In this document: in pieces, positions 1 through 64,000 of the stretch
Numbering within the stretch: position 1 is the stretch's first letter
How the letters are laid out: each line of letters begins with the position of its first letter
Source: Chloroflexota bacterium
Lineage (GTDB): Bacteria; Chloroflexota; UBA11872
Reading direction: 5' to 3'
Assembly (NCBI GenBank): GCA_022824865.1
Contig: JAJDZD010000065.1
Coordinates: 1 to 64,000, forward strand
DNA length: 64,000 nucleotides
Translations under genes and position numbers: made by a program
The notes under the pieces: model-generated
Databases searched by the model: none
What the model saw: the letters and a program-made list of their open reading frames with translations, nothing else
Told to the model about the DNA's origin: nothing

Positions 1-134
1 GGGTTCCCGGCCGGCGGTCGCGAGTACCCCCAAAAAAGCGCGCGAAGCCACCGGATTGAGGACCGGCGGACTAGGATTGATCGGCAGCATGTGAACTCAA
101 CAATCGACATCCTCCAAGACGTGGAGCGCGCCAA

Positions 135-1394
135 ATGAGCACCGCGGAAACGCCGGCCACGGGACCGTACGCCGCTGCCCTGGCGCAATTCGATCAGGCG
201 GCCAACCAGATCGACCTGGATCCCAATCTGCGCGAGGTCTTGCGCTGTCCCAAGCGCGAGCTCACGGTCAACTTCCCGGTCGAGATGGACGACGGATCAA
301 TCACCTGCTTCACCGGTTACCGCGTCCAGCACAACGTCACTCGCGGCCCTGCCAAGGGCGGCATCCGCTACCACCCCAGCGCCGACCTCGACGAAGTCCG
401 CGCCCTGGCCATGTGGATGACATGGAAGTGCGCGGTCATGAACCTGCCGTACGGCGGGGCCAAGGGCGGCGTCACCGTCGATCCCCGCACCCTTAGCCGC
501 CACGAACTGGAAAACCTCACCCGCCGCTACGCCACCGAGATCATTCCGCTCATGGGCCCGGACAGCGATATTCCGGCTCCCGACATGGGCACCAACATGC
601 AGGTGATGGCCTGGATCATGGACACCTATTCCATGCACGTGGGCTACTCGGTTCCCGCGGTGGTCACGGGCAAGCCGGTGGCCATCGGCGGATCGGAAGG
701 CCGCGAAAGGGCCACGTCCAGGGGACTGCTGGTGGCTACGCAGGCCATGCTGGAGCGGCTTGGGCGTCCGCCAACGGGAACCGTCGCCATCCAGGGCGCC
801 GGCAACGTTGGCCTGAACGCCTTGCAGCTCTTCAGCGAGGCGGGATTCACCGTCGTCGCCATCAGCGACAGCAGCGGCGGTGTGTTCAACCCGACCGGGC
901 TCGATACGTCGCGGGTATACACCCACGTTTCGGATGGCGGCTGGCTGGCCGACTACTGCGAAGCCGAGCAAATCTCCAACGCCGACCTGCTGGCCCTGGA
1001 CGTAGACGTGCTGGCGCCGGCCGCCATCGAAGGCCAGATTCACGCCGGCAACGCCGCAAGGGTGCGCGCAAACATGATCGTCGAAGGCGCCAACGGCCCG
1101 GTCACGCCGGAGGCCGACGCCCTGCTGAACGACCGGGGCGTGGTCGTCGTGCCCGACATCCTGGCCAACGCCGGCGGCGTAACGGTGTCCTACTACGAGT
1201 GGGTGCAGGGCATGCAGCACTTCTTCTGGAGCCGGGAGGAGATCAACAAGCTCCTGGCGGAACACATGGGGCGAGCCGCGCAGGAAGTCTGGGATCTGGC
1301 TCAGGATCGCGGCGTCAACCTGCGCGAGGCGGCCTACCAGATCGCCGTGGGACGCGTAGCCGAGGCAACCCAGCTTCGAGGAATCTACCCCTAG
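135..1394 (+). CDS. gdhA: Glu/Leu/Phe/Val-family glutamate dehydrogenase
   Basis: This is a 419-residue cytosolic enzyme that interconverts glutamate and 2-oxoglutarate plus ammonia with NAD(P). The substrate domain shows GPAKGGIRYHP (about 71-81), a lysine at 98 in MTWKCAV, the catalytic lysine 110 in PYGGAKGG and the catalytic aspartate in PAPDMGT (about 148-153). The Rossmann domain has the glycine signature QGAGNVG (about 220-226), and ANAGGVTVSYYEW follows near residue 340. Length and domain order fit the hexameric family. GGAG lies about ten bases before the ATG. Which cofactor is used cannot be read reliably. The stop overlaps that of the convergent cupin gene in a shared CTAG. Confidence 0.95.
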   Translation: MSTAETPATGPYAAALAQFDQAANQIDLDPNLREVLRCPKRELTVNFPVEMDDGSITCFTGYRVQHNVTRGPAKGGIRYHPSADLDEVRALAMWMTWKCAVMNLPYGGAKGGVTVDPRTLSRHELENLTRRYATEIIPLMGPDSDIPAPDMGTNMQVMAWIMDTYSMHVGYSVPAVVTGKPVAIGGSEGRERATSRGLLVATQAMLERLGRPPTGTVAIQGAGNVGLNALQLFSEAGFTVVAISDSSGGVFNPTGLDTSRVYTHVSDGGWLADYCEAEQISNADLLALDVDVLAPAAIEGQIHAGNAARVRANMIVEGANGPVTPEADALLNDRGVVVVPDILANAGGVTVSYYEWVQGMQHFFWSREEINKLLAEHMGRAAQEVWDLAQDRGVNLREAAYQIAVGRVAEATQLRGIYP

Positions 1395-1816
1395 CCGCGC
1401 AGCACCTCGCGGACCGCGGCCCAACTAAACGACGCACCGTCGTCGAAGGTCGCGCCAACATCAACGAAGGGGTCTCGGCCTTCGTCGCTAGGGTTGTAGA
1501 GCCGGGTCGGCGAGTTCAGCAGGATCGCGGGCCGGTCGCCCGCCACCATGAATCCATGGTGTACGAGCCTGGGGATCAACACCGTGTATTGCGCGTCGTC
1601 GGGCTGGGACTGGCCCATTGGCAGCAGGTCCAACGTGCCTTCAGTTGGTGAACCGTCCCGACCGTCCCAGAGAGCCAGGATGATGTCACCGGCGGCCACC
1701 ACGAAACGGTCTTCCTGGTGCTCATGTACATGCCACTCGTCCTCGTCGCGGGCTAGCCCCGCAGGAGTGGTGGAAAAGTAGGTCTGCGCGAACGGCCGCC
1801 CTTGGTCCTCGTACAC
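1391..1816 (-). CDS. RmlC-like cupin protein (start uncertain)
   Basis: The product is a small cupin resembling dTDP-4-dehydrorhamnose 3,5-epimerase (RmlC/WbbJ-like sugar epimerases). It shows WHVHEHQEDRF followed by an AAGDIILALWD strand, and LLNSPTRLYNPSDEGR near the C-terminus, as in RmlC proteins. The coordinates use the first canonical start (GTG 1816). However, the same frame upstream encodes a convincing family N-terminus (DESGSLVEILRTDW). That frame stays open to the mobA stop at 1970 without any ATG, GTG or TTG; the nearest CTG is at 1879. The true start is therefore probably non-canonical, or the gene has lost its start. Substrate unknown. Confidence 0.75.
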   Translation of the reverse strand: MYEDQGRPFAQTYFSTTPAGLARDEDEWHVHEHQEDRFVVAAGDIILALWDGRDGSPTEGTLDLLPMGQSQPDDAQYTVLIPRLVHHGFMVAGDRPAILLNSPTRLYNPSDEGRDPFVDVGATFDDGASFSWAAVREVLRG

Positions 1817-1969
1817 ATCCGACCAGTCCGTGCGCAGGATCTCGACGAGCGAGCCGGACTCGTCGCGGTTTACCCGCAGTGGGCGCGCTGCCGCGTCATG
1901 GATGCGAAGTCGAAACGTCGTGAGGTCGAGGTCGATTGGGGTTCGGACCGCGGATCGGATGCCGCCAGT

Positions 1970-2596
1970 TTAGGCGACCCTGGAACCCAGTCTGCCGGCC
2001 AGAGCCAACGCGCGCTCGTAATCTTCGGGCGTGTTCAGGTTCCAAAACGAGCGCAGGTCCGGGTCGAGGACGCGCAAGTCGTGCTCTTGGACCCAGATGG
2101 TCGACACGGCGTCGAACACGGGCGCCACCTTGAGCTCGCGACGCTTGATCCGCTGGCGGGCCGGCTTCAGGACCGACTTTCGATAGACCGCGTGCAACGG
2201 CTCTGGACGGCCGTCGGTCACCGGTACCACCGCGTCCACGCGAGCTGCCAGCCCGACGAGATCGAGAATCAATGTTGGATTGAGGAATGGCATGTCGGCC
2301 GCCGCGATGAACGCGAGGTCATAAGCCACGGCAGCCAAGCCGCTGTAGATGCCGCCCAGACTCCCGGAGCGCGGGTACAGGTCGCCGACGATCCGCACTC
2401 CTTCTATACCAGGATCGTCGTTTGCTACCAGCACCACATCGCCCGTCAGCCTGGAGACGGTGGCCACCACGTGCCCGAGGAGCGTCTGTGGCGATCCGTC
2501 AAGCGCCGGCGTCCATGGCAGCGCACGCTTGTCGCGGCCCATGCGTCGGCTCTGCCCGCCGGCAAGGATGACCACCGAGAAGCGCGGTGAAGTCAT
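1970..2596 (-). CDS. mobA: Molybdenum cofactor guanylyltransferase MobA
   Basis: MobA transfers GMP from GTP to molybdopterin to make the bis-MGD form of the molybdenum cofactor. The 208-residue protein opens with the nucleotide-binding signature [14 protein letters not shown] (about 10-23). It has the metal-binding AAADMPF motif near the middle and ends with an [11 protein letters not shown] segment typical of the family. No other molybdopterin genes are next to it. Its TAA stop is followed in the same reading frame by the cupin coding sequence, so the two are separated by a single in-frame stop and are probably cotranscribed. Confidence 0.9.
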
Positions 2597-2611
2597 CGCG
2601 ATGGACTTCCG

Positions 2612-2640
2612 TTGACTTCACGCACCGGCCTGCCTACGCT
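2612..2640 (+). promoter_or_regulatory. Sigma-70-type promoter of trxA
   Basis: TTGACT at 2612-2617 is followed after exactly 17 bases by TACGCT at 2635-2640, a good housekeeping promoter. Transcription would begin near 2647, about 30 bases before the trxA ATG. The TTG at 2612 that could be read as a start codon is the -35 box. Confidence 0.7.
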
Positions 2641-2677
2641 CAAATCAGAACGTCTGGTAGTTCTCCAAGGAGCTCCA

Positions 2678-3010
2678 ATGGCAGCGCCCGAAGCCGTCGG
2701 CGACAGCGATTTCCAGTCCAAAGTTCTCGAAGCCTCCACCCCGGTCCTGGTGGATTTCTGGGCCGAGTGGTGCGGTCCGTGCAAGATGATCGCCCCGATC
2801 GTGGACGAACTGGCCGAGGAGTACGACGGCCGGGTCGGCTTTGCCAAGGTCGACGTTGACGCCAATCCCATGACGCCCGGGCAGTTCGGCATCCGCGGCA
2901 TTCCGACATTGCTCGTATTCAAGGACGGGGCGGAAGTCGGACGCATTGTTGGGTTCCGGCCGAAGTCGGATCTCGCCGCCGCCTTGGACCAGGCGCTGAA
3001 CGGGGCGTAG
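2678..3010 (+). CDS. trxA: Thioredoxin
   Basis: This 110-residue cytosolic thiol-disulfide reductant has the active site [10 protein letters not shown] and the conserved cis-proline loop [14 protein letters not shown]. Length and motif spacing match classical thioredoxin-1. I chose the ATG at 2678 because AAGGAG lies six bases upstream and the protein then begins where thioredoxins normally do. An in-frame TTG further upstream is part of the promoter. It is probably monocistronic: mobA is divergent and dnaG convergent. It is a plausible reductant partner for the selenocysteine-containing Spx/ArsC-like protein at 32.8 kb, but that is only inference. Confidence 0.95.
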
Positions 3011-3055
3011 AGCCCGGCCGGCTTGTCAGCCTGACCTTCGGCGCCCAGGCTGCTG

Positions 3056-4912
3056 CTAGCTGGCGGCAAAGCTGCGTGCGCCGATCAACTCCAACTTGGC
3101 GCGGTGGACGCTGTCCATCTCGCTGATCAGTTCTTGGCGTCGCGCCGTAATCGGTTCGGCGGCATCGCCGTCGGCCGCAAGCCTGGTCTCCTCGAGTTCG
3201 GCGTTCAGCCGCCGCTCGCGCAGGCGGAGCGTCGCGAACTGCAGTTCAACGCTCAGGGATGCGTCACCACCGGGGGTCTCCGTCGCTCGTTCCAAGACAG
3301 CGGCTAGCCGCTGCTGTGACATCGGATCGAGCGTCGCGGCGATTCGGTCCCAGTCGAGCTCGGCGTTCTCGCGAGCCTCGGCCACGATGCGAGCCATGAT
3401 GTGTCGGGCCGCCGGATCAGTGAGCAGCGCCGGATCCAGACGGCTGATCAGATCCACGTCCGAGGTACCGGACCTCACCACGCACCGCAGCAAACCTTCC
3501 TCAAGGCGGTCCATCATCATCGACGTCTCGCGCGAGGGCGGACGCGCGTCGCGAGCGGCTGCCCTCGGCGCGCCGCGACGGCCGTCCCGCGCGGCCATTC
3601 GCCGCAGCTCATCGGCCGGCACGCCGCTCAACTCGGCCAGTCGGCCGAAATAGTGGCCGCGTACCACGGCGTCGCTGAGCTCGGCCACGATCGGCAGCAG
3701 CTCGCGCATGGCCGCGCGGCGTCCACTCAGGCCTGTGAGATCGTGTTGGCTGCCGGCCCAGCGAAAGGCGAAGTCTGCCAGCGGCGTTGGGTTGGCGATG
3801 AGGTCGCGCCAGCGCTGCGGCCTGGAGCGAACCAACGAATCCGGATCGTCGCCAACTGGTAGCTCGGCGATCCCGATGTCTGTAGTCAGGCGGTCTTCGT
3901 GTCGGACCAGGCCCCGGACGTCGACCGTGGTGCCCGATTCGTAATCGCCGGCTTCGCGGACGACGTCCAGCCCACGGCGCGCGGCTGCCGCGCCAGCGGT
4001 GTCGGCATCAAGGGCGATGACCACGCGTGACGCGCCGGAGGTGGTGAGCATGCGCGCCTGCTGCTGCGTGAGGGAGGTGCCCATGGAGGCCACGGTGTTG
4101 GTGAAGCCGGCCTCGTGTGCGGCGATCACATCCATATAGCCTTCGACGATCACCGCAGTTTGCTCTTCGCGAATGGCGTCGCGCGCCAGGTGATAGCCGT
4201 ACAGAAGGTGGCCCTTGGTAAAGACCTCGGAATCGCGCGTGTTCAGGTACTTCGGCTCAATGTCGCGCAGGGTGCGGCCGCCGAAGCCCACGACGGCGCC
4301 GGAGCGATTCCAGATGGGGAAGATCAGACGGTCGAACAGGTAGTCGCGGACTCCGCGCTCGTCCGAGCGGGCCAGGCCAGCGGCCTCGATCGCGCCGACT
4401 TCGAATCCCAGCGTGCGCAGGTGGTTAAGCAGCGGTGAGCCGCTGCTCCGCGCGTACCCCAGCCCAAACTTCGACACGGTCGCGTCCGCCAGCCCGCGAG
4501 TTTTCACATAGACGCGGGCCTCTTCCGCAGCGGGCGATTCCAGGAGTTGCCGGTGCAGGAACTTCTGCGCTTCGCCCAGCAGCCCGAGCATCGCGTTTTG
4601 CCGGCCCCTCCGTTCGGGATCGGCGGATCCGCGCTGAATCTCGATGCCGGCTTCGCGCGCGAGTTCGTCCAGGGCGTCAGGAAACTCGATGCGGTTACGA
4701 CGCATTACGAAGGTGAGCAAGTCGCCACCTTCGCCGCAGCCAAAGCACTTGAAGCTGCCCCGGTCCGGAAAAACGAAGAACGACGGCGTCTTCTCACTGT
4801 GGAAAGGGCACAGGCCCTTCCAGTTGCGGCCGGCGCGCTGCAACCGAACGTCTCGGCCGATGTACTCGACCGCGTCCAGCCGGGCCTTGACTTCCTCTAC
4901 CGGCGTCGCCAT
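3056..4912 (-). CDS. dnaG: DNA primase
   Basis: DnaG makes RNA primers for lagging-strand and initiation synthesis at the replication fork. The 618-residue protein has the full order of domains. An N-terminal CHC2 zinc finger has ligands C35, H38, C56 and C59 in CPFHSEKTPSF...CFGCG. The catalytic core carries a TOPRIM acidic motif VIVEGYMDV near residue 260 and the ALDADTAG metal-binding motif. A helical C-terminal helicase-interaction region follows. The usual neighbour rpoD is not adjacent here. The start at 4912 gives the standard N-terminus (MATPVEEVKARLDAVEYIG). Confidence 0.95.
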   Translation of the reverse strand: MATPVEEVKARLDAVEYIGRDVRLQRAGRNWKGLCPFHSEKTPSFFVFPDRGSFKCFGCGEGGDLLTFVMRRNRIEFPDALDELAREAGIEIQRGSADPERRGRQNAMLGLLGEAQKFLHRQLLESPAAEEARVYVKTRGLADATVSKFGLGYARSSGSPLLNHLRTLGFEVGAIEAAGLARSDERGVRDYLFDRLIFPIWNRSGAVVGFGGRTLRDIEPKYLNTRDSEVFTKGHLLYGYHLARDAIREEQTAVIVEGYMDVIAAHEAGFTNTVASMGTSLTQQQARMLTTSGASRVVIALDADTAGAAAARRGLDVVREAGDYESGTTVDVRGLVRHEDRLTTDIGIAELPVGDDPDSLVRSRPQRWRDLIANPTPLADFAFRWAGSQHDLTGLSGRRAAMRELLPIVAELSDAVVRGHYFGRLAELSGVPADELRRMAARDGRRGAPRAAARDARPPSRETSMMMDRLEEGLLRCVVRSGTSDVDLISRLDPALLTDPAARHIMARIVAEARENAELDWDRIAATLDPMSQQRLAAVLERATETPGGDASLSVELQFATLRLRERRLNAELEETRLAADGDAAEPITARRQELISEMDSVHRAKLELIGARSFAAS

Positions 4913-5013
4913 CTCGGGCCGAGCTTAAGCCACCCTTCCGCGCGCCTCGCGCTACAGGTTAGGCGCCGCGAACGTCGCGTTTCGAGCGCGCGAGACTGTC
5001 CGAGCAGCGCGCG

Positions 5014-5835
5014 CTACGGCACCAAGATGTACTCGTCGAAGTCGCAGATCGGACGGTAGCCCAACCGCGCGTAGAGCCGGTTGGACACAGGATTGGCCAG
5101 ATCCGTGAACAACGCACAGAACCGCCGACCTTCGTCGAGCAACACTTGACTCAGGTCGGCGACGCAAGCCGCGGCGTATCCGCGGGCTCGATGTTCAGGA
5201 GGTGTATAGACGAAGTTGATCCTGATGCCCCGTGGCGTGGGCCCGTCGCAGGCGGCCATGGATACGGGTCCCCCGTTGTCCCAGACGTACATGCGTCCGA
5301 GGTCGATGCGCTTCCTGACGCTTTGTTCGCCGGGCGCCGGATTCTCGGATCGAAGCTCCACGTTCAAGGCGTCGGCCCACGTGGCCAGGGGTTCCATGTC
5401 ACGCATCGCGGCCCGTCTGAATACCCCCGAGGGTCGTTTGGGCGGGATGATCCCGGTCAGTTCGTGGACGCGTAAGCGCATCTGGAGACGCGTCTCGTGA
5501 CCCGTCCGTGCGTGCCAGTCTTGCAGGAAGCTCTCGGTAGTTCTGGCTGGACCGATAGTCCCGGAAAGTGACGAATCGTCCGCACTCAACTGCTTGACCA
5601 GCGCTTCAACGGCGCCCGGATGCCCGCGAGTCAGGATCAGATTCGCCCCCGACTGCAGCGCTGCCATGACACAGTCCGGGCCACGCTCCACGGTCAGCAA
5701 ATGCTCGGCCGCGGTCGCGCTGGATGCCATGCCAAGCATCAGCACGTTTTCGGCCTCTCGACGCACGAGGAATCCCTGTGCTCGCGCCAGAAACGCCGAC
5801 ACATCCGGGTGTCGCCTTACGACGAAGTCAGCCAT
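5014..5835 (-). CDS. GNAT-family N-acetyltransferase
   Basis: This 273-residue protein has a C-terminal GNAT fold: NFVYTPPEHRARGYAAACVADL is the acetyl-CoA-binding motif A with its R-x-x-G-x-A loop, and ANPVSNRLYARLGYRPICDFDEY is motif B. The N-terminal half is the extra domain found in the FR47-like, two-domain GNAT group. The acyl acceptor cannot be predicted. I use the internal ATG at 5835 because the longer frame runs back into ppdK. It lies 32 bases downstream of ppdK on the same strand and may be cotranscribed with it. Confidence 0.8.
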   Translation of the reverse strand: MADFVVRRHPDVSAFLARAQGFLVRREAENVLMLGMASSATAAEHLLTVERGPDCVMAALQSGANLILTRGHPGAVEALVKQLSADDSSLSGTIGPARTTESFLQDWHARTGHETRLQMRLRVHELTGIIPPKRPSGVFRRAAMRDMEPLATWADALNVELRSENPAPGEQSVRKRIDLGRMYVWDNGGPVSMAACDGPTPRGIRINFVYTPPEHRARGYAAACVADLSQVLLDEGRRFCALFTDLANPVSNRLYARLGYRPICDFDEYILVP

Positions 5836-5866
5836 CTGGCGGCTCGGCGCTATCCGTGGCCCTGAG

Positions 5867-8521
5867 CTACCGGTCGCGGAAGCCCTGCTCCAGGCGTGCG
5901 TGGGCGGCGGCGATGCGGGCCACCGGTACGCGGTAGGGGGATGCGCTGACGTAGTCCAAACCCAACGACTCGCAGAAGTCGATGGATGACGGGTCGCCGC
6001 CGTGCTCGCCACAGATCCCGACTTCAATGTCATCTCGGGCGGCGCGTCCCTGCTCGGTGGCGGTGCGCATGAGTGCGCCGACGCCGTCGCGGTCGAGCAC
6101 GCCGAAGGGGTTGTCGACGAGGATGCCGTCTTCCACGTACTTGAGCAGGAAGCGTCCCTCGGCGTCGTCGCGGCTGATGCCGAACGTCGTCTGGGTGAGG
6201 TCGTTGGTGCCGAAGCTGAAGAACTCGGCCACGCCTGCGATCTCGGTCGCGGTCAAGCAGGCCCGCGGCACTTCCAGCATGGTTCCGAACTTGTACTCGA
6301 TCCGGTCGCCGGCCCGTTGCTGGACGTGCTCAGCGGTGGCCCGCAGCCGGGACTCGATGGTGGTCAACTCGGAAATGTGGCCGATAAGCGGAATCATGAT
6401 CTCCGGCAATACGTGCACGGCCTCAGACTTCAGATGCAACGCGGCCTCCACGATGGCCTGGACCTGCATCTCGTAGACCTCGGGATAGACCAGCCCCAGG
6501 CGACAGCCGCGCAGGCCGAGCATGGGGTTGAACTCGTGCAACTCGGCGGCCCGCGCCACCTTGCGACGAGCCATTGCGAGATCGGCTTCCGACGCGCCGT
6601 CTTGCTCAAGGCTGGCCAGCTCGTCTTCAACCCCGCTCAGGAATTCGTGCAGCGGCGGGTCCAGCAGGCGAATGATGACCGGCAGCCCGTGCATGGCGCG
6701 CAGGATGCCGATGAAGTCATCGCGCTGGATCGGCAGCAGCCGGTCGAGAGCGCGCCGTCGCTCAGCCTCCGATTCGGCCAGGATCATGTCCTGCACGATC
6801 GGGAGGCGGTCGCCTTCGCGGAACATGTGCTCCGTTCGGCAAAGGCCAATGCCTTGGGCGCCATAGGAGCGGGCCAGTTCGGCCTCTTCGGGGGTGTCGG
6901 CGTTGCCCCAGACCTGGAGCCGGCGGATTTCGTCGGCCCAACTAAGCAGTTCGTGAAGTTCCTGCGTCATTTCGCCGGGAATCAGAAGTACTTCCCCGCG
7001 GATCACGTTACCCAGGGTGCCGTCGATAGTGAGGGTGTCGCCGGCCGAAACCACCTCGCTGCCGACTTTGAATTCACCGGTCTCGATGTCGATGTCCAGG
7101 ACTTCGCAGCCCACCACGGCAGGCAATCCAAGCTGCCTGGCCACAATGGCCGCGTGGCTGGTGGCGCCTCCCCGCGAGGTGAGGATGGCCTGTGAGGCGG
7201 CCATGCCGTGGAAGTCGTCGGGCGAGGTCTCGGGACGAACCAGGATGACCGGATGGCCCTCCTCGGCTAGCGCTGCAGCATCGTCGGCGGTGAAGGCCAC
7301 TTCGCCGGTCGCGGCGCCCGGGGATGCGTTGAGGCCACGGGCAATGGGATCCACGGGCGTTGACGCGTCAATGCGCGGGTGCAGCAGAGCGCTGACCTGC
7401 TCGGCCTCGACGCGGCGAACAGCGGTCTCCCGGTCGATCTTGCCCTCGTGGACCATATCGACTGCAATGCGAACGGCGGCCGCCGGACTGCGCTTTCCGG
7501 CGCGCGTTTGTAGCATGTAAAGGCGGCCGTCCTCGATCGTGAACTCGAGGTCCTGCATCTCGGCGTAGTGTGCTTCGAGCGCGTGGGCGTAGGCCTGGAA
7601 TTCGCCGTAGACCTCGGGGAGCATCTCGCGCAACGTGCTGATTTGCTCCGGCGTGCGGATGCCAGCCACTACATCTTCGCCCTGGGCGTTAAGCAGGTAC
7701 TCGCCGAAGAGCACCGGGTTGCCGTCATTGGGGTCGCGGGTGAAGGCCACGCCTGTTCCCGAGCGCTCGCCCATGTTTCCGAAGACCATCGTCTGCACGT
7801 TGCAGGCCGTGCCCCAGTCATGGGGCAGGCGATGGAAGTTCCGGTAGTCGACAGCGCGACGACCGTGCCAGGAGTCGAAGACGGCCCGGATAGCTCGCTC
7901 GAGTTGCTCGTGCGGGTCTTCCGGGAAACGCTGGCCGGTTTCCTCGAAGATCAGATTCTTGAAGTCGGCGGCAACCGCTTCCCACTCGGCCGCGGTCAGT
8001 TCGGGGTCTTCGGACTTCCCGAGGCGCTGCTTGTGCTCGTGAATGATGTCTTCGAAAGCCCGACTGTCGAGGTTCAGCACGATCGCGCCGAATCCCTGGA
8101 CGAAGCGACGGTATGAGTCGCGGCTGAAGCGCGCGTCACCCGTGAGTTCGGTCAGGCCCTCGAGGGTCTGGGCATTGAGTCCAAGGTTCAGCACGGTGTC
8201 CATCATTCCGGGCATGGACACGCGGGCACCCGAGCGCACCGAAACCAGCAACGGATTCGTGGGATCGCCGAAGCGTTTGCCGGTCTGCACCTCGACTTCG
8301 GCGAGAGCCCGATCGATCTGCTGCTGCATGCCAGCCGGGAACTTTCGGCCGGTTTCGAAGTAGGCGAGACACGCCTCGGTCGAAATGGTGAAACCCGGCG
8401 GGACGGGGATGCCGGCACGGGTCATCTCGGCGGAGCCGGCGCCCTTTCCGCCAAGCAAGTTCCGCATCGACTCGGCGCCCTCGCGGAACAGGTAGACCCA
8501 CTTGTGGACGGTGGCTGACAT
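5867..8521 (-). CDS. ppdK: Pyruvate, phosphate dikinase
   Basis: PPDK interconverts pyruvate, ATP and phosphate with phosphoenolpyruvate, AMP and pyrophosphate in central carbon metabolism. The 884 residues match the family length. An N-terminal ATP-grasp domain holds SVRSGARVSMPGMMDT (about 94-109). The phosphohistidine domain has GGATSHAAIV with catalytic His456. The C-terminal PEP/pyruvate barrel has CGEHGGDPSS with its conserved cysteine. FSFGTNDLTQTTFG near the end is the PEP-utiliser signature. No regulatory protein (PDRP) gene is adjacent. Confidence 0.95.
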   Translation of the reverse strand: MSATVHKWVYLFREGAESMRNLLGGKGAGSAEMTRAGIPVPPGFTISTEACLAYFETGRKFPAGMQQQIDRALAEVEVQTGKRFGDPTNPLLVSVRSGARVSMPGMMDTVLNLGLNAQTLEGLTELTGDARFSRDSYRRFVQGFGAIVLNLDSRAFEDIIHEHKQRLGKSEDPELTAAEWEAVAADFKNLIFEETGQRFPEDPHEQLERAIRAVFDSWHGRRAVDYRNFHRLPHDWGTACNVQTMVFGNMGERSGTGVAFTRDPNDGNPVLFGEYLLNAQGEDVVAGIRTPEQISTLREMLPEVYGEFQAYAHALEAHYAEMQDLEFTIEDGRLYMLQTRAGKRSPAAAVRIAVDMVHEGKIDRETAVRRVEAEQVSALLHPRIDASTPVDPIARGLNASPGAATGEVAFTADDAAALAEEGHPVILVRPETSPDDFHGMAASQAILTSRGGATSHAAIVARQLGLPAVVGCEVLDIDIETGEFKVGSEVVSAGDTLTIDGTLGNVIRGEVLLIPGEMTQELHELLSWADEIRRLQVWGNADTPEEAELARSYGAQGIGLCRTEHMFREGDRLPIVQDMILAESEAERRRALDRLLPIQRDDFIGILRAMHGLPVIIRLLDPPLHEFLSGVEDELASLEQDGASEADLAMARRKVARAAELHEFNPMLGLRGCRLGLVYPEVYEMQVQAIVEAALHLKSEAVHVLPEIMIPLIGHISELTTIESRLRATAEHVQQRAGDRIEYKFGTMLEVPRACLTATEIAGVAEFFSFGTNDLTQTTFGISRDDAEGRFLLKYVEDGILVDNPFGVLDRDGVGALMRTATEQGRAARDDIEVGICGEHGGDPSSIDFCESLGLDYVSASPYRVPVARIAAAHARLEQGFRDR

Positions 8522-8648
8522 GCGAAAGGGGCTCCGGCTCTTGGGTTAGTGCGCCGCGGGGGTACGGCGCGCGCGGCTCTCGAATGTACCATCGCGCCCG
8601 GACGCGCCCGCGGTCGCGTACTTCCGGGAAGGTCGGCAGATTTCCGTT

Positions 8649-9842
8649 TTGAGCGCGGCCCGGCGCTGGGTGGCCACGGTCGCCGTCGGGCACTTCGCCG
8701 TGGACTTCACGGCGATGCTGCCGACGATGATGTACCCGTTCCTGGCACAGCGGCTGGAGCTGTCGCTGGGAATCGTGGGGGTGGCGTCGGCCGTGTGGGC
8801 CATCACTTCCTCGACATCGCAGCCGCTATTTGGGTATCTGGGCGACCGCTACGGACGGCGCTGGCTGGCCGCTGGAACGGTTGGAACGATGGCAGTGCTG
8901 GTGGCATTTGTGCCGATGGCGCCGTCATACGGCGTGCTGCTGTTGCTGCTGGGCGCCGCCGGCATCGTAGTTGGCGGGTATCACCCGCAGGGCGGCGCGA
9001 TTGCCAACGAGGCGTCGCGCCGACACAAGGGTGCCGGCGTATCGACATTCTTCCTTGGCGGACACCTGGGCTTTACGGTTGCGCCGCTGGCTGCGGGTGC
9101 CGTGTTGGCGGCGAGCGGCCTGGCCTGGATGCCGCTGCTGGCTCTGCCGGCGCTCGTCGTCGCCGTCTTGATTCCGCTGGGGTTGCGCGGGTTCTCCAGC
9201 GTCAGGTCAACGGCGCGGTTCGGCGGGTTCGGCTCGTTGGGCGGCATCGGCCCCGCGCTGACGGCGGTGCTGGTCGTGGCGCTGGTCCGCGGATGGGCCT
9301 ACGCCAGCCTCAATATCTACATTCCGTTTTTTGTGTCTCCTGACCGACCCGATCCGGGCTTCGCAGGATCGATGCTGGCGGTGTACCTGGGCTTCCACGC
9401 CGCCGGGGCGTTCAGCGGCGGCGTATTGGCCGACCGCCTGGGCGTGCGGCGAATGATCGGGTACTCGTCGCTGTTGTTGATCCCAGCCGTAACCGCGTTC
9501 GCATTGCTTCCGGTGGGCGCTTCGTCGTACCTGACAGTCGCCGCTGTGGGCGCATTGATTGGTGCAGGCTTCACGCCGACGGTGCTGCTGATGCAGCGGC
9601 TGGTGCCGGCGCACATGGGCGTGGGAACTGGCGTCATTCTGGGCGTCTCGTTTGGCGCCGCGGCGATCGGGAACCCGGTTACCGGGTTCGTGGGCGACGC
9701 CGCCGGACTCAATGTGGCATTCATGCTGATGGCTGTGGCACAGGTCGCCGTGTTGGTGGCGCTACGCTGGATTCCGGGCAGGACTGGCATCGAACAGGTT
9801 GCGCCGCAACCGGCGGAGAGCGCGGCTGGAGGAGCAAGCTGA
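8649..9842 (+). CDS. MFS transporter, Fsr (fosmidomycin-resistance)-like
   Basis: This 397-residue inner-membrane protein has about 12 hydrophobic segments. It shows the MFS loop 2-3 signature FGYLGDRYGRRW and the early HFAVDF motif characteristic of fosmidomycin-resistance-type exporters. A second half-repeat has GVLADRLGVRRMIG. It starts at a TTG; a more canonical ATG occurs downstream but would remove the first helix. Its stop overlaps the start of the next gene (TGATG), so translation of the two is coupled. The substrate is unknown; drug or small-metabolite efflux is the family expectation. Confidence 0.85.
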   Translation: MSAARRWVATVAVGHFAVDFTAMLPTMMYPFLAQRLELSLGIVGVASAVWAITSSTSQPLFGYLGDRYGRRWLAAGTVGTMAVLVAFVPMAPSYGVLLLLLGAAGIVVGGYHPQGGAIANEASRRHKGAGVSTFFLGGHLGFTVAPLAAGAVLAASGLAWMPLLALPALVVAVLIPLGLRGFSSVRSTARFGGFGSLGGIGPALTAVLVVALVRGWAYASLNIYIPFFVSPDRPDPGFAGSMLAVYLGFHAAGAFSGGVLADRLGVRRMIGYSSLLLIPAVTAFALLPVGASSYLTVAAVGALIGAGFTPTVLLMQRLVPAHMGVGTGVILGVSFGAAAIGNPVTGFVGDAAGLNVAFMLMAVAQVAVLVALRWIPGRTGIEQVAPQPAESAAGGAS

Positions 9843-11221
9843 TGGGAATCCTGGAGCTTCGTGAGCTAGTCGACCGGCAGTTGCAGGAGCAGTTTAGGCG
9901 CCGGCGACCGGACGATCCCGCCGTCAACCTGCGCAAGACGCTGGTGGACGAACTGGTTCAACTGGATGAGGAAGGCTGCGACGTCGAAGACATCACGGCC
10001 GAAGTTCTTGCGTCGGACGTGCTGTCGATGGACGTGGCCACCGTTGAATCCTTGATGGCTCGGCTTGAGAGGCTTCCCATGCGGGAGGACTTCCCGTACG
10101 ACGAACCGAGCGACCTGGCTGGGATTCGAGCCGCGCGGCCCGCTGGCCGAGCCATTCCCGAAGCTGACGACAGCAACTACGAACGGCGCTTGCGCGGGGC
10201 GTGGATAGGTCGTTGCGCAGGTTGCACGTTGGGAAAGCCCGTTGAGGGCTGGTCGCGTGCTGAGATTCGCGAGCTGTTGGACGCGGCCGACATTGGCGAC
10301 CTGCGGTTCTACGTGCCGTACCTAGAGCCCAATCCCACTGGTCGCGCCTGGCACCCGTCGGCGGTGTACTCGGCGCAGGGGCGGATCGATGGAGTGCCGC
10401 GGGACGACGACATCGACTACTGCATCCTGGCGCTGGAGATCCTGGAGACCTATGGGCCGGGCGTGACCACAGCAGACTTCGGGCAGTCGTGGCTGGAGAG
10501 GCTGCCGTACTGGCGGGTGTACACGGCCGAGCGCGCCGCGTATCGGAACCTGGTTCTAGGACTACCAACGAGCCAGGCGGCGACGGTCCAAAACCCGTAC
10601 CGCGAATGGATCGGCGCGCAGATTCGGGCCGACGTGCTGGGCTGGGTGCATCCGGGCCGGCCTGAGGCAGCCGCGGCGCTCGCATACCGAGATGCGGCGC
10701 TATCTCATGTGAAGAACGGGATTTACGGCGAGATGTGGGCGGCGGCCGCCATCGCTACGGCGTTCAGCCTGGACGATCCGTTGGACGCGGTACGCGCCGG
10801 GATGGACCAGATTCCGGCCAACAGCCGGCTGCACGCGGCGCTGACGAACACGCTGGCCTGGAGCGAGGAGTACGCGGACTGGCAGGACGCCTGGGAGCGG
10901 GTGAACGAGGCGTATGGGCACTACAACTTCGTGCACACGATCAACAACGCGTGCTTTGTGGTGCTGGGGCTGGCGTATGGGCGCGGGGACTTTGCGGCGA
11001 CGGTTGGGATTGCGGTGGAGTGTGGGGAGGACACGGACTGCAATGGGGCGACGGCTGGATCGATTTTGGGTGCGACCAAGGGCGTGGAGGTGGTGCCGGC
11101 GGAATGGACCGAGCACTTTCACGACCGGGTTGAGACGATTGTCAGCGGGATCGGGACGCTGCGGTTGAGCGATCTGATCGCGCGGACGGCGGCGCTGGCG
11201 CGGGGGCCGTTCGCCGCCTAG
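9842..11221 (+). CDS. ADP-ribosylglycohydrolase-family protein
   Basis: This 459-residue protein belongs to the DraG/ARH superfamily, which removes ADP-ribose from proteins or small acceptors using two magnesium ions. The family core begins near residue 113 with YERRLRGAWIGRCAGCTLGKP. The metal-binding acidic cluster is VPRDDDIDY (D188-190), and the C-terminal pair is GEDTDCNGATAGSILGA. An N-terminal region of about 110 residues precedes the core, and I do not recognise it. It overlaps the MFS gene by one base. The shared stop CTAG with the ligase gene ends it. The true substrate is unknown. Confidence 0.85.
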   Translation: MGILELRELVDRQLQEQFRRRRPDDPAVNLRKTLVDELVQLDEEGCDVEDITAEVLASDVLSMDVATVESLMARLERLPMREDFPYDEPSDLAGIRAARPAGRAIPEADDSNYERRLRGAWIGRCAGCTLGKPVEGWSRAEIRELLDAADIGDLRFYVPYLEPNPTGRAWHPSAVYSAQGRIDGVPRDDDIDYCILALEILETYGPGVTTADFGQSWLERLPYWRVYTAERAAYRNLVLGLPTSQAATVQNPYREWIGAQIRADVLGWVHPGRPEAAAALAYRDAALSHVKNGIYGEMWAAAAIATAFSLDDPLDAVRAGMDQIPANSRLHAALTNTLAWSEEYADWQDAWERVNEAYGHYNFVHTINNACFVVLGLAYGRGDFAATVGIAVECGEDTDCNGATAGSILGATKGVEVVPAEWTEHFHDRVETIVSGIGTLRLSDLIARTAALARGPFAA

Positions 11222-13113
11222 CTCGAACCGCCCTGGCGGGCGAACAGGTCGCGGACCTCGGCCACGGTGGTGGCGTCGGCGGGCGCCTTGTCCTCGCGAA
11301 CGAAGCCGATGACTCGCGGGAAACGCAGCGCCAGGCCGAGTTCGTCGTCGGTTCGGCCGGCGACGTGCATCGGGCTGCGGGTGAGCTCGTCAGCCAGGAC
11401 TTCGACCACGATTTCGGGGTTCGCCCAGACGTCGGGGACGACGTCGGAGTGGACGTTGGCCGGGCGGTCGGCCACGGCGATCTCATCCAGCTTCTCTCGG
11501 ATGCGGACCCACTCCTCGTCGGAGTAGCCGGTGCCGATGCGGGCGATGGACTTGAAGACCTGCTCGTCGGCGTCCCAGACGGCGCTGAGCAGGGCGCCAA
11601 TACCCCAAGGCGTGCGCTTACCCTGGCCGCGCCAGTAGCCGATCAGCACGCAGTCGAGGGTGTCGGTCAGGGCCGAGGAGTAGCTGGCCTTGTACTTGAT
11701 CCAGTTGAAGTTGCGCTGACCGGCCTGATACACGGAGTCCAGCCGCTTAGCCATCACGCCTTCGAATCCAGCGTGGACCTGCTCGTTGAAAAAGACGTCT
11801 ATAGCTTCGGGATCGTCAGTGACGATGCACTCGGAGACCTGAAGGTCCTCGCCTTCGCTCCCCACGATCTCTTCGAGCCGCCGCCGTCGTTCGGTGAATG
11901 GCAGTTCGATTACGTTGTCGCCGTCGTAGAGCAGGTCGAAGGCGTGGACTTGGAGCGGAATCTCCTTAGCCGCCGCCTCGATGCCGTGGCGGCGGCGGCG
12001 TGAGGTGGTGACCTGGAACGGCAGGAATTCGCCGGTTTCCGGATTCACGCCCATGGCCTCGCCCTCGATGATGACCCGGGGCTTTTTCAGGTGGGCGCGG
12101 GCAGCCTGCGACACGTCAGGAAACATCCGGGACATGTCTTCGAGATTGCGGCTGTAGATGCGGACCCGGTCGCCGTCGCGATGGATCTGGACGCGGAAGC
12201 CATCCAGCTTCGGCTCGACCGCAGCCGAGCCGATCTTGTCCACGATTTCCTGGCCGCTGGACATGCGGGCGGCCTGGGCCATGCGGACGGGATTGCCGAC
12301 GCGGACCCGGGCGCGGGCCATGGCGTCGGCGCCACCCCGTAGGTAGTCGCGGGCGGTCTGACCGAGATCGCAGGTCAGGTTGTAGGCGCGTTCGACGGCC
12401 TTGCGTTCGGACTTGTCGCCGACCCGGGCGAAGGAGAGCGCGTCCATGAACGTGGGGTCGCCGATACCGAGGCGCAGGCGGCCGACGGGTATGCGCGGGA
12501 GATAGCGGTTGGAACGCGGGTCCAGGTCGCGCAAAAGGCCGGCGACGCCGGCGACCTTTCGTTCCTGTGATTCGGTGCCCTCCGCCTCGGCGACCTCGCG
12601 CAGGCGCGCGAAAACGCCGCCAACGGAGACGTTCCTGGTCCAGTCCTGAGCCAGCTCGCGCTGTCGATGTGCCCGCCAGGACGGATTGCCGACGGCGGTG
12701 TGCCAGTAGATTCGGCCCTGGCCGAGTCGCGGTGGTCGACTCGCCCGGCGGGGCCGTCCGGCTGTCGCCGATCCCCAACCCCGCGGAAGCGGCGGTGCGG
12801 CGGTAATTGACTCGGTTGGAGTCAAGGCTTCGGCCGCGAGTCCGAGGTCCCCGGCCTCGCGGTAGACGGCTTGAACCTCGTCCGGCTCGGCCTCGAAAGC
12901 CTGGGCGATCGAGCGCAGGAGCAGGCGGCTGGCCATGCCGAACTCGAGGTCGACGAACTTGGGGACCAGGCGGCCCTGCATCAGGTAGGTGACCTGGGCG
13001 GCTTCCTCCGGGGTGACGCGCTGGTAGAGCTCGGCCAGGATCTCGATCATGGCGTTGCGGCCGGACACGGCGTCGATGCGCTCGAAGACTTCGGCCAGTT
13101 CGCGAAACGTCAT
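11218..13113 (-). CDS. lig: ATP-dependent DNA ligase, archaeal-type
   Basis: This 631-residue ligase seals nicks using ATP. Domains in order are an N-terminal DNA-binding domain, the nucleotidyltransferase with catalytic Lys302 in VEPKLDGFRVQ, further motifs IIIEGEAMGVN and GFEGVMAKRLD, and an OB-fold ending with LALRFPRVIGFVRED. It resembles the large archaeal LigB group rather than bacterial NAD-dependent LigA. A basic Pro/Arg-rich stretch at about 100-135 and an unusual segment RIYWHTAVGNPSW sit inside the DNA-binding domain and make it longer than typical archaeal ligases. Its ATG overlaps the stop of the HAD gene (ATGA), so it is coupled to pcrA-HAD. Confidence 0.9.
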   Translation of the reverse strand: MTFRELAEVFERIDAVSGRNAMIEILAELYQRVTPEEAAQVTYLMQGRLVPKFVDLEFGMASRLLLRSIAQAFEAEPDEVQAVYREAGDLGLAAEALTPTESITAAPPLPRGWGSATAGRPRRASRPPRLGQGRIYWHTAVGNPSWRAHRQRELAQDWTRNVSVGGVFARLREVAEAEGTESQERKVAGVAGLLRDLDPRSNRYLPRIPVGRLRLGIGDPTFMDALSFARVGDKSERKAVERAYNLTCDLGQTARDYLRGGADAMARARVRVGNPVRMAQAARMSSGQEIVDKIGSAAVEPKLDGFRVQIHRDGDRVRIYSRNLEDMSRMFPDVSQAARAHLKKPRVIIEGEAMGVNPETGEFLPFQVTTSRRRRHGIEAAAKEIPLQVHAFDLLYDGDNVIELPFTERRRRLEEIVGSEGEDLQVSECIVTDDPEAIDVFFNEQVHAGFEGVMAKRLDSVYQAGQRNFNWIKYKASYSSALTDTLDCVLIGYWRGQGKRTPWGIGALLSAVWDADEQVFKSIARIGTGYSDEEWVRIREKLDEIAVADRPANVHSDVVPDVWANPEIVVEVLADELTRSPMHVAGRTDDELGLALRFPRVIGFVREDKAPADATTVAEVRDLFARQGGSS

Positions 13114-13784
13114 GTGGACCTACCCACGGGCAGCAGGTTGGCGCGCAGCCAGTCGTGGATGTCGCGCATGTTTTCGAAGGCATGGTAGGGAATCCGTTCG
13201 AGCTTGCAGCGCTCCGCCAGTTGGGATCGGGCAAACAGCAGATCGGCGGCTTGCGCGGCGGCCCAGTCACTCATGCCGTCACCGGCGTAGGCGACGCGCC
13301 AGTCCTGGGCCTGCAGCGCCCGGACCGGTCCGGCTTTCCAGCCGCCACGGGGATCGTGTCCGGGGCGCTCATGCGGGAACTCGAGCCTGATCAAGCCATT
13401 GCGGAAGAAGAGCCGGTTGGATTGAAATTGCAGCTCAGACAGGCCCGCTCGGGTGAGCATTGGCTTGACGTAGGCGTCGAAGCCGTCGCTGACGACCTCA
13501 GCCGGGATGCCGTGCTCCCTGAGATCAGCGACCAGCGGCGCGAATGCTGGGTCTATGGCGTATTGGTCGATGAGCCGTTGAAACTCGTGCTCGCGAGCAT
13601 CCACAAGCGCGAATTGGCGGTGGGCGCGTTCGCTGGTGGGGATTTCGCCGCGGATCCATTCGTCGTCGATGTCGCGCCAGGTTGGGTTTGCGAAGGCGTC
13701 GAAGATGACGTGGCCCATGTCGTTGGGGGAGATGGTGCCGTCAAAGTCGAAGACGAAGGCCCAGCGGGCGGCTGTGTCGGTCAG
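13110..13784 (-). CDS. HAD phosphatase, MtnX/SerB-like (CTG start proposed)
   Basis: The product is a HAD-superfamily phosphatase of about 224 residues. The first ATG (13718) falls after the catalytic motif. The frame upstream of it encodes FVFDFDGTISPND, which contains the nucleophile Asp and the acid/base Asp, so translation must start earlier. No ATG, GTG or TTG occurs there. A CTG at 13784, overlapping the pcrA stop (CTGA) with GAGG seven bases upstream, is the best candidate. Motif II is EVVSDGFD, and motif III/IV is RVAYAGDGMSDWAAAQAADL. Substrate is unknown: the fold suggests small phosphomonoesters, while its place between helicase and ligase genes hints at nucleic-acid ends. Confidence 0.8.
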   Translation of the reverse strand: MTDTAARWAFVFDFDGTISPNDMGHVIFDAFANPTWRDIDDEWIRGEIPTSERAHRQFALVDAREHEFQRLIDQYAIDPAFAPLVADLREHGIPAEVVSDGFDAYVKPMLTRAGLSELQFQSNRLFFRNGLIRLEFPHERPGHDPRGGWKAGPVRALQAQDWRVAYAGDGMSDWAAAQAADLLFARSQLAERCKLERIPYHAFENMRDIHDWLRANLLPVGRST

Positions 13785-16015
13785 ATCACGGCCTCGAGCT
13801 TGGCGTAGCTGACGGCCAGCTTCTTGAGGCCTACCTCGCCCCCGAACATGACGGTGACTTCCTCGTCGAAGTTGGTGATCTGTCCGGCGACGATCAGGCC
13901 TTCGCCGAAGACCGGGTGACGGACGCGCTGGCCGTCGTGATAGGTACGTTCAGTGGGTGGCTGGGGCTGATCGTCGTCATCGTCGACGCCGAAGCCGGAA
14001 GCCAGGACGGTGGGCCGGGCGTCGAGGCGGCGCCGATAGGTGAGCCGCTCCGTCGGAATGTCCTGAAGGAAACGGGACGGGAATCGCACAGGGGCGCCCC
14101 AGCCGGAGCGGTGGCGGGTGTAGGTGAGGAATAAGCGGTCCTTGGCGCGGGTGAGCGCCACGTAGGCCAGGCGGCGCTCCTCGTCCATCTGGGCGGGCTC
14201 GTCGTAACTGCGGGCGTGGGGGAAGAGCTCTTCCTCCAGGCCGACGAGGATCACGACGCCGAATTCGAGACCCTTGGCCGAGTGGGCCGTGAGCAGCGTG
14301 ACCGCGTCGCCGCCGGTTGCCAGGTTGTCGACGTCTGCAACCAGCGCGGCTTCGCTGAGGTAGCGGGACAGGCTTTCGCGCGGGCCGAGGCCGTCGTACT
14401 TGGAGGCGGCGGTCTGAAGCTCGACTACGTTCTCCCAGCGTTCCTCGGGGCTATCGGGGTCGTTGTCGAGGACATCGTCGTAGCCGGATTCGCGGACGAC
14501 GGCGTTGACGAGGCCGCCGACGGGCACCTCGTCGGCCAGGGTGTCCAGGCGGCGCAGGAGACGGCCCAGCTCGATCAGCGCCCGCGTGGCGCGGGTGGGC
14601 AGCGGGTTGTCGAGTGTGTGCTGGACCGGCTGACCCGAGTCGGCGTCGGCGGCCAGCAGGCGCGTGAGCTCGCCCGACGAGCGACTGGTGTTCTCGGCCC
14701 ACTCGCGGAGGACCTGGAGGGTCTTGGCGCCGATGCCGCGGCGCGGGGTGTTGGCAATGCGCTCGAAGCTGACCAGGTCGCGGGGGTTGGCAATGGCCCG
14801 CAGGTAGCCCAGCACGTCGCGCACTTCGCGGCGTCCGTAAAACTCAGTGGCGCCCACCAACTGGTATGGCAGACCCTGGCGGACAAACCACTCCTCGAGC
14901 GGCCGCGACTGGGCGTTGGTGCGGTAGATGATGGCGATGTCGTGGTTCGGGATGTCTTCGCCACGCAGTTCGCGGATGAGGTTGCCGACCTGGCGGGCTT
15001 CGTCGTCTTCGTCGAAGGCTTCGATGATCTCGGGCTGTTGGCCGTCGTCACGCTCGGTCCACAGGGTCTTCTCGGCGCGGTTGGCGACCTTGGAAATGAC
15101 GGCGTTGGCTGAAGCCAGGATGTTGCCCGTGGAGCGGTAGTTGCGTTCGAGGCGGATGACGCGGGCGTCGGCGAACTGGGCTTCGAAGTCGAGGATGTTG
15201 CGGATATCGGCGCCGCGCCAGGTGTAGATGCTCTGATCGTCGTCGCCGACCACGCAGACGTTGCCCCGGTCCGCAGCGAGTTGCCTGACGAACTCGTACT
15301 GAGCGCGGTTGGTGTCCTGATATTCGTCGACCAGGATGAAGCGGTAGCGGTCCTGGTAGAAGGCGCGGAGATCGGGGAACTCGCGGAAGAGGCGGACGCA
15401 GAAGGCGATCATGTCGCCGAAGTCGACGCCGTTGGCGCTGTCCAGCAGCCGCTGGTAGCGGTGGTAGACCTGCGCCACGGCTTCCTCGAAGTAGCCCTCG
15501 GAACGCTCGGCGTAGACGAAGGGATCGGCGAGTTCGTCCTTGGCTCTCGAGATGGCGTTGCGGATGGCGACGGGGCTGATGGTGGTGAGGCCGATGCCGA
15601 CGTCGCCCATGGCCTGCTTGACGAGGCGCAGTTGGTCGTCCGCGTCGTAGATGGTGAATTCGGGCTCGCGTCCCAGGTGGTGGATGTCGCGGCGGAGGAT
15701 GCGGAGGGCCTGGCCGTGGAAGGTGCCGACATGGACGCCGGCCGCCATCCGGCCGACCAGGTCGACGATGCGCTCGCGCATCTCGTTGGCGGCTTTGTTG
15801 GTGAAGGTGACGGCCAGGATGTTCCAGGGGGCGACGCCGGCGGCGATGAGGTTGGCGACGCGGCAGGTGATGACGCGGGTCTTGCCGGAGCCGGCGCCGG
15901 CGAAGACGAGCAGGGGGCCGTGGACGTGGTCGATGGCGGCGCGCTGCTGGTCGTTCAGGCCGCTGAGATCGAGGGGCAGCAGGCCGGCGGCCTGGGGGTG
16001 GTGGGTGGCGCTCAC
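13781..16015 (-). CDS. pcrA: UvrD/PcrA-family DNA helicase
   Basis: This 744-residue superfamily 1A 3'-to-5' helicase acts in repair and in removing protein roadblocks. Motifs seen: LNDQQRAAI (Q motif), FAGAGSGKTR (Walker A), GTFHGQALRILRR (Ia region), LVDEYQDTNRAQ (motif II), VVGDDDQSIYTWRGAD (motif III), LERNYRSTGNIL (motif IV), TAHSAKGLEF (motif V) and YVALTRAKDRL (motif VI). The C-terminus has the PcrA-type Tudor-like end VRHPVFGEGLIVAG. I chose the GTG at 16015; the longer frame upstream runs through a repeat element. It is the first gene of a coupled pcrA-HAD-lig operon. Confidence 0.93.
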   Translation of the reverse strand: MSATHHPQAAGLLPLDLSGLNDQQRAAIDHVHGPLLVFAGAGSGKTRVITCRVANLIAAGVAPWNILAVTFTNKAANEMRERIVDLVGRMAAGVHVGTFHGQALRILRRDIHHLGREPEFTIYDADDQLRLVKQAMGDVGIGLTTISPVAIRNAISRAKDELADPFVYAERSEGYFEEAVAQVYHRYQRLLDSANGVDFGDMIAFCVRLFREFPDLRAFYQDRYRFILVDEYQDTNRAQYEFVRQLAADRGNVCVVGDDDQSIYTWRGADIRNILDFEAQFADARVIRLERNYRSTGNILASANAVISKVANRAEKTLWTERDDGQQPEIIEAFDEDDEARQVGNLIRELRGEDIPNHDIAIIYRTNAQSRPLEEWFVRQGLPYQLVGATEFYGRREVRDVLGYLRAIANPRDLVSFERIANTPRRGIGAKTLQVLREWAENTSRSSGELTRLLAADADSGQPVQHTLDNPLPTRATRALIELGRLLRRLDTLADEVPVGGLVNAVVRESGYDDVLDNDPDSPEERWENVVELQTAASKYDGLGPRESLSRYLSEAALVADVDNLATGGDAVTLLTAHSAKGLEFGVVILVGLEEELFPHARSYDEPAQMDEERRLAYVALTRAKDRLFLTYTRHRSGWGAPVRFPSRFLQDIPTERLTYRRRLDARPTVLASGFGVDDDDDQPQPPTERTYHDGQRVRHPVFGEGLIVAGQITNFDEEVTVMFGGEVGLKKLAVSYAKLEAVI

Positions 16016-16020
16016 GGGCG

Positions 16021-16026
16021 ATTCTA
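16021..16026 (-). promoter_or_regulatory. Candidate -10 element of pcrA, leaderless type
   Basis: On the minus strand TAGAAT ends five bases before the pcrA GTG start. Transcription would begin at or within a base or two of the start codon, giving a leaderless message. No Shine-Dalgarno sequence is visible. No good -35 is obvious. Confidence 0.35.
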
Positions 16027-16081
16027 GGGCACCTGTGGAGAGCGGGTCGTGGGGCGCGAAATGGGGCGGGTTCGCGCACGT

Positions 16082-16105
16082 AAGAGTTTTTTCCAAAAAA
16101 CTCTT
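16082..16105. repeat. Perfect 11-bp inverted repeat with CC spacer
   Basis: Two perfect 11-base arms (AAGAGTTTTTT and its complement) flank a two-base spacer. The element lies about 67 bases upstream of the pcrA start. A 2-nt loop is too tight for an RNA hairpin at its tip, so a DNA operator or cruciform is as likely as a terminator. A related but less perfect element lies at 21548-21572. Confidence 0.6.
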
Positions 16106-16305
16106 GAGGCGCCGCGGGGCCTCTTCGGGCGAGGGAACGAGGAGGGCGAGCGGCGGGCGGCGGAGAGGCATACGAAGTGCGTGTTGCGGAGACATCAGGA
16201 CCAGTGTACACTGTCGGCGCACGGCCAGCAACCACCGTGGCCTGAGGCAACCGGCGAGGGACTGCGATCAGGACACGGAGGCTCGTGGCGTTGTGTTCTG
16301 CGGCG
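16093..16305. repeat. Direct repeat copy A flanking the 16.6-17.9 kb gene
   Basis: About 210 bases resemble 18005-18216 in the same orientation. Shared blocks, in order, are AAAACTCTT, CGGGCGAGGG, GCGGGCGGCGGAG, CAGTGTACACT, CCGGCGAGGG and TTGTGT(T/C)CTGCGGCG. Copies are diverged, with short insertions and deletions between blocks. The palindrome AGTGTACACT lies at 16203-16212. The rest of 16306-16591 shows no gene I can support. Confidence 0.7.
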
Positions 16306-16591
16306 TGTGTCGCTGGGAGGTGCTTGTGCCGATGCAGCGATACACGTGGACGCTTCGAAACCGGCACGTGTAGTCTCGGCGCTGGCGGAGCCGGTGAAAG
16401 CGCGTGGCTCGCTCACAGCGCCGGCAGGTGGACAGCAGTCCGACCCGAAAGTCAACGACCCTATCCAGGCAGGCGGCGCTGTCGGGATAGTCCCAGTGGA
16501 AGTCGAAGATGGGATAGGTGTTGACCATCGCAATGGTTGATCAGGTCCGGTACCCAAACGACGACATGCCTGTGCCAAGGGTAAGACCACG

Positions 16592-17902
16592 TTGAATAAC
16601 TTGCTTAGCGTTGGCTTTGCAGGCTTATTCATCGGCTGGTGGGCTGTCTATGTCGTGCCTACTCTCTTACGCCTTGCGTTTCCTGAGCTGGTTCCGCCAA
16701 TTCCTGTCTGGCTAAATGCGGATGCCAATGGCTCCCTGCCCAACCACATGTCAGTGGCAGTCCTGGCGCTGGCAGCCATCGCGCTGTTCGTTAGTGCGAT
16801 TCGCGCATCTCGAGAATCTCAGCTTGCGACAATCGGCTGGTCGATCCTGGCGGTCACCACGCTGTTTGTGTCAATTGCCGAACTCACCGACTGGCACAAC
16901 AGCCTGTTTGATTCGTGGTCTGTTCAACTTGCACCGCTGGCTGCGATTTTTGTTGTTCTATTAATTCTGTTTATATGGCGAGTTGATCATCCGCCGCATG
17001 TCCGTCTCTTGCTTGGCTTCGGGTGTAGCTTGTGGAGCATGGTTATTGTTCACGAAGCGATTCAGCCATACGCGATATCAAAATTTGGTCATTTGCCGAT
17101 AGTCATCGAAGAAACGATGGAGGTCACAGGAGCCATGAGTCTGACGACGGCAGCCTGGCTCACCTATCAGCGGCCGACAGCATTGCCGTCCTGGCGCGCG
17201 GCGACGGCTTGGTCGACCCTCGTTGTCAGCGTATGCGGTGTCATAGTTATCCTCTTTCTCTACCAAGTTCCTCTAACCAGCACGCGTTATGAAACTCCTT
17301 TGATCAGCACGCGTGACGCCTCACCCCTGGGATCCTTTCACGTTGTTTTAGAGGGATACGGAGCCCTACAGCAAGACGCACGTCGCATACCTTTTCCATC
17401 AGATCGCATTGACGTGCGAATGGGGCTTCGCGGCGAGATGGCGACGAGCGTCGAGTTGCGCGTGCTCTCAGATGCTACGGTTATTAGCGCAGGCCGTACA
17501 CACGTGCGCCCGCAAGAAGACGACTTGTCAATGCAGACATTCGTCCTGGCTCCAGTGCTCAATACGACATCCGATCAACTCAGCCTACAGTTGATCGCCC
17601 ACCTTCCTGCGGACTCGCACCTGCGAATTGGCGCAATACAAAGCAATCCTGTTGACGGACTTCGGCTACAAACAAACGGTGATCTCCAACCACCTGGGCA
17701 TCGTATTGAATACACCGTGTATTCGACTCCGGAACCAACGCGGGCGAAGCTGTCGGGGCTCTGGCACATCGCCAGTGACTGGAGACACGTGGCCACGGCA
17801 GTGTTTTGCTGGGTTTCACTGATTCCGCTGGTGGGCATACCAGCTTTTCTCATCCGTCTCATCCTTGCGACACCAGCTGGCCGTGCTCCTTTTCGGTCGT
17901 GA
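16592..17902 (+). CDS. Unknown multi-pass membrane protein, atypical base composition
   Basis: I do not recognise this 436-residue protein. It has about seven hydrophobic segments in residues 1-217 (for example 2-27, 53-70, 80-97, 113-130 and 198-217). A soluble region of about 185 residues rich in beta-type sequence follows, predicted outside the membrane, and a last hydrophobic segment lies near 405-428. The DNA is visibly richer in A and T than all neighbouring genes. The start is a TTG with only a weak upstream GGTAAG. It lies between two copies of a diverged direct repeat and has no transposase. Recent acquisition is inferred. Confidence 0.6.
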   Translation: MNNLLSVGFAGLFIGWWAVYVVPTLLRLAFPELVPPIPVWLNADANGSLPNHMSVAVLALAAIALFVSAIRASRESQLATIGWSILAVTTLFVSIAELTDWHNSLFDSWSVQLAPLAAIFVVLLILFIWRVDHPPHVRLLLGFGCSLWSMVIVHEAIQPYAISKFGHLPIVIEETMEVTGAMSLTTAAWLTYQRPTALPSWRAATAWSTLVVSVCGVIVILFLYQVPLTSTRYETPLISTRDASPLGSFHVVLEGYGALQQDARRIPFPSDRIDVRMGLRGEMATSVELRVLSDATVISAGRTHVRPQEDDLSMQTFVLAPVLNTTSDQLSLQLIAHLPADSHLRIGAIQSNPVDGLRLQTNGDLQPPGHRIEYTVYSTPEPTRAKLSGLWHIASDWRHVATAVFCWVSLIPLVGIPAFLIRLILATPAGRAPFRS

Positions 17903-18004
17903 TGACGGCGTGCGGTACGGGCCTCAGGACGTTGCGCCGGACGCCGCGCGGTAGCGGTGCGGGACAGTTGAGCCAGATAGACCGGCAGCGCGGTTGTCGT
18001 GTTG

Positions 18005-18216
18005 CCAGAAAACTCTTCGCTCACCGCCAGGCCTAACCGGGCGAGGGGGCGGCGACAGCGGGCGGCGGAGGGCGGAGGGACATGCGGCTTCCGAGTTGCC
18101 TGGTCATTTCGTCCAGTGTACACTAGATGCACACGAGGGGCAATCACTGGACGCGCAGGCAGCCGGCGAGGGGATGTGAGCGGGTCACAGGGTTTGTGGG
18201 GTTGTGTCCTGCGGCG
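18005..18216. repeat. Direct repeat copy B flanking the 16.6-17.9 kb gene
   Basis: This is the second copy of the element at 16093-16305, in the same orientation about 1.9 kb away, with the palindrome AGTGTACACT at 18115-18124. It fills most of the 328-base space between the membrane-protein gene and the transglutaminase gene; I see no other gene there. Confidence 0.7.
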
Positions 18217-18230
18217 AGCGCGTTGCGGGA

Positions 18231-19109
18231 TCAGCCCGCCGACGGCGTTGTCGGGTGGATGCGGACGTTGACGTGGAGGCGGCTTTGGCCGCCGCCGCGG
18301 AGGACGCCGCGGGTGGGGGCGACGTCCTGGTAGTCGCGGCCAACGGCGAGGCGGACGTGGCGATGGTCGGCCAGGGTGCGGTTGGTGGGGTCGAAGCCGA
18401 TCCAGTCGAGGCCGGGCAGGCGGCATTCGGCCCAGGCATGGGTGAAGGTCGACGGCGCCTGCTCGCCTTCCGCGCCGGTGACGTGCAGATAGCCGGACAC
18501 GTAGCGGGTCGGGATTCCCCAGGAGCGGGCGATGGCGATCATGACGTGGGCGTAGTCCTGGCAGACGCCGTGGCCGGTTTCGAGGATGTGGTCGATGGGA
18601 GAGATGACCGAGGTGCTGCCGGGGCTGTAGGTGAAGGTGTCATGCAGCGCGTCGGACAGGCAGCGCAGGCTCCGGAGTGGATCGTCTCGAACACGGATTT
18701 CGCACCGGCGCGTGAAGGCGGAAAGGGCGGGCGATGGCGTCGTGAGGGCGCTGGGGCGGGTGAAGTCCCAGTCGGCGAAGGCATCACGCGCGGCGTGGAT
18801 CGCCGTCCAGGCATCGGCGCCCAGCGATTCGGGCAAAAGCGGCGACGGACGAATCTCGATAGCGCACGAGGCCGAGATTGCAAGGGCGGCGTGCTCGCGA
18901 TGGAGATTGAGTACGTGCCGGGTGTTGCCGAAGGCGTCGGTCTCAACGTTGAGGGTTGATGCGGGGTCGGTGGAAACCGCGAAGCGCACAAGCCGCTGAC
19001 CGCCGTCGCCGCGCGGCTTGAGGCAGAGACGCATGACGCAGTAGCGGGCCGGCGAGGTGTAGGCGTAGCGCGATACGTGCTCGATCTCGTAGCGGACCGG
19101 ACCCGCCAT
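18231..19109 (-). CDS. Transglutaminase-like cysteine peptidase/transferase
   Basis: This 292-residue protein has the N-terminal bacterial transglutaminase domain (YEIEHVSRYAYTSPARYC) and the transglutaminase-like core. The catalytic triad is visible as Cys183 in GHGVCQDYAHV, His224 in FTHAWAEC and Asp240 in GFDPTN. No signal peptide is seen, so it is probably cytosolic. It is the last gene of a three-gene operon with an alpha-E protein and a circularly permuted ATP-grasp, separated by four bases. In this conserved neighbourhood it is thought to act on a small peptide made by the ATP-grasp enzyme; that role is not proven. Confidence 0.9.
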   Translation of the reverse strand: MAGPVRYEIEHVSRYAYTSPARYCVMRLCLKPRGDGGQRLVRFAVSTDPASTLNVETDAFGNTRHVLNLHREHAALAISASCAIEIRPSPLLPESLGADAWTAIHAARDAFADWDFTRPSALTTPSPALSAFTRRCEIRVRDDPLRSLRCLSDALHDTFTYSPGSTSVISPIDHILETGHGVCQDYAHVMIAIARSWGIPTRYVSGYLHVTGAEGEQAPSTFTHAWAECRLPGLDWIGFDPTNRTLADHRHVRLAVGRDYQDVAPTRGVLRGGGQSRLHVNVRIHPTTPSAG

Positions 19110-19113
19110 GGAC

Positions 19114-20082
19114 TCAGCGAACCGGAACGTCGTGAACCGGGTAGTTGAAGAAGGATTCCGTCAGCAGGTCGTGGAGATCTCGTCCACGCTCGTTCAACTG
19201 CTGAAGCAAGGCTTTGGGGTCGTCCTGGTCCAGCCACGCGTAATTGACCAAGGCACTCATGCGACCCATGAGTCGTTGCGCGGCGCCGGCGGCCTGATCG
19301 TTGGGGCTGGCGGCGGTGCCGGCGAGCTCGGCGGAGAGCGTGTCCAGCGTCCGGGCGAGGGAGTCGGGCAATCGCGCATCGGTCGCCAGCAGGTCCAGAA
19401 CCCGCCGTGGCTCGACTGCGAGGCCGTAGGTTCGGTGGTAGGCCTCCAGCGCGTGGTACAGGCGAAGGAGGCCGGTCCAGGGGGCTTCGGAGACATCCCG
19501 GGTGCGTTCGGCAGCCACGATCTGGGCATGCAGCAGCGCGGATGAGAGTTGTACCCGCTCGATCGCACGACCGAGGTTGAGGAACCTCCAGCCCTCGTCG
19601 CGGTACATCGTGGCCGCGGCCACGCCGGCGAAGGTGTCGATGTCAGCCACGGTGTCCGCATAGAAGCGCTCGGGCGACGATGCCCAAATGTCCTGGATCG
19701 TCATGCCCTGAACGCGCAGATAGGTTCGATTTAGGCAGGTCCACATCCCGGCGCTGAGGCAGTGGCGTACGTGCCGCGCGTTTTCGCGTCCGTTCGAGAT
19801 TCCGCTCCACACCGAGTCGGGGTTGGTGGGTTCAAACGTGAGGTCATCCGCCAGCGTGTACGAGTCCGCCAGGGTGTAGTCGTCCTGGGCGAGGAGCTCG
19901 AGGCTACCGACCGGCGGTTGACGGTGCAGGCATCCGTACATGCGCAGCCAGCCGAAGTGAATCTCGTTGACCGGGCGATCGACCAGCGCCTCCGTCTGCA
20001 GGCGCAGCAGGCGGCTGAGATGCTGGGCGCGCTCCAGGTAGCGGCCCATCCAGTAGAGCCCCTCGGCGCTGCGAGACAGCAT
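19114..20082 (-). CDS. Alpha-E domain protein
   Basis: This 322-residue, all-helical protein of the alpha-E (DUF403) family opens with the family signature MLSRSAEGLYWMGRYLERAQ. A charged helical repeat organisation continues through FLNLGRAIERVQLSSALL. Such proteins occur almost only next to circularly permuted ATP-grasp and transglutaminase-like genes, as here, with gaps of five and four bases. No catalytic residues are known for the family, and a scaffold or substrate-binding role is inferred from context. Confidence 0.9.
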   Translation of the reverse strand: MLSRSAEGLYWMGRYLERAQHLSRLLRLQTEALVDRPVNEIHFGWLRMYGCLHRQPPVGSLELLAQDDYTLADSYTLADDLTFEPTNPDSVWSGISNGRENARHVRHCLSAGMWTCLNRTYLRVQGMTIQDIWASSPERFYADTVADIDTFAGVAAATMYRDEGWRFLNLGRAIERVQLSSALLHAQIVAAERTRDVSEAPWTGLLRLYHALEAYHRTYGLAVEPRRVLDLLATDARLPDSLARTLDTLSAELAGTAASPNDQAAGAAQRLMGRMSALVNYAWLDQDDPKALLQQLNERGRDLHDLLTESFFNYPVHDVPVR

Positions 20083-20087
20083 GCGGC

Positions 20088-21521
20088 TTAGTTCTCCAGC
20101 ACCCAGAGGTCCTTGCCGCCGCCACCCTGGCTGGAGTTGACCACCAGGCTGCCACGGCGCAAGGCGACGCGACAGAACGCGCCGGGCACGATGCGGGTCT
20201 GGCGACCGTGCAGCACAAACGGGCGCAAGTCGACGTGGCGAGGTTCGATGTGGCCATCGATGAGACAGGGCGCCCGCGACAGGGCGAGCACGGGTTGTGA
20301 GATGAAGTCGGCGGGATCAGCCCGCACTTGCTCCGCGTACTCCGCGCGCTCGGCCGGCGTGGCGTGCGGGCCGATCAACATTCCGTAGCCGCCGGACTCG
20401 CCAACACGCTTGACTACAAGATTAGCCAGATTGTCAAGCGTGTACTCGAGTCCATCCGGATTACGGCACAGATTCGTCTCAACGTTAGCAATGATCGGTT
20501 CTTCAGCTAAGTAGTAGCGAATCATGTCCGGAACGTACGCGTAGACGCTCTTGTCGTCGGCGACTCCGGTGCCCGGAGCGTTGGCCAGCGTGACGTTGCC
20601 CTGCTTGCAGGCGTGCATGATCCCCGGGACGCCAAGCAGGGAGTCCTCGCGAAACACGACGGGGTCGAGAAAGTCATCGTCGATACGCCGGTACACGACA
20701 TCGACCCGCCGCAAGCCGGCGGTGGTGCGCATGTAGACGACGCCATCGTCAACCAGCAAATCGCGCCCCTCGACCAGCTCCGCGCCGATCTGGCTGGCCA
20801 GGAACATGTGCTCGTAGAAGGCCGAGTTGTAGACGCCGGGCGTTAGCAAGACGATCGTCGGGTCGGATGTTCCAGCAGGCGAGAGTTCCTCCAGCGTTGT
20901 GCGGAGGACTTGCCCGTAGTGCTCGATTTCCTGAACGCGCGAGGCGCGGTAGAGGCGGCGGAAGCTGGCTTTGACGGCTTTCCGGTTGGCGAGCATGTAG
21001 GCGACGCCGGAGGGCACGCGCAGATTGTCTTCGAGGACTTTGAAGCCCTCAGTTGTGCGGACGAGGTCGGTTCCGCAGATTGCGACCCAGACGCCGTGCG
21101 GCGCCTGGAAGCCACGCATTTCGATGCGGTACTGGGGGCAGCCGCGCACCACATCGACGGGAATGACGCCGTCCTCGACGATCCGGGCCGGACCGTAGAC
21201 GTCGGCCAGGAAGAGGTTGAGGGCCTTGAGGCGCTGGGTCAGGCCGGCCTCGAGTTCTTGCCACTCGCCGGCCGAGAGCACACGCGGCAGGCAGTCGACC
21301 GGGATGATGCGCTCGTCGCCTTCTTCGTCGCCGTAGACCTTGAACGAAATGCCCTCGCTGGAGAATGAGCCGGTGACCTGATCCTGGATGTCGCCAAGGC
21401 CGGCCGCGGACGTCCCGGTTACAGCCGCGTGGACTCCCTGGTATTGGGCTCGAGCGGTTCCGTCCGAGTGGAACATCTCGTCATAGATGCGCTCATCCAG
21501 TTCATACTTACTGAAGTCCAT
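20088..21521 (-). CDS. Circularly permuted ATP-grasp type 2 ligase
   Basis: This 477-residue protein is of the CP-ATP-grasp type 2 family (formerly DUF404/DUF407). It starts MDFSKYELDERIYDEMF, as family members do, and has VLEDNLRVPSGVAYML and CRNPDGLEYTLDNLANLVVKRVGESGGYGMLIGP segments that carry ATP-binding residues. The family is predicted to form amide bonds in peptide-like metabolites or tags. It leads the operon ATP-grasp, alpha-E, transglutaminase. TAAAAT lies six bases before the ATG and no Shine-Dalgarno sequence is visible. Confidence 0.9.
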   Translation of the reverse strand: MDFSKYELDERIYDEMFHSDGTARAQYQGVHAAVTGTSAAGLGDIQDQVTGSFSSEGISFKVYGDEEGDERIIPVDCLPRVLSAGEWQELEAGLTQRLKALNLFLADVYGPARIVEDGVIPVDVVRGCPQYRIEMRGFQAPHGVWVAICGTDLVRTTEGFKVLEDNLRVPSGVAYMLANRKAVKASFRRLYRASRVQEIEHYGQVLRTTLEELSPAGTSDPTIVLLTPGVYNSAFYEHMFLASQIGAELVEGRDLLVDDGVVYMRTTAGLRRVDVVYRRIDDDFLDPVVFREDSLLGVPGIMHACKQGNVTLANAPGTGVADDKSVYAYVPDMIRYYLAEEPIIANVETNLCRNPDGLEYTLDNLANLVVKRVGESGGYGMLIGPHATPAERAEYAEQVRADPADFISQPVLALSRAPCLIDGHIEPRHVDLRPFVLHGRQTRIVPGAFCRVALRRGSLVVNSSQGGGGKDLWVLEN

Positions 21522-21527
21522 ACGGGT

Positions 21528-21572
21528 ATTTTATCCGCTAGCGTTCACGCGCTCTTTTTCAAAAATAGCGCG
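21528..21572 (-). promoter_or_regulatory. Candidate leaderless promoter and inverted repeat before the ATP-grasp operon
   Basis: On the minus strand TAAAAT (21528-21533) sits six bases before the ATG, as expected for a leaderless transcript. Just upstream is an imperfect inverted repeat at 21548-21572 with arms CGCGCT and AGCGCG around a T5-C-A5 core, resembling the element upstream of pcrA. The remaining intergenic sequence to 21776 shows no gene. Confidence 0.4.
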
Positions 21573-21776
21573 TTGTTGCCCCTGTACAGCCTGCGGCCGA
21601 CGACCATCCGAGCACTCCCGACGACGAATTGAGCGGCAGTCTATCGGATACCGGGCGAGGCGCGTGCACGGCCGCAGCCACGATGACGGCGGACAGGGGC
21701 TGTCGGGCAACGATGCCATTCGCAGCCGGACTGTCCGCCCGTCCTGGCAGTTATGAGCGTGCGTCAGGCACGAACT

Positions 21777-21807
21777 GCGCGGAGGCGGGCGAGGCCCGCC
21801 TCCGCGC
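21777..21807 (-). terminator. GC-rich hairpin downstream of amtB
   Basis: A perfect 14-bp stem with a three-base loop (GAG) lies about 40 bases after the amtB stop. There is no strong run of T after it on the minus strand, so it may slow transcription or protect the message end rather than act as a classical intrinsic terminator. Confidence 0.5.
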
Positions 21808-21847
21808 GGCTTAGGCACTTCAGCGCCTAGCGCATCAACTGCCCGGC

Positions 21848-23245
21848 CTAGTCGTCCTCTCCGTCGTACTCCTCGGGCATGAGCACGAACTCGGGGTAGG
21901 CCTCGATGCGGAGTTCGCCAGCGTCCTGGCCGAGCTGCTCGACCTGTTGCGACACGCGCGAGCCGATGGTGATTTCCAGCAGCTTCCAGAGCCCGAAGGA
22001 AACCATGAACACGAAGGCGCCGATGGCCAGGATGCCGATCAACTGCACGTGGAACGTGCCACCCGCGGCGATGCAGACGGCGAGGGTTCCCCAGATACCG
22101 GCGAACAGGTGCACGGGAACCGCGCCGACCACGTCGTCCTGCCGCAGCTTCTCCAGCAGCTTCATCCCGGCCACGCAGATCACGCCGCCGATGGCGCCGA
22201 TGATGATCGCCCAGTAGTGATCGACGATATCGGGGCCGGCGGTTATGGAAACCAGTCCTGCCAGGGCGCCGTTCAATCCACCCAATACGTCGGTTCGTCC
22301 GAAAATTGGCCGCGACGCGATCAGGGCAGCCATAGCGCCTGCCGCGGCGGCGAGGTTGGTGTTGACGAGCACGTGGCTCATGGCGATGGCGTCGGACGCG
22401 CTGCCCAGCGCCAGCTGGGAGCCGCCGTTGAAACCGAACCACCCGAGCCAGAGGATGAAGACGCCGAGCGTGACCATCAGGACGTTTGACGGCGGCGTGG
22501 CCCGGGCCGTGCCGTCCTTCTTGAACTTCCCGAGCCGAGGACCGACGACGAGGATGCCGGCCAGCGCGGCCCAGCCACCGGTGCTATGCACGATGGTGGA
22601 GCCTGCGAAGTCCTGGAATCCGAGGCCGTCCAGCCAGCCACCGCCCCAGGTCCAAGCGCCGACGATGGGGTAGATGATGGCGGTGAGGATCAAGACAAAG
22701 AGGAAGAAGGACCAGAGCTTGACCCGCTCGGCCAGGGCGCCGGACACGATCGAGGCGGCCGCGGCGACAAAGACCATCTGGAAGAACCAGTCGGACATGG
22801 TGGAGTAGGCGTTTTCCCCGGCGAGCACGGCCGCGGCGTCGCCCTCGCCGTTGACCAGCGCGATCTCTTCAGCCGACGGTCCGTAGAAGAGCTTGAACGA
22901 TCCGATGAAGTTGCCGATGAGGTCGCCGTACATCAGGTTGTAGCCGAGGATGAAGTAGGCGAGTCCGGCAATCGAGTAAAGGCCGATATTCTTCAGGCAA
23001 ATCATGGAGGCGTTCTTGGTCCGTACGGACCCGGCCTCCAGCATGGCGAAGCCGGCGCTCATCCACATGACCAGCGCGCCCCAGACCAGGAACGCGAAGG
23101 TGTTGAGAACGTAGACGGCTTCGGCTTCCACTCCTTGCGCCTGCGCCGCGGCTGGCCGTGCCAGGAATATGCCGAGGGTCGCGGCCGCCGCCAATAGCAG
23201 CAGGGTGCGGCGGCGCTGTCCAAACAGTTGCATGATCGCGGTCAC
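21848..23245 (-). CDS. amtB: Ammonium transporter
   Basis: This 465-residue Amt/Rh-family channel conducts ammonia/ammonium across the cytoplasmic membrane. A cleavable signal sequence (about 1-36, ending ARPAAAQA) is followed by 11 membrane segments. Family signatures include the ALVMWMSAGFAMLEAG helix, FAGSTIVHSTGGWAALAG with a pore histidine, and a second conserved histidine in VPVHLFAGIWGTLA. An acidic tail EEYDGEDD ends the protein. The GTG start is supported by AGGAGGAG seven bases upstream. No glnB/glnK gene is adjacent, which is unusual for amtB. Confidence 0.93.
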   Translation of the reverse strand: MTAIMQLFGQRRRTLLLLAAAATLGIFLARPAAAQAQGVEAEAVYVLNTFAFLVWGALVMWMSAGFAMLEAGSVRTKNASMICLKNIGLYSIAGLAYFILGYNLMYGDLIGNFIGSFKLFYGPSAEEIALVNGEGDAAAVLAGENAYSTMSDWFFQMVFVAAAASIVSGALAERVKLWSFFLFVLILTAIIYPIVGAWTWGGGWLDGLGFQDFAGSTIVHSTGGWAALAGILVVGPRLGKFKKDGTARATPPSNVLMVTLGVFILWLGWFGFNGGSQLALGSASDAIAMSHVLVNTNLAAAAGAMAALIASRPIFGRTDVLGGLNGALAGLVSITAGPDIVDHYWAIIIGAIGGVICVAGMKLLEKLRQDDVVGAVPVHLFAGIWGTLAVCIAAGGTFHVQLIGILAIGAFVFMVSFGLWKLLEITIGSRVSQQVEQLGQDAGELRIEAYPEFVLMPEEYDGEDD

Positions 23246-23709
23246 GATAAGACTCCTCCTCTATGCACTCTCGACAACACAATCCGCCGGCGGGGCACCG
23301 ACATTCGACACAGAACGATCAGGGTGCAGGGGTCTACTGAAGGTGAACGTTACGGGAGAGCCGCGAGTAGCCGCGCCAACCCGGCCAGTGCTGAGCTGCC
23401 ACCCGTACTTTCGGCTTGAAATGTACGGCGCGTAAATGCGCGCTCTACAGCCACCGCCTGTGACCTTGTCGAAGATCCGGCCTATAGCGTCTACAGCTGC
23501 TGAAGGCATCCACCCAACCGGCGCAGGCTGTACTGGAGCGTCACGGTAACAAGCGCGCCCGAAATGGGCTAGCTCCGGGATCCTCTGGCAGCCGCGCCTG
23601 CCTGTGATCCTGGCTCGCTTCCCTGGAAAGGCCGTCACGGCACCAGTCGGTCGGGTCTGGACGGCTTCGTACCCCCCCGCGCAAGACATGCGCCGCAGGC
23701 CGCAGCCGG
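23246..23709. other. Intergenic region without a supported gene
   Basis: These 464 bases separate amtB from the permease gene. The amtB ribosome binding site is at its left edge. Open frames here are short or are antisense continuations with no family features. I see no RNA gene and no sigma-54 site. Confidence 0.5.
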
Positions 23710-25476
23710 CTAACGGGTTCCAGGTGGGTCGACGCGGACGGTGATGATGTCGGTGCCGTGGAATTGCTGGTGACTGACGGAGGATGCGTACTGGCGCAGG
23801 AGCCGCAGGGAGATTTCGCCCTCGGTGGGAATCGCCTCGTCGTGCTGCTGGAGCTGGCGGACACGGTCCTCGATGTTGTCGTCGTCGCCGCCGCCGATGA
23901 ATTCGAGCTCCGCCACCGGACCCTCGCTGGAGGCGACCACGACCAGCCGCCGGATTTCCTCGTCGTCGTCTTCGTCGTCTGCGTCCAGGTCCAGACTCAA
24001 GTCCAGATCCAGCGGGGCCAGGGTCAAGAGCGTTTCCTCGGCCACGGCGCTGAGCCTGTCTTTCATGGGCTGGTTCCAGCCGCGGCGGTCGGCGAAGTCG
24101 GCGACGAATTCGTTGAGGTCGGGCAGGGCGTCGATATGGAGACGTGACTGGAAGCGCATGCGGCGGGGACTGGTGAGTTCCAGGTAGAGAATCATGACGA
24201 CGGCGGCGAAGCCCCCGGTGGTGATTCCGCTCTTGAAGAGGGCGCCCCACACGGGACCAAGATCGGGCAGGTTGAAGAGGTTGAACTGGAAGGCCGCGCC
24301 GATCCAGAAGCACATACCGGCGACGACGACCTTGTCGCGGCTGTCCTCGTTCTGGATGACCGTGCGGGCGCCGTCGACGAAGAGTGTGCCGGTTATGAGG
24401 ATGAGGTAGCCGGTCATGACCGGACCGGGAATGGTGCTGAGCAGACCGGAGGCCTTGGGCAGGAAGGCCAGGACGATCAGGACTCCGCCGATGATGTAGC
24501 CGACGCGGCGAGAGGCGACGCCGGTGATCTGGGTGAACGCGGCGAAGCCGGGATTGATGATGTTGGGAACGGCGCCGGCGAGGCCAGCCATGAGGTTGGA
24601 TACGCCGGTTCCCGCCAAGGCGCCCTGGACCTGGCGAAAGTTCACGGCGCGGTCGTCGCGCCAGGAGACGCGCTGGGCGGCGATGGCGGCGCCGTTGGCC
24701 TGGATGGAGATGATGAGACCGAGAAACAGGAAGCCGGGAAGGAGCGTCCAGAAGGAGAGGCCGAAGTCGAGACCGAGGCCTGGCGCGGCTCTCGGCAGGC
24801 CGATCCAGGGTGCGTCCAGGACACGGTCAAAGCTGTAGATGCCGAACACGGCGGCGACGACGCAGCCGCCGACGATTCCGATCAGCGGCGCCCACAGACG
24901 GAGCAGTTCCGATCCGCGCAAGGCCAGGGCGGCGACGATGACGAGCGTGGCCAACGCCGTAAGGGGGGCAGCCACCGGCTCGGTTTCGGTTGCGTCGTCC
25001 AGCAGGCCGAATACGACGGACGCCAGGGTGATGGAGAGGATCATCATGACGGTGCCGCCGACGGTGGGCGTGACGATGCGCCGGAGGATGACCAGCCAGC
25101 GAGCGACGACGAGTTGAATTACCGCGGAGACGAGGACAAGGGCGGTGAGGGTGGCGGGTCCGCCGTCGGCCACGGCCGTGATGCAGAACGGGATGGCGAA
25201 GGCGGCGGTGAACATGGGCAACACGGCGCCAGCGCCGGCCGGTCCGAGCCGACGAACCTGGAGGATGGTGGACAGGCCGCAGACCAGGAGCGAGGCGAAG
25301 ACCATCCAGATGAGGTAGGACTCGTCGCGGCCGGAGGCGTTGGCCACGATGACGGGCGTGACCAGGAGCGTGGCAGAGGCAATGAGGCTGAATTGCAGGC
25401 CGTACCCCAGCGAGGCGAGCAGGGGCGGGTTTTCGTGCGCCTCATAGCGGGGGTTCTGAAGCGGTGCCGTTGCCAG
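23710..25476 (-). CDS. NCS2-type nucleobase permease with C-terminal ATPase-like domain (CTG start proposed)
   Basis: The first about 430 residues form a xanthine/uracil-permease-like transporter with many membrane segments. A soluble tail of about 140 residues follows, in which NQPMKDRLSAVAEETLLTL resembles the N box of HATPase_c (anti-sigma/histidine-kinase-like) domains, with an acidic linker (LDADDEDDDEE). The first canonical start, GTG 25347, omits the conserved N-terminus ENPPLLASLGYGLQFS and first helix encoded upstream in frame. That extension has no ATG, GTG or TTG before a stop. CTG at 25476, with GGGAGG five bases upstream, is the likely start. Substrate unknown. Confidence 0.8.
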   Translation of the reverse strand: MATAPLQNPRYEAHENPPLLASLGYGLQFSLIASATLLVTPVIVANASGRDESYLIWMVFASLLVCGLSTILQVRRLGPAGAGAVLPMFTAAFAIPFCITAVADGGPATLTALVLVSAVIQLVVARWLVILRRIVTPTVGGTVMMILSITLASVVFGLLDDATETEPVAAPLTALATLVIVAALALRGSELLRLWAPLIGIVGGCVVAAVFGIYSFDRVLDAPWIGLPRAAPGLGLDFGLSFWTLLPGFLFLGLIISIQANGAAIAAQRVSWRDDRAVNFRQVQGALAGTGVSNLMAGLAGAVPNIINPGFAAFTQITGVASRRVGYIIGGVLIVLAFLPKASGLLSTIPGPVMTGYLILITGTLFVDGARTVIQNEDSRDKVVVAGMCFWIGAAFQFNLFNLPDLGPVWGALFKSGITTGGFAAVVMILYLELTSPRRMRFQSRLHIDALPDLNEFVADFADRRGWNQPMKDRLSAVAEETLLTLAPLDLDLSLDLDADDEDDDEEIRRLVVVASSEGPVAELEFIGGGDDDNIEDRVRQLQQHDEAIPTEGEISLRLLRQYASSVSHQQFHGTDIITVRVDPPGTR

Positions 25477-25531
25477 AATCGCCTCCCGCCGCAGCCCTAC
25501 AGCGGTGGGCCGACGTGGACGTTAGATCGAA

Positions 25532-25553
25532 CCGTCGTTGAGATGTGGGTGGG
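25532..25553. repeat. Short direct repeat, left copy
   Basis: The block TTGAGATGTGGGTGGG with its flanks matches 26050-26072 (TTGAGATGCGGGTGGG) at nearly every position. The pair brackets the small ribbon-helix-helix gene. It may mark an insertion boundary. Confidence 0.45.
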
Positions 25554-25702
25554 AACGGACTGAGCGTCCCAAACGGGCCACGAAGATTTCTTCACGGCCG
25601 TGGCCTCATCTTCCCAGTTGCCCATTTTCATCTTCGAAATTGACGTGTTTCGGCATTTGGGCTACCCGCGACGTTGGCCACCATATTGAGCAGGGGGCAG
25701 CA

Positions 25703-26014
25703 ATGCAAGCCAAGAAGAAGAGGCTGACACTGGACCTCGACCCTCCGGTGCAACGGCGTCTGAAGGCGGCGGCCGCGCTCAAGGGAATCAGCATGCGACG
25801 GTACTGCCTGGCCGCGAAAGAGCGGGAACTCACTCGAGACGCGGACAACGGCGCGTTCGCCGGCAGCTTCAACATCGAAGCACTTGTAGCCCTTCAAGAG
25901 GAGGCGTTTGGCGACAAGGTTCTGCCGGACGACGGGATTGAGATCATCCGGGAGGCGCGTGAGTCCAGAAGCGTGGCTGATGACTGGCCTCCATGGCGGA
26001 CCAAGGAGCTATGA
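25703..26014 (+). CDS. Ribbon-helix-helix antitoxin-like protein
   Basis: This 103-residue protein begins with the RHH pattern MQAKKKRLTLDLDPPVQRRLKAAAALKGISMRRY: a basic beta strand, then two helices that would dimerise and bind DNA. The C-terminal about 55 residues are acidic and Trp-rich (DDWPPWR), as in antitoxins whose tail wraps a toxin. AGGGGG lies five bases before the ATG. No toxin gene follows on the same strand, so it is an orphan or a general regulator. Confidence 0.7.
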   Translation: MQAKKKRLTLDLDPPVQRRLKAAAALKGISMRRYCLAAKERELTRDADNGAFAGSFNIEALVALQEEAFGDKVLPDDGIEIIREARESRSVADDWPPWRTKEL

Positions 26015-26049
26015 GAGCCGCCGGAGATCCTTAGAGGACTGTAGACGGA

Positions 26050-26072
26050 CCCATCATTGAGATGCGGGTGGG
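26050..26072. repeat. Short direct repeat, right copy
   Basis: Right-hand partner of the repeat at 25532-25553, in the same orientation about 520 bases away and just after the ribbon-helix-helix gene. Confidence 0.45.
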
Positions 26073-26120
26073 TGTCCCAGGCGAACCTGCAACACCTGCA
26101 TGATTGGTATCGCGCCCGGG

Positions 26121-26492
26121 CTACGCCCTGGGCTCTATGACAACGCGACCACCGCGCTCGACTTCCACAATCAGGTTGTGCCTGTCCAGCATCCGCATAC
26201 CGACCAGAGGAGTGGCGTTGGCGGCGTCTGCCTCCACATACCTCGGCTGACCATCCCACAGCACAGCTATGCCGTAGGAAGGGAGCATTACTTCGCTGCC
26301 GTCAGCCAGGGTTGCCCGGCTCGTACCGCGGAAGTCCAATCCCAACTCCGTCGCCAACAAAGGGGGCACAGTCAGGAATCCGGTAAATCCAGTGTCTATC
26401 ACAGCCTCGATTTCCCTTGTCCGCCCCGCCTGGCCTTGTACGACAATGGTTATCACAGGCTCATAGGCGGCGTTCACCACGCCCTCGATCAC
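26121..26492 (-). CDS. Clan AA retropepsin-like aspartic protease
   Basis: This 123-residue protein has the aspartic-protease active-site motif VIDTGFTGFLTVP (about 31-43), with the catalytic Asp in D-T-G. A flap region GSEVMLPSYGIAVLWDG follows, and then the PLVGMRMLDRHNL segment seen in single-domain retropepsin-like proteins of bacteria and archaea. It would work as a dimer in the cytosol. Its GTG overlaps the stop of the upstream small gene (GTGA), so the two are translated together. Target protein unknown. Confidence 0.8.
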   Translation of the reverse strand: MIEGVVNAAYEPVITIVVQGQAGRTREIEAVIDTGFTGFLTVPPLLATELGLDFRGTSRATLADGSEVMLPSYGIAVLWDGQPRYVEADAANATPLVGMRMLDRHNLIVEVERGGRVVIEPRA

Positions 26493-26806
26493 TCGGCTCT
26501 CCGTAGAGGTCGACCGCCAAAGTGATAGAGCGCCCGACTTCCGACCCGGAGCAGCCAGACGTCAATAGCGCCAGGGCGCTGTGCCCGCAGTTGGTCCGTC
26601 GCGGCAATCACGTTGTCGCCAACAGCCCAACTGCCGCTCTCAACGTCAATTGCGACAACCTCGTCTTGATGATCCGCCTCGACCTGCGGACGAATGTCCC
26701 GCTCGTAAATCTCGTCGCCGAGACGGGCCGTCTCTTCGCGTGGGCGGCGTGGAAGGCCGGCAGCCCTCTCGTCTTGCGCGGTCGTCGAGGTTTCTGCGTC
26801 TGTCAT
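26489..26806 (-). CDS. Small partner protein of the clan AA protease
   Basis: This is a 105-residue soluble protein without a named function. A disordered N-terminus precedes a compact domain containing GDEIYERDIRPQVEA, EVVAIDVESGSWAVGDN and VWLLRVGSRALYHFGG. From memory of such loci, short proteins of this pattern often lie directly upstream of clan AA proteases, which the four-base overlap here supports. The pair may behave like a toxin-antitoxin or protease-substrate module; that is inference. Confidence 0.65.
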   Translation of the reverse strand: MTDAETSTTAQDERAAGLPRRPREETARLGDEIYERDIRPQVEADHQDEVVAIDVESGSWAVGDNVIAATDQLRAQRPGAIDVWLLRVGSRALYHFGGRPLRRAE

Positions 26807-26921
26807 CCGTTCAACCCTCCACCCACACTCTAGTGCTTCGCGGAAGCTGCCGTTGACGTCCCAGGGGACTTGAGCAATGACAGGCCCGCAATGGTGGAGT
26901 CCGTGGAAGAGTCACGATTGC

Positions 26922-26998
26922 TGGTGGGCCCTCGTGGATTCGAACCACGGACCTCGCCCTTATCAGAGGCGCGCTCTAACCGACTGAGCTAAGAGCCC
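26922..26998 (-). tRNA. tRNA-Ile (GAT)
   Basis: A full cloverleaf of 77 bases is read on the minus strand. The acceptor GGGCTCT pairs with AGGGCCC, the anticodon loop is CTGATAA, the T-loop is TTCGAAT and the CCA end is encoded. It is divergent from the tRNA-Ala gene 99 bases away. Confidence 0.95.
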
Positions 26999-27039
26999 GC
27001 GAGCGGCCGGGACACCGGGCCCCAGCGCTGCGATGGGAC

Positions 27040-27090
27040 AGTATACGCCCGCCGCCTGGGGGTTTCAGCGGGCGCGGGCACACGTAGAAT
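27040..27090. promoter_or_regulatory. Divergent tRNA promoters sharing one -35 hexamer
   Basis: TTTCAG at 27063-27068 reads CTGAAA on the other strand. To the left, CTGAAA is followed after 17 bases by TATACT (27040-27045, minus strand) for tRNA-Ile. To the right, TTTCAG is followed after 16 bases by TAGAAT (27085-27090), seven bases before tRNA-Ala. Both -10 boxes are strong, and the -35 is weak but shared. Confidence 0.55.
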
Positions 27091-27097
27091 CGCGACA

Positions 27098-27173
27098 GGG
27101 GACGTGGCTCAATTGGTAGAGCATCGCCTTTGCAAGGCGGGGGTTGGGGGTTCGAGTCCCCCCGTCTCCACCA
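27098..27173 (+). tRNA. tRNA-Ala (TGC)
   Basis: A full cloverleaf of 76 bases: the acceptor GGGGACG pairs with CGTCTCC (one G-T pair), the anticodon is TGC within CTTTGCAAG, the T-loop is TTCGAGT and the CCA end is encoded. TAGAAT lies seven bases upstream, so transcription may start very close to the mature 5' end. Confidence 0.95.
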
Positions 27174-27300
27174 AACTGGTAGGAATCAAGCATCTCTCGG
27201 CCGTGAGGTTTGTCCTGGACCCGTCCAATGGCACGAGTCGCACCCAGCCGGGGGGACACCCGCGTCTACAGTTGGGGCGGCCGGTTTTCGGGCAATCCCA

Positions 27301-28320
27301 TTGAAGGCAACGTATTTCCTCACCACCCAGCCGGGCTGGGCCTTTGCCACGCTGCGAGAGTTGCGGGGCCTCGGCGTCGCAGCCCGCGTGGCTTTTCACC
27401 ACCGCGACTCCTCCCTCGTTGCGCCAGCGGCGCCGGTTCTCGAGTCCGTGCGGCTTCAGACCCCTGCCACCGTCCATGGCTCGCTGGCAGAGTTCAGTAC
27501 GACTCGGCGATCCGACGCGGCCCAGGAAATGGCGCGGCGTCTCGACAGCGCGCGTCTGAAGAATTCCGTGCTCCGGTGGCTGCCGCTCGCCGAGAGGACG
27601 GTCGTCCGCCGTTTCTCTATGACGACCGAGCTCTATGGGCGCACGTCCATACGCCGGGATGAGCTTGACCGGCTGGTGAGCGGCGCCGTGGCCGCCGCCT
27701 TTCCCAGATGGCGACGATCCGAGCGCGACGGCATTCGCCTGCTGTGCAAGGCCGACGCCAAAAAGGCAGTGCTTGGCTTGCAGCTGTACAGCAACCTGGG
27801 CGGCGAGCGGGACGGGCGGCCCGGCAGCCTGCGACGCCACCTCGCCTGCGGGCTGCTTACGGTGGCGGGCGTGCGCGGCGGAGACACGGTGTTCGATCCC
27901 TTCATGGGCACAGGCACCATCCTGGGGATGGCGGCCGACAGGTACGGTGCGGCGCTCGGGATCGGACTTGAGGTGGATGGCGATGCCTACCTTTCCGCCT
28001 GCACAAGGCTTGCGGACCGCCGAACGGTTCTGGCCAACGCGGCGTTCGAGGAGTTCGACTACACGTCGCTGCCCGCCCGCTGCACGCTTGTCTCTAACCT
28101 GCCCTTCGGGGTCAGGTTTCCCACGGTGCGGACCGTTGCGCTGCTGCGGCTCCTGAGGCGTCGGGAGCTCAGCGGCTCACCGGCCGCGTTGCTGCTTTCC
28201 CGTGCTCAGGCCGACCGCCTGGAGGCCAGGTCCAGGATGAGGCGCAAGAATGTCCTGGTGCTCGGCCAGCCGGCCAGCATTCTCCACCGAGGCGCCTTGA
28301 CGCAGCGAAGCACAGCATGA
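27301..28320 (+). CDS. THUMP/UPF0020-type RNA methyltransferase
   Basis: This protein of about 339 residues has a C-terminal SAM-dependent methyltransferase of the Trm14/TrmG10-like (UPF0020) class. FDPFMGTGTILGMAA is motif I, and SNLPFGVRF is the catalytic [ND]-P-P-[YF]-like motif IV in its NLPFG form. The N-terminal part is compatible with a ferredoxin-like/THUMP RNA-binding region. The open frame extends back into tRNA-Ala, which cannot be coding, so I place the start at TTG 27301 (MKATYFLTTQPGWAF). Likely target is a guanosine in tRNA or 23S rRNA. Confidence 0.75.
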   Translation: MKATYFLTTQPGWAFATLRELRGLGVAARVAFHHRDSSLVAPAAPVLESVRLQTPATVHGSLAEFSTTRRSDAAQEMARRLDSARLKNSVLRWLPLAERTVVRRFSMTTELYGRTSIRRDELDRLVSGAVAAAFPRWRRSERDGIRLLCKADAKKAVLGLQLYSNLGGERDGRPGSLRRHLACGLLTVAGVRGGDTVFDPFMGTGTILGMAADRYGAALGIGLEVDGDAYLSACTRLADRRTVLANAAFEEFDYTSLPARCTLVSNLPFGVRFPTVRTVALLRLLRRRELSGSPAALLLSRAQADRLEARSRMRRKNVLVLGQPASILHRGALTQRSTA

Positions 28321-28560
28321 GCTCCGGGGATCGTCTTGGCAGGCACGCAGGCTACGTCCGCCGTTGCCGCTCAAGCCGCGCTTCGATCCTCTGAATCACA
28401 GAGCGCAGGCGCGGAGGCCTCGCGTTAGGGTTCTTGCCGCAGAAACTCGAGTTCTTCGGGTAGCTCACGCTCTTGAATCGAGGGACGGAGATGCTGCCAC
28501 AACGGACCTGGACCGACGCCGTGCTACGGTGCCGGGGTTGGCGTTGGGGGTGGATGCTTG

Positions 28561-29013
28561 ATGGACCTGACGAAGGACGTGCCTCGGAGCGGGTACGAGA
28601 AGCTGGGCGGGATTGGGTTTCTGCCGCGCTCGATCGATAAGGGCCGTGCCGACCTGGCCGGCACAATGGGCGAGTACGTGGTCCGCTGGGGACGCACCGA
28701 GCGCATGTGCGATTTCCTGGGGATCGAGACCGATGCGTTTATCGAGTCGCTGCGCACCCGTCCGACGGACGAGGAGGTGCTGGCCTGGGTGCAGGAGCAC
28801 ATGCAGCCGCGCACGGCGGCGGAGATCGATGACTTCAACCGGGAAATGGCCACGGACGAGCCGCGCGAAGGCTCAAACTGGGATTGGCCGAGGTTCAGGG
28901 AGTTCCTGGAGGAGTGCGGCCAGGGGCACCGGACGGATATCCGGCGGCACTATGACCGGCTGGACCTGGATGAGGGCCGCGAGGTTCCGCAGGGCGGGCG
29001 GACGGACTGGTAG
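28561..29013 (+). CDS. DUF5069 family protein
   Basis: This 150-residue soluble protein matches the DUF5069 pattern: an N-terminal RSGYEKLGGIGFLPRSIDKGRADLAGTMGEY segment and a helical middle ending EVLAWVQEHM. No enzymatic motif is evident and no function is known. The ATG at 28561 is preceded by GGGTGG. The 240 bases before it hold no gene that I can support. Confidence 0.8.
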   Translation: MDLTKDVPRSGYEKLGGIGFLPRSIDKGRADLAGTMGEYVVRWGRTERMCDFLGIETDAFIESLRTRPTDEEVLAWVQEHMQPRTAAEIDDFNREMATDEPREGSNWDWPRFREFLEECGQGHRTDIRRHYDRLDLDEGREVPQGGRTDW

Positions 29014-29110
29014 ACGCCGCGCAGCGGCAGGTGCGCCCCCGAACCTGAAGCCAGTCGCGTAGCCGAATAAGATCGGCCGCCCGCTCTTTGCCCCTAGTTC
29101 GCTGCTTGAT

Positions 29111-29767
29111 CTGAGTTTTTTCCAGCGACCGGTCGACGCGGTGGCGCGCGAGCTGATTGGGTGCGTGCTGCGGCGATGGCTGGATGGGCTGTGGTTGGGC
29201 GCGCAGATCGTGGAGACGGAGGCTTACGGGCTGGACGACCCGGCGAGCCATGCGCACCTGGGACGCACACCCAGCCGCGAGCCGATGTGGATGCCGCCGG
29301 GGACGATTTACATGTATCACTCGCGGGCCGGGGCGTCGCTGAACGTGAGCTGCGGGACGGGGCCGGAGGCTGTGCTGATCAAGGCGGGAGTGCCGATCGT
29401 GGACGAGCGCTCGCCGCAGGCCGCGCTGGATGCGATGCACCAGTTGAATCCGGCGCCGGATGGCCGATCGCGGCGTGCGGATCGGCGGCTGTGCGCGGGG
29501 CAGACGCTGCTGTGCCGAGCGTTGGGACTGACGGTGGCGGGGTGGACGGGGCGGCAGTTCGATCCGAAGCGGTTCTACATCGAGGCCAGGAAGGCGCGGC
29601 CGCACATCATTTCCACATTGCGTCTCGGTATACGTCCCGAGCGGGACGACGGCAGGCGTTCGCGCTATGTGGACCGCGACTTTGCCGGTTCAGCCACGAG
29701 CAATCCGTTGCGGCGCGGGGCGGTGGCCGGGCGCGATTACTGGGAGATCGACCCCGAGGAGGGTTGA
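29111..29767 (+). CDS. 3-methyladenine DNA glycosylase, AAG/MPG type (CTG start proposed)
   Basis: This protein of about 218 residues excises alkylated and deaminated purines. It has the catalytic-glutamate region AQIVETEAYGLDDPASHAH, the tyrosine loop GTIYMYHSRAGASLNV and the GPEAVLIKAG strand of the AAG family. The first canonical start, GTG 29141, cuts off the conserved FFQRPVDAVARELIGC helix. In-frame sequence upstream supplies it, but only CTG codons (29111 or 29102) are available before the preceding stop. I give 29111 as the better match to family N-termini. Confidence 0.8.
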   Translation: MSFFQRPVDAVARELIGCVLRRWLDGLWLGAQIVETEAYGLDDPASHAHLGRTPSREPMWMPPGTIYMYHSRAGASLNVSCGTGPEAVLIKAGVPIVDERSPQAALDAMHQLNPAPDGRSRRADRRLCAGQTLLCRALGLTVAGWTGRQFDPKRFYIEARKARPHIISTLRLGIRPERDDGRRSRYVDRDFAGSATSNPLRRGAVAGRDYWEIDPEEG

Positions 29768-29778
29768 GCCCCGGGCTC

Positions 29779-30708
29779 CTAGGCAGGCGGGGCGATGGCC
29801 CGGAGGGTGGCGAGTTCGTCGTCGCTGAGCGTGAGGTCGGCGGCGGCGGCGTTGGCGCGGACTTGCTCGGGTGAGCGGGCGCCGGGGATGGCGCAGGTGT
29901 TGGCCGGGTGAGCGATGGCGAAGGCGAGGGCGAGCTGGGCCATGCTGCGGCCTTCGCCGGACATCGGGCGCAGGGCTTCGGCCGCGGCGGCGCGCTCCAG
30001 GAAGCGCTGTCGGGCGTCGCCCGTATTCCAGCCGGATCGGGTGGGGTCTTCGAACCGGTGGTCGGACGCGAACTTGCCGGCGAGCACGCCCTGGGCCAGA
30101 GGACCGCGGACAAGGACGCCGATATTGCGTTCCTGGCAGAGCGGCAGGGCGTCGGTTTCGTAGGTGCGTTCGATCACGCTGTAGGGAATCTGGGCGACGT
30201 GGCAGCGCCCGTGGGTGTCGAAGTACTCGATTTCGCTTGGGATGAAGGATGACGTGCCGTAGGCGCGGATTTTGCCGGCTTCCAGCAGGCGCTCGAAGGC
30301 TTCCAGGAACACATCGTGGCGCGGGTGCTCACGGATGTGGCACTGGTAGAGGTCGATGTAGTCGGTTTGCAGCCGGTGCAGGCTGGCGTCGCAGCAGGCG
30401 TAGATGTGTTCGGGCGTGGTGAAGCTGAGCGGGTGGCCATCGGGCCGTCCCAGGTTGCCGACCTTGGTGGCGACGAAGACGTGCGGGCGCCGGCCGCCGG
30501 CGAGGGCCTTGCCGAGGATCTCCTCGCTGCGGCGCGGGCCGTAGGCGTCGGCGCTGTCGAAGAGGTTGATGCCGGCCTGGATGGCGGCATGCACGGTGGC
30601 AATGCCGTCGGCTTCGGAAACCGCGCCCAACTGCCCGCCAAGCTGCCAGCAGCCCAGGCCAATGGCCGAGACGCGCCAGCCGGTTCGTCCGAATACGCGG
30701 TATTGCAT
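29779..30708 (-). CDS. Aldo/keto reductase
   Basis: This 309-residue NADPH-dependent oxidoreductase of the AKR fold begins YRVFGRTGWRVSAIGLGCWQ. It has the catalytic region LFDSADAYGPRRSEE (Asp and Tyr), a lysine in FVATKVG, and YIDLYQCHIREHPRHD with its catalytic histidine. The C-terminal NADP-binding GARSPEQVRANAAA is present. I selected the ATG at 30708 because the longer frame adds unrelated residues. Physiological substrate unknown; sugar or aldehyde reduction is plausible beside the neighbouring dehydrogenase. Confidence 0.88.
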   Translation of the reverse strand: MQYRVFGRTGWRVSAIGLGCWQLGGQLGAVSEADGIATVHAAIQAGINLFDSADAYGPRRSEEILGKALAGGRRPHVFVATKVGNLGRPDGHPLSFTTPEHIYACCDASLHRLQTDYIDLYQCHIREHPRHDVFLEAFERLLEAGKIRAYGTSSFIPSEIEYFDTHGRCHVAQIPYSVIERTYETDALPLCQERNIGVLVRGPLAQGVLAGKFASDHRFEDPTRSGWNTGDARQRFLERAAAAEALRPMSGEGRSMAQLALAFAIAHPANTCAIPGARSPEQVRANAAAADLTLSDDELATLRAIAPPA

Positions 30709-30838
30709 GGGAGTGTTCCTACGGGCGCAAATAGGGCTTGGCGTCAACCTTACCGCCCACGCAAGCCGCCCGACTAAGTTTGGGCGCGAACCGCAGGTTA
30801 GGGCATGATGCGCGCGGCCTTCGACTGCTGAACTGCCC

Positions 30839-31843
30839 GTGCCAATCACAACGTCTCAGGTCGTGTTTCTCGAAGGCGGCGCTGTCGCGATCGAGGATGT
30901 CGAGATTCCCGATCCGGCGCCGAACCAGATCCTGGTGCGCTCGACGCGGTCGCTGATCAGCGCGGGGACTGAACTGAACATCCTGGAACTGGCCGAATCG
31001 GAGCGCGGTGAGCCCGGCTACTCGATGGTTGGCGAGGTGGCCGCGGTTGGCGGTGCCATTGCAGGCTATGCCGAAGGCGACCGCGTGCTGACGTATCTGA
31101 AGCACCAGGGCGCCGGGCTCGTCACCGTCGACCCGGACCTGCCGGATGAGGCCACCTACGCGGGGCACATACCGGACGACGTCAGCGATGAAGACGCCAG
31201 TTTCGTGGTGCTGGGGGACGTGGCGCTGCATGGCGTTCGACGGGCGCGACCGGGGCTGGGCGACTCGGTGGCAGTCTTTGGCCAGGGCGGACTAGGGCAG
31301 ATGGTGACGCAATTCGCGCGGATGGCCGGCGCGTATCCGGTGATCGCGGTTGACCTGCTGGACGAGCGGCTTGAACTGGCCCGGTGGTCGGGCGCGACGC
31401 ACACGGTGAACGCTCAGCGCGAGGACGCCGTGGCGGCGGTTCAGGACATTACGGGCGGCGGCGCGCGGGTGGTGTTCATGGTTACGCGCACGCCGAAGAT
31501 CCTGCCGGACTGCATGAAGGCGGCGGCCGGAGGGACCGTCTCAATGACCGGCAGCCCGCCCGGCACCGTGGAGATTGGCCTGCAGGTGGAGTTGCTGCGC
31601 AAGGAACTGTCGATCATCGGCACGTATCAGTCGATGTACCCGCGCGAGCCGTATCACATGTTCCAGTGGACGCGCGCGGCCAACCGGCAGTACATCCTGG
31701 ACTCAATGGCACGCGGCGAGTTCCGGGTCGACCGGCTGATTTCACACCGCGAGCCGTACACGAACGCCGCGGACCTGTATGACATGATTCGACGCGGCCC
31801 AGACGGATGGTTGTCGATCATCCTGCAGTGGGATCAGGCCTGA
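30839..31843 (+). CDS. MDR-superfamily zinc-type alcohol dehydrogenase-like protein
   Basis: This 334-residue medium-chain dehydrogenase/reductase has an N-terminal GroES-like domain (QILVRSTRSLISAGTEL; PGYSMVGEVAAVG). Its Rossmann domain has VFGQGGLGQMVTQFARM (about 142-158) and a C-terminal LDSMARGEFRVDRLISHRE. The classical catalytic Cys/His zinc ligands are replaced (SAGTE), as in the large group of short MDR proteins acting on sugar alcohols or aromatic substrates. Its C-terminal 40 residues resemble the decayed sequence at 32669-32812, showing that this gene was once duplicated. Confidence 0.85.
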   Translation: MPITTSQVVFLEGGAVAIEDVEIPDPAPNQILVRSTRSLISAGTELNILELAESERGEPGYSMVGEVAAVGGAIAGYAEGDRVLTYLKHQGAGLVTVDPDLPDEATYAGHIPDDVSDEDASFVVLGDVALHGVRRARPGLGDSVAVFGQGGLGQMVTQFARMAGAYPVIAVDLLDERLELARWSGATHTVNAQREDAVAAVQDITGGGARVVFMVTRTPKILPDCMKAAAGGTVSMTGSPPGTVEIGLQVELLRKELSIIGTYQSMYPREPYHMFQWTRAANRQYILDSMARGEFRVDRLISHREPYTNAADLYDMIRRGPDGWLSIILQWDQA

Positions 31844-31956
31844 GACGACTGGAGCCCGAACCACTACCGCGGGCGAGTGGCTGAGCGAACGACGCGCTCC
31901 GACGTCCGCGCTACGCCCGGAGGCGTCCTCCAGATCCTCCGAGCAGGTGTCTATGA

Positions 31957-31978
31957 TGGTCCGGGATAGTACGGACCA
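31957..31978. promoter_or_regulatory. Inverted repeat before the membrane-protein gene
   Basis: TGGTCCG and CGGACCA form a perfect 7-bp inverted repeat separated by eight bases, 15 bases upstream of the ATG at 31994. It overlaps a TATGAT hexamer at 31952-31957. It could be an operator or a short leader hairpin. Confidence 0.35.
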
Positions 31979-31993
31979 AAAGAATGACGGGCC

Positions 31994-32668
31994 ATGGGAC
32001 CGAATTCGGTAAACAAGCTGGAGGCCCTTGGCCTGGTTGTGGGCCCGGTGCTGGCGCTGATCTTCTTCGCGATTGAGCCGGGGGGAATGTTCATCCAGCC
32101 CGCGGACTCGACCGACCCGGCAGCGACCATCACAGCCGTGGCGTCAAACCCGAACATTGCGCGGGTTACGGCTCTCATGGTGCCGCTGGGCCTCATCCTG
32201 ATGCTTTACGGGTTGTCCGGCATCAGCCGGGTCATGCGGCCGGACACCATGGCGGCCGCCTTGTCACGGCTGGGCATCCTGTTTATGAACGTGGGCGCCT
32301 TTGGCTGGATTCTCACCTCGGGGCTGACCTTCATCTTGACCAGGACCCAGCTCGACGCGGCGCAGGGGCTTGAGTCAGCCATCCCCATCTACATGGTGGA
32401 TTCGGGGATGAGCATGTTGTCGAGTTTGGCCGTCGCCTCCGGATTCATGGCCTTCAACCTGGGCCTGTCAGCCATATACCCGCCCGGATCCCTCAGGATC
32501 ACGGCCCTGGCAATTGCAGCCGTATCGGTCATCTGCCTGATCGCGGTCATCATCGGGAATACCGTGCCCGACCGGACGATGATCACGGTGTCCAGGATCT
32601 GCTACTTCCCGTGGGTGGCCTGGAGCGTGGTTCTTGGCGTGCGGTTCCTCAAGGGACGCAATCTTTAA
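31994..32668 (+). CDS. Unknown six-helix membrane protein
   Basis: This 224-residue inner-membrane protein has about six hydrophobic segments (near 9-27, 57-75, 92-112, 136-160, 166-188 and 200-217). An extracytoplasmic loop after helix 1 is rich in Asp/Ala. It resembles the DUF4386-type helical bundle in overall layout, but I do not recognise a defining motif. It lies between an intact MDR gene and a decayed MDR remnant, so it may have been inserted when that region was duplicated. Confidence 0.65.
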   Translation: MGPNSVNKLEALGLVVGPVLALIFFAIEPGGMFIQPADSTDPAATITAVASNPNIARVTALMVPLGLILMLYGLSGISRVMRPDTMAAALSRLGILFMNVGAFGWILTSGLTFILTRTQLDAAQGLESAIPIYMVDSGMSMLSSLAVASGFMAFNLGLSAIYPPGSLRITALAIAAVSVICLIAVIIGNTVPDRTMITVSRICYFPWVAWSVVLGVRFLKGRNL

Positions 32669-32812
32669 CGCCAGTTTCGGTTGGACGTCCTCACGGGTGA
32701 GTCCTGGACGACGCCTGCGAACGACGCCGACCCGTATGCCATGATTTGGCGCGGTCCGCAGGGCTGGCTATCGGCTTTCGGACGTGGGGCGACGCGTAAG
32801 GAGGATTGCTGA
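32669..32812 (+). pseudogene. Remnant of an MDR dehydrogenase C-terminus
   Basis: In frame from the TAA of the membrane-protein gene the sequence encodes QFRLDVLTGESW, then DADPYAMIWRGPQGWLS, ending at a TGA that overlaps the ATG of the next gene. This aligns with the C-terminus of the MDR protein at 30839-31843 (FRVDRL..., AADLYDMIRRGPDGWLS) with matches at F, R, D, L, Y, M, I, R, G, P, G, W, L and S. No start codon or upstream domains remain. Confidence 0.7.
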
Positions 32813-33168
32813 TGGCGCTGCCGACGTTCTACTTCAAGAGCACCTGAACGAGTTGCCGGAAGGCCCGTGCGGCCTTGAACGCGACCGGGATGGACTATGA
32901 GCCGCGCGATTACGCGCGCAAGCCGTTGACCGAGGACGATATTCGAGCGATTGCGGGACCGCATGCACTCCGAGAAGTCATGAACCCACGCAGTCCGTCG
33001 TTCCGCAAGCTGGGGATCGAGCGCGACAGCATCGACGACGCGCAGGCGCTGGAGTTGATGCTGGGCAACCAGAACCTGGTGCGGCGTCCCACGCTGGCCG
33101 CGGGCGACGTTCGAGTCTTCGGGTTCGACGCGGACGCGTACGAGGAACTGGCCGGCGCTGAAGCGTAG
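32812..33168 (+). CDS. Probable selenoprotein, Spx/ArsC family (in-frame UGA = Sec12)
   Basis: Read through the TGA at 32845-32847, the frame gives 118 residues, the usual length of Spx/ArsC-family proteins. The N-terminus reads FYFKSTUTSCRKARAAL, where U replaces the first redox cysteine of the family's CxxC (compare CTSCRKAR of Spx), giving U12-x-x-C15. The rest is typical: YEPRDYARKPLTEDDI, ALREVMNPRSPSFRKLG and NLVRRPTL, the last two matching the conserved arginine regions. AAGGAGG lies seven bases before the ATG, and a SECIS-like hairpin follows the TGA. Reading from TTG 32875 would remove the whole active site. Probable role: thiol/selenol redox enzyme or arsenate-reductase-like protein. 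A nonsense mutation is the alternative. Confidence 0.8.
32860..32876 (+). promoter_or_regulatory. Bacterial SECIS-like hairpin
   Basis: AAGGCC (32860-32865) pairs perfectly with GGCCTT (32871-32876) around the five-base loop CGTGC. The G at loop position two, followed by T, lies about 20 bases after the TGA, inside the spacing expected for bacterial SECIS elements in which SelB recognises a G (often GU) at the loop. It lies inside the coding sequence, as all bacterial SECIS elements do. Confidence 0.65.
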
Positions 33169-33221
33169 GCGCGCCGTCGGATATCCTCACGTTCCCGCAG
33201 CATTCATATCTGGAGGTCGCC

Positions 33222-33926
33222 GTGGCCCTGACCCAGGCGCAGCTTGACGAACTTCGCGAGATCGACACGCCGACGATTCTGAACGCCATTGAGACGTTCG
33301 ACGTCCGGCCCAACACGCTGGGGTTCACCGGAACCAACATCCGCTACCTGGCCCCGGACATGGGCGTGATGCTGGGCTACGCCGTCACCGCGCTGGGCGA
33401 CACCATGAGCGAGGACGCACCCAAGAGCCCGGACGGCATGTTCCAGATGTGGGAGGCCGTGGACGAAACGCCGAATCCGGTGGTGCTGGTGATCAAGGAC
33501 TTTGGCGACGACCCGACGCACTCCGTGCACGCGGGCGACGGGATGGCCACCCTGGCCCACGTGTTAGGCGCCGACGGCATCGTGACCGACGCGGCTCTGC
33601 GCGACCTGGAAGGCGTGAAGGGCGCCGGCATTAAGCCGTTCGCGCGCGGGCTGGCGCCTTCGCACGCGAACAATCGCATCATCCGCGCTCAGGTGCCTGT
33701 GGCGATCGACGGCATGGACGTGAATCCCGGCGACCTGGTGCACGGCGACGAGAACGGCATCTGCACGATTCCGATTGAAATCGCCGACAAGGTCGCGGCG
33801 GCGGCGCACAAGATCCTGGAAGGCGAGGAAGCCACGCGCCTGAGCTACCTGGAGCCCGGCTTCAACCTGGACGACTACGCCAAGCAGCGAGGCCTGACGC
33901 GCAAGGACCCGTCGCGCGGGTTCTAG
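33222..33926 (+). CDS. RraA-like / HMG-aldolase-family protein
   Basis: This 234-residue protein of the RraA/4-hydroxy-4-methyl-2-oxoglutarate aldolase fold shows the early LREIDTPTILNAIETFDVRP helix, the GDGMATLAHVLGADGIVTDAALRDLEG core with conserved G-x-x-x-A-x-x-x-G-x-x-G and R-D, and the C-terminal VNPGDLVHGDENGICTIP metal/substrate site. The GTG start has GGAGG six bases upstream. In catabolic settings these are usually aldolases or oxaloacetate decarboxylases rather than RNase E regulators. A strong terminator follows. Confidence 0.88.
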   Translation: MALTQAQLDELREIDTPTILNAIETFDVRPNTLGFTGTNIRYLAPDMGVMLGYAVTALGDTMSEDAPKSPDGMFQMWEAVDETPNPVVLVIKDFGDDPTHSVHAGDGMATLAHVLGADGIVTDAALRDLEGVKGAGIKPFARGLAPSHANNRIIRAQVPVAIDGMDVNPGDLVHGDENGICTIPIEIADKVAAAAHKILEGEEATRLSYLEPGFNLDDYAKQRGLTRKDPSRGF

Positions 33927-33942
33927 CCCACTCCGGCCAGAA

Positions 33943-33992
33943 GAACTAAACCGCCCCGCGTTTCCGATGGGAAACGCGGGGCGGTTTAGTTC
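33943..33992. terminator. Bidirectional intrinsic terminator
   Basis: A perfect 23-bp stem closes on a four-base loop (GATG). The arms begin with A-rich and end with T-rich stretches (AACTAAACC / GGTTTAGTT), so it can terminate transcripts from both the RraA gene and the convergent YkgJ gene. Confidence 0.85.
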
Positions 33993-34040
33993 CAACTTCC
34001 GGACGCCGTTGAGGGAGAAGAAGCTCAAACGGCTGGCGAC

Positions 34041-34796
34041 CTACCGCTTGCCCGGGAAATCGTCCCGGGTTACTACCGGGTAGGTTCGTTCGGCACTGAG
34101 CGGTGTCGGCTGCTTGGCCAGATCGCCCGAGGCCGTGCGATTGCGCAGCAGGTGGATGGCGAGCAGCGTGTAGAGCCCGTCCTCCGAGTTCTGGCGGCCG
34201 CCCAGTTCGAAGTACTTGGGCGACATGATGGACATGTCCTCCAGCGGGATATCGGTGGTGGTGCGCTCCTGCTGGCGGAAGCGGCCTGCAAAAACCTCGC
34301 AGATCATGGCGTTGCCGCTGGGCATGCGCGCTCGACCGTAGGCTCGGCAGACAAACGGGCGGACCGGGTAGACCTCGCAGCGGTTGTCGGGTCCCAGCAT
34401 GGGGCAGCGGGTCACCTCGGTGCGGAAGCCCTGGCCGACGGCGCGAACGAAGGCTTTCGGCTGCTTGTTGCGCATCTTGAGCCAGCGGCTGAGCGGATTG
34501 CCGTATTGCTCCACCTGGTCGGTGACCCGCTTGTAGATCGTCAGGCGCTGCTCCCTGGTCAGGTTCTCGCGCATCCAGTCGTGGATCAGCGCCCACTCCT
34601 GTTCGCCGGCCAGCACCTGGTGCATGCAGCAGCGCGCGCACCCCTTTTGGCATTCGAGGATCGGATTGTCGCGGACCACAACCTCAGACCAGCCCTCCAT
34701 GGCGTCATAGAGGTCGGGCAGGCTTGCGGCTGACTCGGCCATGCGCGAGTAGAACGCATGCAGGTCAATGGTCTCCGGCGAGGGCTTCTCGGCCAA
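34041..34796 (-). CDS. YkgJ-family cysteine cluster protein
   Basis: This 251-residue protein has the metal-binding cluster CQKGCARCC (C49, C53, C56, C57) and later cysteines in RCPMLGPDNRCEVYPVRPFVCRAYG, the full pattern of the YkgJ/UPF0153 zinc- or iron-chelating family. Its start is a TTG. Function is unproven in this family, and iron-sulfur or zinc binding is expected. It is a single gene between a bidirectional terminator and an SDR gene. Confidence 0.85.
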   Translation of the reverse strand: MAEKPSPETIDLHAFYSRMAESAASLPDLYDAMEGWSEVVVRDNPILECQKGCARCCMHQVLAGEQEWALIHDWMRENLTREQRLTIYKRVTDQVEQYGNPLSRWLKMRNKQPKAFVRAVGQGFRTEVTRCPMLGPDNRCEVYPVRPFVCRAYGRARMPSGNAMICEVFAGRFRQQERTTTDIPLEDMSIMSPKYFELGGRQNSEDGLYTLLAIHLLRNRTASGDLAKQPTPLSAERTYPVVTRDDFPGKR

Positions 34797-34887
34797 TGTT
34801 TGGTGGTCCAGTCAGGGCTTGCCTGAAGTATGGCAACTCGGGGGCGACTAATTCGACTGGTTCCTGGACGCGTCCGGCGTATCGGTC

Positions 34888-35778
34888 TCAGTTGACCGGC
34901 GTGTACGAGCCCCAGTCCGGTCGCCGGCCGTCCACATCGTCGATCTGGTAGACCTTGGCCATATCCCAACTGGTGAGCGCCTGGCCGGCGTAACGGTTGA
35001 CTTTGGGATCGGCGGCCAGCGCCGCGACGACCCGACCGAGGAAACGGGGCGTTTCCGAGACGGCGAAGTCGACGTCCTGTTCAATGGCGTCGCGCCAGGT
35101 CGCCTCGGTCACGCCGAAGTGGTCCAGCATCCACTCGGAGCGCAGGAAGCCGGGTGTGATTGCCAGCGCCGTAATACGGTTTTCGTCGTTGTGCTCGCGG
35201 AGCTCGTGGTCGAAGGCCAGCGCCAGACGCATCGCCGTGGTCTTGACCAGGTCGTAGTAGAGCTGGCCCCGGTAGCGCAGCGTATTGCCGTCCGTGACCT
35301 CCACGACCAGGCCTTGGCCGTGCTCGAGCATGAGCGGCAGGGCGAAGTGGCTGGTGATGATGTGCGAGTGAATCGCCTGACGGAGCAAAAGCAGCCCATC
35401 CTCCAGCGACTGCTCCCAGAAGCGACGGCCCCAGGCGATCATGTCTTCGCCGCCCCAGATGTCATTGACCAGGATGTCCAGCCGGCCGGCTTGTTCGTTC
35501 CGGATGCGGGCGATGAGAGACTCGACCTGCGCCGGTTCGGTGTGATCGACTTGAACCGCGATACCCAGTCCGCCCGCAGTATCGACCAGTTCGGCGGTCT
35601 CCTCGATTGTTTCCGGCCGCTTCATGGGCGACTGGTGCCGACGCGTCGTACGGCCGGTGCAGTAGACCGTGGCACCAGCGGCGCCGAGCTCGACAGCGAT
35701 GCCGCGTCCGCAGCCGCGGGTGGCACCGGCGACAAGAGCGATTTGGCCGCGCAGCGGCTTGGGCTGCTCAATCGTCAT
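34888..35778 (-). CDS. Short-chain dehydrogenase/reductase
   Basis: This 296-residue classical-type SDR has the cofactor motif VAGATRGCGRGIA (TGxxxGxG variant) and NADP-type YCTGRTTRR. The NDIWGG motif replaces NNAG, and the active site is YYDLVK (Y-x-x-x-K). A C-terminal extension includes WDMAKVYQIDDVDGRRPDWG. The family often acts on steroids, sugars or polyketides; the substrate here is unknown. It lies just downstream of the rRNA operon on the same strand, about 90 bases after 5S, and could receive read-through transcription. Confidence 0.88.
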   Translation of the reverse strand: MTIEQPKPLRGQIALVAGATRGCGRGIAVELGAAGATVYCTGRTTRRHQSPMKRPETIEETAELVDTAGGLGIAVQVDHTEPAQVESLIARIRNEQAGRLDILVNDIWGGEDMIAWGRRFWEQSLEDGLLLLRQAIHSHIITSHFALPLMLEHGQGLVVEVTDGNTLRYRGQLYYDLVKTTAMRLALAFDHELREHNDENRITALAITPGFLRSEWMLDHFGVTEATWRDAIEQDVDFAVSETPRFLGRVVAALAADPKVNRYAGQALTSWDMAKVYQIDDVDGRRPDWGSYTPVN

Positions 35779-35869
35779 GGTCTGGTTGCGAGCATGTCAC
35801 ACGGCAATCGCGACTCATGGCAAGACACGGCAAGCTTGAGGGGCGAACGACTGTGGATGAGTGGATACG

Positions 35870-36019
35870 GACGCGGCGTCAGGTTTCCCGGCAACGGGCT
35901 ATTTTCCCACCGGGTTGCCCCGGCAGTATTGTCGCTGCTGACGAACTTAACGACTGTGTTCGGGATGGGAACAGGTGTGGCCTCATCGCATAGGTCACCG
36001 GGAAACCTGACGCCGCGTC
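35870..36019 (-). other. 5S rRNA processing stem
   Basis: The 22 bases at 35870-35891 are perfectly complementary to 35998-36019 and enclose the 5S gene. This is the long stem from which 5S rRNA is cut. Confidence 0.75.
35885..36003 (-). rRNA. rrf: 5S ribosomal RNA
   Basis: About 119 bases on the minus strand with the universal 5S core: CACACCTGTTCCCATCCCGAACACAG in loops B and C, GTTAAGT downstream, and terminal helix sequences that pair. It lies about 50 bases after 23S. Ends are estimated from helix pairing. Confidence 0.92.
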
Positions 36020-36051
36020 ACGCAAAGCTGCACTATTGCCGACCTAACAGC

Positions 36052-39133
<3,082 letters not shown>

Positions 39134-39185
39134 CTCCGTTAGGCCGGCAAAACTGCAGCTTTACGCATTCGCGTAAATCTTCACT

Positions 39186-39191
39186 TGTCAA
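39186..39191 (-). promoter_or_regulatory. -35 box of the 23S-5S operon
   Basis: A consensus TTGACA on the minus strand lies about 50 bases upstream of the 23S 5' end. No good -10 is obvious at 16-18 bases. Its presence just before the 23S gene supports independent transcription of 23S-5S. Confidence 0.4.
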
Positions 39192-39402
39192 GGTTCGCAG
39201 CCGAAACGCCTGGGCGAAGGCTGAGGGCCGCGCGCAGATTGCTCCGCGGGGCAACGACCCATCATAGGCGAACGCGCGCGACCGGTCAACGGAACTTCCG
39301 CATTCCGCCACATTCCGATCGACCATTTGACCGTGGGCGTGCCCGCCGATCGGGCGTGCGGACCGCGTCAACGCGTCGGCCGCACCTTCGGCGGCTCAAG
39401 CA

Positions 39403-39434
39403 CCGAGGCCCGGCGCCTGCGCGCCGGGCCTCGG
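39403..39434 (-). terminator. GC-rich hairpin after the solute-binding protein gene
   Basis: A perfect 14-bp stem (CCGAGGCCCGGCGC and complement) with a CTGC loop lies about 40 bases after the stop at 39473. It separates this gene from the rRNA promoter. No T-run follows. Confidence 0.55.
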
Positions 39435-39472
39435 AAAGTGCGACCGCAGGGCGGTCGTCTGCTAAGGCTCGC

Positions 39473-40993
39473 TTACAGAGCCGGGAAGCCGAACTTCTGG
39501 CGCGCCGCGTTGAGCTGGTCGCGCTGCGAGTCCAGGGTGCTGGAGACCCACTTCTCGGCCCCCGAGATGGCCTCGTCAACCGAGACGTCACCCAGGTAGG
39601 CAGCGGAGATGAAGGCGTTGCGCCACTCATTCATTTCCCACCAGTTGGGCAGGGCCATCATGAGGTGGCGGCTCTCCGGCGCGTCGGCGTAGCGCTGCAG
39701 CCACTCCATGCCGTCCGGCGGCGGGTTGGTCGCGCTGGCGTCGTTGAACGCGGTCTTGATCATCGGCAGGTGACCGCGGTCGATCGCCACGCGGCCCTGG
39801 TAGACCGCGCTGCCCAGGAAGACCGTCAGGTCAACGGCCTCTTCAATCGTGCCCAGGCGAATGGCGCCATTGGTCACGAGGTTCGGCTGGTCGTTCCAGG
39901 AATGCACCTCGAAACCCTCCGGACCGATGGGCATGGGGCCCAGCGACCAGGAGAAGCGGTCCTTGATGCGCGGCACGTGGAAGCCGGACGAGTAAACGCC
40001 CGAGCCCAGCCACGACCACACCTTGCCGGAGGCGAACGGGTTGCCGAATTCACCCGACACCCGCTTGCTCTCGCCGTCCGGGAACGACACCCCGGTGTCG
40101 TGAATCATCCCGACGGAGAACTTCAGGCCCCAGTCGCCGCCGTTGTCGAACACAGCCAAGCCGGTTTCGTCGGCGTTGCGGTAGGCCAGGCCTCCGGAAC
40201 CGAAGCACATGGGCGCCCACTGGAACTCGTAGTCGTTACGCGCCCACGAACCCCACTCGTCGGTGTCCGGATTGGTTGCCTTCCTGGCCGATTCCAGGTA
40301 GTCCTCGGCATACGTCCAGCCCTCGCTCGGGAACTCGATCCCGGCCTTCTCGCCCAGGTCCACATTCATCAGAATGCCGCCGGTCGCGCCCTGGAAGGGC
40401 ATGCCGAACTGGTCACCCTCGATGACGGTCGGAACCGAGCCGCCCTCACCATGGGCGTGGTCAAAGTTGACCGTGTAGAGGTCGGGGATGAAGTAGTACT
40501 CGTCGACGTTGTAATCGTCGCGCTTGGCCAGGACATCGTTGATCTGGGTGAAGCCGCCGTCGGCAACGAAGGCGCCCAGCATCCCGCCGTCCAGCATCGC
40601 CACTTCCGCCTGCGTGCCGGCCGCCATCTGCAGCGGGAACGTCTCGCGGTAGTCCGCGGGCTGCGGCTCGAAGCGAATGTTGATGTTCGGTCGCGACTTG
40701 GCGTACTCGCGCAGACCCCACTGCATGGCCGCGCCACGCGGGCCGGAGGTGTGGTCGCTAACGTAGCGGACTGTGACCGTCTCGGACTGCGGAGCTGCCG
40801 CCATGGCCGGAGCCGGAGCTTCCGTCATCGCCGGAGCGGCGGTTGCCGCCGGCGCCGCGGTTGCCGCAACGGCTGCCGGTGCGGGTTCAGGTTCCGATTC
40901 GCCGCAGGCCGCCAGTACTGCCGCCGCGCCGATGCCCATTGCGCCGGCGCCTGCCGCGCGGAGCGCCGCACGACGGCTCAGTGCCTTTCGCAT
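39473..40993 (-). CDS. ABC transporter extracellular solute-binding lipoprotein
   Basis: This 506-residue protein has a Tat-type N-region (SRRAALRAAG, Arg7-Arg8), a hydrophobic stretch and a lipobox LAAC with Cys30. A low-complexity Ala/Pro linker (about 35-70) precedes a family 1-type solute-binding domain with FPLQMAAGTQAEVAMLDGG and FGMPFQGATGGILMN. These suggest a sugar or oligosaccharide ligand and anchoring outside the membrane. GAGGAGG lies before the ATG. The permease and ATPase subunits are not adjacent, so it is an orphan binding protein here. Confidence 0.9.
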   Translation of the reverse strand: MRKALSRRAALRAAGAGAMGIGAAAVLAACGESEPEPAPAAVAATAAPAATAAPAMTEAPAPAMAAAPQSETVTVRYVSDHTSGPRGAAMQWGLREYAKSRPNINIRFEPQPADYRETFPLQMAAGTQAEVAMLDGGMLGAFVADGGFTQINDVLAKRDDYNVDEYYFIPDLYTVNFDHAHGEGGSVPTVIEGDQFGMPFQGATGGILMNVDLGEKAGIEFPSEGWTYAEDYLESARKATNPDTDEWGSWARNDYEFQWAPMCFGSGGLAYRNADETGLAVFDNGGDWGLKFSVGMIHDTGVSFPDGESKRVSGEFGNPFASGKVWSWLGSGVYSSGFHVPRIKDRFSWSLGPMPIGPEGFEVHSWNDQPNLVTNGAIRLGTIEEAVDLTVFLGSAVYQGRVAIDRGHLPMIKTAFNDASATNPPPDGMEWLQRYADAPESRHLMMALPNWWEMNEWRNAFISAAYLGDVSVDEAISGAEKWVSSTLDSQRDQLNAARQKFGFPAL

Positions 40994-41230
40994 AAATCCC
41001 TCCTCGCGCTCCCATGTACAACTCGACGTGGATTTCGGAGCGCGTTTTTACCAAGAGCGCATGGTACCGACTGGCGGCGACGTTCGTCATCGCTTCAGCG
41101 GAACGTCGGCTCGAGCATCCGCCGCCGACCCGACGAGTCCCAACACGATGGGTTAACGACGCACCCGGACGGCACACGTACACTCTCGACATCTTCCCGA
41201 AGGCCCGAAGCTGTCGAAGGACACGCCGCT

Positions 41231-42076
41231 ATGCATCTGACTCGCGCGGAGGCGGTTGAGAAACGCGACCAGCTCGTAGACGACGGATATACGGTCATTC
41301 CAAAGGTCGTCGCCGAGCCGATGCTGGACGAATTGCGGGTGTGGACCGAGAACTACTTCGCCACCCACGAGGTCGACCCGAAGTACCGCTACCAGGGCAG
41401 CGACATCCAGGTAATACCGCCTGATCGCTGGGACGAGCGGCCGCGGGAGCTGTCGGAGCGAGTGTTCCCTGACCCCATTGCCGAGCGCTTTTTGGCCTAC
41501 CCCGAATTGCGAGCCGCGTGTGAGGCCATTCACCTGGAGGACCTGACGCCCTCGGGCGGCATCATCATTCTTTCAAAGCCCCCGAAAGGACCACCGCTGT
41601 ATTGGCACCAGGACTTCATGAACTGGGAAAGCCCCGAAGCGGCGACACCCTGGCCAACCAAGGTCTTCCTCTCCGTGTATCTGACCGATACGACCCTGGC
41701 GAACGGCTGCCTGCAGGTGATTCCGGGAACGCACACCAAGCGGATCGAGTTGCACGACACGCTGCCGGACGCCCACGAGGCCGATATCCAGGCCGTTGAC
41801 GATCACGAAGACCATGCGGCATTCGCCGAGCACCCGGACGCGGTCGACCTTCCGGTGAGCGCCGGTGACCTGATAATCGCCGACGCCCGGGTGATGCACG
41901 CGGCGCGGGCCAACACCACCGACGCGCGGCGCACGCTGGTGCTGGCCTGGCACGATGTCTTTCCCTTCCCCAACGCACCCTCGTGGTGGAACCGACCGAT
42001 TCCCGATGAGATCCGTGACGCGGACTTAACGGCAACCTATGAGAGCCGACGAAGACCGACGGCATACATTCGGTAG
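41231..42076 (+). CDS. Phytanoyl-CoA dioxygenase (PhyH) family protein
   Basis: This 281-residue Fe(II)/2-oxoglutarate-dependent oxygenase has the iron-binding H126-x-D128 in YWHQDFMNW, a distal His223 in DARVMHAARANTTDARR and a 2-oxoglutarate-binding Arg234. LANGCLQVIPGTHTK is the typical double-stranded beta-helix strand. Such genes are greatly expanded in marine and sponge-associated Chloroflexota and act on diverse small molecules. The substrate is unknown. The frame is open far upstream, but family similarity begins only at this ATG. Confidence 0.9.
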   Translation: MHLTRAEAVEKRDQLVDDGYTVIPKVVAEPMLDELRVWTENYFATHEVDPKYRYQGSDIQVIPPDRWDERPRELSERVFPDPIAERFLAYPELRAACEAIHLEDLTPSGGIIILSKPPKGPPLYWHQDFMNWESPEAATPWPTKVFLSVYLTDTTLANGCLQVIPGTHTKRIELHDTLPDAHEADIQAVDDHEDHAAFAEHPDAVDLPVSAGDLIIADARVMHAARANTTDARRTLVLAWHDVFPFPNAPSWWNRPIPDEIRDADLTATYESRRRPTAYIR

Positions 42077-42606
42077 GGCGGCCTCATGATCTGGCGATCG
42101 GAGTCAGATTTGAGGTATCCGCGGATTGGTACGTGTGGGGCAGTGCGGATGTGGTGCTCAAGGGCGTTGAAGCCCCGTCGGCCCTCCCGCTAACCCAGGG
42201 TCCTCGGTGCCAATTGAGCGATGGCTCGTACGTACCGAGTCTCAGTTCGCTGGTACCGATGCGCGACGATATTTCCACGGAGCCTCGGAGTCCATCGCCG
42301 GACCTGGTCCGATTCGGTATATCCCGTCCGCACATCCATGACCGGCCGCTGATGAGCGGAGCACGGAGTCGGACCGGTAGCCTCGGTCGGCGGATCAGCG
42401 GCCGGACTTTGCGTGCTCGTCGGGATTCGAGCCGGAATTGAAAGCGGATAGGTCTCTGGCACTGCCTCGCCGTCGACACCAGGCCAGCTTCGCGCCTGGG
42501 CCCCCGACACATCGTACGAGCCCGCGTTGACGGCAGCACCTGTTTCCCGTGAAGGCGCCAATGTTGGGATTGGGGAGTCCAGACGTCAGCGCGCTGAAGC
42601 ACATCA
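42077..42606. other. Intergenic region without a supported gene
   Basis: These 530 bases contain no frame with a recognisable product, no tRNA and no strong terminator. Short inverted repeats such as GTACCGAGTCTCAG..GGTAC near 42235-42258 occur. It may hold the promoter of the following large gene. Confidence 0.45.
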
Positions 42607-45144
42607 ATGTCCTCTTTGCCTCGGTTGTCGCTGATGGCGAGGCGACGTATGCCATCAGCCCATAGATCCGGGCTGTCAGTCGGCGACTTTGCAGGAAGGC
42701 TCCAGTGGGCTGTCCGGCACTGGGCGCTTCGCAGTTGGTGCTGGCCGTTCGTGGCTGCCGTGCTTCTCTATGCGTGCGCCTCCCTATTCACATTTCGGCT
42801 AGCCGGCGACGGCCGCATCCACTTCGCCACCATCGACAACTTCCTGTTCCTGTACACGCTTGAGTGGGAGCGCACCAGCCTGTTCACGGAGCCACACCGG
42901 TTCTTCGAAGGATTGGGCTTCTTCGGAATGGGTGACTCGCTGTTCTATACCCACCTGTTGCTCGGGGGACTGCCCATTTACGCAGTTGTCGCCACGGTCC
43001 TTGGGCCAACTGCTGGTCTCAACTTCCTGGTAATCGTGAGCCCGATCCTGAACGCGACCGTGGCCGCAATCGCGGCTTGGCTTCTGATCGGCCGATGGTG
43101 GCCGGCGGTATTGGCCGGATTCGTCTTCGCCTTCGCACCGTTTCAGCAGGCGTCTGCCGGATTCCTGCACATGCAGATGTTCTGGTGGACGCCACTGGCC
43201 ACAGTGCTCTGGTTCCAGTTCCTGCGACATCCTGCCTGGTGGAAGATCAGCGGAGCGTGGCTGTGCGTCTTCATTCAGTTCGCAACAGGGGTCTATCTGG
43301 GGTTCATTGCCCTGATCACGCTGCTCGCACTCATGGCCTCGGCCTTGTTCTTTCGCGGCCCGCGCACCCTGGACCTCCAGCTTGGAGCCAAATCGATCGC
43401 CGGCATTGTTGTCGCGGCGCTGCCGTTTCTTCCCCTGCTAATGGGATACGTCGGATTCTGGCTGGACAACCAAGCGACACGCACGCTCGACGAAGCGAGG
43501 CATCTGAGCGAGGGTCTCCCTTCGTACATGTCCTCGGCCACGAAGTCTCTGCTCTGGTTTCAGGCAGTCGCTGAGAGGTTTCCCGACGCTTCACCTCTAT
43601 TTCCGAACGTTGTGTCCGCTCCCCTCGCAGTATTTGGACTCGTCATGGGCGTCGCTTACGCCCGGTTTCGAACACCGGTAGTTGGGCTGGTGGGCGCAGG
43701 TCTCCTCCTGTTCCTTCTGTCGCTGGGCCCGGAACTCTGGTGGAATGGGCAGTTGACCGGCCTGGCGCTGCCGTTTGCGACGGCTCACTCAGTGATACCC
43801 GGATTCGCCTCGCTTCGGATCGCCGGACTTCTGGCCGCCGGGACGCTGCTTCCCATGGCCCTGCTGGCGGCAATTGCCGTCGATCGACTCAGTCGCCTGG
43901 GTTGGAAAACTGGTTGGCGAAGGCACGTTATCCCCGCAGCCCTGCTCGTTTTCTGCGCTATCGAGTTTGCTCGGTCCCCGGTGTCCGTCGGACCACCTCC
44001 CAACGAACTGGCCTTGCACGAGGCATTGAAAGAGTCATCCGACGGGGCCGTTGCATTCGCTCCGTCTGGCGCTGAGTTTCTAACGCCCGACCCGTATATG
44101 CATCGAATGTGGTGGTCGCTCAACGGCGGACGCCAGGCGTTGATTGGCGGCTACTCGGGGTTCACGCCACGCGGTACGACTTACCTGGCGCGACTCGTCG
44201 ACTGGACTGACGCGAGCAACAGACGCCTGGTGACCGAAGCGCTCGTGGCATTCGGCGTGCGCTCAATCGTGCTTGACCGGAATTACTTGTCCGAGACGCG
44301 GACCGAGGAATGGCAGGCTGTGATTCAGGAGGTACGGCCGTCTGCAAAGGTGCTGGACACAGGGCGCTTCGTCGTAACTCACCTGGGGCCCGATGGCATC
44401 TCGTCCGCAGGCAACTGGAGCGATGTGAAGGTTCAGCCGGTACTCCACGCCGCGGTTCCCGACGCTGCCATCGTTGTTCCCATCACCCTTCAGAACCATA
44501 CCGATGTCCCGTGGCGGCCTCCGACGGGTCGCCGGACTCGGTCCGGCGAATTTCACTGGACCACCGTCGATGGAAGTCCGACCAGCCAGCAGTCGTTTCG
44601 GTTTCACGTACCGCCACTAATCCCTGCCAATAGCTCGGCACAAGCACTGACCGTTGTCCATGCGCGAACGCCAGCCTTACCCGGTCAATATCAGCTGGCG
44701 CTCACGGTCGATGGAGAGCAAGTCGCAGCCACCGACGTTGTCATTCAGGACCAGACGCTAGCCCTGGAGCCCCGGGCGGTGGAACTGAGCGTGTTCGCCG
44801 TGCCGGACTGCGTTCGGTCCGGAGAGTCAGCCTACGTCCAAGTTACGGCCGAAAACACCGGCGCAAAGGTGTGGGACGGTACGTTTCGACTCGGTACGCG
44901 CTGGGTGGCCCTCGATGGCCAGGGCAGCCTTCCCGAGCCTGAGAGCCGCTTGTTCATGGTCCCCTGGCTGAGGGTCCCAAGCGGGTCCGGGGTCGTCTTC
45001 GAGGGCCTCGTCGAGGCGCCAGCCGAACCCGGCTTCTACAGGCTGACGCTCGGCATGGTAGAGGAGTCCGTGGCGTGGTTTGGGGAACATGAGGTACTCG
45101 TTCACGTGTACGGGTCCGGCGGACGCGAGACCTGCGTGGCCTGA
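42607..45144 (+). CDS. Large multi-pass membrane protein, GT-C-like, with C-terminal beta domains
   Basis: This 845-residue protein has an N-terminal half with about 11-13 membrane segments. A first-loop pattern (FATIDNFLFLYTLEWE, FTEPHRFFEGLGFF) is reminiscent of GT-C glycosyltransferases and YfhO-like proteins. From about residue 470 it becomes soluble. Two beta-rich, immunoglobulin-like repeats follow at about 600-700 and 730-840, each containing a PGxYxLxLxxVxE-type strand. It may transfer lipid-linked sugars or assemble surface polymers. I am not certain of catalytic residues. The first ATG is used; an ATG at 42646 is also possible. Confidence 0.65.
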   Translation: MSSLPRLSLMARRRMPSAHRSGLSVGDFAGRLQWAVRHWALRSWCWPFVAAVLLYACASLFTFRLAGDGRIHFATIDNFLFLYTLEWERTSLFTEPHRFFEGLGFFGMGDSLFYTHLLLGGLPIYAVVATVLGPTAGLNFLVIVSPILNATVAAIAAWLLIGRWWPAVLAGFVFAFAPFQQASAGFLHMQMFWWTPLATVLWFQFLRHPAWWKISGAWLCVFIQFATGVYLGFIALITLLALMASALFFRGPRTLDLQLGAKSIAGIVVAALPFLPLLMGYVGFWLDNQATRTLDEARHLSEGLPSYMSSATKSLLWFQAVAERFPDASPLFPNVVSAPLAVFGLVMGVAYARFRTPVVGLVGAGLLLFLLSLGPELWWNGQLTGLALPFATAHSVIPGFASLRIAGLLAAGTLLPMALLAAIAVDRLSRLGWKTGWRRHVIPAALLVFCAIEFARSPVSVGPPPNELALHEALKESSDGAVAFAPSGAEFLTPDPYMHRMWWSLNGGRQALIGGYSGFTPRGTTYLARLVDWTDASNRRLVTEALVAFGVRSIVLDRNYLSETRTEEWQAVIQEVRPSAKVLDTGRFVVTHLGPDGISSAGNWSDVKVQPVLHAAVPDAAIVVPITLQNHTDVPWRPPTGRRTRSGEFHWTTVDGSPTSQQSFRFHVPPLIPANSSAQALTVVHARTPALPGQYQLALTVDGEQVAATDVVIQDQTLALEPRAVELSVFAVPDCVRSGESAYVQVTAENTGAKVWDGTFRLGTRWVALDGQGSLPEPESRLFMVPWLRVPSGSGVVFEGLVEAPAEPGFYRLTLGMVEESVAWFGEHEVLVHVYGSGGRETCVA

Positions 45145-45285
45145 CCGGGTCCGACGCGTCGTTGGCCGCTTCGAAGTCACAGCGACGCGTATACGGCTTC
45201 CGAAAGCAAGAACGCCCGGGCCCATTGAATGGTCAGGCCTGATTTCCGTTCTGGTTTGGAGTGCGGGGCTTGGGAACGGATTCGG

Positions 45286-45358
45286 AGCCGACGGTCAGAC
45301 TCGAACTGACGACCTGAGCTTTACGAAAGCCCTGCTCTACCAACTGAGCTACGTCGGC
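45286..45358 (-). tRNA. tRNA-Thr (CGT)
   Basis: A full cloverleaf on the minus strand: the acceptor GCCGACG pairs with CGTCGGC, the anticodon loop is TTCGTAA (anticodon CGT) and the T-loop is TTCGAGT. The discriminator base is T, and the CCA end is not encoded (the genome reads CCG), unlike the two tRNA genes at 27 kb. Confidence 0.93.
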
Positions 45359-45440
45359 GCATGCACTCGAATCGTAGCACCGGGTGCTTCAGACTCAGCC
45401 GGCGGCACGGTGACTTGAATGCGGCATGAAGAGCGCCGCT

Positions 45441-46013
45441 TTAGCCGCTCGCGAATGACACGATCTCGTGAAACTCAGGTCGGTATCCATCGCTGGTGTC
45501 GACGACGAGGGTGGGCAGATCCAATCGGATCGGCTGGTAGGCACCAGGCTGATCGACCGCCCGCGGCTCCATACCGGCCAGTCGTTCCGGGCTAGGGTCG
45601 GCGTGGAAGCGCCGGCGCCAGGGCTCGTTGATCCAGCGTTGCCGGCGGCGCTGGCGGGCGACCGCGTCGTCCACCACGCAATTGATGACCCGCACGTCGG
45701 CCAGCTTGCCAAACGCGGTCAGCCGCGGCGCCCAGCGGTGATGCTGGAAGGCGGCCTCCGCAACCAGGGTCACGCCGCGCTGAAGCATAAGGTCGACCAC
45801 ATCGAAGAATGCCGCCGTGGCCGCCTGGTTCGCCGCATCGCCCCGTTCCGGTACGAACGATTCCGAGGTGGCGCCGCAGACAAACCCCTCTTTGATCTCG
45901 TCGCGGCAGATGGCCGGACAGTGCACGGCTTGAGCCAGCGCGCGCGCAAGGGTCGTCTTGCCCGAGGCGGGTGGCCCGCTGACGACGATCAGGGTTGGGC
46001 GCATCCGGCTCAT
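45441..46013 (-). CDS. P-loop kinase of the AAA_33/zeta-like class
   Basis: This 190-residue protein has Walker A GPPASGKTT (about 13-21), a CRDEIKEGF substrate-loop motif and the arginine-rich lid VARQRRRQRW. Pattern and size match small-molecule or nucleoside kinases of the zeta-toxin/chloramphenicol phosphotransferase group. The phosphate acceptor is unknown. It is followed on the same strand by tRNA-Thr and preceded by a Cof-type HAD gene. Confidence 0.8.
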   Translation of the reverse strand: MSRMRPTLIVVSGPPASGKTTLARALAQAVHCPAICRDEIKEGFVCGATSESFVPERGDAANQAATAAFFDVVDLMLQRGVTLVAEAAFQHHRWAPRLTAFGKLADVRVINCVVDDAVARQRRRQRWINEPWRRRFHADPSPERLAGMEPRAVDQPGAYQPIRLDLPTLVVDTSDGYRPEFHEIVSFASG

Positions 46014-46069
46014 CGTAAGTTCACAAAGCCTGGCGATCAGACGGAGCAGAGGGATCCACGGGACCGCAC

Positions 46070-46921
46070 CTAGACGCCGCTCAGCTCCTCGAGCACGCGC
46101 CGCAGGCTGTCGCCGCTTTGCGGAATGACAGCGTCGGCCACGTCAACCAGCGGTTCCGGCGAACCTTGAATAGCAAGCCCTCGGCCGGCCCAATCCAGCA
46201 TCTCGAGGTCGTTGAGGTCATCGCCGACGGCCACGGCATCGACGGCTCGCACGCCCAGTCGCTGGGCAAGCTGCGCCACGACCGCGCCCTTGGTAACGCC
46301 CGGCGGCAGGACTTCGAGCCCGACCGACTCCAGTCGCCGGCTGCGCCAGACGACAATTGAGGCCCGGTCGCCCAGCGCGTTCCGCAGTTCGCGCTCCAGA
46401 TCCGCGCCAATCTCGAAGGGCGCGAGCCCAAATACCTGCGCCGGGGGCGGCGCCAGATCAGGATGGGCCAGGCGGACGACGCGCGCTCCTTTTGGATCGA
46501 GGTAAAGGCGGTAGGGCGGCGACGTTCGCCAGTCGCCTTCAACCAGATAGCGGTCGCCTGACGTGGCCGATTCGATCCAGATCGCCGGAAGCCCGGCGGA
46601 GCGAAACGCCAGGCGCGCTTGATTGGCTACGGCGTGTGAAACTTCGCGCGATTCGATCAGAAGTCCGTCCGCCACGGCGCGTGTCGCGGCGCCGTTGTTG
46701 AGCACCAGGTAGGCGCTCTTCGGCAGCAACCGCGCGGTCTCCCGCATGGTCAGCCAACCGCGGCCCGTGGCGATGACGACCTGGATGCCGCTGTTCGCAA
46801 CGTCACCCAGCGCGGCCAGGATGGTCGGATCGATGGGCGAGCCGGCGCGCGCCAGCGTTCCGTCAACGTCCAGCGCAACGAGTCGAACGCTAATAGTCGT
46901 CGGAGTCCACGACGTCGCCAT
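46070..46921 (-). CDS. Cof-type HAD hydrolase
   Basis: This 283-residue HAD phosphatase has a Cof/C2-type cap. Motif I is ALDVDGTLA (nucleophile Asp in D-V-D-G-T), motif II VIATGRGW, and motifs III-IV TKGAVVAQLAQRLG with VAVGDDLNDLEMLDWAG. The family dephosphorylates sugar phosphates and flavin or pyridoxal cofactors. The ATG at 46921 overlaps the preceding FmdB-like gene by 32 bases; no later canonical start retains motif I. Confidence 0.88.
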   Translation of the reverse strand: MATSWTPTTISVRLVALDVDGTLARAGSPIDPTILAALGDVANSGIQVVIATGRGWLTMRETARLLPKSAYLVLNNGAATRAVADGLLIESREVSHAVANQARLAFRSAGLPAIWIESATSGDRYLVEGDWRTSPPYRLYLDPKGARVVRLAHPDLAPPPAQVFGLAPFEIGADLERELRNALGDRASIVVWRSRRLESVGLEVLPPGVTKGAVVAQLAQRLGVRAVDAVAVGDDLNDLEMLDWAGRGLAIQGSPEPLVDVADAVIPQSGDSLRRVLEELSGV

Positions 46922-47306
46922 CGTCGGGTTCGATGGCGTCGAATTCTTCGTCGGAGGGCATTTCGCCGGATTCCATGCGGTTGAGGACGCCCTCGTATTC
47001 CTGGGGGATATCTTCGCCCATCTCCTCGGACATTCGGCGGGTCATGCGCGCCAAACTGCGCGGATCGCCCGACTCCAGTCCGGGCATCAGTTCGGCCAGC
47101 GCGGCGTCGTCCATGCCAAAGTCATCGCCGCCCAGGTCACCGGAGTCCGCGTGGCCGCCACGCAACAGGGTTGGCCGGGAGAACTGACGCTCCAGGGTCG
47201 ACTGACCGCAGTACGGACAGTCCGGATGTACCACGGCAGCCAGGGTCTTGAATAGGCGCGACGAGCGGCGACCGCAAGCCGTGCAGCGATATTCGTAAAC
47301 AGGCAT
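46890..47306 (-). CDS. FmdB-like zinc ribbon protein
   Basis: This 138-residue protein starts with the FmdB/CxxC_CxxC zinc ribbon: MPVYEYRCTACGRRSSRLF and CPYCG with two C-x-x-C pairs. A long acidic, disordered tail (DSGDLGGDDFGMDDAALAEL; EFDAIEPDDGD) follows. The family is thought to regulate transcription or bind metals. The longer open frame upstream has no family features, so the ATG at 47306 is used. Confidence 0.8.
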   Translation of the reverse strand: MPVYEYRCTACGRRSSRLFKTLAAVVHPDCPYCGQSTLERQFSRPTLLRGGHADSGDLGGDDFGMDDAALAELMPGLESGDPRSLARMTRRMSEEMGEDIPQEYEGVLNRMESGEMPSDEEFDAIEPDDGDVVDSDDY

Positions 47307-47417
47307 TCGTTGCGTAGACCATCCCGCCGGATCGCGTCGATTGTAGGCTCGTTCGATCAAGGGAACCGGGCATCGAGGCGGTAGGCCAGTGTCAGTGAGC
47401 GTGCGCCGGGCGGCTGA

Positions 47418-48632
47418 ATGAGCAGTTTTCGACTCCGTCCGCATGGCCCCTTCCGCGGCGACTGGCGCCGACGCACCGGACCGCGCGCTGCCGGCATCAC
47501 GGCACTGTGCTGGCTGGCACGGTTGGCTATCCGGCCCAAGCCGCCTGAAGGGCGACCGCTGCCCCCCAATCCACGGCTGTCGGCGCTTGTCATCAAGCCG
47601 CTGGCGCTGGGGGACGTGCTGCGCGCCACGGGGTTTACGGCGGCTCTGCGACACGAGTTGCCGGGGGCCGGCATCACCTTTGCCGTGGGCGATTACGCCG
47701 CGCCGGCCCTGGCGAACAATCCGCATATCGACGAGATCATGCCGATGGGCATGCTCGGGACGCCGCGTCGCTATGACGCCAGGCAATACCTGGCGTTCGT
47801 TCGCCGCATCCGCGGACGCCAATTCGACGCGGCCTTTGTGCTCGACAGGTCACCGGCCATGGCGCTTCTGCCGTACTTCGCCCGCATTCCCTACCGCATT
47901 GGGCTGGATAGCCGGCTGCGAGGCTTTGCCCACACCACGCGCCTCTCGGTGGGCATGCAAGATAACGAAGTCGAGACGTACCGTCGGCTAGCTCGCCTGG
48001 CCGGCCTCAACCCGACGGACGACGTATGCGTGTTCCGGCCCACGCAGGCCGATGTGCCTGCCGCGCGACGGCTGGCCGAGGAGTTCGACCTCGACTCGGC
48101 CCCCCTGCGAGTGGTGATCGCACCCGGCGGCGGCGTCAATCCGGGCGCCGTGGACGTGACCAAACGCTGGCCCGCGGAGCGATTTGCCGCGGTGGCCGAC
48201 TGGCTGGTTCAGCGCCGCGGCGCCCGGGTCTGCCTGGTTGGCACCGCTTCGGATAGCCCATCCATCACCGCCATGCGGCGCGCCATGACGCAGCCGGTCG
48301 TCAACCTCGAAGGCCGCACTACATTCGGGCAGTTGGGCGCGCTGATCGCCGGCAGTGATCTGTTCGTGGGTAACGATTCGGCCAGCGCCCAGTTGGCGCT
48401 TGGTGTCGGTACGCCCAGCGTCACCATCTTCACTGCCACCGAGCCGTGGATCTACGGCTCGGACACGCCGCTGGTTGTCTCTGTCTACACCGGTGGCAAG
48501 GCGCAGGGGCTGGGTGGTCCGCCCCGGGTGGACATGGTGACCGCTGCGATCCGCCGGCTGCTAGCGGATCGAACCGACGCGCGCGGTTCTAGCCGGAGTT
48601 CCGGCGCGTCGGAGCCTCCGGCCTCGGATTGA
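47418..48632 (+). CDS. Glycosyltransferase family 9 (heptosyltransferase-like)
   Basis: This 404-residue GT-B-fold enzyme has the N-terminal VIKPLALGDVLRATGFTAAL (G-D motif) and the donor-binding IAPGGGVNPG, KRWPAERFAAVAD and LIAGSDLFVGNDSASAQLALGVGTPSVTIF. The arrangement matches ADP-heptose/lipopolysaccharide heptosyltransferases. In an organism that probably lacks LPS it may build another surface glycan. Its end overlaps the convergent mutY gene by 44 bases. Confidence 0.88.
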   Translation: MSSFRLRPHGPFRGDWRRRTGPRAAGITALCWLARLAIRPKPPEGRPLPPNPRLSALVIKPLALGDVLRATGFTAALRHELPGAGITFAVGDYAAPALANNPHIDEIMPMGMLGTPRRYDARQYLAFVRRIRGRQFDAAFVLDRSPAMALLPYFARIPYRIGLDSRLRGFAHTTRLSVGMQDNEVETYRRLARLAGLNPTDDVCVFRPTQADVPAARRLAEEFDLDSAPLRVVIAPGGGVNPGAVDVTKRWPAERFAAVADWLVQRRGARVCLVGTASDSPSITAMRRAMTQPVVNLEGRTTFGQLGALIAGSDLFVGNDSASAQLALGVGTPSVTIFTATEPWIYGSDTPLVVSVYTGGKAQGLGGPPRVDMVTAAIRRLLADRTDARGSSRSSGASEPPASD

Positions 48633-49401
48633 CGGCCGCTCGGGATCCCACTCGGTAGCCGACGGTTCGCTCCGCGGCCATCACCACGCCCTGCTCGTTC
48701 CAGAACGCAGCCGGCGGACCGCCAGCCACCGCCCGGCACACGCGTCGCAGCGGACAGCCTTGACAGCGAGGCGAACGCGACAGGCATACCGTCGCGCCCA
48801 GGTCCATCAGGCCCTGGTGATAGTCGTAGTGACGCCGAGCCGGAACCAGTTGCTCGGCCAGATCGCGCAGCCGTCGGGTATCCCGGTAGACGGAACCGTC
48901 TGCCGGCAGCCCCACGGCGCGCGTGAGCACCCTCGCGATATTGGTATCCAGCAAGGCCGCGCGACGGCGGAGGCCAAAGACGTACACGGCGGCCGCCGCG
49001 TATGGCCCGAGACCCGGGAGTTCTCGTAGAGCCTCAAGCGAGTCCGGCATCCGGCCGCCGTGTTGCTCTACGACGATACGGGCCATCTCCTTCAGCCAGG
49101 TTCCTCGGACGTGGTAACCCAACGGATCGGTGAGTGCCTTCACGTCCTCCAATGTCGCCGCGTGCAGGTCCTCAACGCTGGGCCAGCGGGCCACGAACTC
49201 CTCGAAGACCGGCGCAACCCGTGCCGCCTGGGTCTGCTGCAGCAGGATTTCGGATACCGCTACCTGGTAGGCCGATGAGATCGAGCGCCAGGGCAGGTCG
49301 CGGCCGGCGCGGCGGTACCACCGCACAATCCGGTCCTGAAAGCTCCGCCGAAACTCTGGATCCACGTCAACCGGCGGCTCGTCCGGGTCGTACAGCGTCA
49401 C
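48589..49401 (-). CDS. mutY: MutY-type adenine DNA glycosylase lacking the NUDIX-like domain
   Basis: This 270-residue base-excision enzyme of the HhH-GPD/FeS class has the catalytic-Glu motif SEILLQQTQ, the helix-hairpin-helix LPGLGPYAAAAV, the conserved LDTNIARVL aspartate loop, and the [4Fe-4S] ligands C-x6-C-x2-C-x5-C in CLSRSPRCQGCPLRRVC. Full MutY proteins have about 350 residues with a C-terminal domain that reads 8-oxoguanine; only about 50 unrelated residues follow here. It could be a short MutY or a related adenine/thymine glycosylase. The start is GTG. Confidence 0.85.
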   Translation of the reverse strand: MTLYDPDEPPVDVDPEFRRSFQDRIVRWYRRAGRDLPWRSISSAYQVAVSEILLQQTQAARVAPVFEEFVARWPSVEDLHAATLEDVKALTDPLGYHVRGTWLKEMARIVVEQHGGRMPDSLEALRELPGLGPYAAAAVYVFGLRRRAALLDTNIARVLTRAVGLPADGSVYRDTRRLRDLAEQLVPARRHYDYHQGLMDLGATVCLSRSPRCQGCPLRRVCRAVAGGPPAAFWNEQGVVMAAERTVGYRVGSRAAVNPRPEAPTRRNSG

Positions 49402-49509
49402 GCGGCGAACGCACTGACCGATGGGTGAGGCGAGGACATTGAGCCGTCCGTGATACTTGCGGACATCCCGATCGCGATCAGACGGCCCTTCCAGGCAACC
49501 GGAGATACA

Positions 49510-50664
49510 TTGACGCGCAGCCTACGCCAGACGTGTCTCGTGCTGATCGGCGCGCTCGCGTTGTGGGCTTGCGGCGACCCGGCGCCGGAATCCGCCGGGC
49601 CGCGCGTGATCTCGGCGCCGTCTGCCCCTCCGGGCGTCGTTGCCGTTCCGCGCACGTCCAACCAACCGCCCCCGCAGGCCTCCGACACAGCCGCCGCCCC
49701 ACCCACGGCAGTTCAACCAGCCGAAGCGCCAACGGCGGCGGCGACGCCGACACCACCGCCGCCAACACCGACCCCCACGCTTCCGCCGTCGTACGCCGTC
49801 GCGCCGGCGCCCGAACCGACCGAGCGCCTCAACCTGCTGGTTCTCGGCGTGGACCAGGCCGAGAGCTTCGTCGGCAATACCGACGTCATCATGGTCGTTA
49901 GCATCGATCAGGCCTCGGAATCGATTTTTGTGCTGTCGCTTCCTCGTGATCTCTGCCTCGGGGCGTGTGACGGGCATTCGTCGCGGATCAACGAGGTGCT
50001 CAAGCGCCGGGGAATGGAGGACCTCAAGCAGACCCTCCGATACGTGACCGGCCTGCAAATCGACCACTGGCTGCTTGTGAACTTTCATGGCGTCGAGGCC
50101 ATCATCGATCAGTTGGGCGGCGTGCGCGTGTGGTCTCCCCGGGAGTTCGATGAGCGTTTCGTCTATTTGGAAACGGGCGAAGAGATTCGGCTGACCCTGG
50201 ACGAAGGCTGGAACACGCTCGATGGTCGCGAGTCCGTGGCCTACGCACGCTCGCGCAAGTACGACCCTGGCGGGGACTTCGCGCGCATTTGCCGGCAGCA
50301 GCAGGTGGTTCGCGGGCTCCGCGAGCAATCGCTCTCGCCGGCCCTGGTCGTCAACGCGCCCGGCCTGATCGCCAGCCTGAGCGGAGCCTTCAAGACCGAC
50401 TTTCCAATCGGGAGCGTGCCGGCACTTGGAAACCTGCTGCTGAGCATCCCTCCGGAACGCATTAACTCGTGGGCGGTCCACGCGCGCGGCCACGATCTGA
50501 TGGTTCCGGAAGAGGGGCTGGACGGCGCAATCCTGTGGCGGCCGGACCTGCACGCCATTCGCGACTTTGTGCAGGACAGCTTGCTTGAATCAACCCGCGT
50601 CCACCTGGACAAGCAAGGCAACCCGACCTTCGTGCGCGATAATTGCGAGAGCTACTTCCCCTAG
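49510..50664 (+). CDS. LytR-CpsA-Psr (LCP) family lipoprotein
   Basis: This protein of about 384 residues attaches glycopolymers to the cell envelope. From TTG 49510 (GGAG seven bases upstream) it begins with a lipoprotein signal ending LWAC (Cys21). A Pro/Ala/Thr-rich spacer of about 85 residues follows, then an LCP domain: LNLLVLGVDQ, DVIMVVSID, FVLSLPRDLCLG (Arg and Asp of the active site), GVEAIIDQLGGV, LDGRESVAYARSR. The frame is open to GTG 49450, but that start would spoil the signal peptide. It probably works with the surface-glycan genes nearby. Confidence 0.88.
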   Translation: MTRSLRQTCLVLIGALALWACGDPAPESAGPRVISAPSAPPGVVAVPRTSNQPPPQASDTAAAPPTAVQPAEAPTAAATPTPPPPTPTPTLPPSYAVAPAPEPTERLNLLVLGVDQAESFVGNTDVIMVVSIDQASESIFVLSLPRDLCLGACDGHSSRINEVLKRRGMEDLKQTLRYVTGLQIDHWLLVNFHGVEAIIDQLGGVRVWSPREFDERFVYLETGEEIRLTLDEGWNTLDGRESVAYARSRKYDPGGDFARICRQQQVVRGLREQSLSPALVVNAPGLIASLSGAFKTDFPIGSVPALGNLLLSIPPERINSWAVHARGHDLMVPEEGLDGAILWRPDLHAIRDFVQDSLLESTRVHLDKQGNPTFVRDNCESYFP

Positions 50665-52328
50665 AGCCTTAGGTCCGGGATCCCGACAGACTGACCCTTT
50701 GCGACGGGCGACTGGTCGGCGAATACCGCCATTTCCTCCCAAGCCGGATACAGGCGATTCCTTAACGACTGGCCGATCAGTCGGAGGCGCACCGGCTGCG
50801 GGCGGTCGGGCGCGAATTCGAAGACGGCGTTCTGAAAGTACTGGCGGATGATGCCTAACGGTGCGTCGTCCGAATACAAAGTGCCGGCGTCTCCGGTATC
50901 CGGCCGTGCCTCGGTGCGCGGGGCGCCAAACTGTTCTTCGCCGCCGTAGGTGTTGAAGAAATCGAGAAACCCGATCTCGGTGCCGTCAATGGCGAAGTTC
51001 GACACGCGGTGCCCCCACGTACCGATCATCTCGCCGGGTTGGTCGGAGATGACGTTTGCCTCAACGCCCAGGTCAGGCGCCCCGCCACGTCCTCCACCCA
51101 GAAAGTCCCAGACTGGCCGCGGCAGGACGGCCCGCCTGGCGCCGGCGTCCGCCGTCCAATCCATGACCCCGCGTTGGAAATACTGCGAAACCGTGCCCTC
51201 GCTCTCGATCAGCGGTTCGGAGATTGGCCATCCCCAGCGATCGATCCCACCGGTGGTCGTGAAATACGCCGCAAATGGCGCCACCCGGAGTTGACCCGTG
51301 CGGCGGACGAGCCAATTGGTGAGGTTGTGAGCGGTTGGCGAGGTGTGCGGCGCCCGCGCCGCAACTCCAACCGCCAGGTCGGCCGCTTCCGTCGGCGGCA
51401 TCGTCTGCTGCAGACCCGTCTGCAGTGACTGCACGCGGTGGTTGAGCGAATCGGCCGCGTAAACGCGGCCGGCCTCGTTGACCGCCACGCCTCGAGGGAA
51501 TTGAAACTCTCCCGTTTGACGTCCTTCGGCGCCGACCGATCCGGCCGTCGTTCCATTGTGCTCGATGATGATCAGCCGCTGATCAATGTCGTCCGTTATG
51601 TAAAGTCGATCGGAGAGATCCACGTCCAATCCGATCGGGTTTCGGATCACGGGCGCTTCAACCACGACTCGCGCAAACGAGCCATCGAGCTCAAAGGCCT
51701 GGATGCGATCACGGAAGGTGTCGGCGACGTAGACCAGTTGCGACGTCCCCACGGCGATTCCGGTTGGCGTGCCGAACTGGCCCGGCGCCCGGCCGCGCGA
51801 ACCCCAAGCCAGCATGAACTCGCCGCTGGGATCAAACTTCTGCACCCGGTCGTTGAACCCATCCGCCACGTAGACATCGCCAAACGTGTCGAGCGCGATG
51901 CCGCGCGGTGCGTTGAACTCACCTGGATCGGAGCCGCGGCGACCCCACTGGCGAAGGAAGGCGCCCTGAAGGTCGAAGACCTGCACTCGACGGTTGCCGC
52001 CGTCCACAACGAAAACCTCGCCCTGGCGCGACACGGTCACGCCCTGCGGCCGCCGTAGCTCTCCCGTCGCGGAGCCCGAGCCGGCCAGGATGCGCACAAT
52101 GCCGCCGGCCGGCGAGTGAGCCGCGAGCTGATTGAGCCGCGAGTCGGTAACGTAGATCAGCCCATCCGGGCCGACCGCCACACCCCACGGCGCGCTGCCG
52201 GCGCCCTGTTCCAGGTTCGGAAAAAACTCGGCGCCAACGTCGGCGGCGACGACGGCCCCTCCGGCAGCCAGCGCAATCGTCCCCGTCAGACCTGCCTGGA
52301 GCGCGCGGCGTCGAGGAATCCGGGTCAT
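50661..52328 (-). CDS. Secreted NHL-repeat beta-propeller protein
   Basis: This protein of about 555 residues has a Tat-like N-terminus (RIPRRRALQAG) and a hydrophobic stretch. About six NHL repeats with the pattern P-x-G-[IV]-A-V-x-x-x-G-x-[VL]-Y-V-x-D (PWGVAVGPDGLIYVTDSRLN, PRGIALDTFGDVYVADGFND) form a beta-propeller. The C-terminal third has the repeated Y-F-Q-[RN]-[GA] motif with GWPISEP, a tail common in Chloroflexota exported proteins. A binding or sensing role is likely. I use ATG 52328; an ATG at 52436 gives a longer, less convincing start. Confidence 0.8.
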   Translation of the reverse strand: MTRIPRRRALQAGLTGTIALAAGGAVVAADVGAEFFPNLEQGAGSAPWGVAVGPDGLIYVTDSRLNQLAAHSPAGGIVRILAGSGSATGELRRPQGVTVSRQGEVFVVDGGNRRVQVFDLQGAFLRQWGRRGSDPGEFNAPRGIALDTFGDVYVADGFNDRVQKFDPSGEFMLAWGSRGRAPGQFGTPTGIAVGTSQLVYVADTFRDRIQAFELDGSFARVVVEAPVIRNPIGLDVDLSDRLYITDDIDQRLIIIEHNGTTAGSVGAEGRQTGEFQFPRGVAVNEAGRVYAADSLNHRVQSLQTGLQQTMPPTEAADLAVGVAARAPHTSPTAHNLTNWLVRRTGQLRVAPFAAYFTTTGGIDRWGWPISEPLIESEGTVSQYFQRGVMDWTADAGARRAVLPRPVWDFLGGGRGGAPDLGVEANVISDQPGEMIGTWGHRVSNFAIDGTEIGFLDFFNTYGGEEQFGAPRTEARPDTGDAGTLYSDDAPLGIIRQYFQNAVFEFAPDRPQPVRLRLIGQSLRNRLYPAWEEMAVFADQSPVAKGQSVGIPDLRL

Positions 52329-52523
52329 CGAATGATGGAGGACTGGGTCATCGTTCCTCAATGTGACGAGTCTAACGCCGCGGAATCGTCCGGCCGCCGC
52401 GACGGCGACGGTGCTGATAGAACGCCGTAAAGCCACGGCCGTGATGCGGGGTCACAGCCTGATGTCATACATGCGGCTCGCCGGCGCTAGAATCCGCACC
52501 TGCGCAGCGTGCGAGGTGCGGCC

Positions 52524-53510
52524 GTGATTCGTCTGGCGCTCGTTGGCTGTGGACGCAACGCTCCAGCCCTTGTCGCCGCGGCCGCCGCTTCCGACCACTG
52601 CGAACTGTCCGTAGTCGCCGACATCGATCCGCAGCCGGCAGGGTCGGTAGCGCGCACGGCCAACGCCTTTCGGCACCTCGGAGATCTCGAGTCCCTACTC
52701 GCATCAGGGAACGCCGACTTCGATGCGGTGATCGTCAACACGCCGAACGACTCACACGCCCATATCGCATTGACCGCCATTCGCGCGGGTCGGCACGTGT
52801 TGGTCGAGAAGCCGCTGGCCTTGTCGGCTGACGAGGCCGGGGAGGTCACGCAAGCCGCCGAGCGTGCCGACGTGCGGCTGATGCCGGCCCACACGCTCCG
52901 TTTCATGCCCGCCAACGTGCAGGTGCATCGGGCACTGGCCGCGGGCGAGTTGGGCAAGCCCGGCATGCTGCGCAGCCACCGCTGGCTGCGTCGTTTTCCC
53001 GGACCGCCGGGCGGCTGGAAGCACGACCCGGCGCGCAGCGGCGGCCTCTGCCTACATGAAGGCGTGCATGAGATCGACCAGGCGCTCTGGCTCATCGACG
53101 AGCGCCCAACGCACGTTCACGCTCTGGCCGCGCCCGAACTGCTGCAAATCCACCTCGGCTACGCGTCTGGCGCCATGGCGATCTGTGGCATTACCACCGG
53201 TTTGCCGCTCGGCAGCGGCTACTACTCGCTGGCGCTGATCGGATCGCTCGGCGCCGCCTACGCCGACGATCACCACAACGTTCACCTCGTCTACCGGGGC
53301 GGACGACCGCAAGCGGCGCTGACCGACCTGCGAGCCTCGGCCGTCCGCGCGCAGCTCGACGAGTTCGCCCAGGCCATCACGGAAGGGCGCGATCCCTCCG
53401 TCTCCGGCGCCGACGCCGTCGCCGCGCTACAGATTGCGGAAGCTGCGGCGGCCTCGGTCGCGTCCGGTCAGACCGCCCATCTCACGGAGAACGGCTATGT
53501 CCTTGCCTGA
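52524..53510 (+). CDS. Gfo/Idh/MocA-family oxidoreductase (first of pair)
   Basis: This 328-residue NAD(P)-dependent sugar or inositol dehydrogenase-like protein has the Rossmann start LALVGCGRNAPALV, DAVIVNTPNDSHAHIA and the catalytic-lysine motif VLVEKPLAL. The C-terminal domain carries HEGVHEIDQALWL with the conserved histidine. GTG 52524 has GAGG upstream; GTG 52509 is an alternative. It overlaps the second oxidoreductase gene by 14 bases, which indicates coupled translation and joint function. Confidence 0.88.
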   Translation: MIRLALVGCGRNAPALVAAAAASDHCELSVVADIDPQPAGSVARTANAFRHLGDLESLLASGNADFDAVIVNTPNDSHAHIALTAIRAGRHVLVEKPLALSADEAGEVTQAAERADVRLMPAHTLRFMPANVQVHRALAAGELGKPGMLRSHRWLRRFPGPPGGWKHDPARSGGLCLHEGVHEIDQALWLIDERPTHVHALAAPELLQIHLGYASGAMAICGITTGLPLGSGYYSLALIGSLGAAYADDHHNVHLVYRGGRPQAALTDLRASAVRAQLDEFAQAITEGRDPSVSGADAVAALQIAEAAAASVASGQTAHLTENGYVLA

Positions 53511-54555
53511 GCGTTACCGCGTGCTGGCGCTCAGCGCCGCCAAGCACGACTACGTGCCGCTGGCGTTCAAGGACCACCCGCGCTTCCAGGTCGTCGGCGT
53601 TTCCGACGAGCCGTCCGCCGCCGGCTGGGTGCACAAATGCAACGAACAGCTCGCCGTCGACCTGGGCGTTCCCTACGAGCCCGGCATTGACGCGGCCATC
53701 GTCCGGCATCGGCCGCACGTTGCCGTTGTCTCATCGGAAGCCGCGCGCCACGCGCAACTCAGCGTGCGAGCGGCCAATGCGGGCCTCCACGTCGTCCAGG
53801 ACAAGCCAATGGCGCCAACGGTTGCCGACTGCGACGCCATCGTCGAAGCCGTCGAACGTGCCGGCGTGCGGTTCCTGCTCTGGAACCGCAACACCCAGCC
53901 GGCCATCGAAGAAGCGCGCCGCATCGTCCACGCTGGCGAAATCGGCGAGCCGCGAGCCATCCACGTCGACTTCTTCTTCTGCAAAGACGCCGGCGTATTG
54001 CTGAACTCCGACGAGCCGGAAGAGATCCCGGACTCCTGGCTCAGCGAAGGCGAGCTGACCGTCGAAGGCATCTACCCCCTGGCCTACATGCGCCACATCC
54101 TGGGCCTGGACGCGGTGCGCGCCTTTGGACGCGCCTCAGCGCACTTCTTCAGGCGCCACGCCGAGCGCGGGGTCGAAGACATCGCCACGGTTTCCCTGGA
54201 AATGGAACGAGGCGTCATCGGCTCACTCTGTAGCGGCCGGATCGGACGTCCCAGCCACCCCAACATTGGCGAGCTTCGGATACATGTCGTTGGATCCACG
54301 GGCGCGCTGGTCGTCGCCGAACCGCGCCCGGAAGTCGCTGTCCACACCCGCGGACTCGCCCCGGACGACGACCGCAACCGCCGCACCGACCAGGAAACCG
54401 ACCGCCGCCAGGTCGACCACTTCGTAACCGCCCTGGACACCGGCGGCGACACCCTGCTCAATGCCCGCCAGGGCCGCCACATCGTCGCTACGGTGGTCGC
54501 GGCCCTAGAATCTGCGCGAACTGGCCGCCCATGCGACGTTGCGCGTCCGAGCTAG
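53497..54555 (+). CDS. Gfo/Idh/MocA-family oxidoreductase (second of pair)
   Basis: This 352-residue protein is related to its upstream neighbour. Its N-terminus has no obvious GxGxxG (ALSAAKHDYVPLAF), while the lysine motif is VVQDKPMAP. Then come RFLLWNRNTQPAIEEARR and SEGELTVEGIYPLAYM in the C-terminal domain. The weakened nucleotide motif suggests a different cofactor grip or a partner role. GGAG lies eight bases before the ATG, which sits within the end of the first gene. Confidence 0.82.
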   Translation: MSLPERYRVLALSAAKHDYVPLAFKDHPRFQVVGVSDEPSAAGWVHKCNEQLAVDLGVPYEPGIDAAIVRHRPHVAVVSSEAARHAQLSVRAANAGLHVVQDKPMAPTVADCDAIVEAVERAGVRFLLWNRNTQPAIEEARRIVHAGEIGEPRAIHVDFFFCKDAGVLLNSDEPEEIPDSWLSEGELTVEGIYPLAYMRHILGLDAVRAFGRASAHFFRRHAERGVEDIATVSLEMERGVIGSLCSGRIGRPSHPNIGELRIHVVGSTGALVVAEPRPEVAVHTRGLAPDDDRNRRTDQETDRRQVDHFVTALDTGGDTLLNARQGRHIVATVVAALESARTGRPCDVARPS

Positions 54556-54607
54556 TGGTCAACCCACCCTTGCCGCTGCATCGGCTCTTTCGGCGAGACT
54601 TCGGGCG

Positions 54608-54811
54608 CTAGTCGCTTCGCTGCTGGCTCAACAGAATCGTTCGCAGTTCGCGCACATCCTCGCGAACCTGGTCGATGCTGGCCTGAAGCCGTTCGTCGGA
54701 CTTCCGCAACTCGCTAATGGCCTCTTCGACTCTGCCCCAGCGGTAGAACGCACCGCCTGCCGCAACCAGTGCAGCGACAGCGGCGGCGGCGGTGATAATC
54801 GACTCGGTCAT
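54608..54811 (-). CDS. Small membrane-anchored coiled-coil protein
   Basis: This 67-residue protein has one hydrophobic helix (ITAAAAVAALVAAGGAFY). A heptad-patterned, charged helix (RVEEAISELRKSDERLQASIDQVREDVRELR) is predicted to form a coiled coil. The ATG at 54811 follows GGA at a usable distance. The layout resembles small XhlA-like membrane proteins, but no family is certain. Confidence 0.55.
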   Translation of the reverse strand: MTESIITAAAAVAALVAAGGAFYRWGRVEEAISELRKSDERLQASIDQVREDVRELRTILLSQQRSD

Positions 54812-55001
54812 GGTGGCTTCCTGCGAATCGCTCGCGGACACTGCCGACGAACGGGTGCGCCCAATCAATCGCGCCTTCCGGCCACCGCCCATCACCGCCA
54901 GCGCTCAATGCCGAAGGTATCACTGACATGGCGCGAAGCGCTTCGCACGGCTCCCATCCGGACCGCCACCCCGACGCCAGGTGCAAGGCGACGCCGACAG
55001 C

Positions 55002-55610
55002 TCAGCGCGCCGGCACCGGCTCGGCCGTGGGCGTCAGCATCGCCCGCAGGCGCACGTTCAAAGCGTCGCGCGCGTGGCTGGCCAATTCGCCGAAGTCGGT
55101 GAAGTTACGCGCCTCCACCAGATAGGCGCCGCAGTCGGGCTGCAAGCCCGTCGGACATTGCTCTTCATTCTTTGCGATCAGGGTGTAGAAGGGTGCCTGT
55201 AGCGCGTCGTTCACAGTCGCCACATCCGCGATGCCCGGATCGACCAACGGCGCCAGTTCGTCGGGCGTCATGTTGACCGCGATGACCACCGTCCCTCGCT
55301 CGAACTCCGCACGCACGACGCTGAAGTCCACCTCATCCCGTGCGTCGCCGTGGATCATGAGAGTCGTGGGCTCACGCGACGCCGCCTCGTCAAACGTATC
55401 GACCGTGCGAATCGCGTACTCGGTGCTTTCGCGGCCATCCAGCGGAAGCCGGCGGTCCTCCTGCAAGTCTGACGGCTCGAAGTAGACGATGAAGTCCAAG
55501 CCAAACCGCCCAAGCATCCGCTCAAACAGCAGGAACAGCACAAACACGCCCACCGCCACCATCAACGCCCAAACCAAGCGCTGCGTGGGCGGAGACAGGT
55601 TGTGCATCAT
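55002..55610 (-). CDS. Unknown single-pass membrane protein
   Basis: I do not recognise this 202-residue protein. One membrane segment (about 12-30, LVWALMVAVGVFVLFLLF) is followed by a soluble alpha/beta region. Two cysteines in EEQCPTGLQPDCGAY may form a disulfide if the domain faces outward. Neighbouring genes are small and unrelated. Confidence 0.6.
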   Translation of the reverse strand: MMHNLSPPTQRLVWALMVAVGVFVLFLLFERMLGRFGLDFIVYFEPSDLQEDRRLPLDGRESTEYAIRTVDTFDEAASREPTTLMIHGDARDEVDFSVVRAEFERGTVVIAVNMTPDELAPLVDPGIADVATVNDALQAPFYTLIAKNEEQCPTGLQPDCGAYLVEARNFTDFGELASHARDALNVRLRAMLTPTAEPVPAR

Positions 55611-55742
55611 GCAAGTCGCCGTGGACGGGATTGCCTGATTGTAGGGGTGCGCACTAACCGGCGGCGCACCCTAGTCGTCGTCGCTGAAATCCAGGATGCC
55701 GCCCATCGTGGCGCCGGACACGCCGGCGCTGCCGGTTACCGC

Positions 55743-55937
55743 TCAGGTCGTGCTGTAGGTCAGATACGCGTCACGCAGAAAAGAAAACAGACTTCGGCGG
55801 CGTTTGCGGCTGCGGCTTCCACAACTCGGACAGCCGCGGTCGGCGGGGCCCCGCGCGGTCTCGAAGAACCGCAGCGGAACATCGTAGCGCCGGCCGCAAT
55901 CCAGGCAGTCGTAGGCTTTGGTGGTCAATGACGGCAT
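55743..55937 (-). CDS. Small zinc-ribbon protein
   Basis: This protein of about 64 residues has a FmdB-like zinc ribbon: YDCLDCGRRYDVPLRFF and GCPSCGSRSRKRRR form two C-x-x-C knuckles about 26 residues apart. A basic C-terminus follows. The start is uncertain; ATG 55937 keeps the ribbon near the N-terminus as usual. Confidence 0.55.
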   Translation of the reverse strand: MPSLTTKAYDCLDCGRRYDVPLRFFETARGPADRGCPSCGSRSRKRRRSLFSFLRDAYLTYSTT

Positions 55938-56090
55938 CATCAACTTCAGGGTAGCCCAACGGCGGAAACGAAAAAGAAAGCGCGCGGTCCGCGTCACACT
56001 TTGGGCATGGGCCCGATTGAAGTAGTGGCGGGCCTGTGGCCATGACGGTGGTCCTGCTCCTGGCCAGGGCCCGCCCCCTCCCCTCCCCCT

Positions 56091-57638
56091 ATGCCTGAGG
56101 CCTGGCTGGGTCAGGCAATGGTCGCCGCCGGATCCGTCATTGCCGCGCTGGCCACGGTGTATCTGGCTGTGCTGAGCGGACGGCCCGTTGCGCCGCCCGA
56201 GCTGCGAACGGAAGCGGCGGCACGCGGCCGCTTCACGCGCAACGCCCTCACGCCGCTGCTGGCCAGCGGATTTGACCGCGCGGTGTTCTGGGTCTTCTGG
56301 ATTGTCGCGCTGCGCATCCTCGGCCCGGAGCGCAATGGCGAGTACGCCTTTGCGGTGAATCTGCTCACGTATTTCGCGGCGCTCACAGAGTTTGGCCTCG
56401 GCACGGTGCTCACGCGGGACATTGCTCGAAGCAACGCGGACCTGCGTCCCGTCTTCGGTGCGGGCCTCGTGATACGCCTGCGACTCGTCGGAATCAGCGC
56501 CCCGCTGATGCTGGCGTTGGCGCTCGTCTACTCCGCGACAGGGTCGGTCTCCAGAGCCACGGTGATCACCGCGGCCGTTCTGGCGGTCGGCCTGCTGCCA
56601 ACGGCACTGGGCCAGGCGTACGCCTCGGTCTACGGCGCGTGGGAACGCATGGACCGCCGGGGGCTGGTCGCCGTCGGCACCTCCGCGCTAACGGTGGGCT
56701 TGGGCCTGCTGCTGCTGGGTTCAGGAGCGGGCGTGGTCGGGCTGGCCGTGGCCGGAACAGTTTCAGGTACAGCCTCGCTGCTGGTTCTGGCGCGACCCGT
56801 TGGCTTCGCCCTCCTCAGAACGGGAGGACAGGGCCGTGCGCACCGGAGCCCGCTACTGGCGGCAGGATTCCCGCTCATGCTCAACGGCCTCCTGGCCACG
56901 GCCTTCGTTCAACTGGACATCCTGGTTCTGCAAGCGATCGAGGGCACCACCGTGGTCGGGCACTACAACGCGGCCTACAAATTCATCAACGCGCTGAACG
57001 TTATCCCCGCGGCCGTCGTGCTGGCGGCATTCCCGCTCATGGCGCGGGCGGCCGAGGATCCGGAGACCCTGGGCCGCTGGCTGGCCCGCACCTGGCGCGT
57101 GTTGATCTCCTTCGCCGCGCCCGCCGTCGTGCTCCTATTCGCCTACGCCCAGCCTCTGGTCGGAGTCTTGCTGGGTGAAGCCTTTCTCCCGTTCACGGCG
57201 CAGGCCCTGGCGATCCTGATCTGGTTTCTACCGCTCAGCTACCTCAACGGAACGCTTCAGTACGTGGTCATTTCCCTCGACCGCCAGTGGTGGCTCACGC
57301 CGGCCTTCCTGGTAACCACGCTCTTCAACGTCGGCGCCAACTTGGCGCTGGTACCCGTTTTCGGCTTCCTCGCCGCCGCCGCCACCACCATAGCCAGCGA
57401 AGCGGTGCTCCTGGCCATGCTGGCCTGGATCTTGCGACGCGACCACGTGCTGCGGCATCTGCTGGAACCCGCGCTCCGCCCCACGTTAGCTGCGGGCTGC
57501 TTGGCACTGACAATCTGGTTGCTTCGCGACGTGCCCTGGATCCCGGCCGCGGTGGCGGGATTAGTGGTCTACGCGGGAGTGTTGACCCTGAGCGGCGGTA
57601 TGAGTCGGTCAATGTTCAGCACCAGCGACGACCGCTAG
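56091..57638 (+). CDS. Polysaccharide flippase (MOP superfamily, Wzx-like)
   Basis: This 515-residue inner-membrane protein has about 12-14 hydrophobic segments. It shows the oligosaccharide-flippase pattern ILGPERNGEYAFAVNLL, the FGLGTVLTRDIAR loop and a second-half GHYNAAYKFINALNVIP. It would move lipid-linked glycan units across the membrane. It converges on a GT-C gene and stands beside four more glycosyltransferase genes, which supports the assignment. An extra N-terminal helix precedes the usual start region. Confidence 0.88.
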   Translation: MPEAWLGQAMVAAGSVIAALATVYLAVLSGRPVAPPELRTEAAARGRFTRNALTPLLASGFDRAVFWVFWIVALRILGPERNGEYAFAVNLLTYFAALTEFGLGTVLTRDIARSNADLRPVFGAGLVIRLRLVGISAPLMLALALVYSATGSVSRATVITAAVLAVGLLPTALGQAYASVYGAWERMDRRGLVAVGTSALTVGLGLLLLGSGAGVVGLAVAGTVSGTASLLVLARPVGFALLRTGGQGRAHRSPLLAAGFPLMLNGLLATAFVQLDILVLQAIEGTTVVGHYNAAYKFINALNVIPAAVVLAAFPLMARAAEDPETLGRWLARTWRVLISFAAPAVVLLFAYAQPLVGVLLGEAFLPFTAQALAILIWFLPLSYLNGTLQYVVISLDRQWWLTPAFLVTTLFNVGANLALVPVFGFLAAAATTIASEAVLLAMLAWILRRDHVLRHLLEPALRPTLAAGCLALTIWLLRDVPWIPAAVAGLVVYAGVLTLSGGMSRSMFSTSDDR

Positions 57639-59686
57639 CGAATCGGTCCGCCCAGCCTCTCGCGCAACGTGGCCTCGTTGGCCATCGGAATGGTCGGGGG
57701 CGCGATCTCCACCGGACCTAGCCAGAGATAGTCCACACCAGGATGGTCGATACGGGCCAGGCGCCCGACCGCCGTCAGCGACCGATCGTCCGGACGTAGA
57801 AAGGCCACGAACGCCTCATACGACCCCGGCTCGGCCTCCGCCGGTACCCACAGAGCGGTGCGAAGTTGGTGCTTCTCATCCGGTTGCCACTGGCTTGTGC
57901 GTTGCAGGAAGCGATCCTGGGCGTAGAGATCCTTCGCATAGATCACGCCGCTCGGCGTACGCAGCCAGACGCGTAGGCGAAGGTCGTAGTCCACGGGTCG
58001 CAGGGCACGGATGAATACGGTAAAGCGCACGCCGTCGCCCGCTTCGCGCGGCCCCTGATCGGCCCGTGTACCACTGAACTGGATCATGTCGACCTGAAAA
58101 TCGCCATCAAGCTCCACGTGGCCGCGCCGATCAACCAGGTCCAGCACGTTTGTCATATAGAGCTGAAGGACACCGTTCCGGTAGATCTCAGACCGCGCCT
58201 GCCATTGGGAGCTAAGCCAAGCCTCCACATGTCCCTCGGGATCGGCCTGCTCCAGCCCCGCCAGCACGACCCACAGCCGCCGGTGATTGTTGGCCGCGCG
58301 CTCAAGCTTGCTACCGACCTCTTTGGCTGTCACCGCCGGCGGAACTTCCTCAGGCAGGAACCACACGTCGACCTTGTCCAGAAAATCCGGAAAGTAGTGC
58401 CGCCAGTACCACCCCTGCCAGGGACCGGCCAGAACCACCGCGTCCCTGAACTTGCCTTCGTCACGACCAGGCCGCCGCGGGCGGGCCAGGTTTTCGATGG
58501 TGGAGGTGATCGAGCGGTAATCGCCCCGTCGATAGTCGTCGTAGTAAGCCCGCGACGCATACACCGGACCCGCCAGCGCGACAACCACCACCACAGCCGT
58601 CGGCGCCATGACCCAAGAGCGGCGCGGTGCCAGGCTGAAGGGAACCGCCGCCAGAACAGCCAGCGTAGGAATCGTCGGCAGGAGGTAGCGGGACTGATAG
58701 TCCTTGTCGAAGATCAGCAGCAGCCCCAGAAATCCCAGCACGGCAGCGACCTGCGCCAGCAACAGACCGGCCGTGCGACGAGCCAGGGCCAGGGCGACGC
58801 CAACCACGACCAGGGCGCCAAGCATCCCGGCGACCAGTGCGCCGGCCCGTCCGCCGCCGCGAACCGCCGCGTCGCCCACGAAAACATCCAACCAGGCGCT
58901 GGCTGCAACCTCTCGGATCAAGCCCGGCCCCAGGTCGCCGGTTCCAAACGCCGGCAGACTGTCCTGGACTCCGCGCGCCAACAGGACCCACGGTAGAGCG
59001 GCGGCCAGGCACGCGAGCTCGAGCGCGACGAACGTATACACCCGACGGCGCTGTTCACGGACGCGCCACGGAAGCGAGAGGTTCATCGCGACCACCGCCA
59101 GCGCCGCCGTGTAGTCCACGTAGGCGCCAACCACAATGGTGAGCGCCAGCCATAACCAGTCGCGCGGCCGGCCGCGGCGCATCGCGCGCTCGAACAGCCA
59201 CAGCGCCAGCGTGCCGAACAGCGCCGCCGCCGCGTACATGCGGGCCTCGCGGCTGAAGAAGATCAGCATGGGCGATACGGCCACCACCCCGGCAGCCAGG
59301 ACTGATGGCCACGGACGCAGATACATGCGGGCAAGCTGATAGGTCGCGGGAATCAGCAGCACGCCAAACGGAACCGACAGCCAGCGCACGATCGGCTCCT
59401 GCTCACCGAACCACGTGCTCCAGAAGTGCAACGCCACGTAGTACAGCGGCGGATGCTCGAACGGCGCTTCCGCGATGGCGGCAATGATGTCCAACGGCAG
59501 CGATCGCGCGTACCAGACGGCAGCGACTTCATCGAAGTCGAAATCTCCCAACTGCTGCAGCCGCAAGCTGCGCAACGCCGCTCCGAGCACCAACACGGCC
59601 AGCAACACCGCCATTGGCGTAACGGTGGGCGTAAGCCGCCCCGCGCGACCTCGTCTGGCGGCGGCTTCGCTAAGCCAGACAGCCAT
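57635..59686 (-). CDS. GT39/ArnT-like membrane glycosyltransferase
   Basis: This 683-residue GT-C enzyme has a first-loop catalytic motif LQQLGDFDFDEVAAVWYAR (acidic D-x-D-E region) and EHPPLYYVALHFWSTWFG. About 11 membrane helices are followed by a soluble C-terminal domain from about residue 400. It would use polyprenyl-phosphate sugars as donor. The ATG at 59686 overlaps the end of the GT4 gene by 17 bases; the longer frame would overlap by over 130. Confidence 0.85.
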   Translation of the reverse strand: MAVWLSEAAARRGRAGRLTPTVTPMAVLLAVLVLGAALRSLRLQQLGDFDFDEVAAVWYARSLPLDIIAAIAEAPFEHPPLYYVALHFWSTWFGEQEPIVRWLSVPFGVLLIPATYQLARMYLRPWPSVLAAGVVAVSPMLIFFSREARMYAAAALFGTLALWLFERAMRRGRPRDWLWLALTIVVGAYVDYTAALAVVAMNLSLPWRVREQRRRVYTFVALELACLAAALPWVLLARGVQDSLPAFGTGDLGPGLIREVAASAWLDVFVGDAAVRGGGRAGALVAGMLGALVVVGVALALARRTAGLLLAQVAAVLGFLGLLLIFDKDYQSRYLLPTIPTLAVLAAVPFSLAPRRSWVMAPTAVVVVVALAGPVYASRAYYDDYRRGDYRSITSTIENLARPRRPGRDEGKFRDAVVLAGPWQGWYWRHYFPDFLDKVDVWFLPEEVPPAVTAKEVGSKLERAANNHRRLWVVLAGLEQADPEGHVEAWLSSQWQARSEIYRNGVLQLYMTNVLDLVDRRGHVELDGDFQVDMIQFSGTRADQGPREAGDGVRFTVFIRALRPVDYDLRLRVWLRTPSGVIYAKDLYAQDRFLQRTSQWQPDEKHQLRTALWVPAEAEPGSYEAFVAFLRPDDRSLTAVGRLARIDHPGVDYLWLGPVEIAPPTIPMANEATLRERLGGPIR

Positions 59687-60854
59687 ACGCAGCAAGGGTG
59701 CGCCGGGCGATTTCAGCCCAGGTGTGCCGCGCGGCAATAGCCCGCGAGCCCTGGGCCAGCCGCCGTCGGCGCGCCGAGTCGTCGCGAATCTCAGCCAGGG
59801 CAACCGCCAGCCCCGCCGCGTCGCCTGGCGCCACTAACGCTACTTCCTCCACTCCTACGTCCACCGTTCCCTCAACGGGGGGCACAGTCGTCACGACCGG
59901 AACGCCGTGCGCCACGGCATTCATAAACGACCCCCGGCGCGCTGAGAGGCCATCCAGAAACGGGAGCGCGATTGCATCGCAAGCCACGAGCCATCGCGAG
60001 ATCATCTCGGGCCGCTGCTCGCCGGTGTCAACCAGGCACACACCATCGAAAGTGCCTGGCGGAACCGGTGGTTCGGCGCGCCGGACATTGGTCGGTGGTC
60101 CCGCCGCTCCGATCAAAACCAGGCGCATGCCCGGCCCGGCGAGTTCAGTGCGACGCATGGCATGGGCCAGCACCTCAATACCCTTGCTTCGTTGCCGAAA
60201 GCCAAAGAAACCCACCATGAACGCATCAGGATCCAGGTCCAGCGCCGCTCGCGCGGCACGACGATCACCGCTATCCGCAGGCGGTTCGATAGTCGGCCCG
60301 GCTGGAATCCAATGGCTATTCGCTTCACCGTATCCCTGCGCGACGGCCTGGCGACGATCCACCTCGTCAACGTAGATCGCCGTGTCTGCACCCTGTCCCA
60401 GGCTGCGGACCATGCCCTCGCGCAACCGACCGGCCTTTGGAAATAGGTACGGCCGATGGAGATCGTGAAACGTCACCGCCAATCGGCTGGGACCCGCCAG
60501 GCTCGGCAACAGCCGTGCCAGTCCCATCATCTCGCCCGGTCGCGCAAAGGCCCCCGCCTGGTAGTGCAGGTGAACCACGTCCGGCCGCACACGCCTGACA
60601 GTCCGCAGCGTGTCGACGATCGCTTGCAGCGGCAGCCCGCTTCCGACGGAATGCACCCGAGCGGCCAGATCCTTCGCCGACCTCGACTCTGTCGCCACAT
60701 GGCAGGCCAATCCGCGTGCCTCAATGGCCGCCGCAAGCCTGACCACGTGGTCGCCCACGCCGCCAATACGCGGTGGATACTCACCGGTAACGAAGAGAAC
60801 GCGTCGAGTCGGCCTCACATTTGCATCGGCGGCTAGCGCCGCCACCCGGTCCAC
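59670..60854 (-). CDS. Glycosyltransferase family 4
   Basis: This 394-residue GT-B enzyme begins RRVLFVTGEYPPRIGGVGDHVVRLAAA, the family 4 acceptor-side signature with the glycine-rich loop. The donor-side part has VGFFGFRQRSKGIEVLAHAM and DAIALPFLDGLSARRGSFMNAVAHGVPVVTT with the E-x7-E-like region. Likely adds a hexose to a lipid-linked glycan. GTG 60854 overlaps the upstream GT2 gene by 22 bases; GTG 60818 is an alternative. Confidence 0.88.
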   Translation of the reverse strand: MDRVAALAADANVRPTRRVLFVTGEYPPRIGGVGDHVVRLAAAIEARGLACHVATESRSAKDLAARVHSVGSGLPLQAIVDTLRTVRRVRPDVVHLHYQAGAFARPGEMMGLARLLPSLAGPSRLAVTFHDLHRPYLFPKAGRLREGMVRSLGQGADTAIYVDEVDRRQAVAQGYGEANSHWIPAGPTIEPPADSGDRRAARAALDLDPDAFMVGFFGFRQRSKGIEVLAHAMRRTELAGPGMRLVLIGAAGPPTNVRRAEPPVPPGTFDGVCLVDTGEQRPEMISRWLVACDAIALPFLDGLSARRGSFMNAVAHGVPVVTTVPPVEGTVDVGVEEVALVAPGDAAGLAVALAEIRDDSARRRRLAQGSRAIAARHTWAEIARRTLAAYGCLA

Positions 60855-61774
60855 TGCCAGAGAGTTACGACCGCGATCTGGCGAAGTTCACGCCGGGCGT
60901 CGGCACGCGCCTGCGGACGCAGCAGGCGCACGAACTGCTCCAGCAGACGCAGCACTCCGGTAATCGCCACGAACAGGCGCATCAGCGCGGCCACCGGCCA
61001 GCCCCAGGTCTTGGTCACGTAGCGGTAGCGGCTGTGAAAGAAACGCCGCTCGCGGGAAATTGGGTCCTGTTCGGAACTTGCCCCGCCGCGATGTCGAACA
61101 CTCGCGTTCCGCGTGACGCCGCAGCGCCAGCCGCGAGAGCCGAGCTCGCGCAGCAGGTCCACTTCCTCCGCATACATCTCGTAGCCGACGTCGAACCCGC
61201 CTGTTTCGGCCAGCGCGCTGCGCCGGAAACACAGGCAGGCGCCGGTCAACCATTCAGGCTTCTCGTCCGGAGTGTCCTGCATGTAGTACCAACGCAGCGC
61301 CGGCAGGTTCGGAAGAAATCTCTGGACAATCGTTCCATCGGTTACCGCCGCGAGCAGCGTAGGCAGCCGGCGGGCGGGCGAATACGGCGGTAATCCCTCC
61401 GCCGTATGCATCGGCGCCACGCAGCCAAGGTTCGGCTCGCCGTTCAAGTGCGCCAGCATCGCCCCCAGCGCGCCCGACTCAAGGTGCGCATCGGGATTGA
61501 TCAGCAACACCGCGTCACCACTGGCGCTGGCTATTCCGATATTGGCGGCGGCGCCGAATCCCAGGTTGCGATGGGCCTGAACGAGCCTGACCCGTGGAAA
61601 CTGCCCACGGACAATCTCTACAGTCGTATCTCCGGAATCGTTGTCGATTACAATTATGTCAAGATCTCCCGGAATCTCACCTTCGGCGGCGAACAGAGCG
61701 GCAACGCACGGTTCAATATCAGCCGCGGAATTCCAGGTCACCACGACCGCCGTGACCGACCGCAGCTGCGTCAC
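60833..61774 (-). CDS. Glycosyltransferase family 2 (rhamnosyltransferase-like)
   Basis: This 313-residue GT-A enzyme has VTAVVVTWNSAADIEPC, a NLGFGAAANIGI donor loop, the LLINPDAHLE D-x-D-type motif, and DVGYEMYAEEVDLLREL (catalytic E/D). A C-terminal amphipathic region is likely to sit on the membrane. The GTG at 61774 overlaps the stop of the upstream GT2 gene (GTGA), showing coupled translation. Confidence 0.9.
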   Translation of the reverse strand: MTQLRSVTAVVVTWNSAADIEPCVAALFAAEGEIPGDLDIIVIDNDSGDTTVEIVRGQFPRVRLVQAHRNLGFGAAANIGIASASGDAVLLINPDAHLESGALGAMLAHLNGEPNLGCVAPMHTAEGLPPYSPARRLPTLLAAVTDGTIVQRFLPNLPALRWYYMQDTPDEKPEWLTGACLCFRRSALAETGGFDVGYEMYAEEVDLLRELGSRGWRCGVTRNASVRHRGGASSEQDPISRERRFFHSRYRYVTKTWGWPVAALMRLFVAITGVLRLLEQFVRLLRPQARADARRELRQIAVVTLWQWTGWRR

Positions 61775-62535
61775 GGGCCTCGCCCTCCGCCGTCCGCCTT
61801 CCAGCGGGCACGCAGAGCCCGCTGAACTTGCCATTCGTGCTCAGCCATCAGGGTCGCCAGCAATACGCCAACGCCCCGGTCCTGGTATCCGCGCAAGCTG
61901 ACCAGCCGCCGCCAGAACTCGCGCACGGGTTGCAGCGCAACCGCCGTAAGTCGCCGTCGCATGCCCGACCGGTAGAGGTCGTCGGCCACCGCTTGGGCGT
62001 AGAGCCGCTGACGCGCCCGGAACTGGGCTACGCTCGTATAGCTCAAATGCTCCAAATGATGCTCCATTCGCCCCACGGTTCCGTTCACGTCCACCAGCTC
62101 GTGGACCGGCCGATCGGATACGTAGGCAGCGTGTTGACGGTTCATGATTCGCAGTTGGTCATCGGGCCACCATCCAGCCCCGCGCATCCACCGGCCAAAG
62201 ATCCGGTTGCGGCGCGGAACCCAGTAACCAGTAAACGCTTCCATTCCCACCCGCATCTGGATCTCCTGGCTGAGATTCGGTGGAACCCGCTCATCGGCAT
62301 CAACGAATATCACCCAGTCATTAACGGCCAGGCGCAGTCCCGCGTTGCGCTGATCGGGAAAGTCGGTCCAGGTCCGCTCGATCAGGCGAACATCGGGCGG
62401 CAGCCCCTGGGTGGTCCCGTCCGTACTGAATGCGTCGATGACCAGCCGTTCGTCCGCCCAGGCCACGGTCGCAAGGCAGTCACCGAGATTCGCCTCTTCA
62501 TTGCGGGCGATAACGATCGCGCTGATTGCCGCCAT
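61771..62535 (-). CDS. Glycosyltransferase family 2 (WaaE/KdtX-like)
   Basis: This 254-residue GT-A enzyme begins MAAISAIVIARNEEANLGDCLATVAW. It has WVIFVDADERVPP (D-x-D), FTGYWVPRRNRIFGRWM and MEHHLEHLSY, the pattern of WaaE/KdtX-type beta-glucosyltransferases. It starts five bases after the upstream gene ends and is coupled to the next. The acceptor is probably a surface glycan lipid. Confidence 0.88.
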   Translation of the reverse strand: MAAISAIVIARNEEANLGDCLATVAWADERLVIDAFSTDGTTQGLPPDVRLIERTWTDFPDQRNAGLRLAVNDWVIFVDADERVPPNLSQEIQMRVGMEAFTGYWVPRRNRIFGRWMRGAGWWPDDQLRIMNRQHAAYVSDRPVHELVDVNGTVGRMEHHLEHLSYTSVAQFRARQRLYAQAVADDLYRSGMRRRLTAVALQPVREFWRRLVSLRGYQDRGVGVLLATLMAEHEWQVQRALRARWKADGGGRGP

Positions 62536-62540
62536 CGCCG

Positions 62541-63407
62541 TCAATCCAAACTCAGCGCGGCCTGAGCCGCGGCGTAGGCTTCGCGACGCGGGCCCGGCAA
62601 GCGCGCGCGCACGCCCAGCAACAGCCACATCAACCCGATAGCGGCGCTGGCCGTGGGCCTGGCGCAATGCCGTCGGTACCAACGTGCCCGACTGCGGTAA
62701 AGCTGCGGCAGCATTTCGGTGTCGCGGGCGGATGTAGTGGCGGCCCGGATGTGAGTCACATGCGCGGTGGGTACGTAGCGCACCCGCCAGCCGTCGTCCC
62801 GGAACCGCCGGCAGAGATCGACTTCCTCGGCGTACATCCAGTAGGCCGACGAAAACCCACCCACAAGCTCGTATGCCCGGCGCCGTATCAGCATGAACGC
62901 GCCCAGCAGATAGCCCACGTCCCGCGTGGGTCCGTCCGACCAGAGCCGACCATTCAGGCGGGATCCGCGAACTCGGGCGGGTAGCGGAAGCAAATCCGAG
63001 ACCGCTTGTCCAAGGCCGGGAAACGCAAACGCGGAGTCCTGCGGAGATCCGTCCGTATTCAGCAGCAGCGGTCCAACGCAGGCCGCGTCCGGCGCCTCCT
63101 CCAGTGCCCGTGCCAATTCATCCAGGGCGCCGGGATGCACCCATACGTCGGCGTTGGCCACCAGAACCAGCGGCGCCTGCCCCAGAGCGACACCGGCATT
63201 TGCAGCCGCGCCGTAGCCGGGATTATCGGGCCGGCTCAGCAGTCTCGCGTCAAGCGTCGCTTCGTTCGCCACGGCGGCCAGCGCCGGATCATCGGCGGTG
63301 TCCACGATCGTCAGCGACTGCATCAGGCCGCCGGCCGAGCGAATGCTGCGAGCCGCACGGCTCGTCACGTCCGCTTGCCCATGGGCCACGATGACGGCGT
63401 CGATCAT
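62541..63407 (-). CDS. Glycosyltransferase family 2
   Basis: This 288-residue GT-A enzyme begins MIDAVIVAHGQADVTSRAARS. It carries NPGYGAAANAGVAL, LVLVANADVWV (D-x-D variant A-D-V) and AYWMYAEEVDLCRRFRDDGW. It is the first of the four-to-five gene glycosyltransferase run and follows rplL by only 65 bases on the same strand, so it may be expressed from the ribosomal-protein promoter. Confidence 0.88.
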   Translation of the reverse strand: MIDAVIVAHGQADVTSRAARSIRSAGGLMQSLTIVDTADDPALAAVANEATLDARLLSRPDNPGYGAAANAGVALGQAPLVLVANADVWVHPGALDELARALEEAPDAACVGPLLLNTDGSPQDSAFAFPGLGQAVSDLLPLPARVRGSRLNGRLWSDGPTRDVGYLLGAFMLIRRRAYELVGGFSSAYWMYAEEVDLCRRFRDDGWRVRYVPTAHVTHIRAATTSARDTEMLPQLYRSRARWYRRHCARPTASAAIGLMWLLLGVRARLPGPRREAYAAAQAALSLD

Positions 63408-63472
63408 GCTCGGCCGACCCCATCCTTTTCGGATCGCGGGCGACGGCCTGCCGCCCGCCTGCACCGTGCGCG

Positions 63473-63853
63473 CTACTTCACCTCGACGGTAGCGCCCACC
63501 TCTTCAAGCTTGGCAACCATGGCGTCCGCTTCCTCGCGCGACAGGCCGTCCTTGATGGAGCCTGGCGCCGCGTCCACGACCGCCTTGGCCTCGCGGAGTC
63601 CAAGACCCGTGATCTCACGCACGGCCTTGATTACCTGGATCTTGCGCTGACCGGCGCTGGTGATCTCCACGGAGAACTCCGTCTGCTCAACTTCGGCCGC
63701 GGCCGCGCCGTTGTCGGCCGGCGCGGCGGCCACGGCCATGGGTGCGCCGGAGACGTTGTACTTCTCCTTCAGCGCCTCCACCAACTCCGAAAGCTCGAGC
63801 ACGGTCATGGAATCGAGCGATGCGAGAATGTCGTCCTTCGTTACCTTGGCCAT
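63473..63853 (-). CDS. rplL: Ribosomal protein L7/L12
   Basis: This 126-residue ribosomal stalk protein has an N-terminal dimerisation helix pair ([20 protein letters not shown]), an Ala/Glu-rich hinge (about 40-58) and the globular C-terminal domain with [20 protein letters not shown], which recruits translation factors. Its ATG shares a base with the rplJ stop (TAATG). rpoB/rpoC, the usual next genes, are absent here. Confidence 0.96.
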
Positions 63854-64000
63854 TACGCGCCTCCTTCGGCGGTTTGTAGTTGGTCAACGCGCTCCTGCAG
63901 CGCGAAAACCAGTCCTGAGATCAATCCATCCAATGTGTGCACCAGGTTGGAAATCGGTGCGCCAATCGCCCACACGACTTCCGCATTGAGTTGCTCGCGA
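63853..64000 (-). CDS. rplJ: Ribosomal protein L10, C-terminal part
   Basis: Only the last 48 codons are in the window; the gene continues past the right edge. They encode [18 protein letters not shown] and LQERVDQLQ, the C-terminal helix of L10 that binds L7/L12 dimers. The stop overlaps the rplL start. Confidence 0.85.

Follow-up and report, generated by a model that had tools for sequence, protein, structure and literature searches.

The stretch of DNA analyzed here (the window, 64,000 nucleotides of contig JAJDZD010000065.1 in the Chloroflexota assembly GCA_022824865.1) contains an AT-rich membrane-protein gene bracketed by two copies of a repeat, which we call E. The genes and features of the locus, by position in the window, are the following.

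13781–16015, minus strand: pcrA/uvrD helicase gene (PF00580 and PF13361), downstream of E1
16013–16195, minus strand: possible leader frame that opens at ATG 16195, crosses the hairpin and shares the reading frame of pcrA
16082–16325, minus strand: E1, the dispersed-element copy in front of pcrA, with a 69% match to E2 and a counterpart in relatives
16082–16105: E1 end hairpin AAGAGTTT-TTTCCAAA-AAACTCTT, intact, of the type that serves IS1595 landing elsewhere
16184–16231: E1 dyad core TTGC-N15-AGTGTACACT-N15-GCAA, exact
16304–16528, minus strand: predicted IS1595-family transposase remnant (N-terminal zinc-ribbon part), truncated beside E1
16592–17902, plus strand: AT-rich gene for a membrane protein of 436 aa, listed start TTG
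18005–18216, minus strand: E2, second element copy, hairpin decayed, separating the 3′ ends of the membrane-protein and transglutaminase genes
18096–18143: E2 dyad core, exact
18231–19109, minus strand: transglutaminase-like gene (PF01841 and PF08379), on the far side of E2

The probable start of pcrA, as read from the sequence, is the GTG at 16015, with a TAGAAT just 5′ of it at 16021–16026. A first-pass annotation had described two repeats of about 210 bases in the same orientation, flanking a gene of different base composition, and both descriptions are borne out. In a search of the window's own genome (G000), E1 (16093–16320) and E2 (18005–18216) align in the same orientation with 69% identity (E 3.6e-17). 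The flanked gene has a GC content of 0.547 and a GC3 of 0.56, compared with GC3 values of 0.79–0.91 for the four neighbor genes across the genomes compared and 0.81–0.89 in G000, where pcrA has 0.89 and the transglutaminase gene 0.86. The comparison set comprised 13 genomes of the genus (G000 and 12 others) and 28 genomes outside it.

The membrane protein has seven hydrophobic segments by hydropathy and a beta-rich stretch predicted by a low-confidence single-sequence structure model (mean pLDDT 46.6). Its best Pfam match, to 7TMR-DISM_7TM, falls below the cut-off (E 0.0071), NCBIfam returned no match, and the PDB yielded one chance-level sequence match (E 0.026) and none with a profile. Homologs form a multicopy family with no named Pfam or NCBIfam family above cut-off; G002 alone has 11 matching stretches, and three homologous genes stand in a row at 1604900–1609455 of its contig C1. 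In the three genomes that carry the gene at this locus (G000, G005 and G009), its GC3 is 0.56–0.60 and its dN/dS 0.22–0.31, the latter indicating purifying selection, and the G005 copy has an in-frame TAG near codon 200. Its dS is 0.43 for G000–G005, 0.57 for G000–G009 and 0.64 for G005–G009. The corresponding values for the transglutaminase gene are 0.62, 0.53 and 0.31, and other neighbors in the same genomes gave 0.37 (pcrA), 0.81, 0.85 and 0.75 (alpha-E) and 0.54 (the ATP-grasp gene, G000–G009). The membrane gene is thus roughly as diverged as its neighbors, which argues that its import is old. Because its dS is larger for G005–G009 than for G000–G005, the opposite of the transglutaminase gene, its descent appears not to have been simply vertical.

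The first-pass annotation had stated that the locus has no transposase, which proved wrong. Judged by similarity, an open reading frame of 86 aa at 16268–16528 on the minus strand is what is left of the N-terminal part of a transposase of the IS1595 family, in decayed form. It matches PF12760 at 16.4 bits (E 0.0091; curated cut-off 25.4), and searches of whole genomes paired it with two longer frames, an intact one of 298 aa in G000 (41%, E 7e-20) and one of 295 aa in G001 (46%, E 1e-19). The remnant lies between the membrane gene and E1 in G000, G005 and G009. In the window it starts about 65 bases from the start of the membrane gene, at a point where, by comparison with two intact relatives of its subgroup, the transposon would be expected to end; this would place the gene outside the transposon. 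A scan against the surroundings found no transposon ends above background at the membrane gene or E2; decayed ends aligned by eye there had looked promising and were not supported by that scan.

When used as a query against G000, E1 matched 15 places. The palindrome AGTGTACACT occurs 21 times in this genome (reversed control, 0), and laying the copies side by side reveals a larger dyad of 48 bp, TTGC-N15-AGTGTACACT-N15-GCAA, which on either strand reads TTGC, a 17-bp spacing and TACACT. Allowing up to three mismatches, there are 32 dyad cores in G000 and 11–30 in each of ten of the 12 other genus members; the remaining two, G002 and G003, have none. The 28 genomes outside the genus have 0–2 cores each, which is chance level (reversed control, 0–4). 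Among 84,980 species, each represented by one genome, 66 stretches contained the exact core, of which 64 came from Chloroflexota MAGs (ten bins) and two from elsewhere, set against a chance expectation of about four stretches as estimated from 257 billion bases. E1 and E2 are therefore copies of a genus-restricted dispersed element, as the first-pass annotation had suspected in taking the repeat for a dispersed family; the element is plainly not absent elsewhere in the genome. At the gathering score Rfam had no match in the 15 element loci, and its three matches in window positions 15900–18400 were every one below gathering. Eight of the 32 G000 cores are no more than 450 bp from the end of their contig (C5, C7, C10, C12, C16, C19, C20 and C46), a pattern that would suit assemblies breaking at the repeats or at transposons beside them.

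To orient the copies, the pyrimidine-rich strand was set as the top strand, and genes were called by codon use. None of the 32 cores in G000 and none of the 64 exact cores in relatives lies inside a called gene. For the relatives' exact cores, the strand agrees with that of the downstream gene in 47 of the 53 cases with a call, and with that of the upstream gene in 32 of 57. In G000 core and downstream gene share their strand in 20 of 25 cases (p 0.004), a count that enters E2 as opposite, the gene caller having missed the AT-rich membrane gene (uncorrected, 21 of 25). The dyad itself contains symmetric, overlapping −10 elements (AGTGTACACT). Across the 32 G000 cores the forward −10 reads TACACT in 25 and TACAAT in seven, and the reverse −10 reads TACACT in 27 and TACAAT in none; on this comparison forward is the better-conserved direction of the dyad.

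Some of the downstream genes are the same across relatives. Judged from their sequences, the downstream genes include some that look FabF-like, DapF-like, MoeA-like and ABC-transporter-like. A single regulon, for instance one for DNA repair on account of pcrA, was considered and found no support, as the downstream genes look unrelated. Orthologous sites were located through the encoded protein and not through the core. At fabF the core is present in eight of ten readable genomes of this part of the genus (missing in G006 and G012), and G002, G003 and G020 have no core there. At dapF it is present in seven of seven such genomes, and G002 and G022 have no core there; at pcrA it is present in seven of eight (missing in G006). 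Over all genome pairs, core identity compared with spacer identity is 98.6% versus 73.6% at fabF, 98.4% versus 76.8% at dapF and 92.6% versus 57.6% at pcrA. These figures use sites with at most two core mismatches; the sites left out had at least five or unreadable upstream DNA, none being intermediate, and G009 (fabF) and G007 (dapF) were omitted because the genes are cut by contig ends.

The repeats thus resemble upstream elements that have an orientation and whose promoter-like core is conserved, and from this arrangement we infer that E acts as a promoter, supplying a promoter-like site upstream of many different genes. The element is laid out as an oriented promoter-like dyad, followed by a pyrimidine-rich leader and, in most copies, an end hairpin. 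To the idea that the repeats are merely low-complexity, pyrimidine-rich intergenic DNA aligning by chance we give next to no credence. The flanks are indeed pyrimidine-rich and diverge fast, but the 18-position core with its fixed spacing, the near-zero controls and a core conservation far above that of the spacer contradict it, as does the strong orientation bias.

It is possible that a leader frame within E is translated. In the window (16013–16195, minus strand) and at the fabF loci L200–L209, a frame that begins at an ATG 7 nt past the forward −10 reads KSFLEKTL across the hairpin, and an ATG at this distance is arranged as for a leaderless mRNA. One frame is kept through the hairpin in six of the eight G000 copies that have both the ATG at +7 and an AAGAG hairpin. 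The frame continues into pcrA in all seven genomes with E at pcrA, with indels in threes; distances to pcrA (165, 177, 267 and 291) differ by multiples of three, as do those to fabF (251, 287, 290, 293 and 296), and those to dapF (197, 200, 228, 344 and 432) do not. No amino-acid constraint was seen on the leader frame, in which the codon positions differ equally and dN/dS is 1.16 at pcrA and 0.77 at fabF. The fabF leader frame of G008 meets a stop after seven codons.

Most copies of E end in a hairpin, AAGAGTTT-TTTGGAAA-AAACTCTT. Among the 32 G000 copies, the hairpin is intact within 700 nt in 17 and present as a close variant in two; a transposon end interrupts it in two more, a different, GC-rich end takes its place in seven, and four, E2 included, have neither. 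Locus L131 carries a variant hairpin, and L090, L093, L100, L128, L129, L132 and L133 end in a GC-rich hairpin of the CGCCAAATCTCG...GGGAACCCCTTAAGGGG type in place of the AAGAG hairpin.

IS1595 transposons use the hairpin that ends E as a landing site. This family, with its ISXO2-like transposases, makes 8-bp duplications, and some of its members carry extra genes. On contigs C46 of G000 and C62 of G001, an intact IS1595 transposon sits at the hairpin center with an 8-bp duplication. A search of 41 genomes that counted copies at hairpins found 21 transposon–hairpin junctions in six genus genomes (G000, G001, G006, G009, G010 and G011), none in the other seven of the 13 genus genomes and none in the 28 outside the genus (control, 0). 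All seven complete inserts, from six genomes, have a perfect 8-bp duplication of TTTNNAAA exactly at the hairpin center. They are 1.9–11.6 kb long, their ends are inverted repeats of at least three kinds, perfect to imperfect, and a dyad core lies in the fetched stretch for five of them, the other two being near a contig start. All four transposases tested (L245, L246, L271 and L273) match PF12762 at E 2e-30 or better and also match PF12760; the frames of the other three inserts, L272, L275 and L276 (320–345 aa), have similar starts. At the C4 pair of G006 the second half is not perfect, further junctions are cut by contig ends, and on C75 of G000 one IS end has a non-hairpin flank.

Two of the inserts are of note for what they carry or for their size. 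A DNA methylase gene (PF01555, E 5e-43) travels in the hairpin-borne IS1595-type transposon at L271 1804–3345 (G001 C45). At L276 1003–12638 (G011 C79), an insert of 11.6 kb has the 8-bp hairpin-center duplication and IS1595-like ends.

The arrangement at pcrA differs among relatives. In G000 and G005 the order is E, gene, transposase remnant, E, and G009 shares this filled arrangement in part, its E1 side being lost at a contig end and its E2 partial. Fetched DNA of five relatives (G001, G004, G008, G010 and G012) shows one E upstream of pcrA and no membrane gene; in G008 about 1.8 kb of contig precedes E, and in G010 the transglutaminase gene is separated from E by about 5 kb of other DNA. 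G006 and two outgroup genomes from the next genus, G013 and G014, have the transglutaminase gene immediately adjacent to pcrA, with neither E nor the membrane gene. G007, where pcrA is cut by a contig end, and G009 and G011, where it was not found, are uninformative for E at pcrA. The empty site that the first-pass annotation had suggested looking for in relatives is present in five genomes, with a single repeat and no gene, and the outcome that it had set against its own reading, an element absent elsewhere together with a gene vertically conserved at this place in all relatives, did not occur. The gap between the transglutaminase gene and E holds a further 1.5–5 kb or so of DNA in G005 (L056), G009 (L062) and G010 (L054), and these three relatives give it the look of a hot spot for insertions.

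The copy of the element that belongs to pcrA itself is E1. The single E of G008, G012 and G010 is nearer E2 in its left half and nearer E1 in its right half, which is the hybrid that recombination between two copies would leave; position alone could also give this pattern. Both halves of the single E of G001 and G004 are nearer E1, which counts against E1 × E2 recombination having operated everywhere. In the pcrA tree, whose inner support is weak, the filled genomes fall in more than one part.

Taking these observations together, we lean slightly towards an old import of the membrane gene together with an IS1595 transposon beside a second E, followed by losses that went partly through recombination between E1 and E2. 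The older order would have been transglutaminase gene, E, pcrA. The AT-rich gene would have entered the gap next to E2 in company with an IS1595-family transposon, which then decayed to the transposase fragment. Transposition would be the likely route of entry, given that the hairpin at the end of E is the exact insertion point for intact relatives of that transposon; the membrane gene would accordingly be the passenger of a dead transposon. At the insert in the window the E2 hairpin is decayed and the other junction unrecognizable, which would hide any 8-bp duplication. With the gene enclosed by two direct copies, it could be deleted by recombination between these, and such a deletion fits the patchy presence of the gene and the hybrid single copies in three relatives; on these grounds we infer that gene losses took this path. 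Counting against this explanation, the second full copy of E is not accounted for by a single insertion into the hairpin.

Exchange of a cassette is a less likely account, and we regard it as doubtful. Here a stretch of DNA with the gene and an E on it would have recombined with the E at pcrA to give E–gene–E, and the transposase fragment would be incidental. The two direct copies around the gene, with one copy where the gene is missing, would follow naturally, as would the three hybrids, and the left-flank wording of the G000 E2 recurs, by eye, in the E of G008, G012 and G005. On the other hand, the insert holds a remnant of the hairpin-using transposase family in all three filled genomes, and the arrangement has no parallel elsewhere: no other two of the 32 G000 cores lie within 10 kb on a contig, and none of eight other loci with homologs of the gene is bracketed by two cores (one core lies about 1 kb from the paralog on C72). 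Among the matches listed for relatives, one core pair was found, 338 bp apart on C15 of G010. A general cassette system, which we had considered, is rejected for lack of other close core pairs in G000 and of bracketed homolog loci. What the first-pass annotation had proposed, insertion or exchange of a cassette through dispersed repeats, is accordingly upheld as regards the dispersed family, the foreign composition, the single-repeat sites without the gene and the three hybrids, and not supported as regards general cassette-recombination sites.

We consider it improbable that the gene is ancestral to the E-bearing members of the genus, with E2 a local tandem duplicate of E1, many losses, and an IS1595 element inserted later beside the gene. 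Such a history would agree with a dS of the order of the neighbors' dS, with the spread of filled genomes over the pcrA tree, and with the remnant start abutting the gene. However, a GC3 of 0.56–0.60 against 0.79–0.91 needs a foreign source at some time, the flanking genes stand side by side without E or the gene in G013, G014 and G006, and several losses would be required.

Beyond the favored import with a transposon at this one locus, a wider reading is plausible and, in our estimation, no firmer than tentative: E may be a genus-wide regulatory repeat, its dyad a strongly conserved promoter or operator and its hairpin a harbor for several IS1595 lineages that bring genes to fixed upstream positions, with flanking repeats that allow their clean removal.

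Several known systems resemble parts of this picture. REP/REPIN sequences are palindromes of 20–40 nt, present in high copy number and associated with a RAYT transposase. E is likewise dispersed, extragenic and palindromic, but its unit is larger, its copies number a few tens, it is oriented to genes and its core is promoter-like; a 48-bp dyad in 32 copies does not fit the REP/REPIN description. The inserts match the IS1595 family in having PF12762 and PF12760 (in the four transposases tested), inverted ends and 8-bp duplications, and differ from the family as known in using one hairpin precisely. The titles and opening abstract lines listed in our literature searches held no description of IS1595 choosing such a site. 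Insertion sequences that target REP sequences are on record, with IS3, IS110, IS4, IS256 and IS5 named in the portion consulted (Tobes and Pareja, 2006; PMC1525189), and the term IS1595 is absent from that text. As there, transposons here choose a dispersed extragenic palindrome; unlike in the REP cases described in that portion, several lineages of IS1595 share one target here, a hairpin at the end of a promoter-like element that is larger and oriented.

Bidirectional promoters with a symmetric −10 element are also known, according to the parts consulted of two reports (PMC10268837; PMC12825309), and they have overlapping −10 elements on the two strands, as does the E dyad. If transcription starts lay 7 nt downstream, those of the dyad would by our own reckoning be about 25 bp apart, at the edge of the 7–25 bp definition of bidirectionality given there. 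Unlike the promoters described in those parts, E has a symmetry that reaches both TTGC boxes, and it is a repeated, conserved unit with a better-conserved forward direction. Among papers containing AGTGTACACT, no title concerned a bacterial regulatory site, and the matches listed for sponge Chloroflexi repeats and mobile promoters included no paper on E.

The locus joins two things that are usually apart, a dispersed, conserved promoter-like element and transposons that address its hairpin. If this is true, the places at which foreign genes enter these genomes would be predictable, and in the 48-bp dyad sequence alone would have yielded a candidate regulatory site specific to the genus.

Follow-up and report, generated by a model that had tools for sequence, protein, structure and literature searches.

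A small redox protein from an uncultivated member of the Chloroflexota very probably has a residue of selenocysteine (Sec, the 21st amino acid) in its active site. Its gene lies at positions 32812-33168 of the window, by which we mean the whole 64,000-nucleotide stretch of DNA analysed here, and codon 12 of the gene is an in-frame UGA. The probability that the gene encodes a selenoprotein with Sec at this codon is estimated at about 0.93. We infer the actual insertion of Sec from the agreement of several kinds of evidence: conservation of the TGA, presence of the Sec machinery, exchange of Cys and Sec among homologues, and a hairpin downstream of the codon.

Reading frame, hairpin and selenocysteine machinery

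The elements of the gene are as follows.

32798-32804, forward strand: Shine-Dalgarno sequence AAGGAGG, seen in the sequence ahead of ATG 32812
32812-33168, forward strand: predicted selenoprotein gene (ArsC/YffB/Spx fold), 118 amino acids with Sec12, stop codon TAG 33166-33168; found by translation through TGA and by Pfam ArsC
32845-32847, forward strand: TGA read as Sec, first position of UTSC (CxxC); invariant in the family, TGT or TGC in four homologues of the phylum
32860-32876, forward strand: SECIS-type hairpin with a 6-bp stem (AAGGCC/GGCCTT) and a 5-nt loop (CGTGC); supported by fold, synonymous freeze and covariation

The frame runs from the ATG through codons 1-11 to the TGA and from there stays open to the TAG, the TGA being its sole interruption. 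The product reads MALPTFYFKST-U-TSCRKARAALNATGMDYEPRDYARKPLTEDDIRAIAGPHALREVMNPRSPSFRKLGIERDSIDDAQALELMLGNQNLVRRPTLAAGDVRVFGFDADAYEELAGAEA, with the N-terminus MALPTFYFKSTU-TSCRKARAAL. The conventional ORF has 97 amino acids; gene callers would mis-annotate the gene by starting at TTG 32875, with loss of the active site. The first-pass annotation had described this arrangement from the sequence: an ATG with a ribosome binding site, 11 codons, a TGA in the place of the first Cys of CxxC, a continuous frame, a misplaced TTG start, and a perfect 6-bp hairpin with G-T in its loop at the spacing of a bacterial SECIS. All of this is confirmed.

The hairpin begins 13 bases 3' of the TGA and consists of AAGGCC (32860-32865), the loop CGTGC (32866-32870) and GGCCTT (32871-32876). 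The published bSECIS model allows a stem of 4-16 bp, a loop of 3-9 nt with G in one of its first two positions, a distance of 16-37 nt from the UGA and a minimum free energy of -7.5 kcal/mol or lower (PMC13188914). The window hairpin lies within these limits, with 6 bp, 5 nt, a UGA-to-loop distance of 18 nt and -9.1 kcal/mol; G is the second loop base and is followed by U. By folding energy alone it does not stand out (z of -1.4 for the core and -1.7 for 48 nt), and about 10% of recodings with synonymous codons are as stable as the native hairpin. Since folding energy is weak (z about -1.5), conservation and covariation were used as evidence. In the window's clade, synonymous diversity falls to 0.05 at codons +5 to +10 after Sec, as opposed to 0.42 elsewhere (P=0.001). 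Covariation within this clade amounts to one compensatory change, from G-C to A-U, in its one divergent stem (L042). Among 20 distantly related Sec homologues, the corresponding stem contains 23 double-changed paired cells versus 8.4 in shuffles (0/500); it is shifted a few nucleotides downstream, and the loop G is invariant. A search of the hairpin region against Rfam gave no match, as expected because bacterial SECIS elements vary greatly.

The window's genome has the Sec machinery that the first-pass annotation had proposed to look for, including the selB and tRNA-Sec whose absence it had named as a refutation. It contains selA (513 bits, cut-off 268), selB (352 bits, cut-off 242), selD (372 bits, above the family cut-off) and tRNA-Sec (71 bits; called tRNA-Sec with anticodon TCA by ARAGORN). 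Among the Chloroflexota genomes, selA is present in all 41 that bear the TGA and in 280 of 359 others (Fisher P=7e-5, with kinship ignored). It was not matched in G190, the genome of one Cys form (L065). SelB and Sec-tRNA(UCA) would decode the UGA at codon 12 as Sec, guided by the hairpin that starts 13 nt after it. As a separate observation, the selD gene (L026; G000:C59:9536-10462) has an in-frame TGA of its own, in GAG-U-ACK, and SelD of this genome is predicted to be a selenoprotein itself.

Conservation of the TGA codon and competing readings

Within the family, 17 of 19 genomes have the gene, with identities down to 50%, and every carrier (17/17) has the TGA; the 16 carriers besides the window's genome show the same kind of frame and codon. 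Ten of the TGA loci come from separately deposited Chloroflexota MAGs. No copy was detected in the other two family genomes, so the gene may be dispensable. An alignment profile search of 400 Chloroflexota genomes returned 46 homologues, whose active-site codon is TGA in 41 and Cys in four (TGT in L064; TGC in L065, L076 and L082), the outcome that the first-pass annotation had expected to support Sec. The remaining one (L078, in G259) was left out; its TGA is out of frame with the rest, by a frameshift or an assembly error. Three of the Cys forms, L064/L076 and L065, branch within the Sec clade of the tree. Both the residues 5' of the TGA (YFKST-U and equivalents) and the UxxC motif are retained over a range of 49-95% protein identity. 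Cys paralogues were sought in the same class with TIGR01617, and only the single known gene per genome was recovered. One locus near a contig end (L037 / L007, at the contig edge of G008) is wholly unlike its relatives 5' of FKST-U, which is probably an assembly junction.

A sequencing or assembly error would turn the gene into one for an ordinary Cys protein, with TGC or TGT as the true codon. Cys does occur at the Sec12 column in homologues, and the sequences are metagenome assemblies. An error is nonetheless extremely improbable and is excluded because the TGA recurs in independent assemblies: the identical codon stands in the 10 separately deposited loci, in all family carriers and in the 41 homologues across the phylum, and every TGA-bearing genome has selA. 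The first-pass annotation had named such an error at 32845-32847, and an unconserved region upstream of the TGA, as findings that would undo its reading. Neither was found, and the upstream residues are kept down to 49% protein identity. That conservation also bears on the idea of a pseudogene or truncated gene, in which the TGA terminates translation and at most the 97-residue TTG-start ORF is made, the very ORF that gene callers would call. A decayed gene is excluded because both flanks of the TGA are conserved. Moreover, a Shine-Dalgarno sequence precedes the ATG or GTG starts, the synonymous freeze covers the hairpin, and random decay is absent in 41 genomes; we regard this reading as very improbable. 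A genome in which TGA generally codes for an amino acid such as Trp or Gly would account for a TGA within a conserved frame; this reading has a negligible probability. It is excluded because TGA serves as a normal stop codon in the rest of the window, where it ends 12 of 37 long ORFs, including the adjoining MDR gene. In addition, the residue replaced is Cys, and the genome has a complete Sec machinery.

Fold, function and gene neighbourhood

The selenoprotein belongs to Pfam ArsC PF03960 (57.3 bits, cut-off 24). Its closest NCBIfam model is TIGR01617 Spx/MgsR, at 71.8 bits below a cut-off of 75.05, which is exceeded by L053, L057 and L066, relatives at a greater distance. The structure model (pLDDT 91.8) places the UxxC motif at the start of helix 1, and its best PDB matches are YffB (1rw1) and Spx (1z3e). 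The first-pass assignment to an Spx/ArsC family thus stands for ArsC and not for Spx, which is a fold relative, YffB being equally close. The protein is probably a thiol-disulfide-type oxidoreductase with a Sec/Cys pair, as judged from fold and motif. The 118-residue thioredoxin-fold product of the ArsC/YffB/Spx superfamily would act as a thiol oxidoreductase. Its selenolate would attack the oxidised substrate, with Cys15 as the resolving residue and a selenenylsulfide as the intermediate.

Two other functions were considered. Because TIGR01617 is the closest model and Spx structures rank among the top matches in fold, the protein might be an Spx-type regulator that binds the alpha-CTD of RNA polymerase rather than an enzyme. 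This is unlikely in view of the score below the cut-off, the equally good match of YffB and the chain length (118 residues versus 131-132 in Spx). Furthermore, in an alignment with 3l78, the loop that carries Gly52, the alpha-CTD contact of Spx, is shortened by two residues in the window protein and lacks a Gly at the corresponding place. A genuine arsenate reductase would agree with membership of the Pfam ArsC family, with the alignment of catalytic Cys12 of E. coli ArsC to Sec12 and with retention of Arg94. However, arsenate-binding Arg60 and Arg107 are replaced by Asn and Phe (the triad columns read N, R, F), and the TIGR00014 score is 30 bits (cut-off 106). With two of the three arsenate arginines missing and such a score, this function is quite unlikely; ars genes are also absent among the neighbours tested.

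The Sec gene is flanked by the following features.

30839-31843, forward strand: MDR zinc-binding dehydrogenase, conserved upstream neighbour; Pfam ADH_zinc_N; ends in TGA as an ordinary stop
31994-32799: membrane-like ORF of 224 amino acids between the MDR and Sec genes (coordinates include the copy of the MDR tail)
33222-33926, forward strand: RraA-like protein, conserved downstream neighbour within the genus; Pfam RraA-like and synteny

The MDR gene adjoins the Sec gene on its upstream side in 14 of 14 family loci run by tblastn, and the RraA-like gene lies 3' of it within the genus. In L004, L008 and L009, the stop codon of the MDR gene and the Shine-Dalgarno sequence overlap (TAAGGAGG), which implies translational coupling. 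The Sec gene is probably co-transcribed with the MDR dehydrogenase and, in relatives, translationally coupled to it; we also infer a functional link of the Sec protein to the MDR enzyme. The 224-residue ORF in the window has no Pfam or NCBIfam match. Downstream of it, the MDR 3' end is repeated in degenerate form; both the ORF and this repeat are absent in L004, L008 and L009. The segment 31994-32799 looks like an insertion with a tail duplication in which the Shine-Dalgarno sequence was kept. Outside the family, no conserved partner gene was found by tblastn with the window's neighbours or in the ORF lists around the loci. As neighbours differ there, the MDR link is lineage-specific.

Several other features of the region were observed. 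A putative metal-chelating protein with CxxCxxCC (YkgJ-type) is encoded at 34041-34796 on the reverse strand. Its gene is a further conserved neighbour of the Sec gene at most loci of the family and occurs twice in G003 and G006. The 23S and 5S rRNA genes lie at 35886-39134 on the reverse strand, and a 977-residue frame (39143-42076, forward strand) is directly upstream of the 23S gene. No 16S rRNA gene was found in 26000-39300 of the window. With this frame beside the 23S gene and no 16S gene nearby, 16S and 23S appear to be unlinked. The genes for tRNA-Ile(GAT) and tRNA-Ala(TGC), usually located in the rRNA spacer, stand alone at 26922-27173, divergently oriented and away from the 23S gene.

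Relation to known systems

Chloroflexota appear to use Sec in this redox family, whose known members are mainly Cys proteins. The alternation of Sec and Cys, together with the missing selA in one Cys-bearing genome, offers a natural test of the benefit of Sec in the ArsC/YffB fold, a superfamily in which the non-arsenate members have no settled substrate. The window protein scores 41.5 bits with NF041106 and the relatives tested at most 50, below its cut-off of 85; therefore, they look like an unmodelled subfamily, which may coincide with the GOS 'Arsenate reductase 2' proteins. We tentatively propose an uncatalogued Chloroflexota subfamily of the ArsC/YffB fold in which Sec prevails and is perhaps ancestral, Cys forms arose once Sec decoding had been lost or had fallen out of use, and the Sec protein forms a dedicated redox pair with MDR in the family. 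The papers retrieved contain no description of this ArsC-like Sec subfamily in Chloroflexota. A new family model would mend the annotation in many Chloroflexota genomes, as NF041106 does not cover the gene.

UxxC ArsC-like selenoproteins are a kind already known, as the first-pass annotation had suspected in calling the family perhaps not wholly new. 'Arsenate reductase 2' selenoproteins (cd03032, UxxC), with 42 Sec sequences, are among the families in the Global Ocean Sampling (GOS) survey (Zhang & Gladyshev 2008, PMC2398784). As described there, they resemble the window protein in having UxxC at the same site and an ArsC/Spx-type domain, and they are from marine bacteria. In the same text, 'Arsenate reductase (ArsC) 1', corresponding to TIGR00014, likewise combines the ArsC fold with Sec in the catalytic position; it is of the true ArsC type with UxxS and no resolving Cys, whereas the window protein has UxxC and lacks two arsenate arginines. 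NF041106 ArsC_rel_Se_1 is listed as 'Arsenate reductase-like protein' with UxxC (PMC13188914). It shares with the window protein the superfamily, the UxxC motif and the mixed Sec/Cys type of family, and differs in the scores given above. A search of 251 Chloroflexota genomes with this model, run without a positive control, gave no match at E<=1e-12.

The closest structural relatives are YffB (PA3664, PDB 1rw1; E. coli YffB) and Spx (1z3e, 7f75), which resemble the window protein in fold, length and the Arg-Pro motif. Both use Cys where the window protein has Sec. The motif is CxxC in Spx, whose chain is longer than that of the window protein, and CDTI at the corresponding place in E. coli YffB. 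YffB also carries Asn at the position of ArsC Arg60, as does the window protein.
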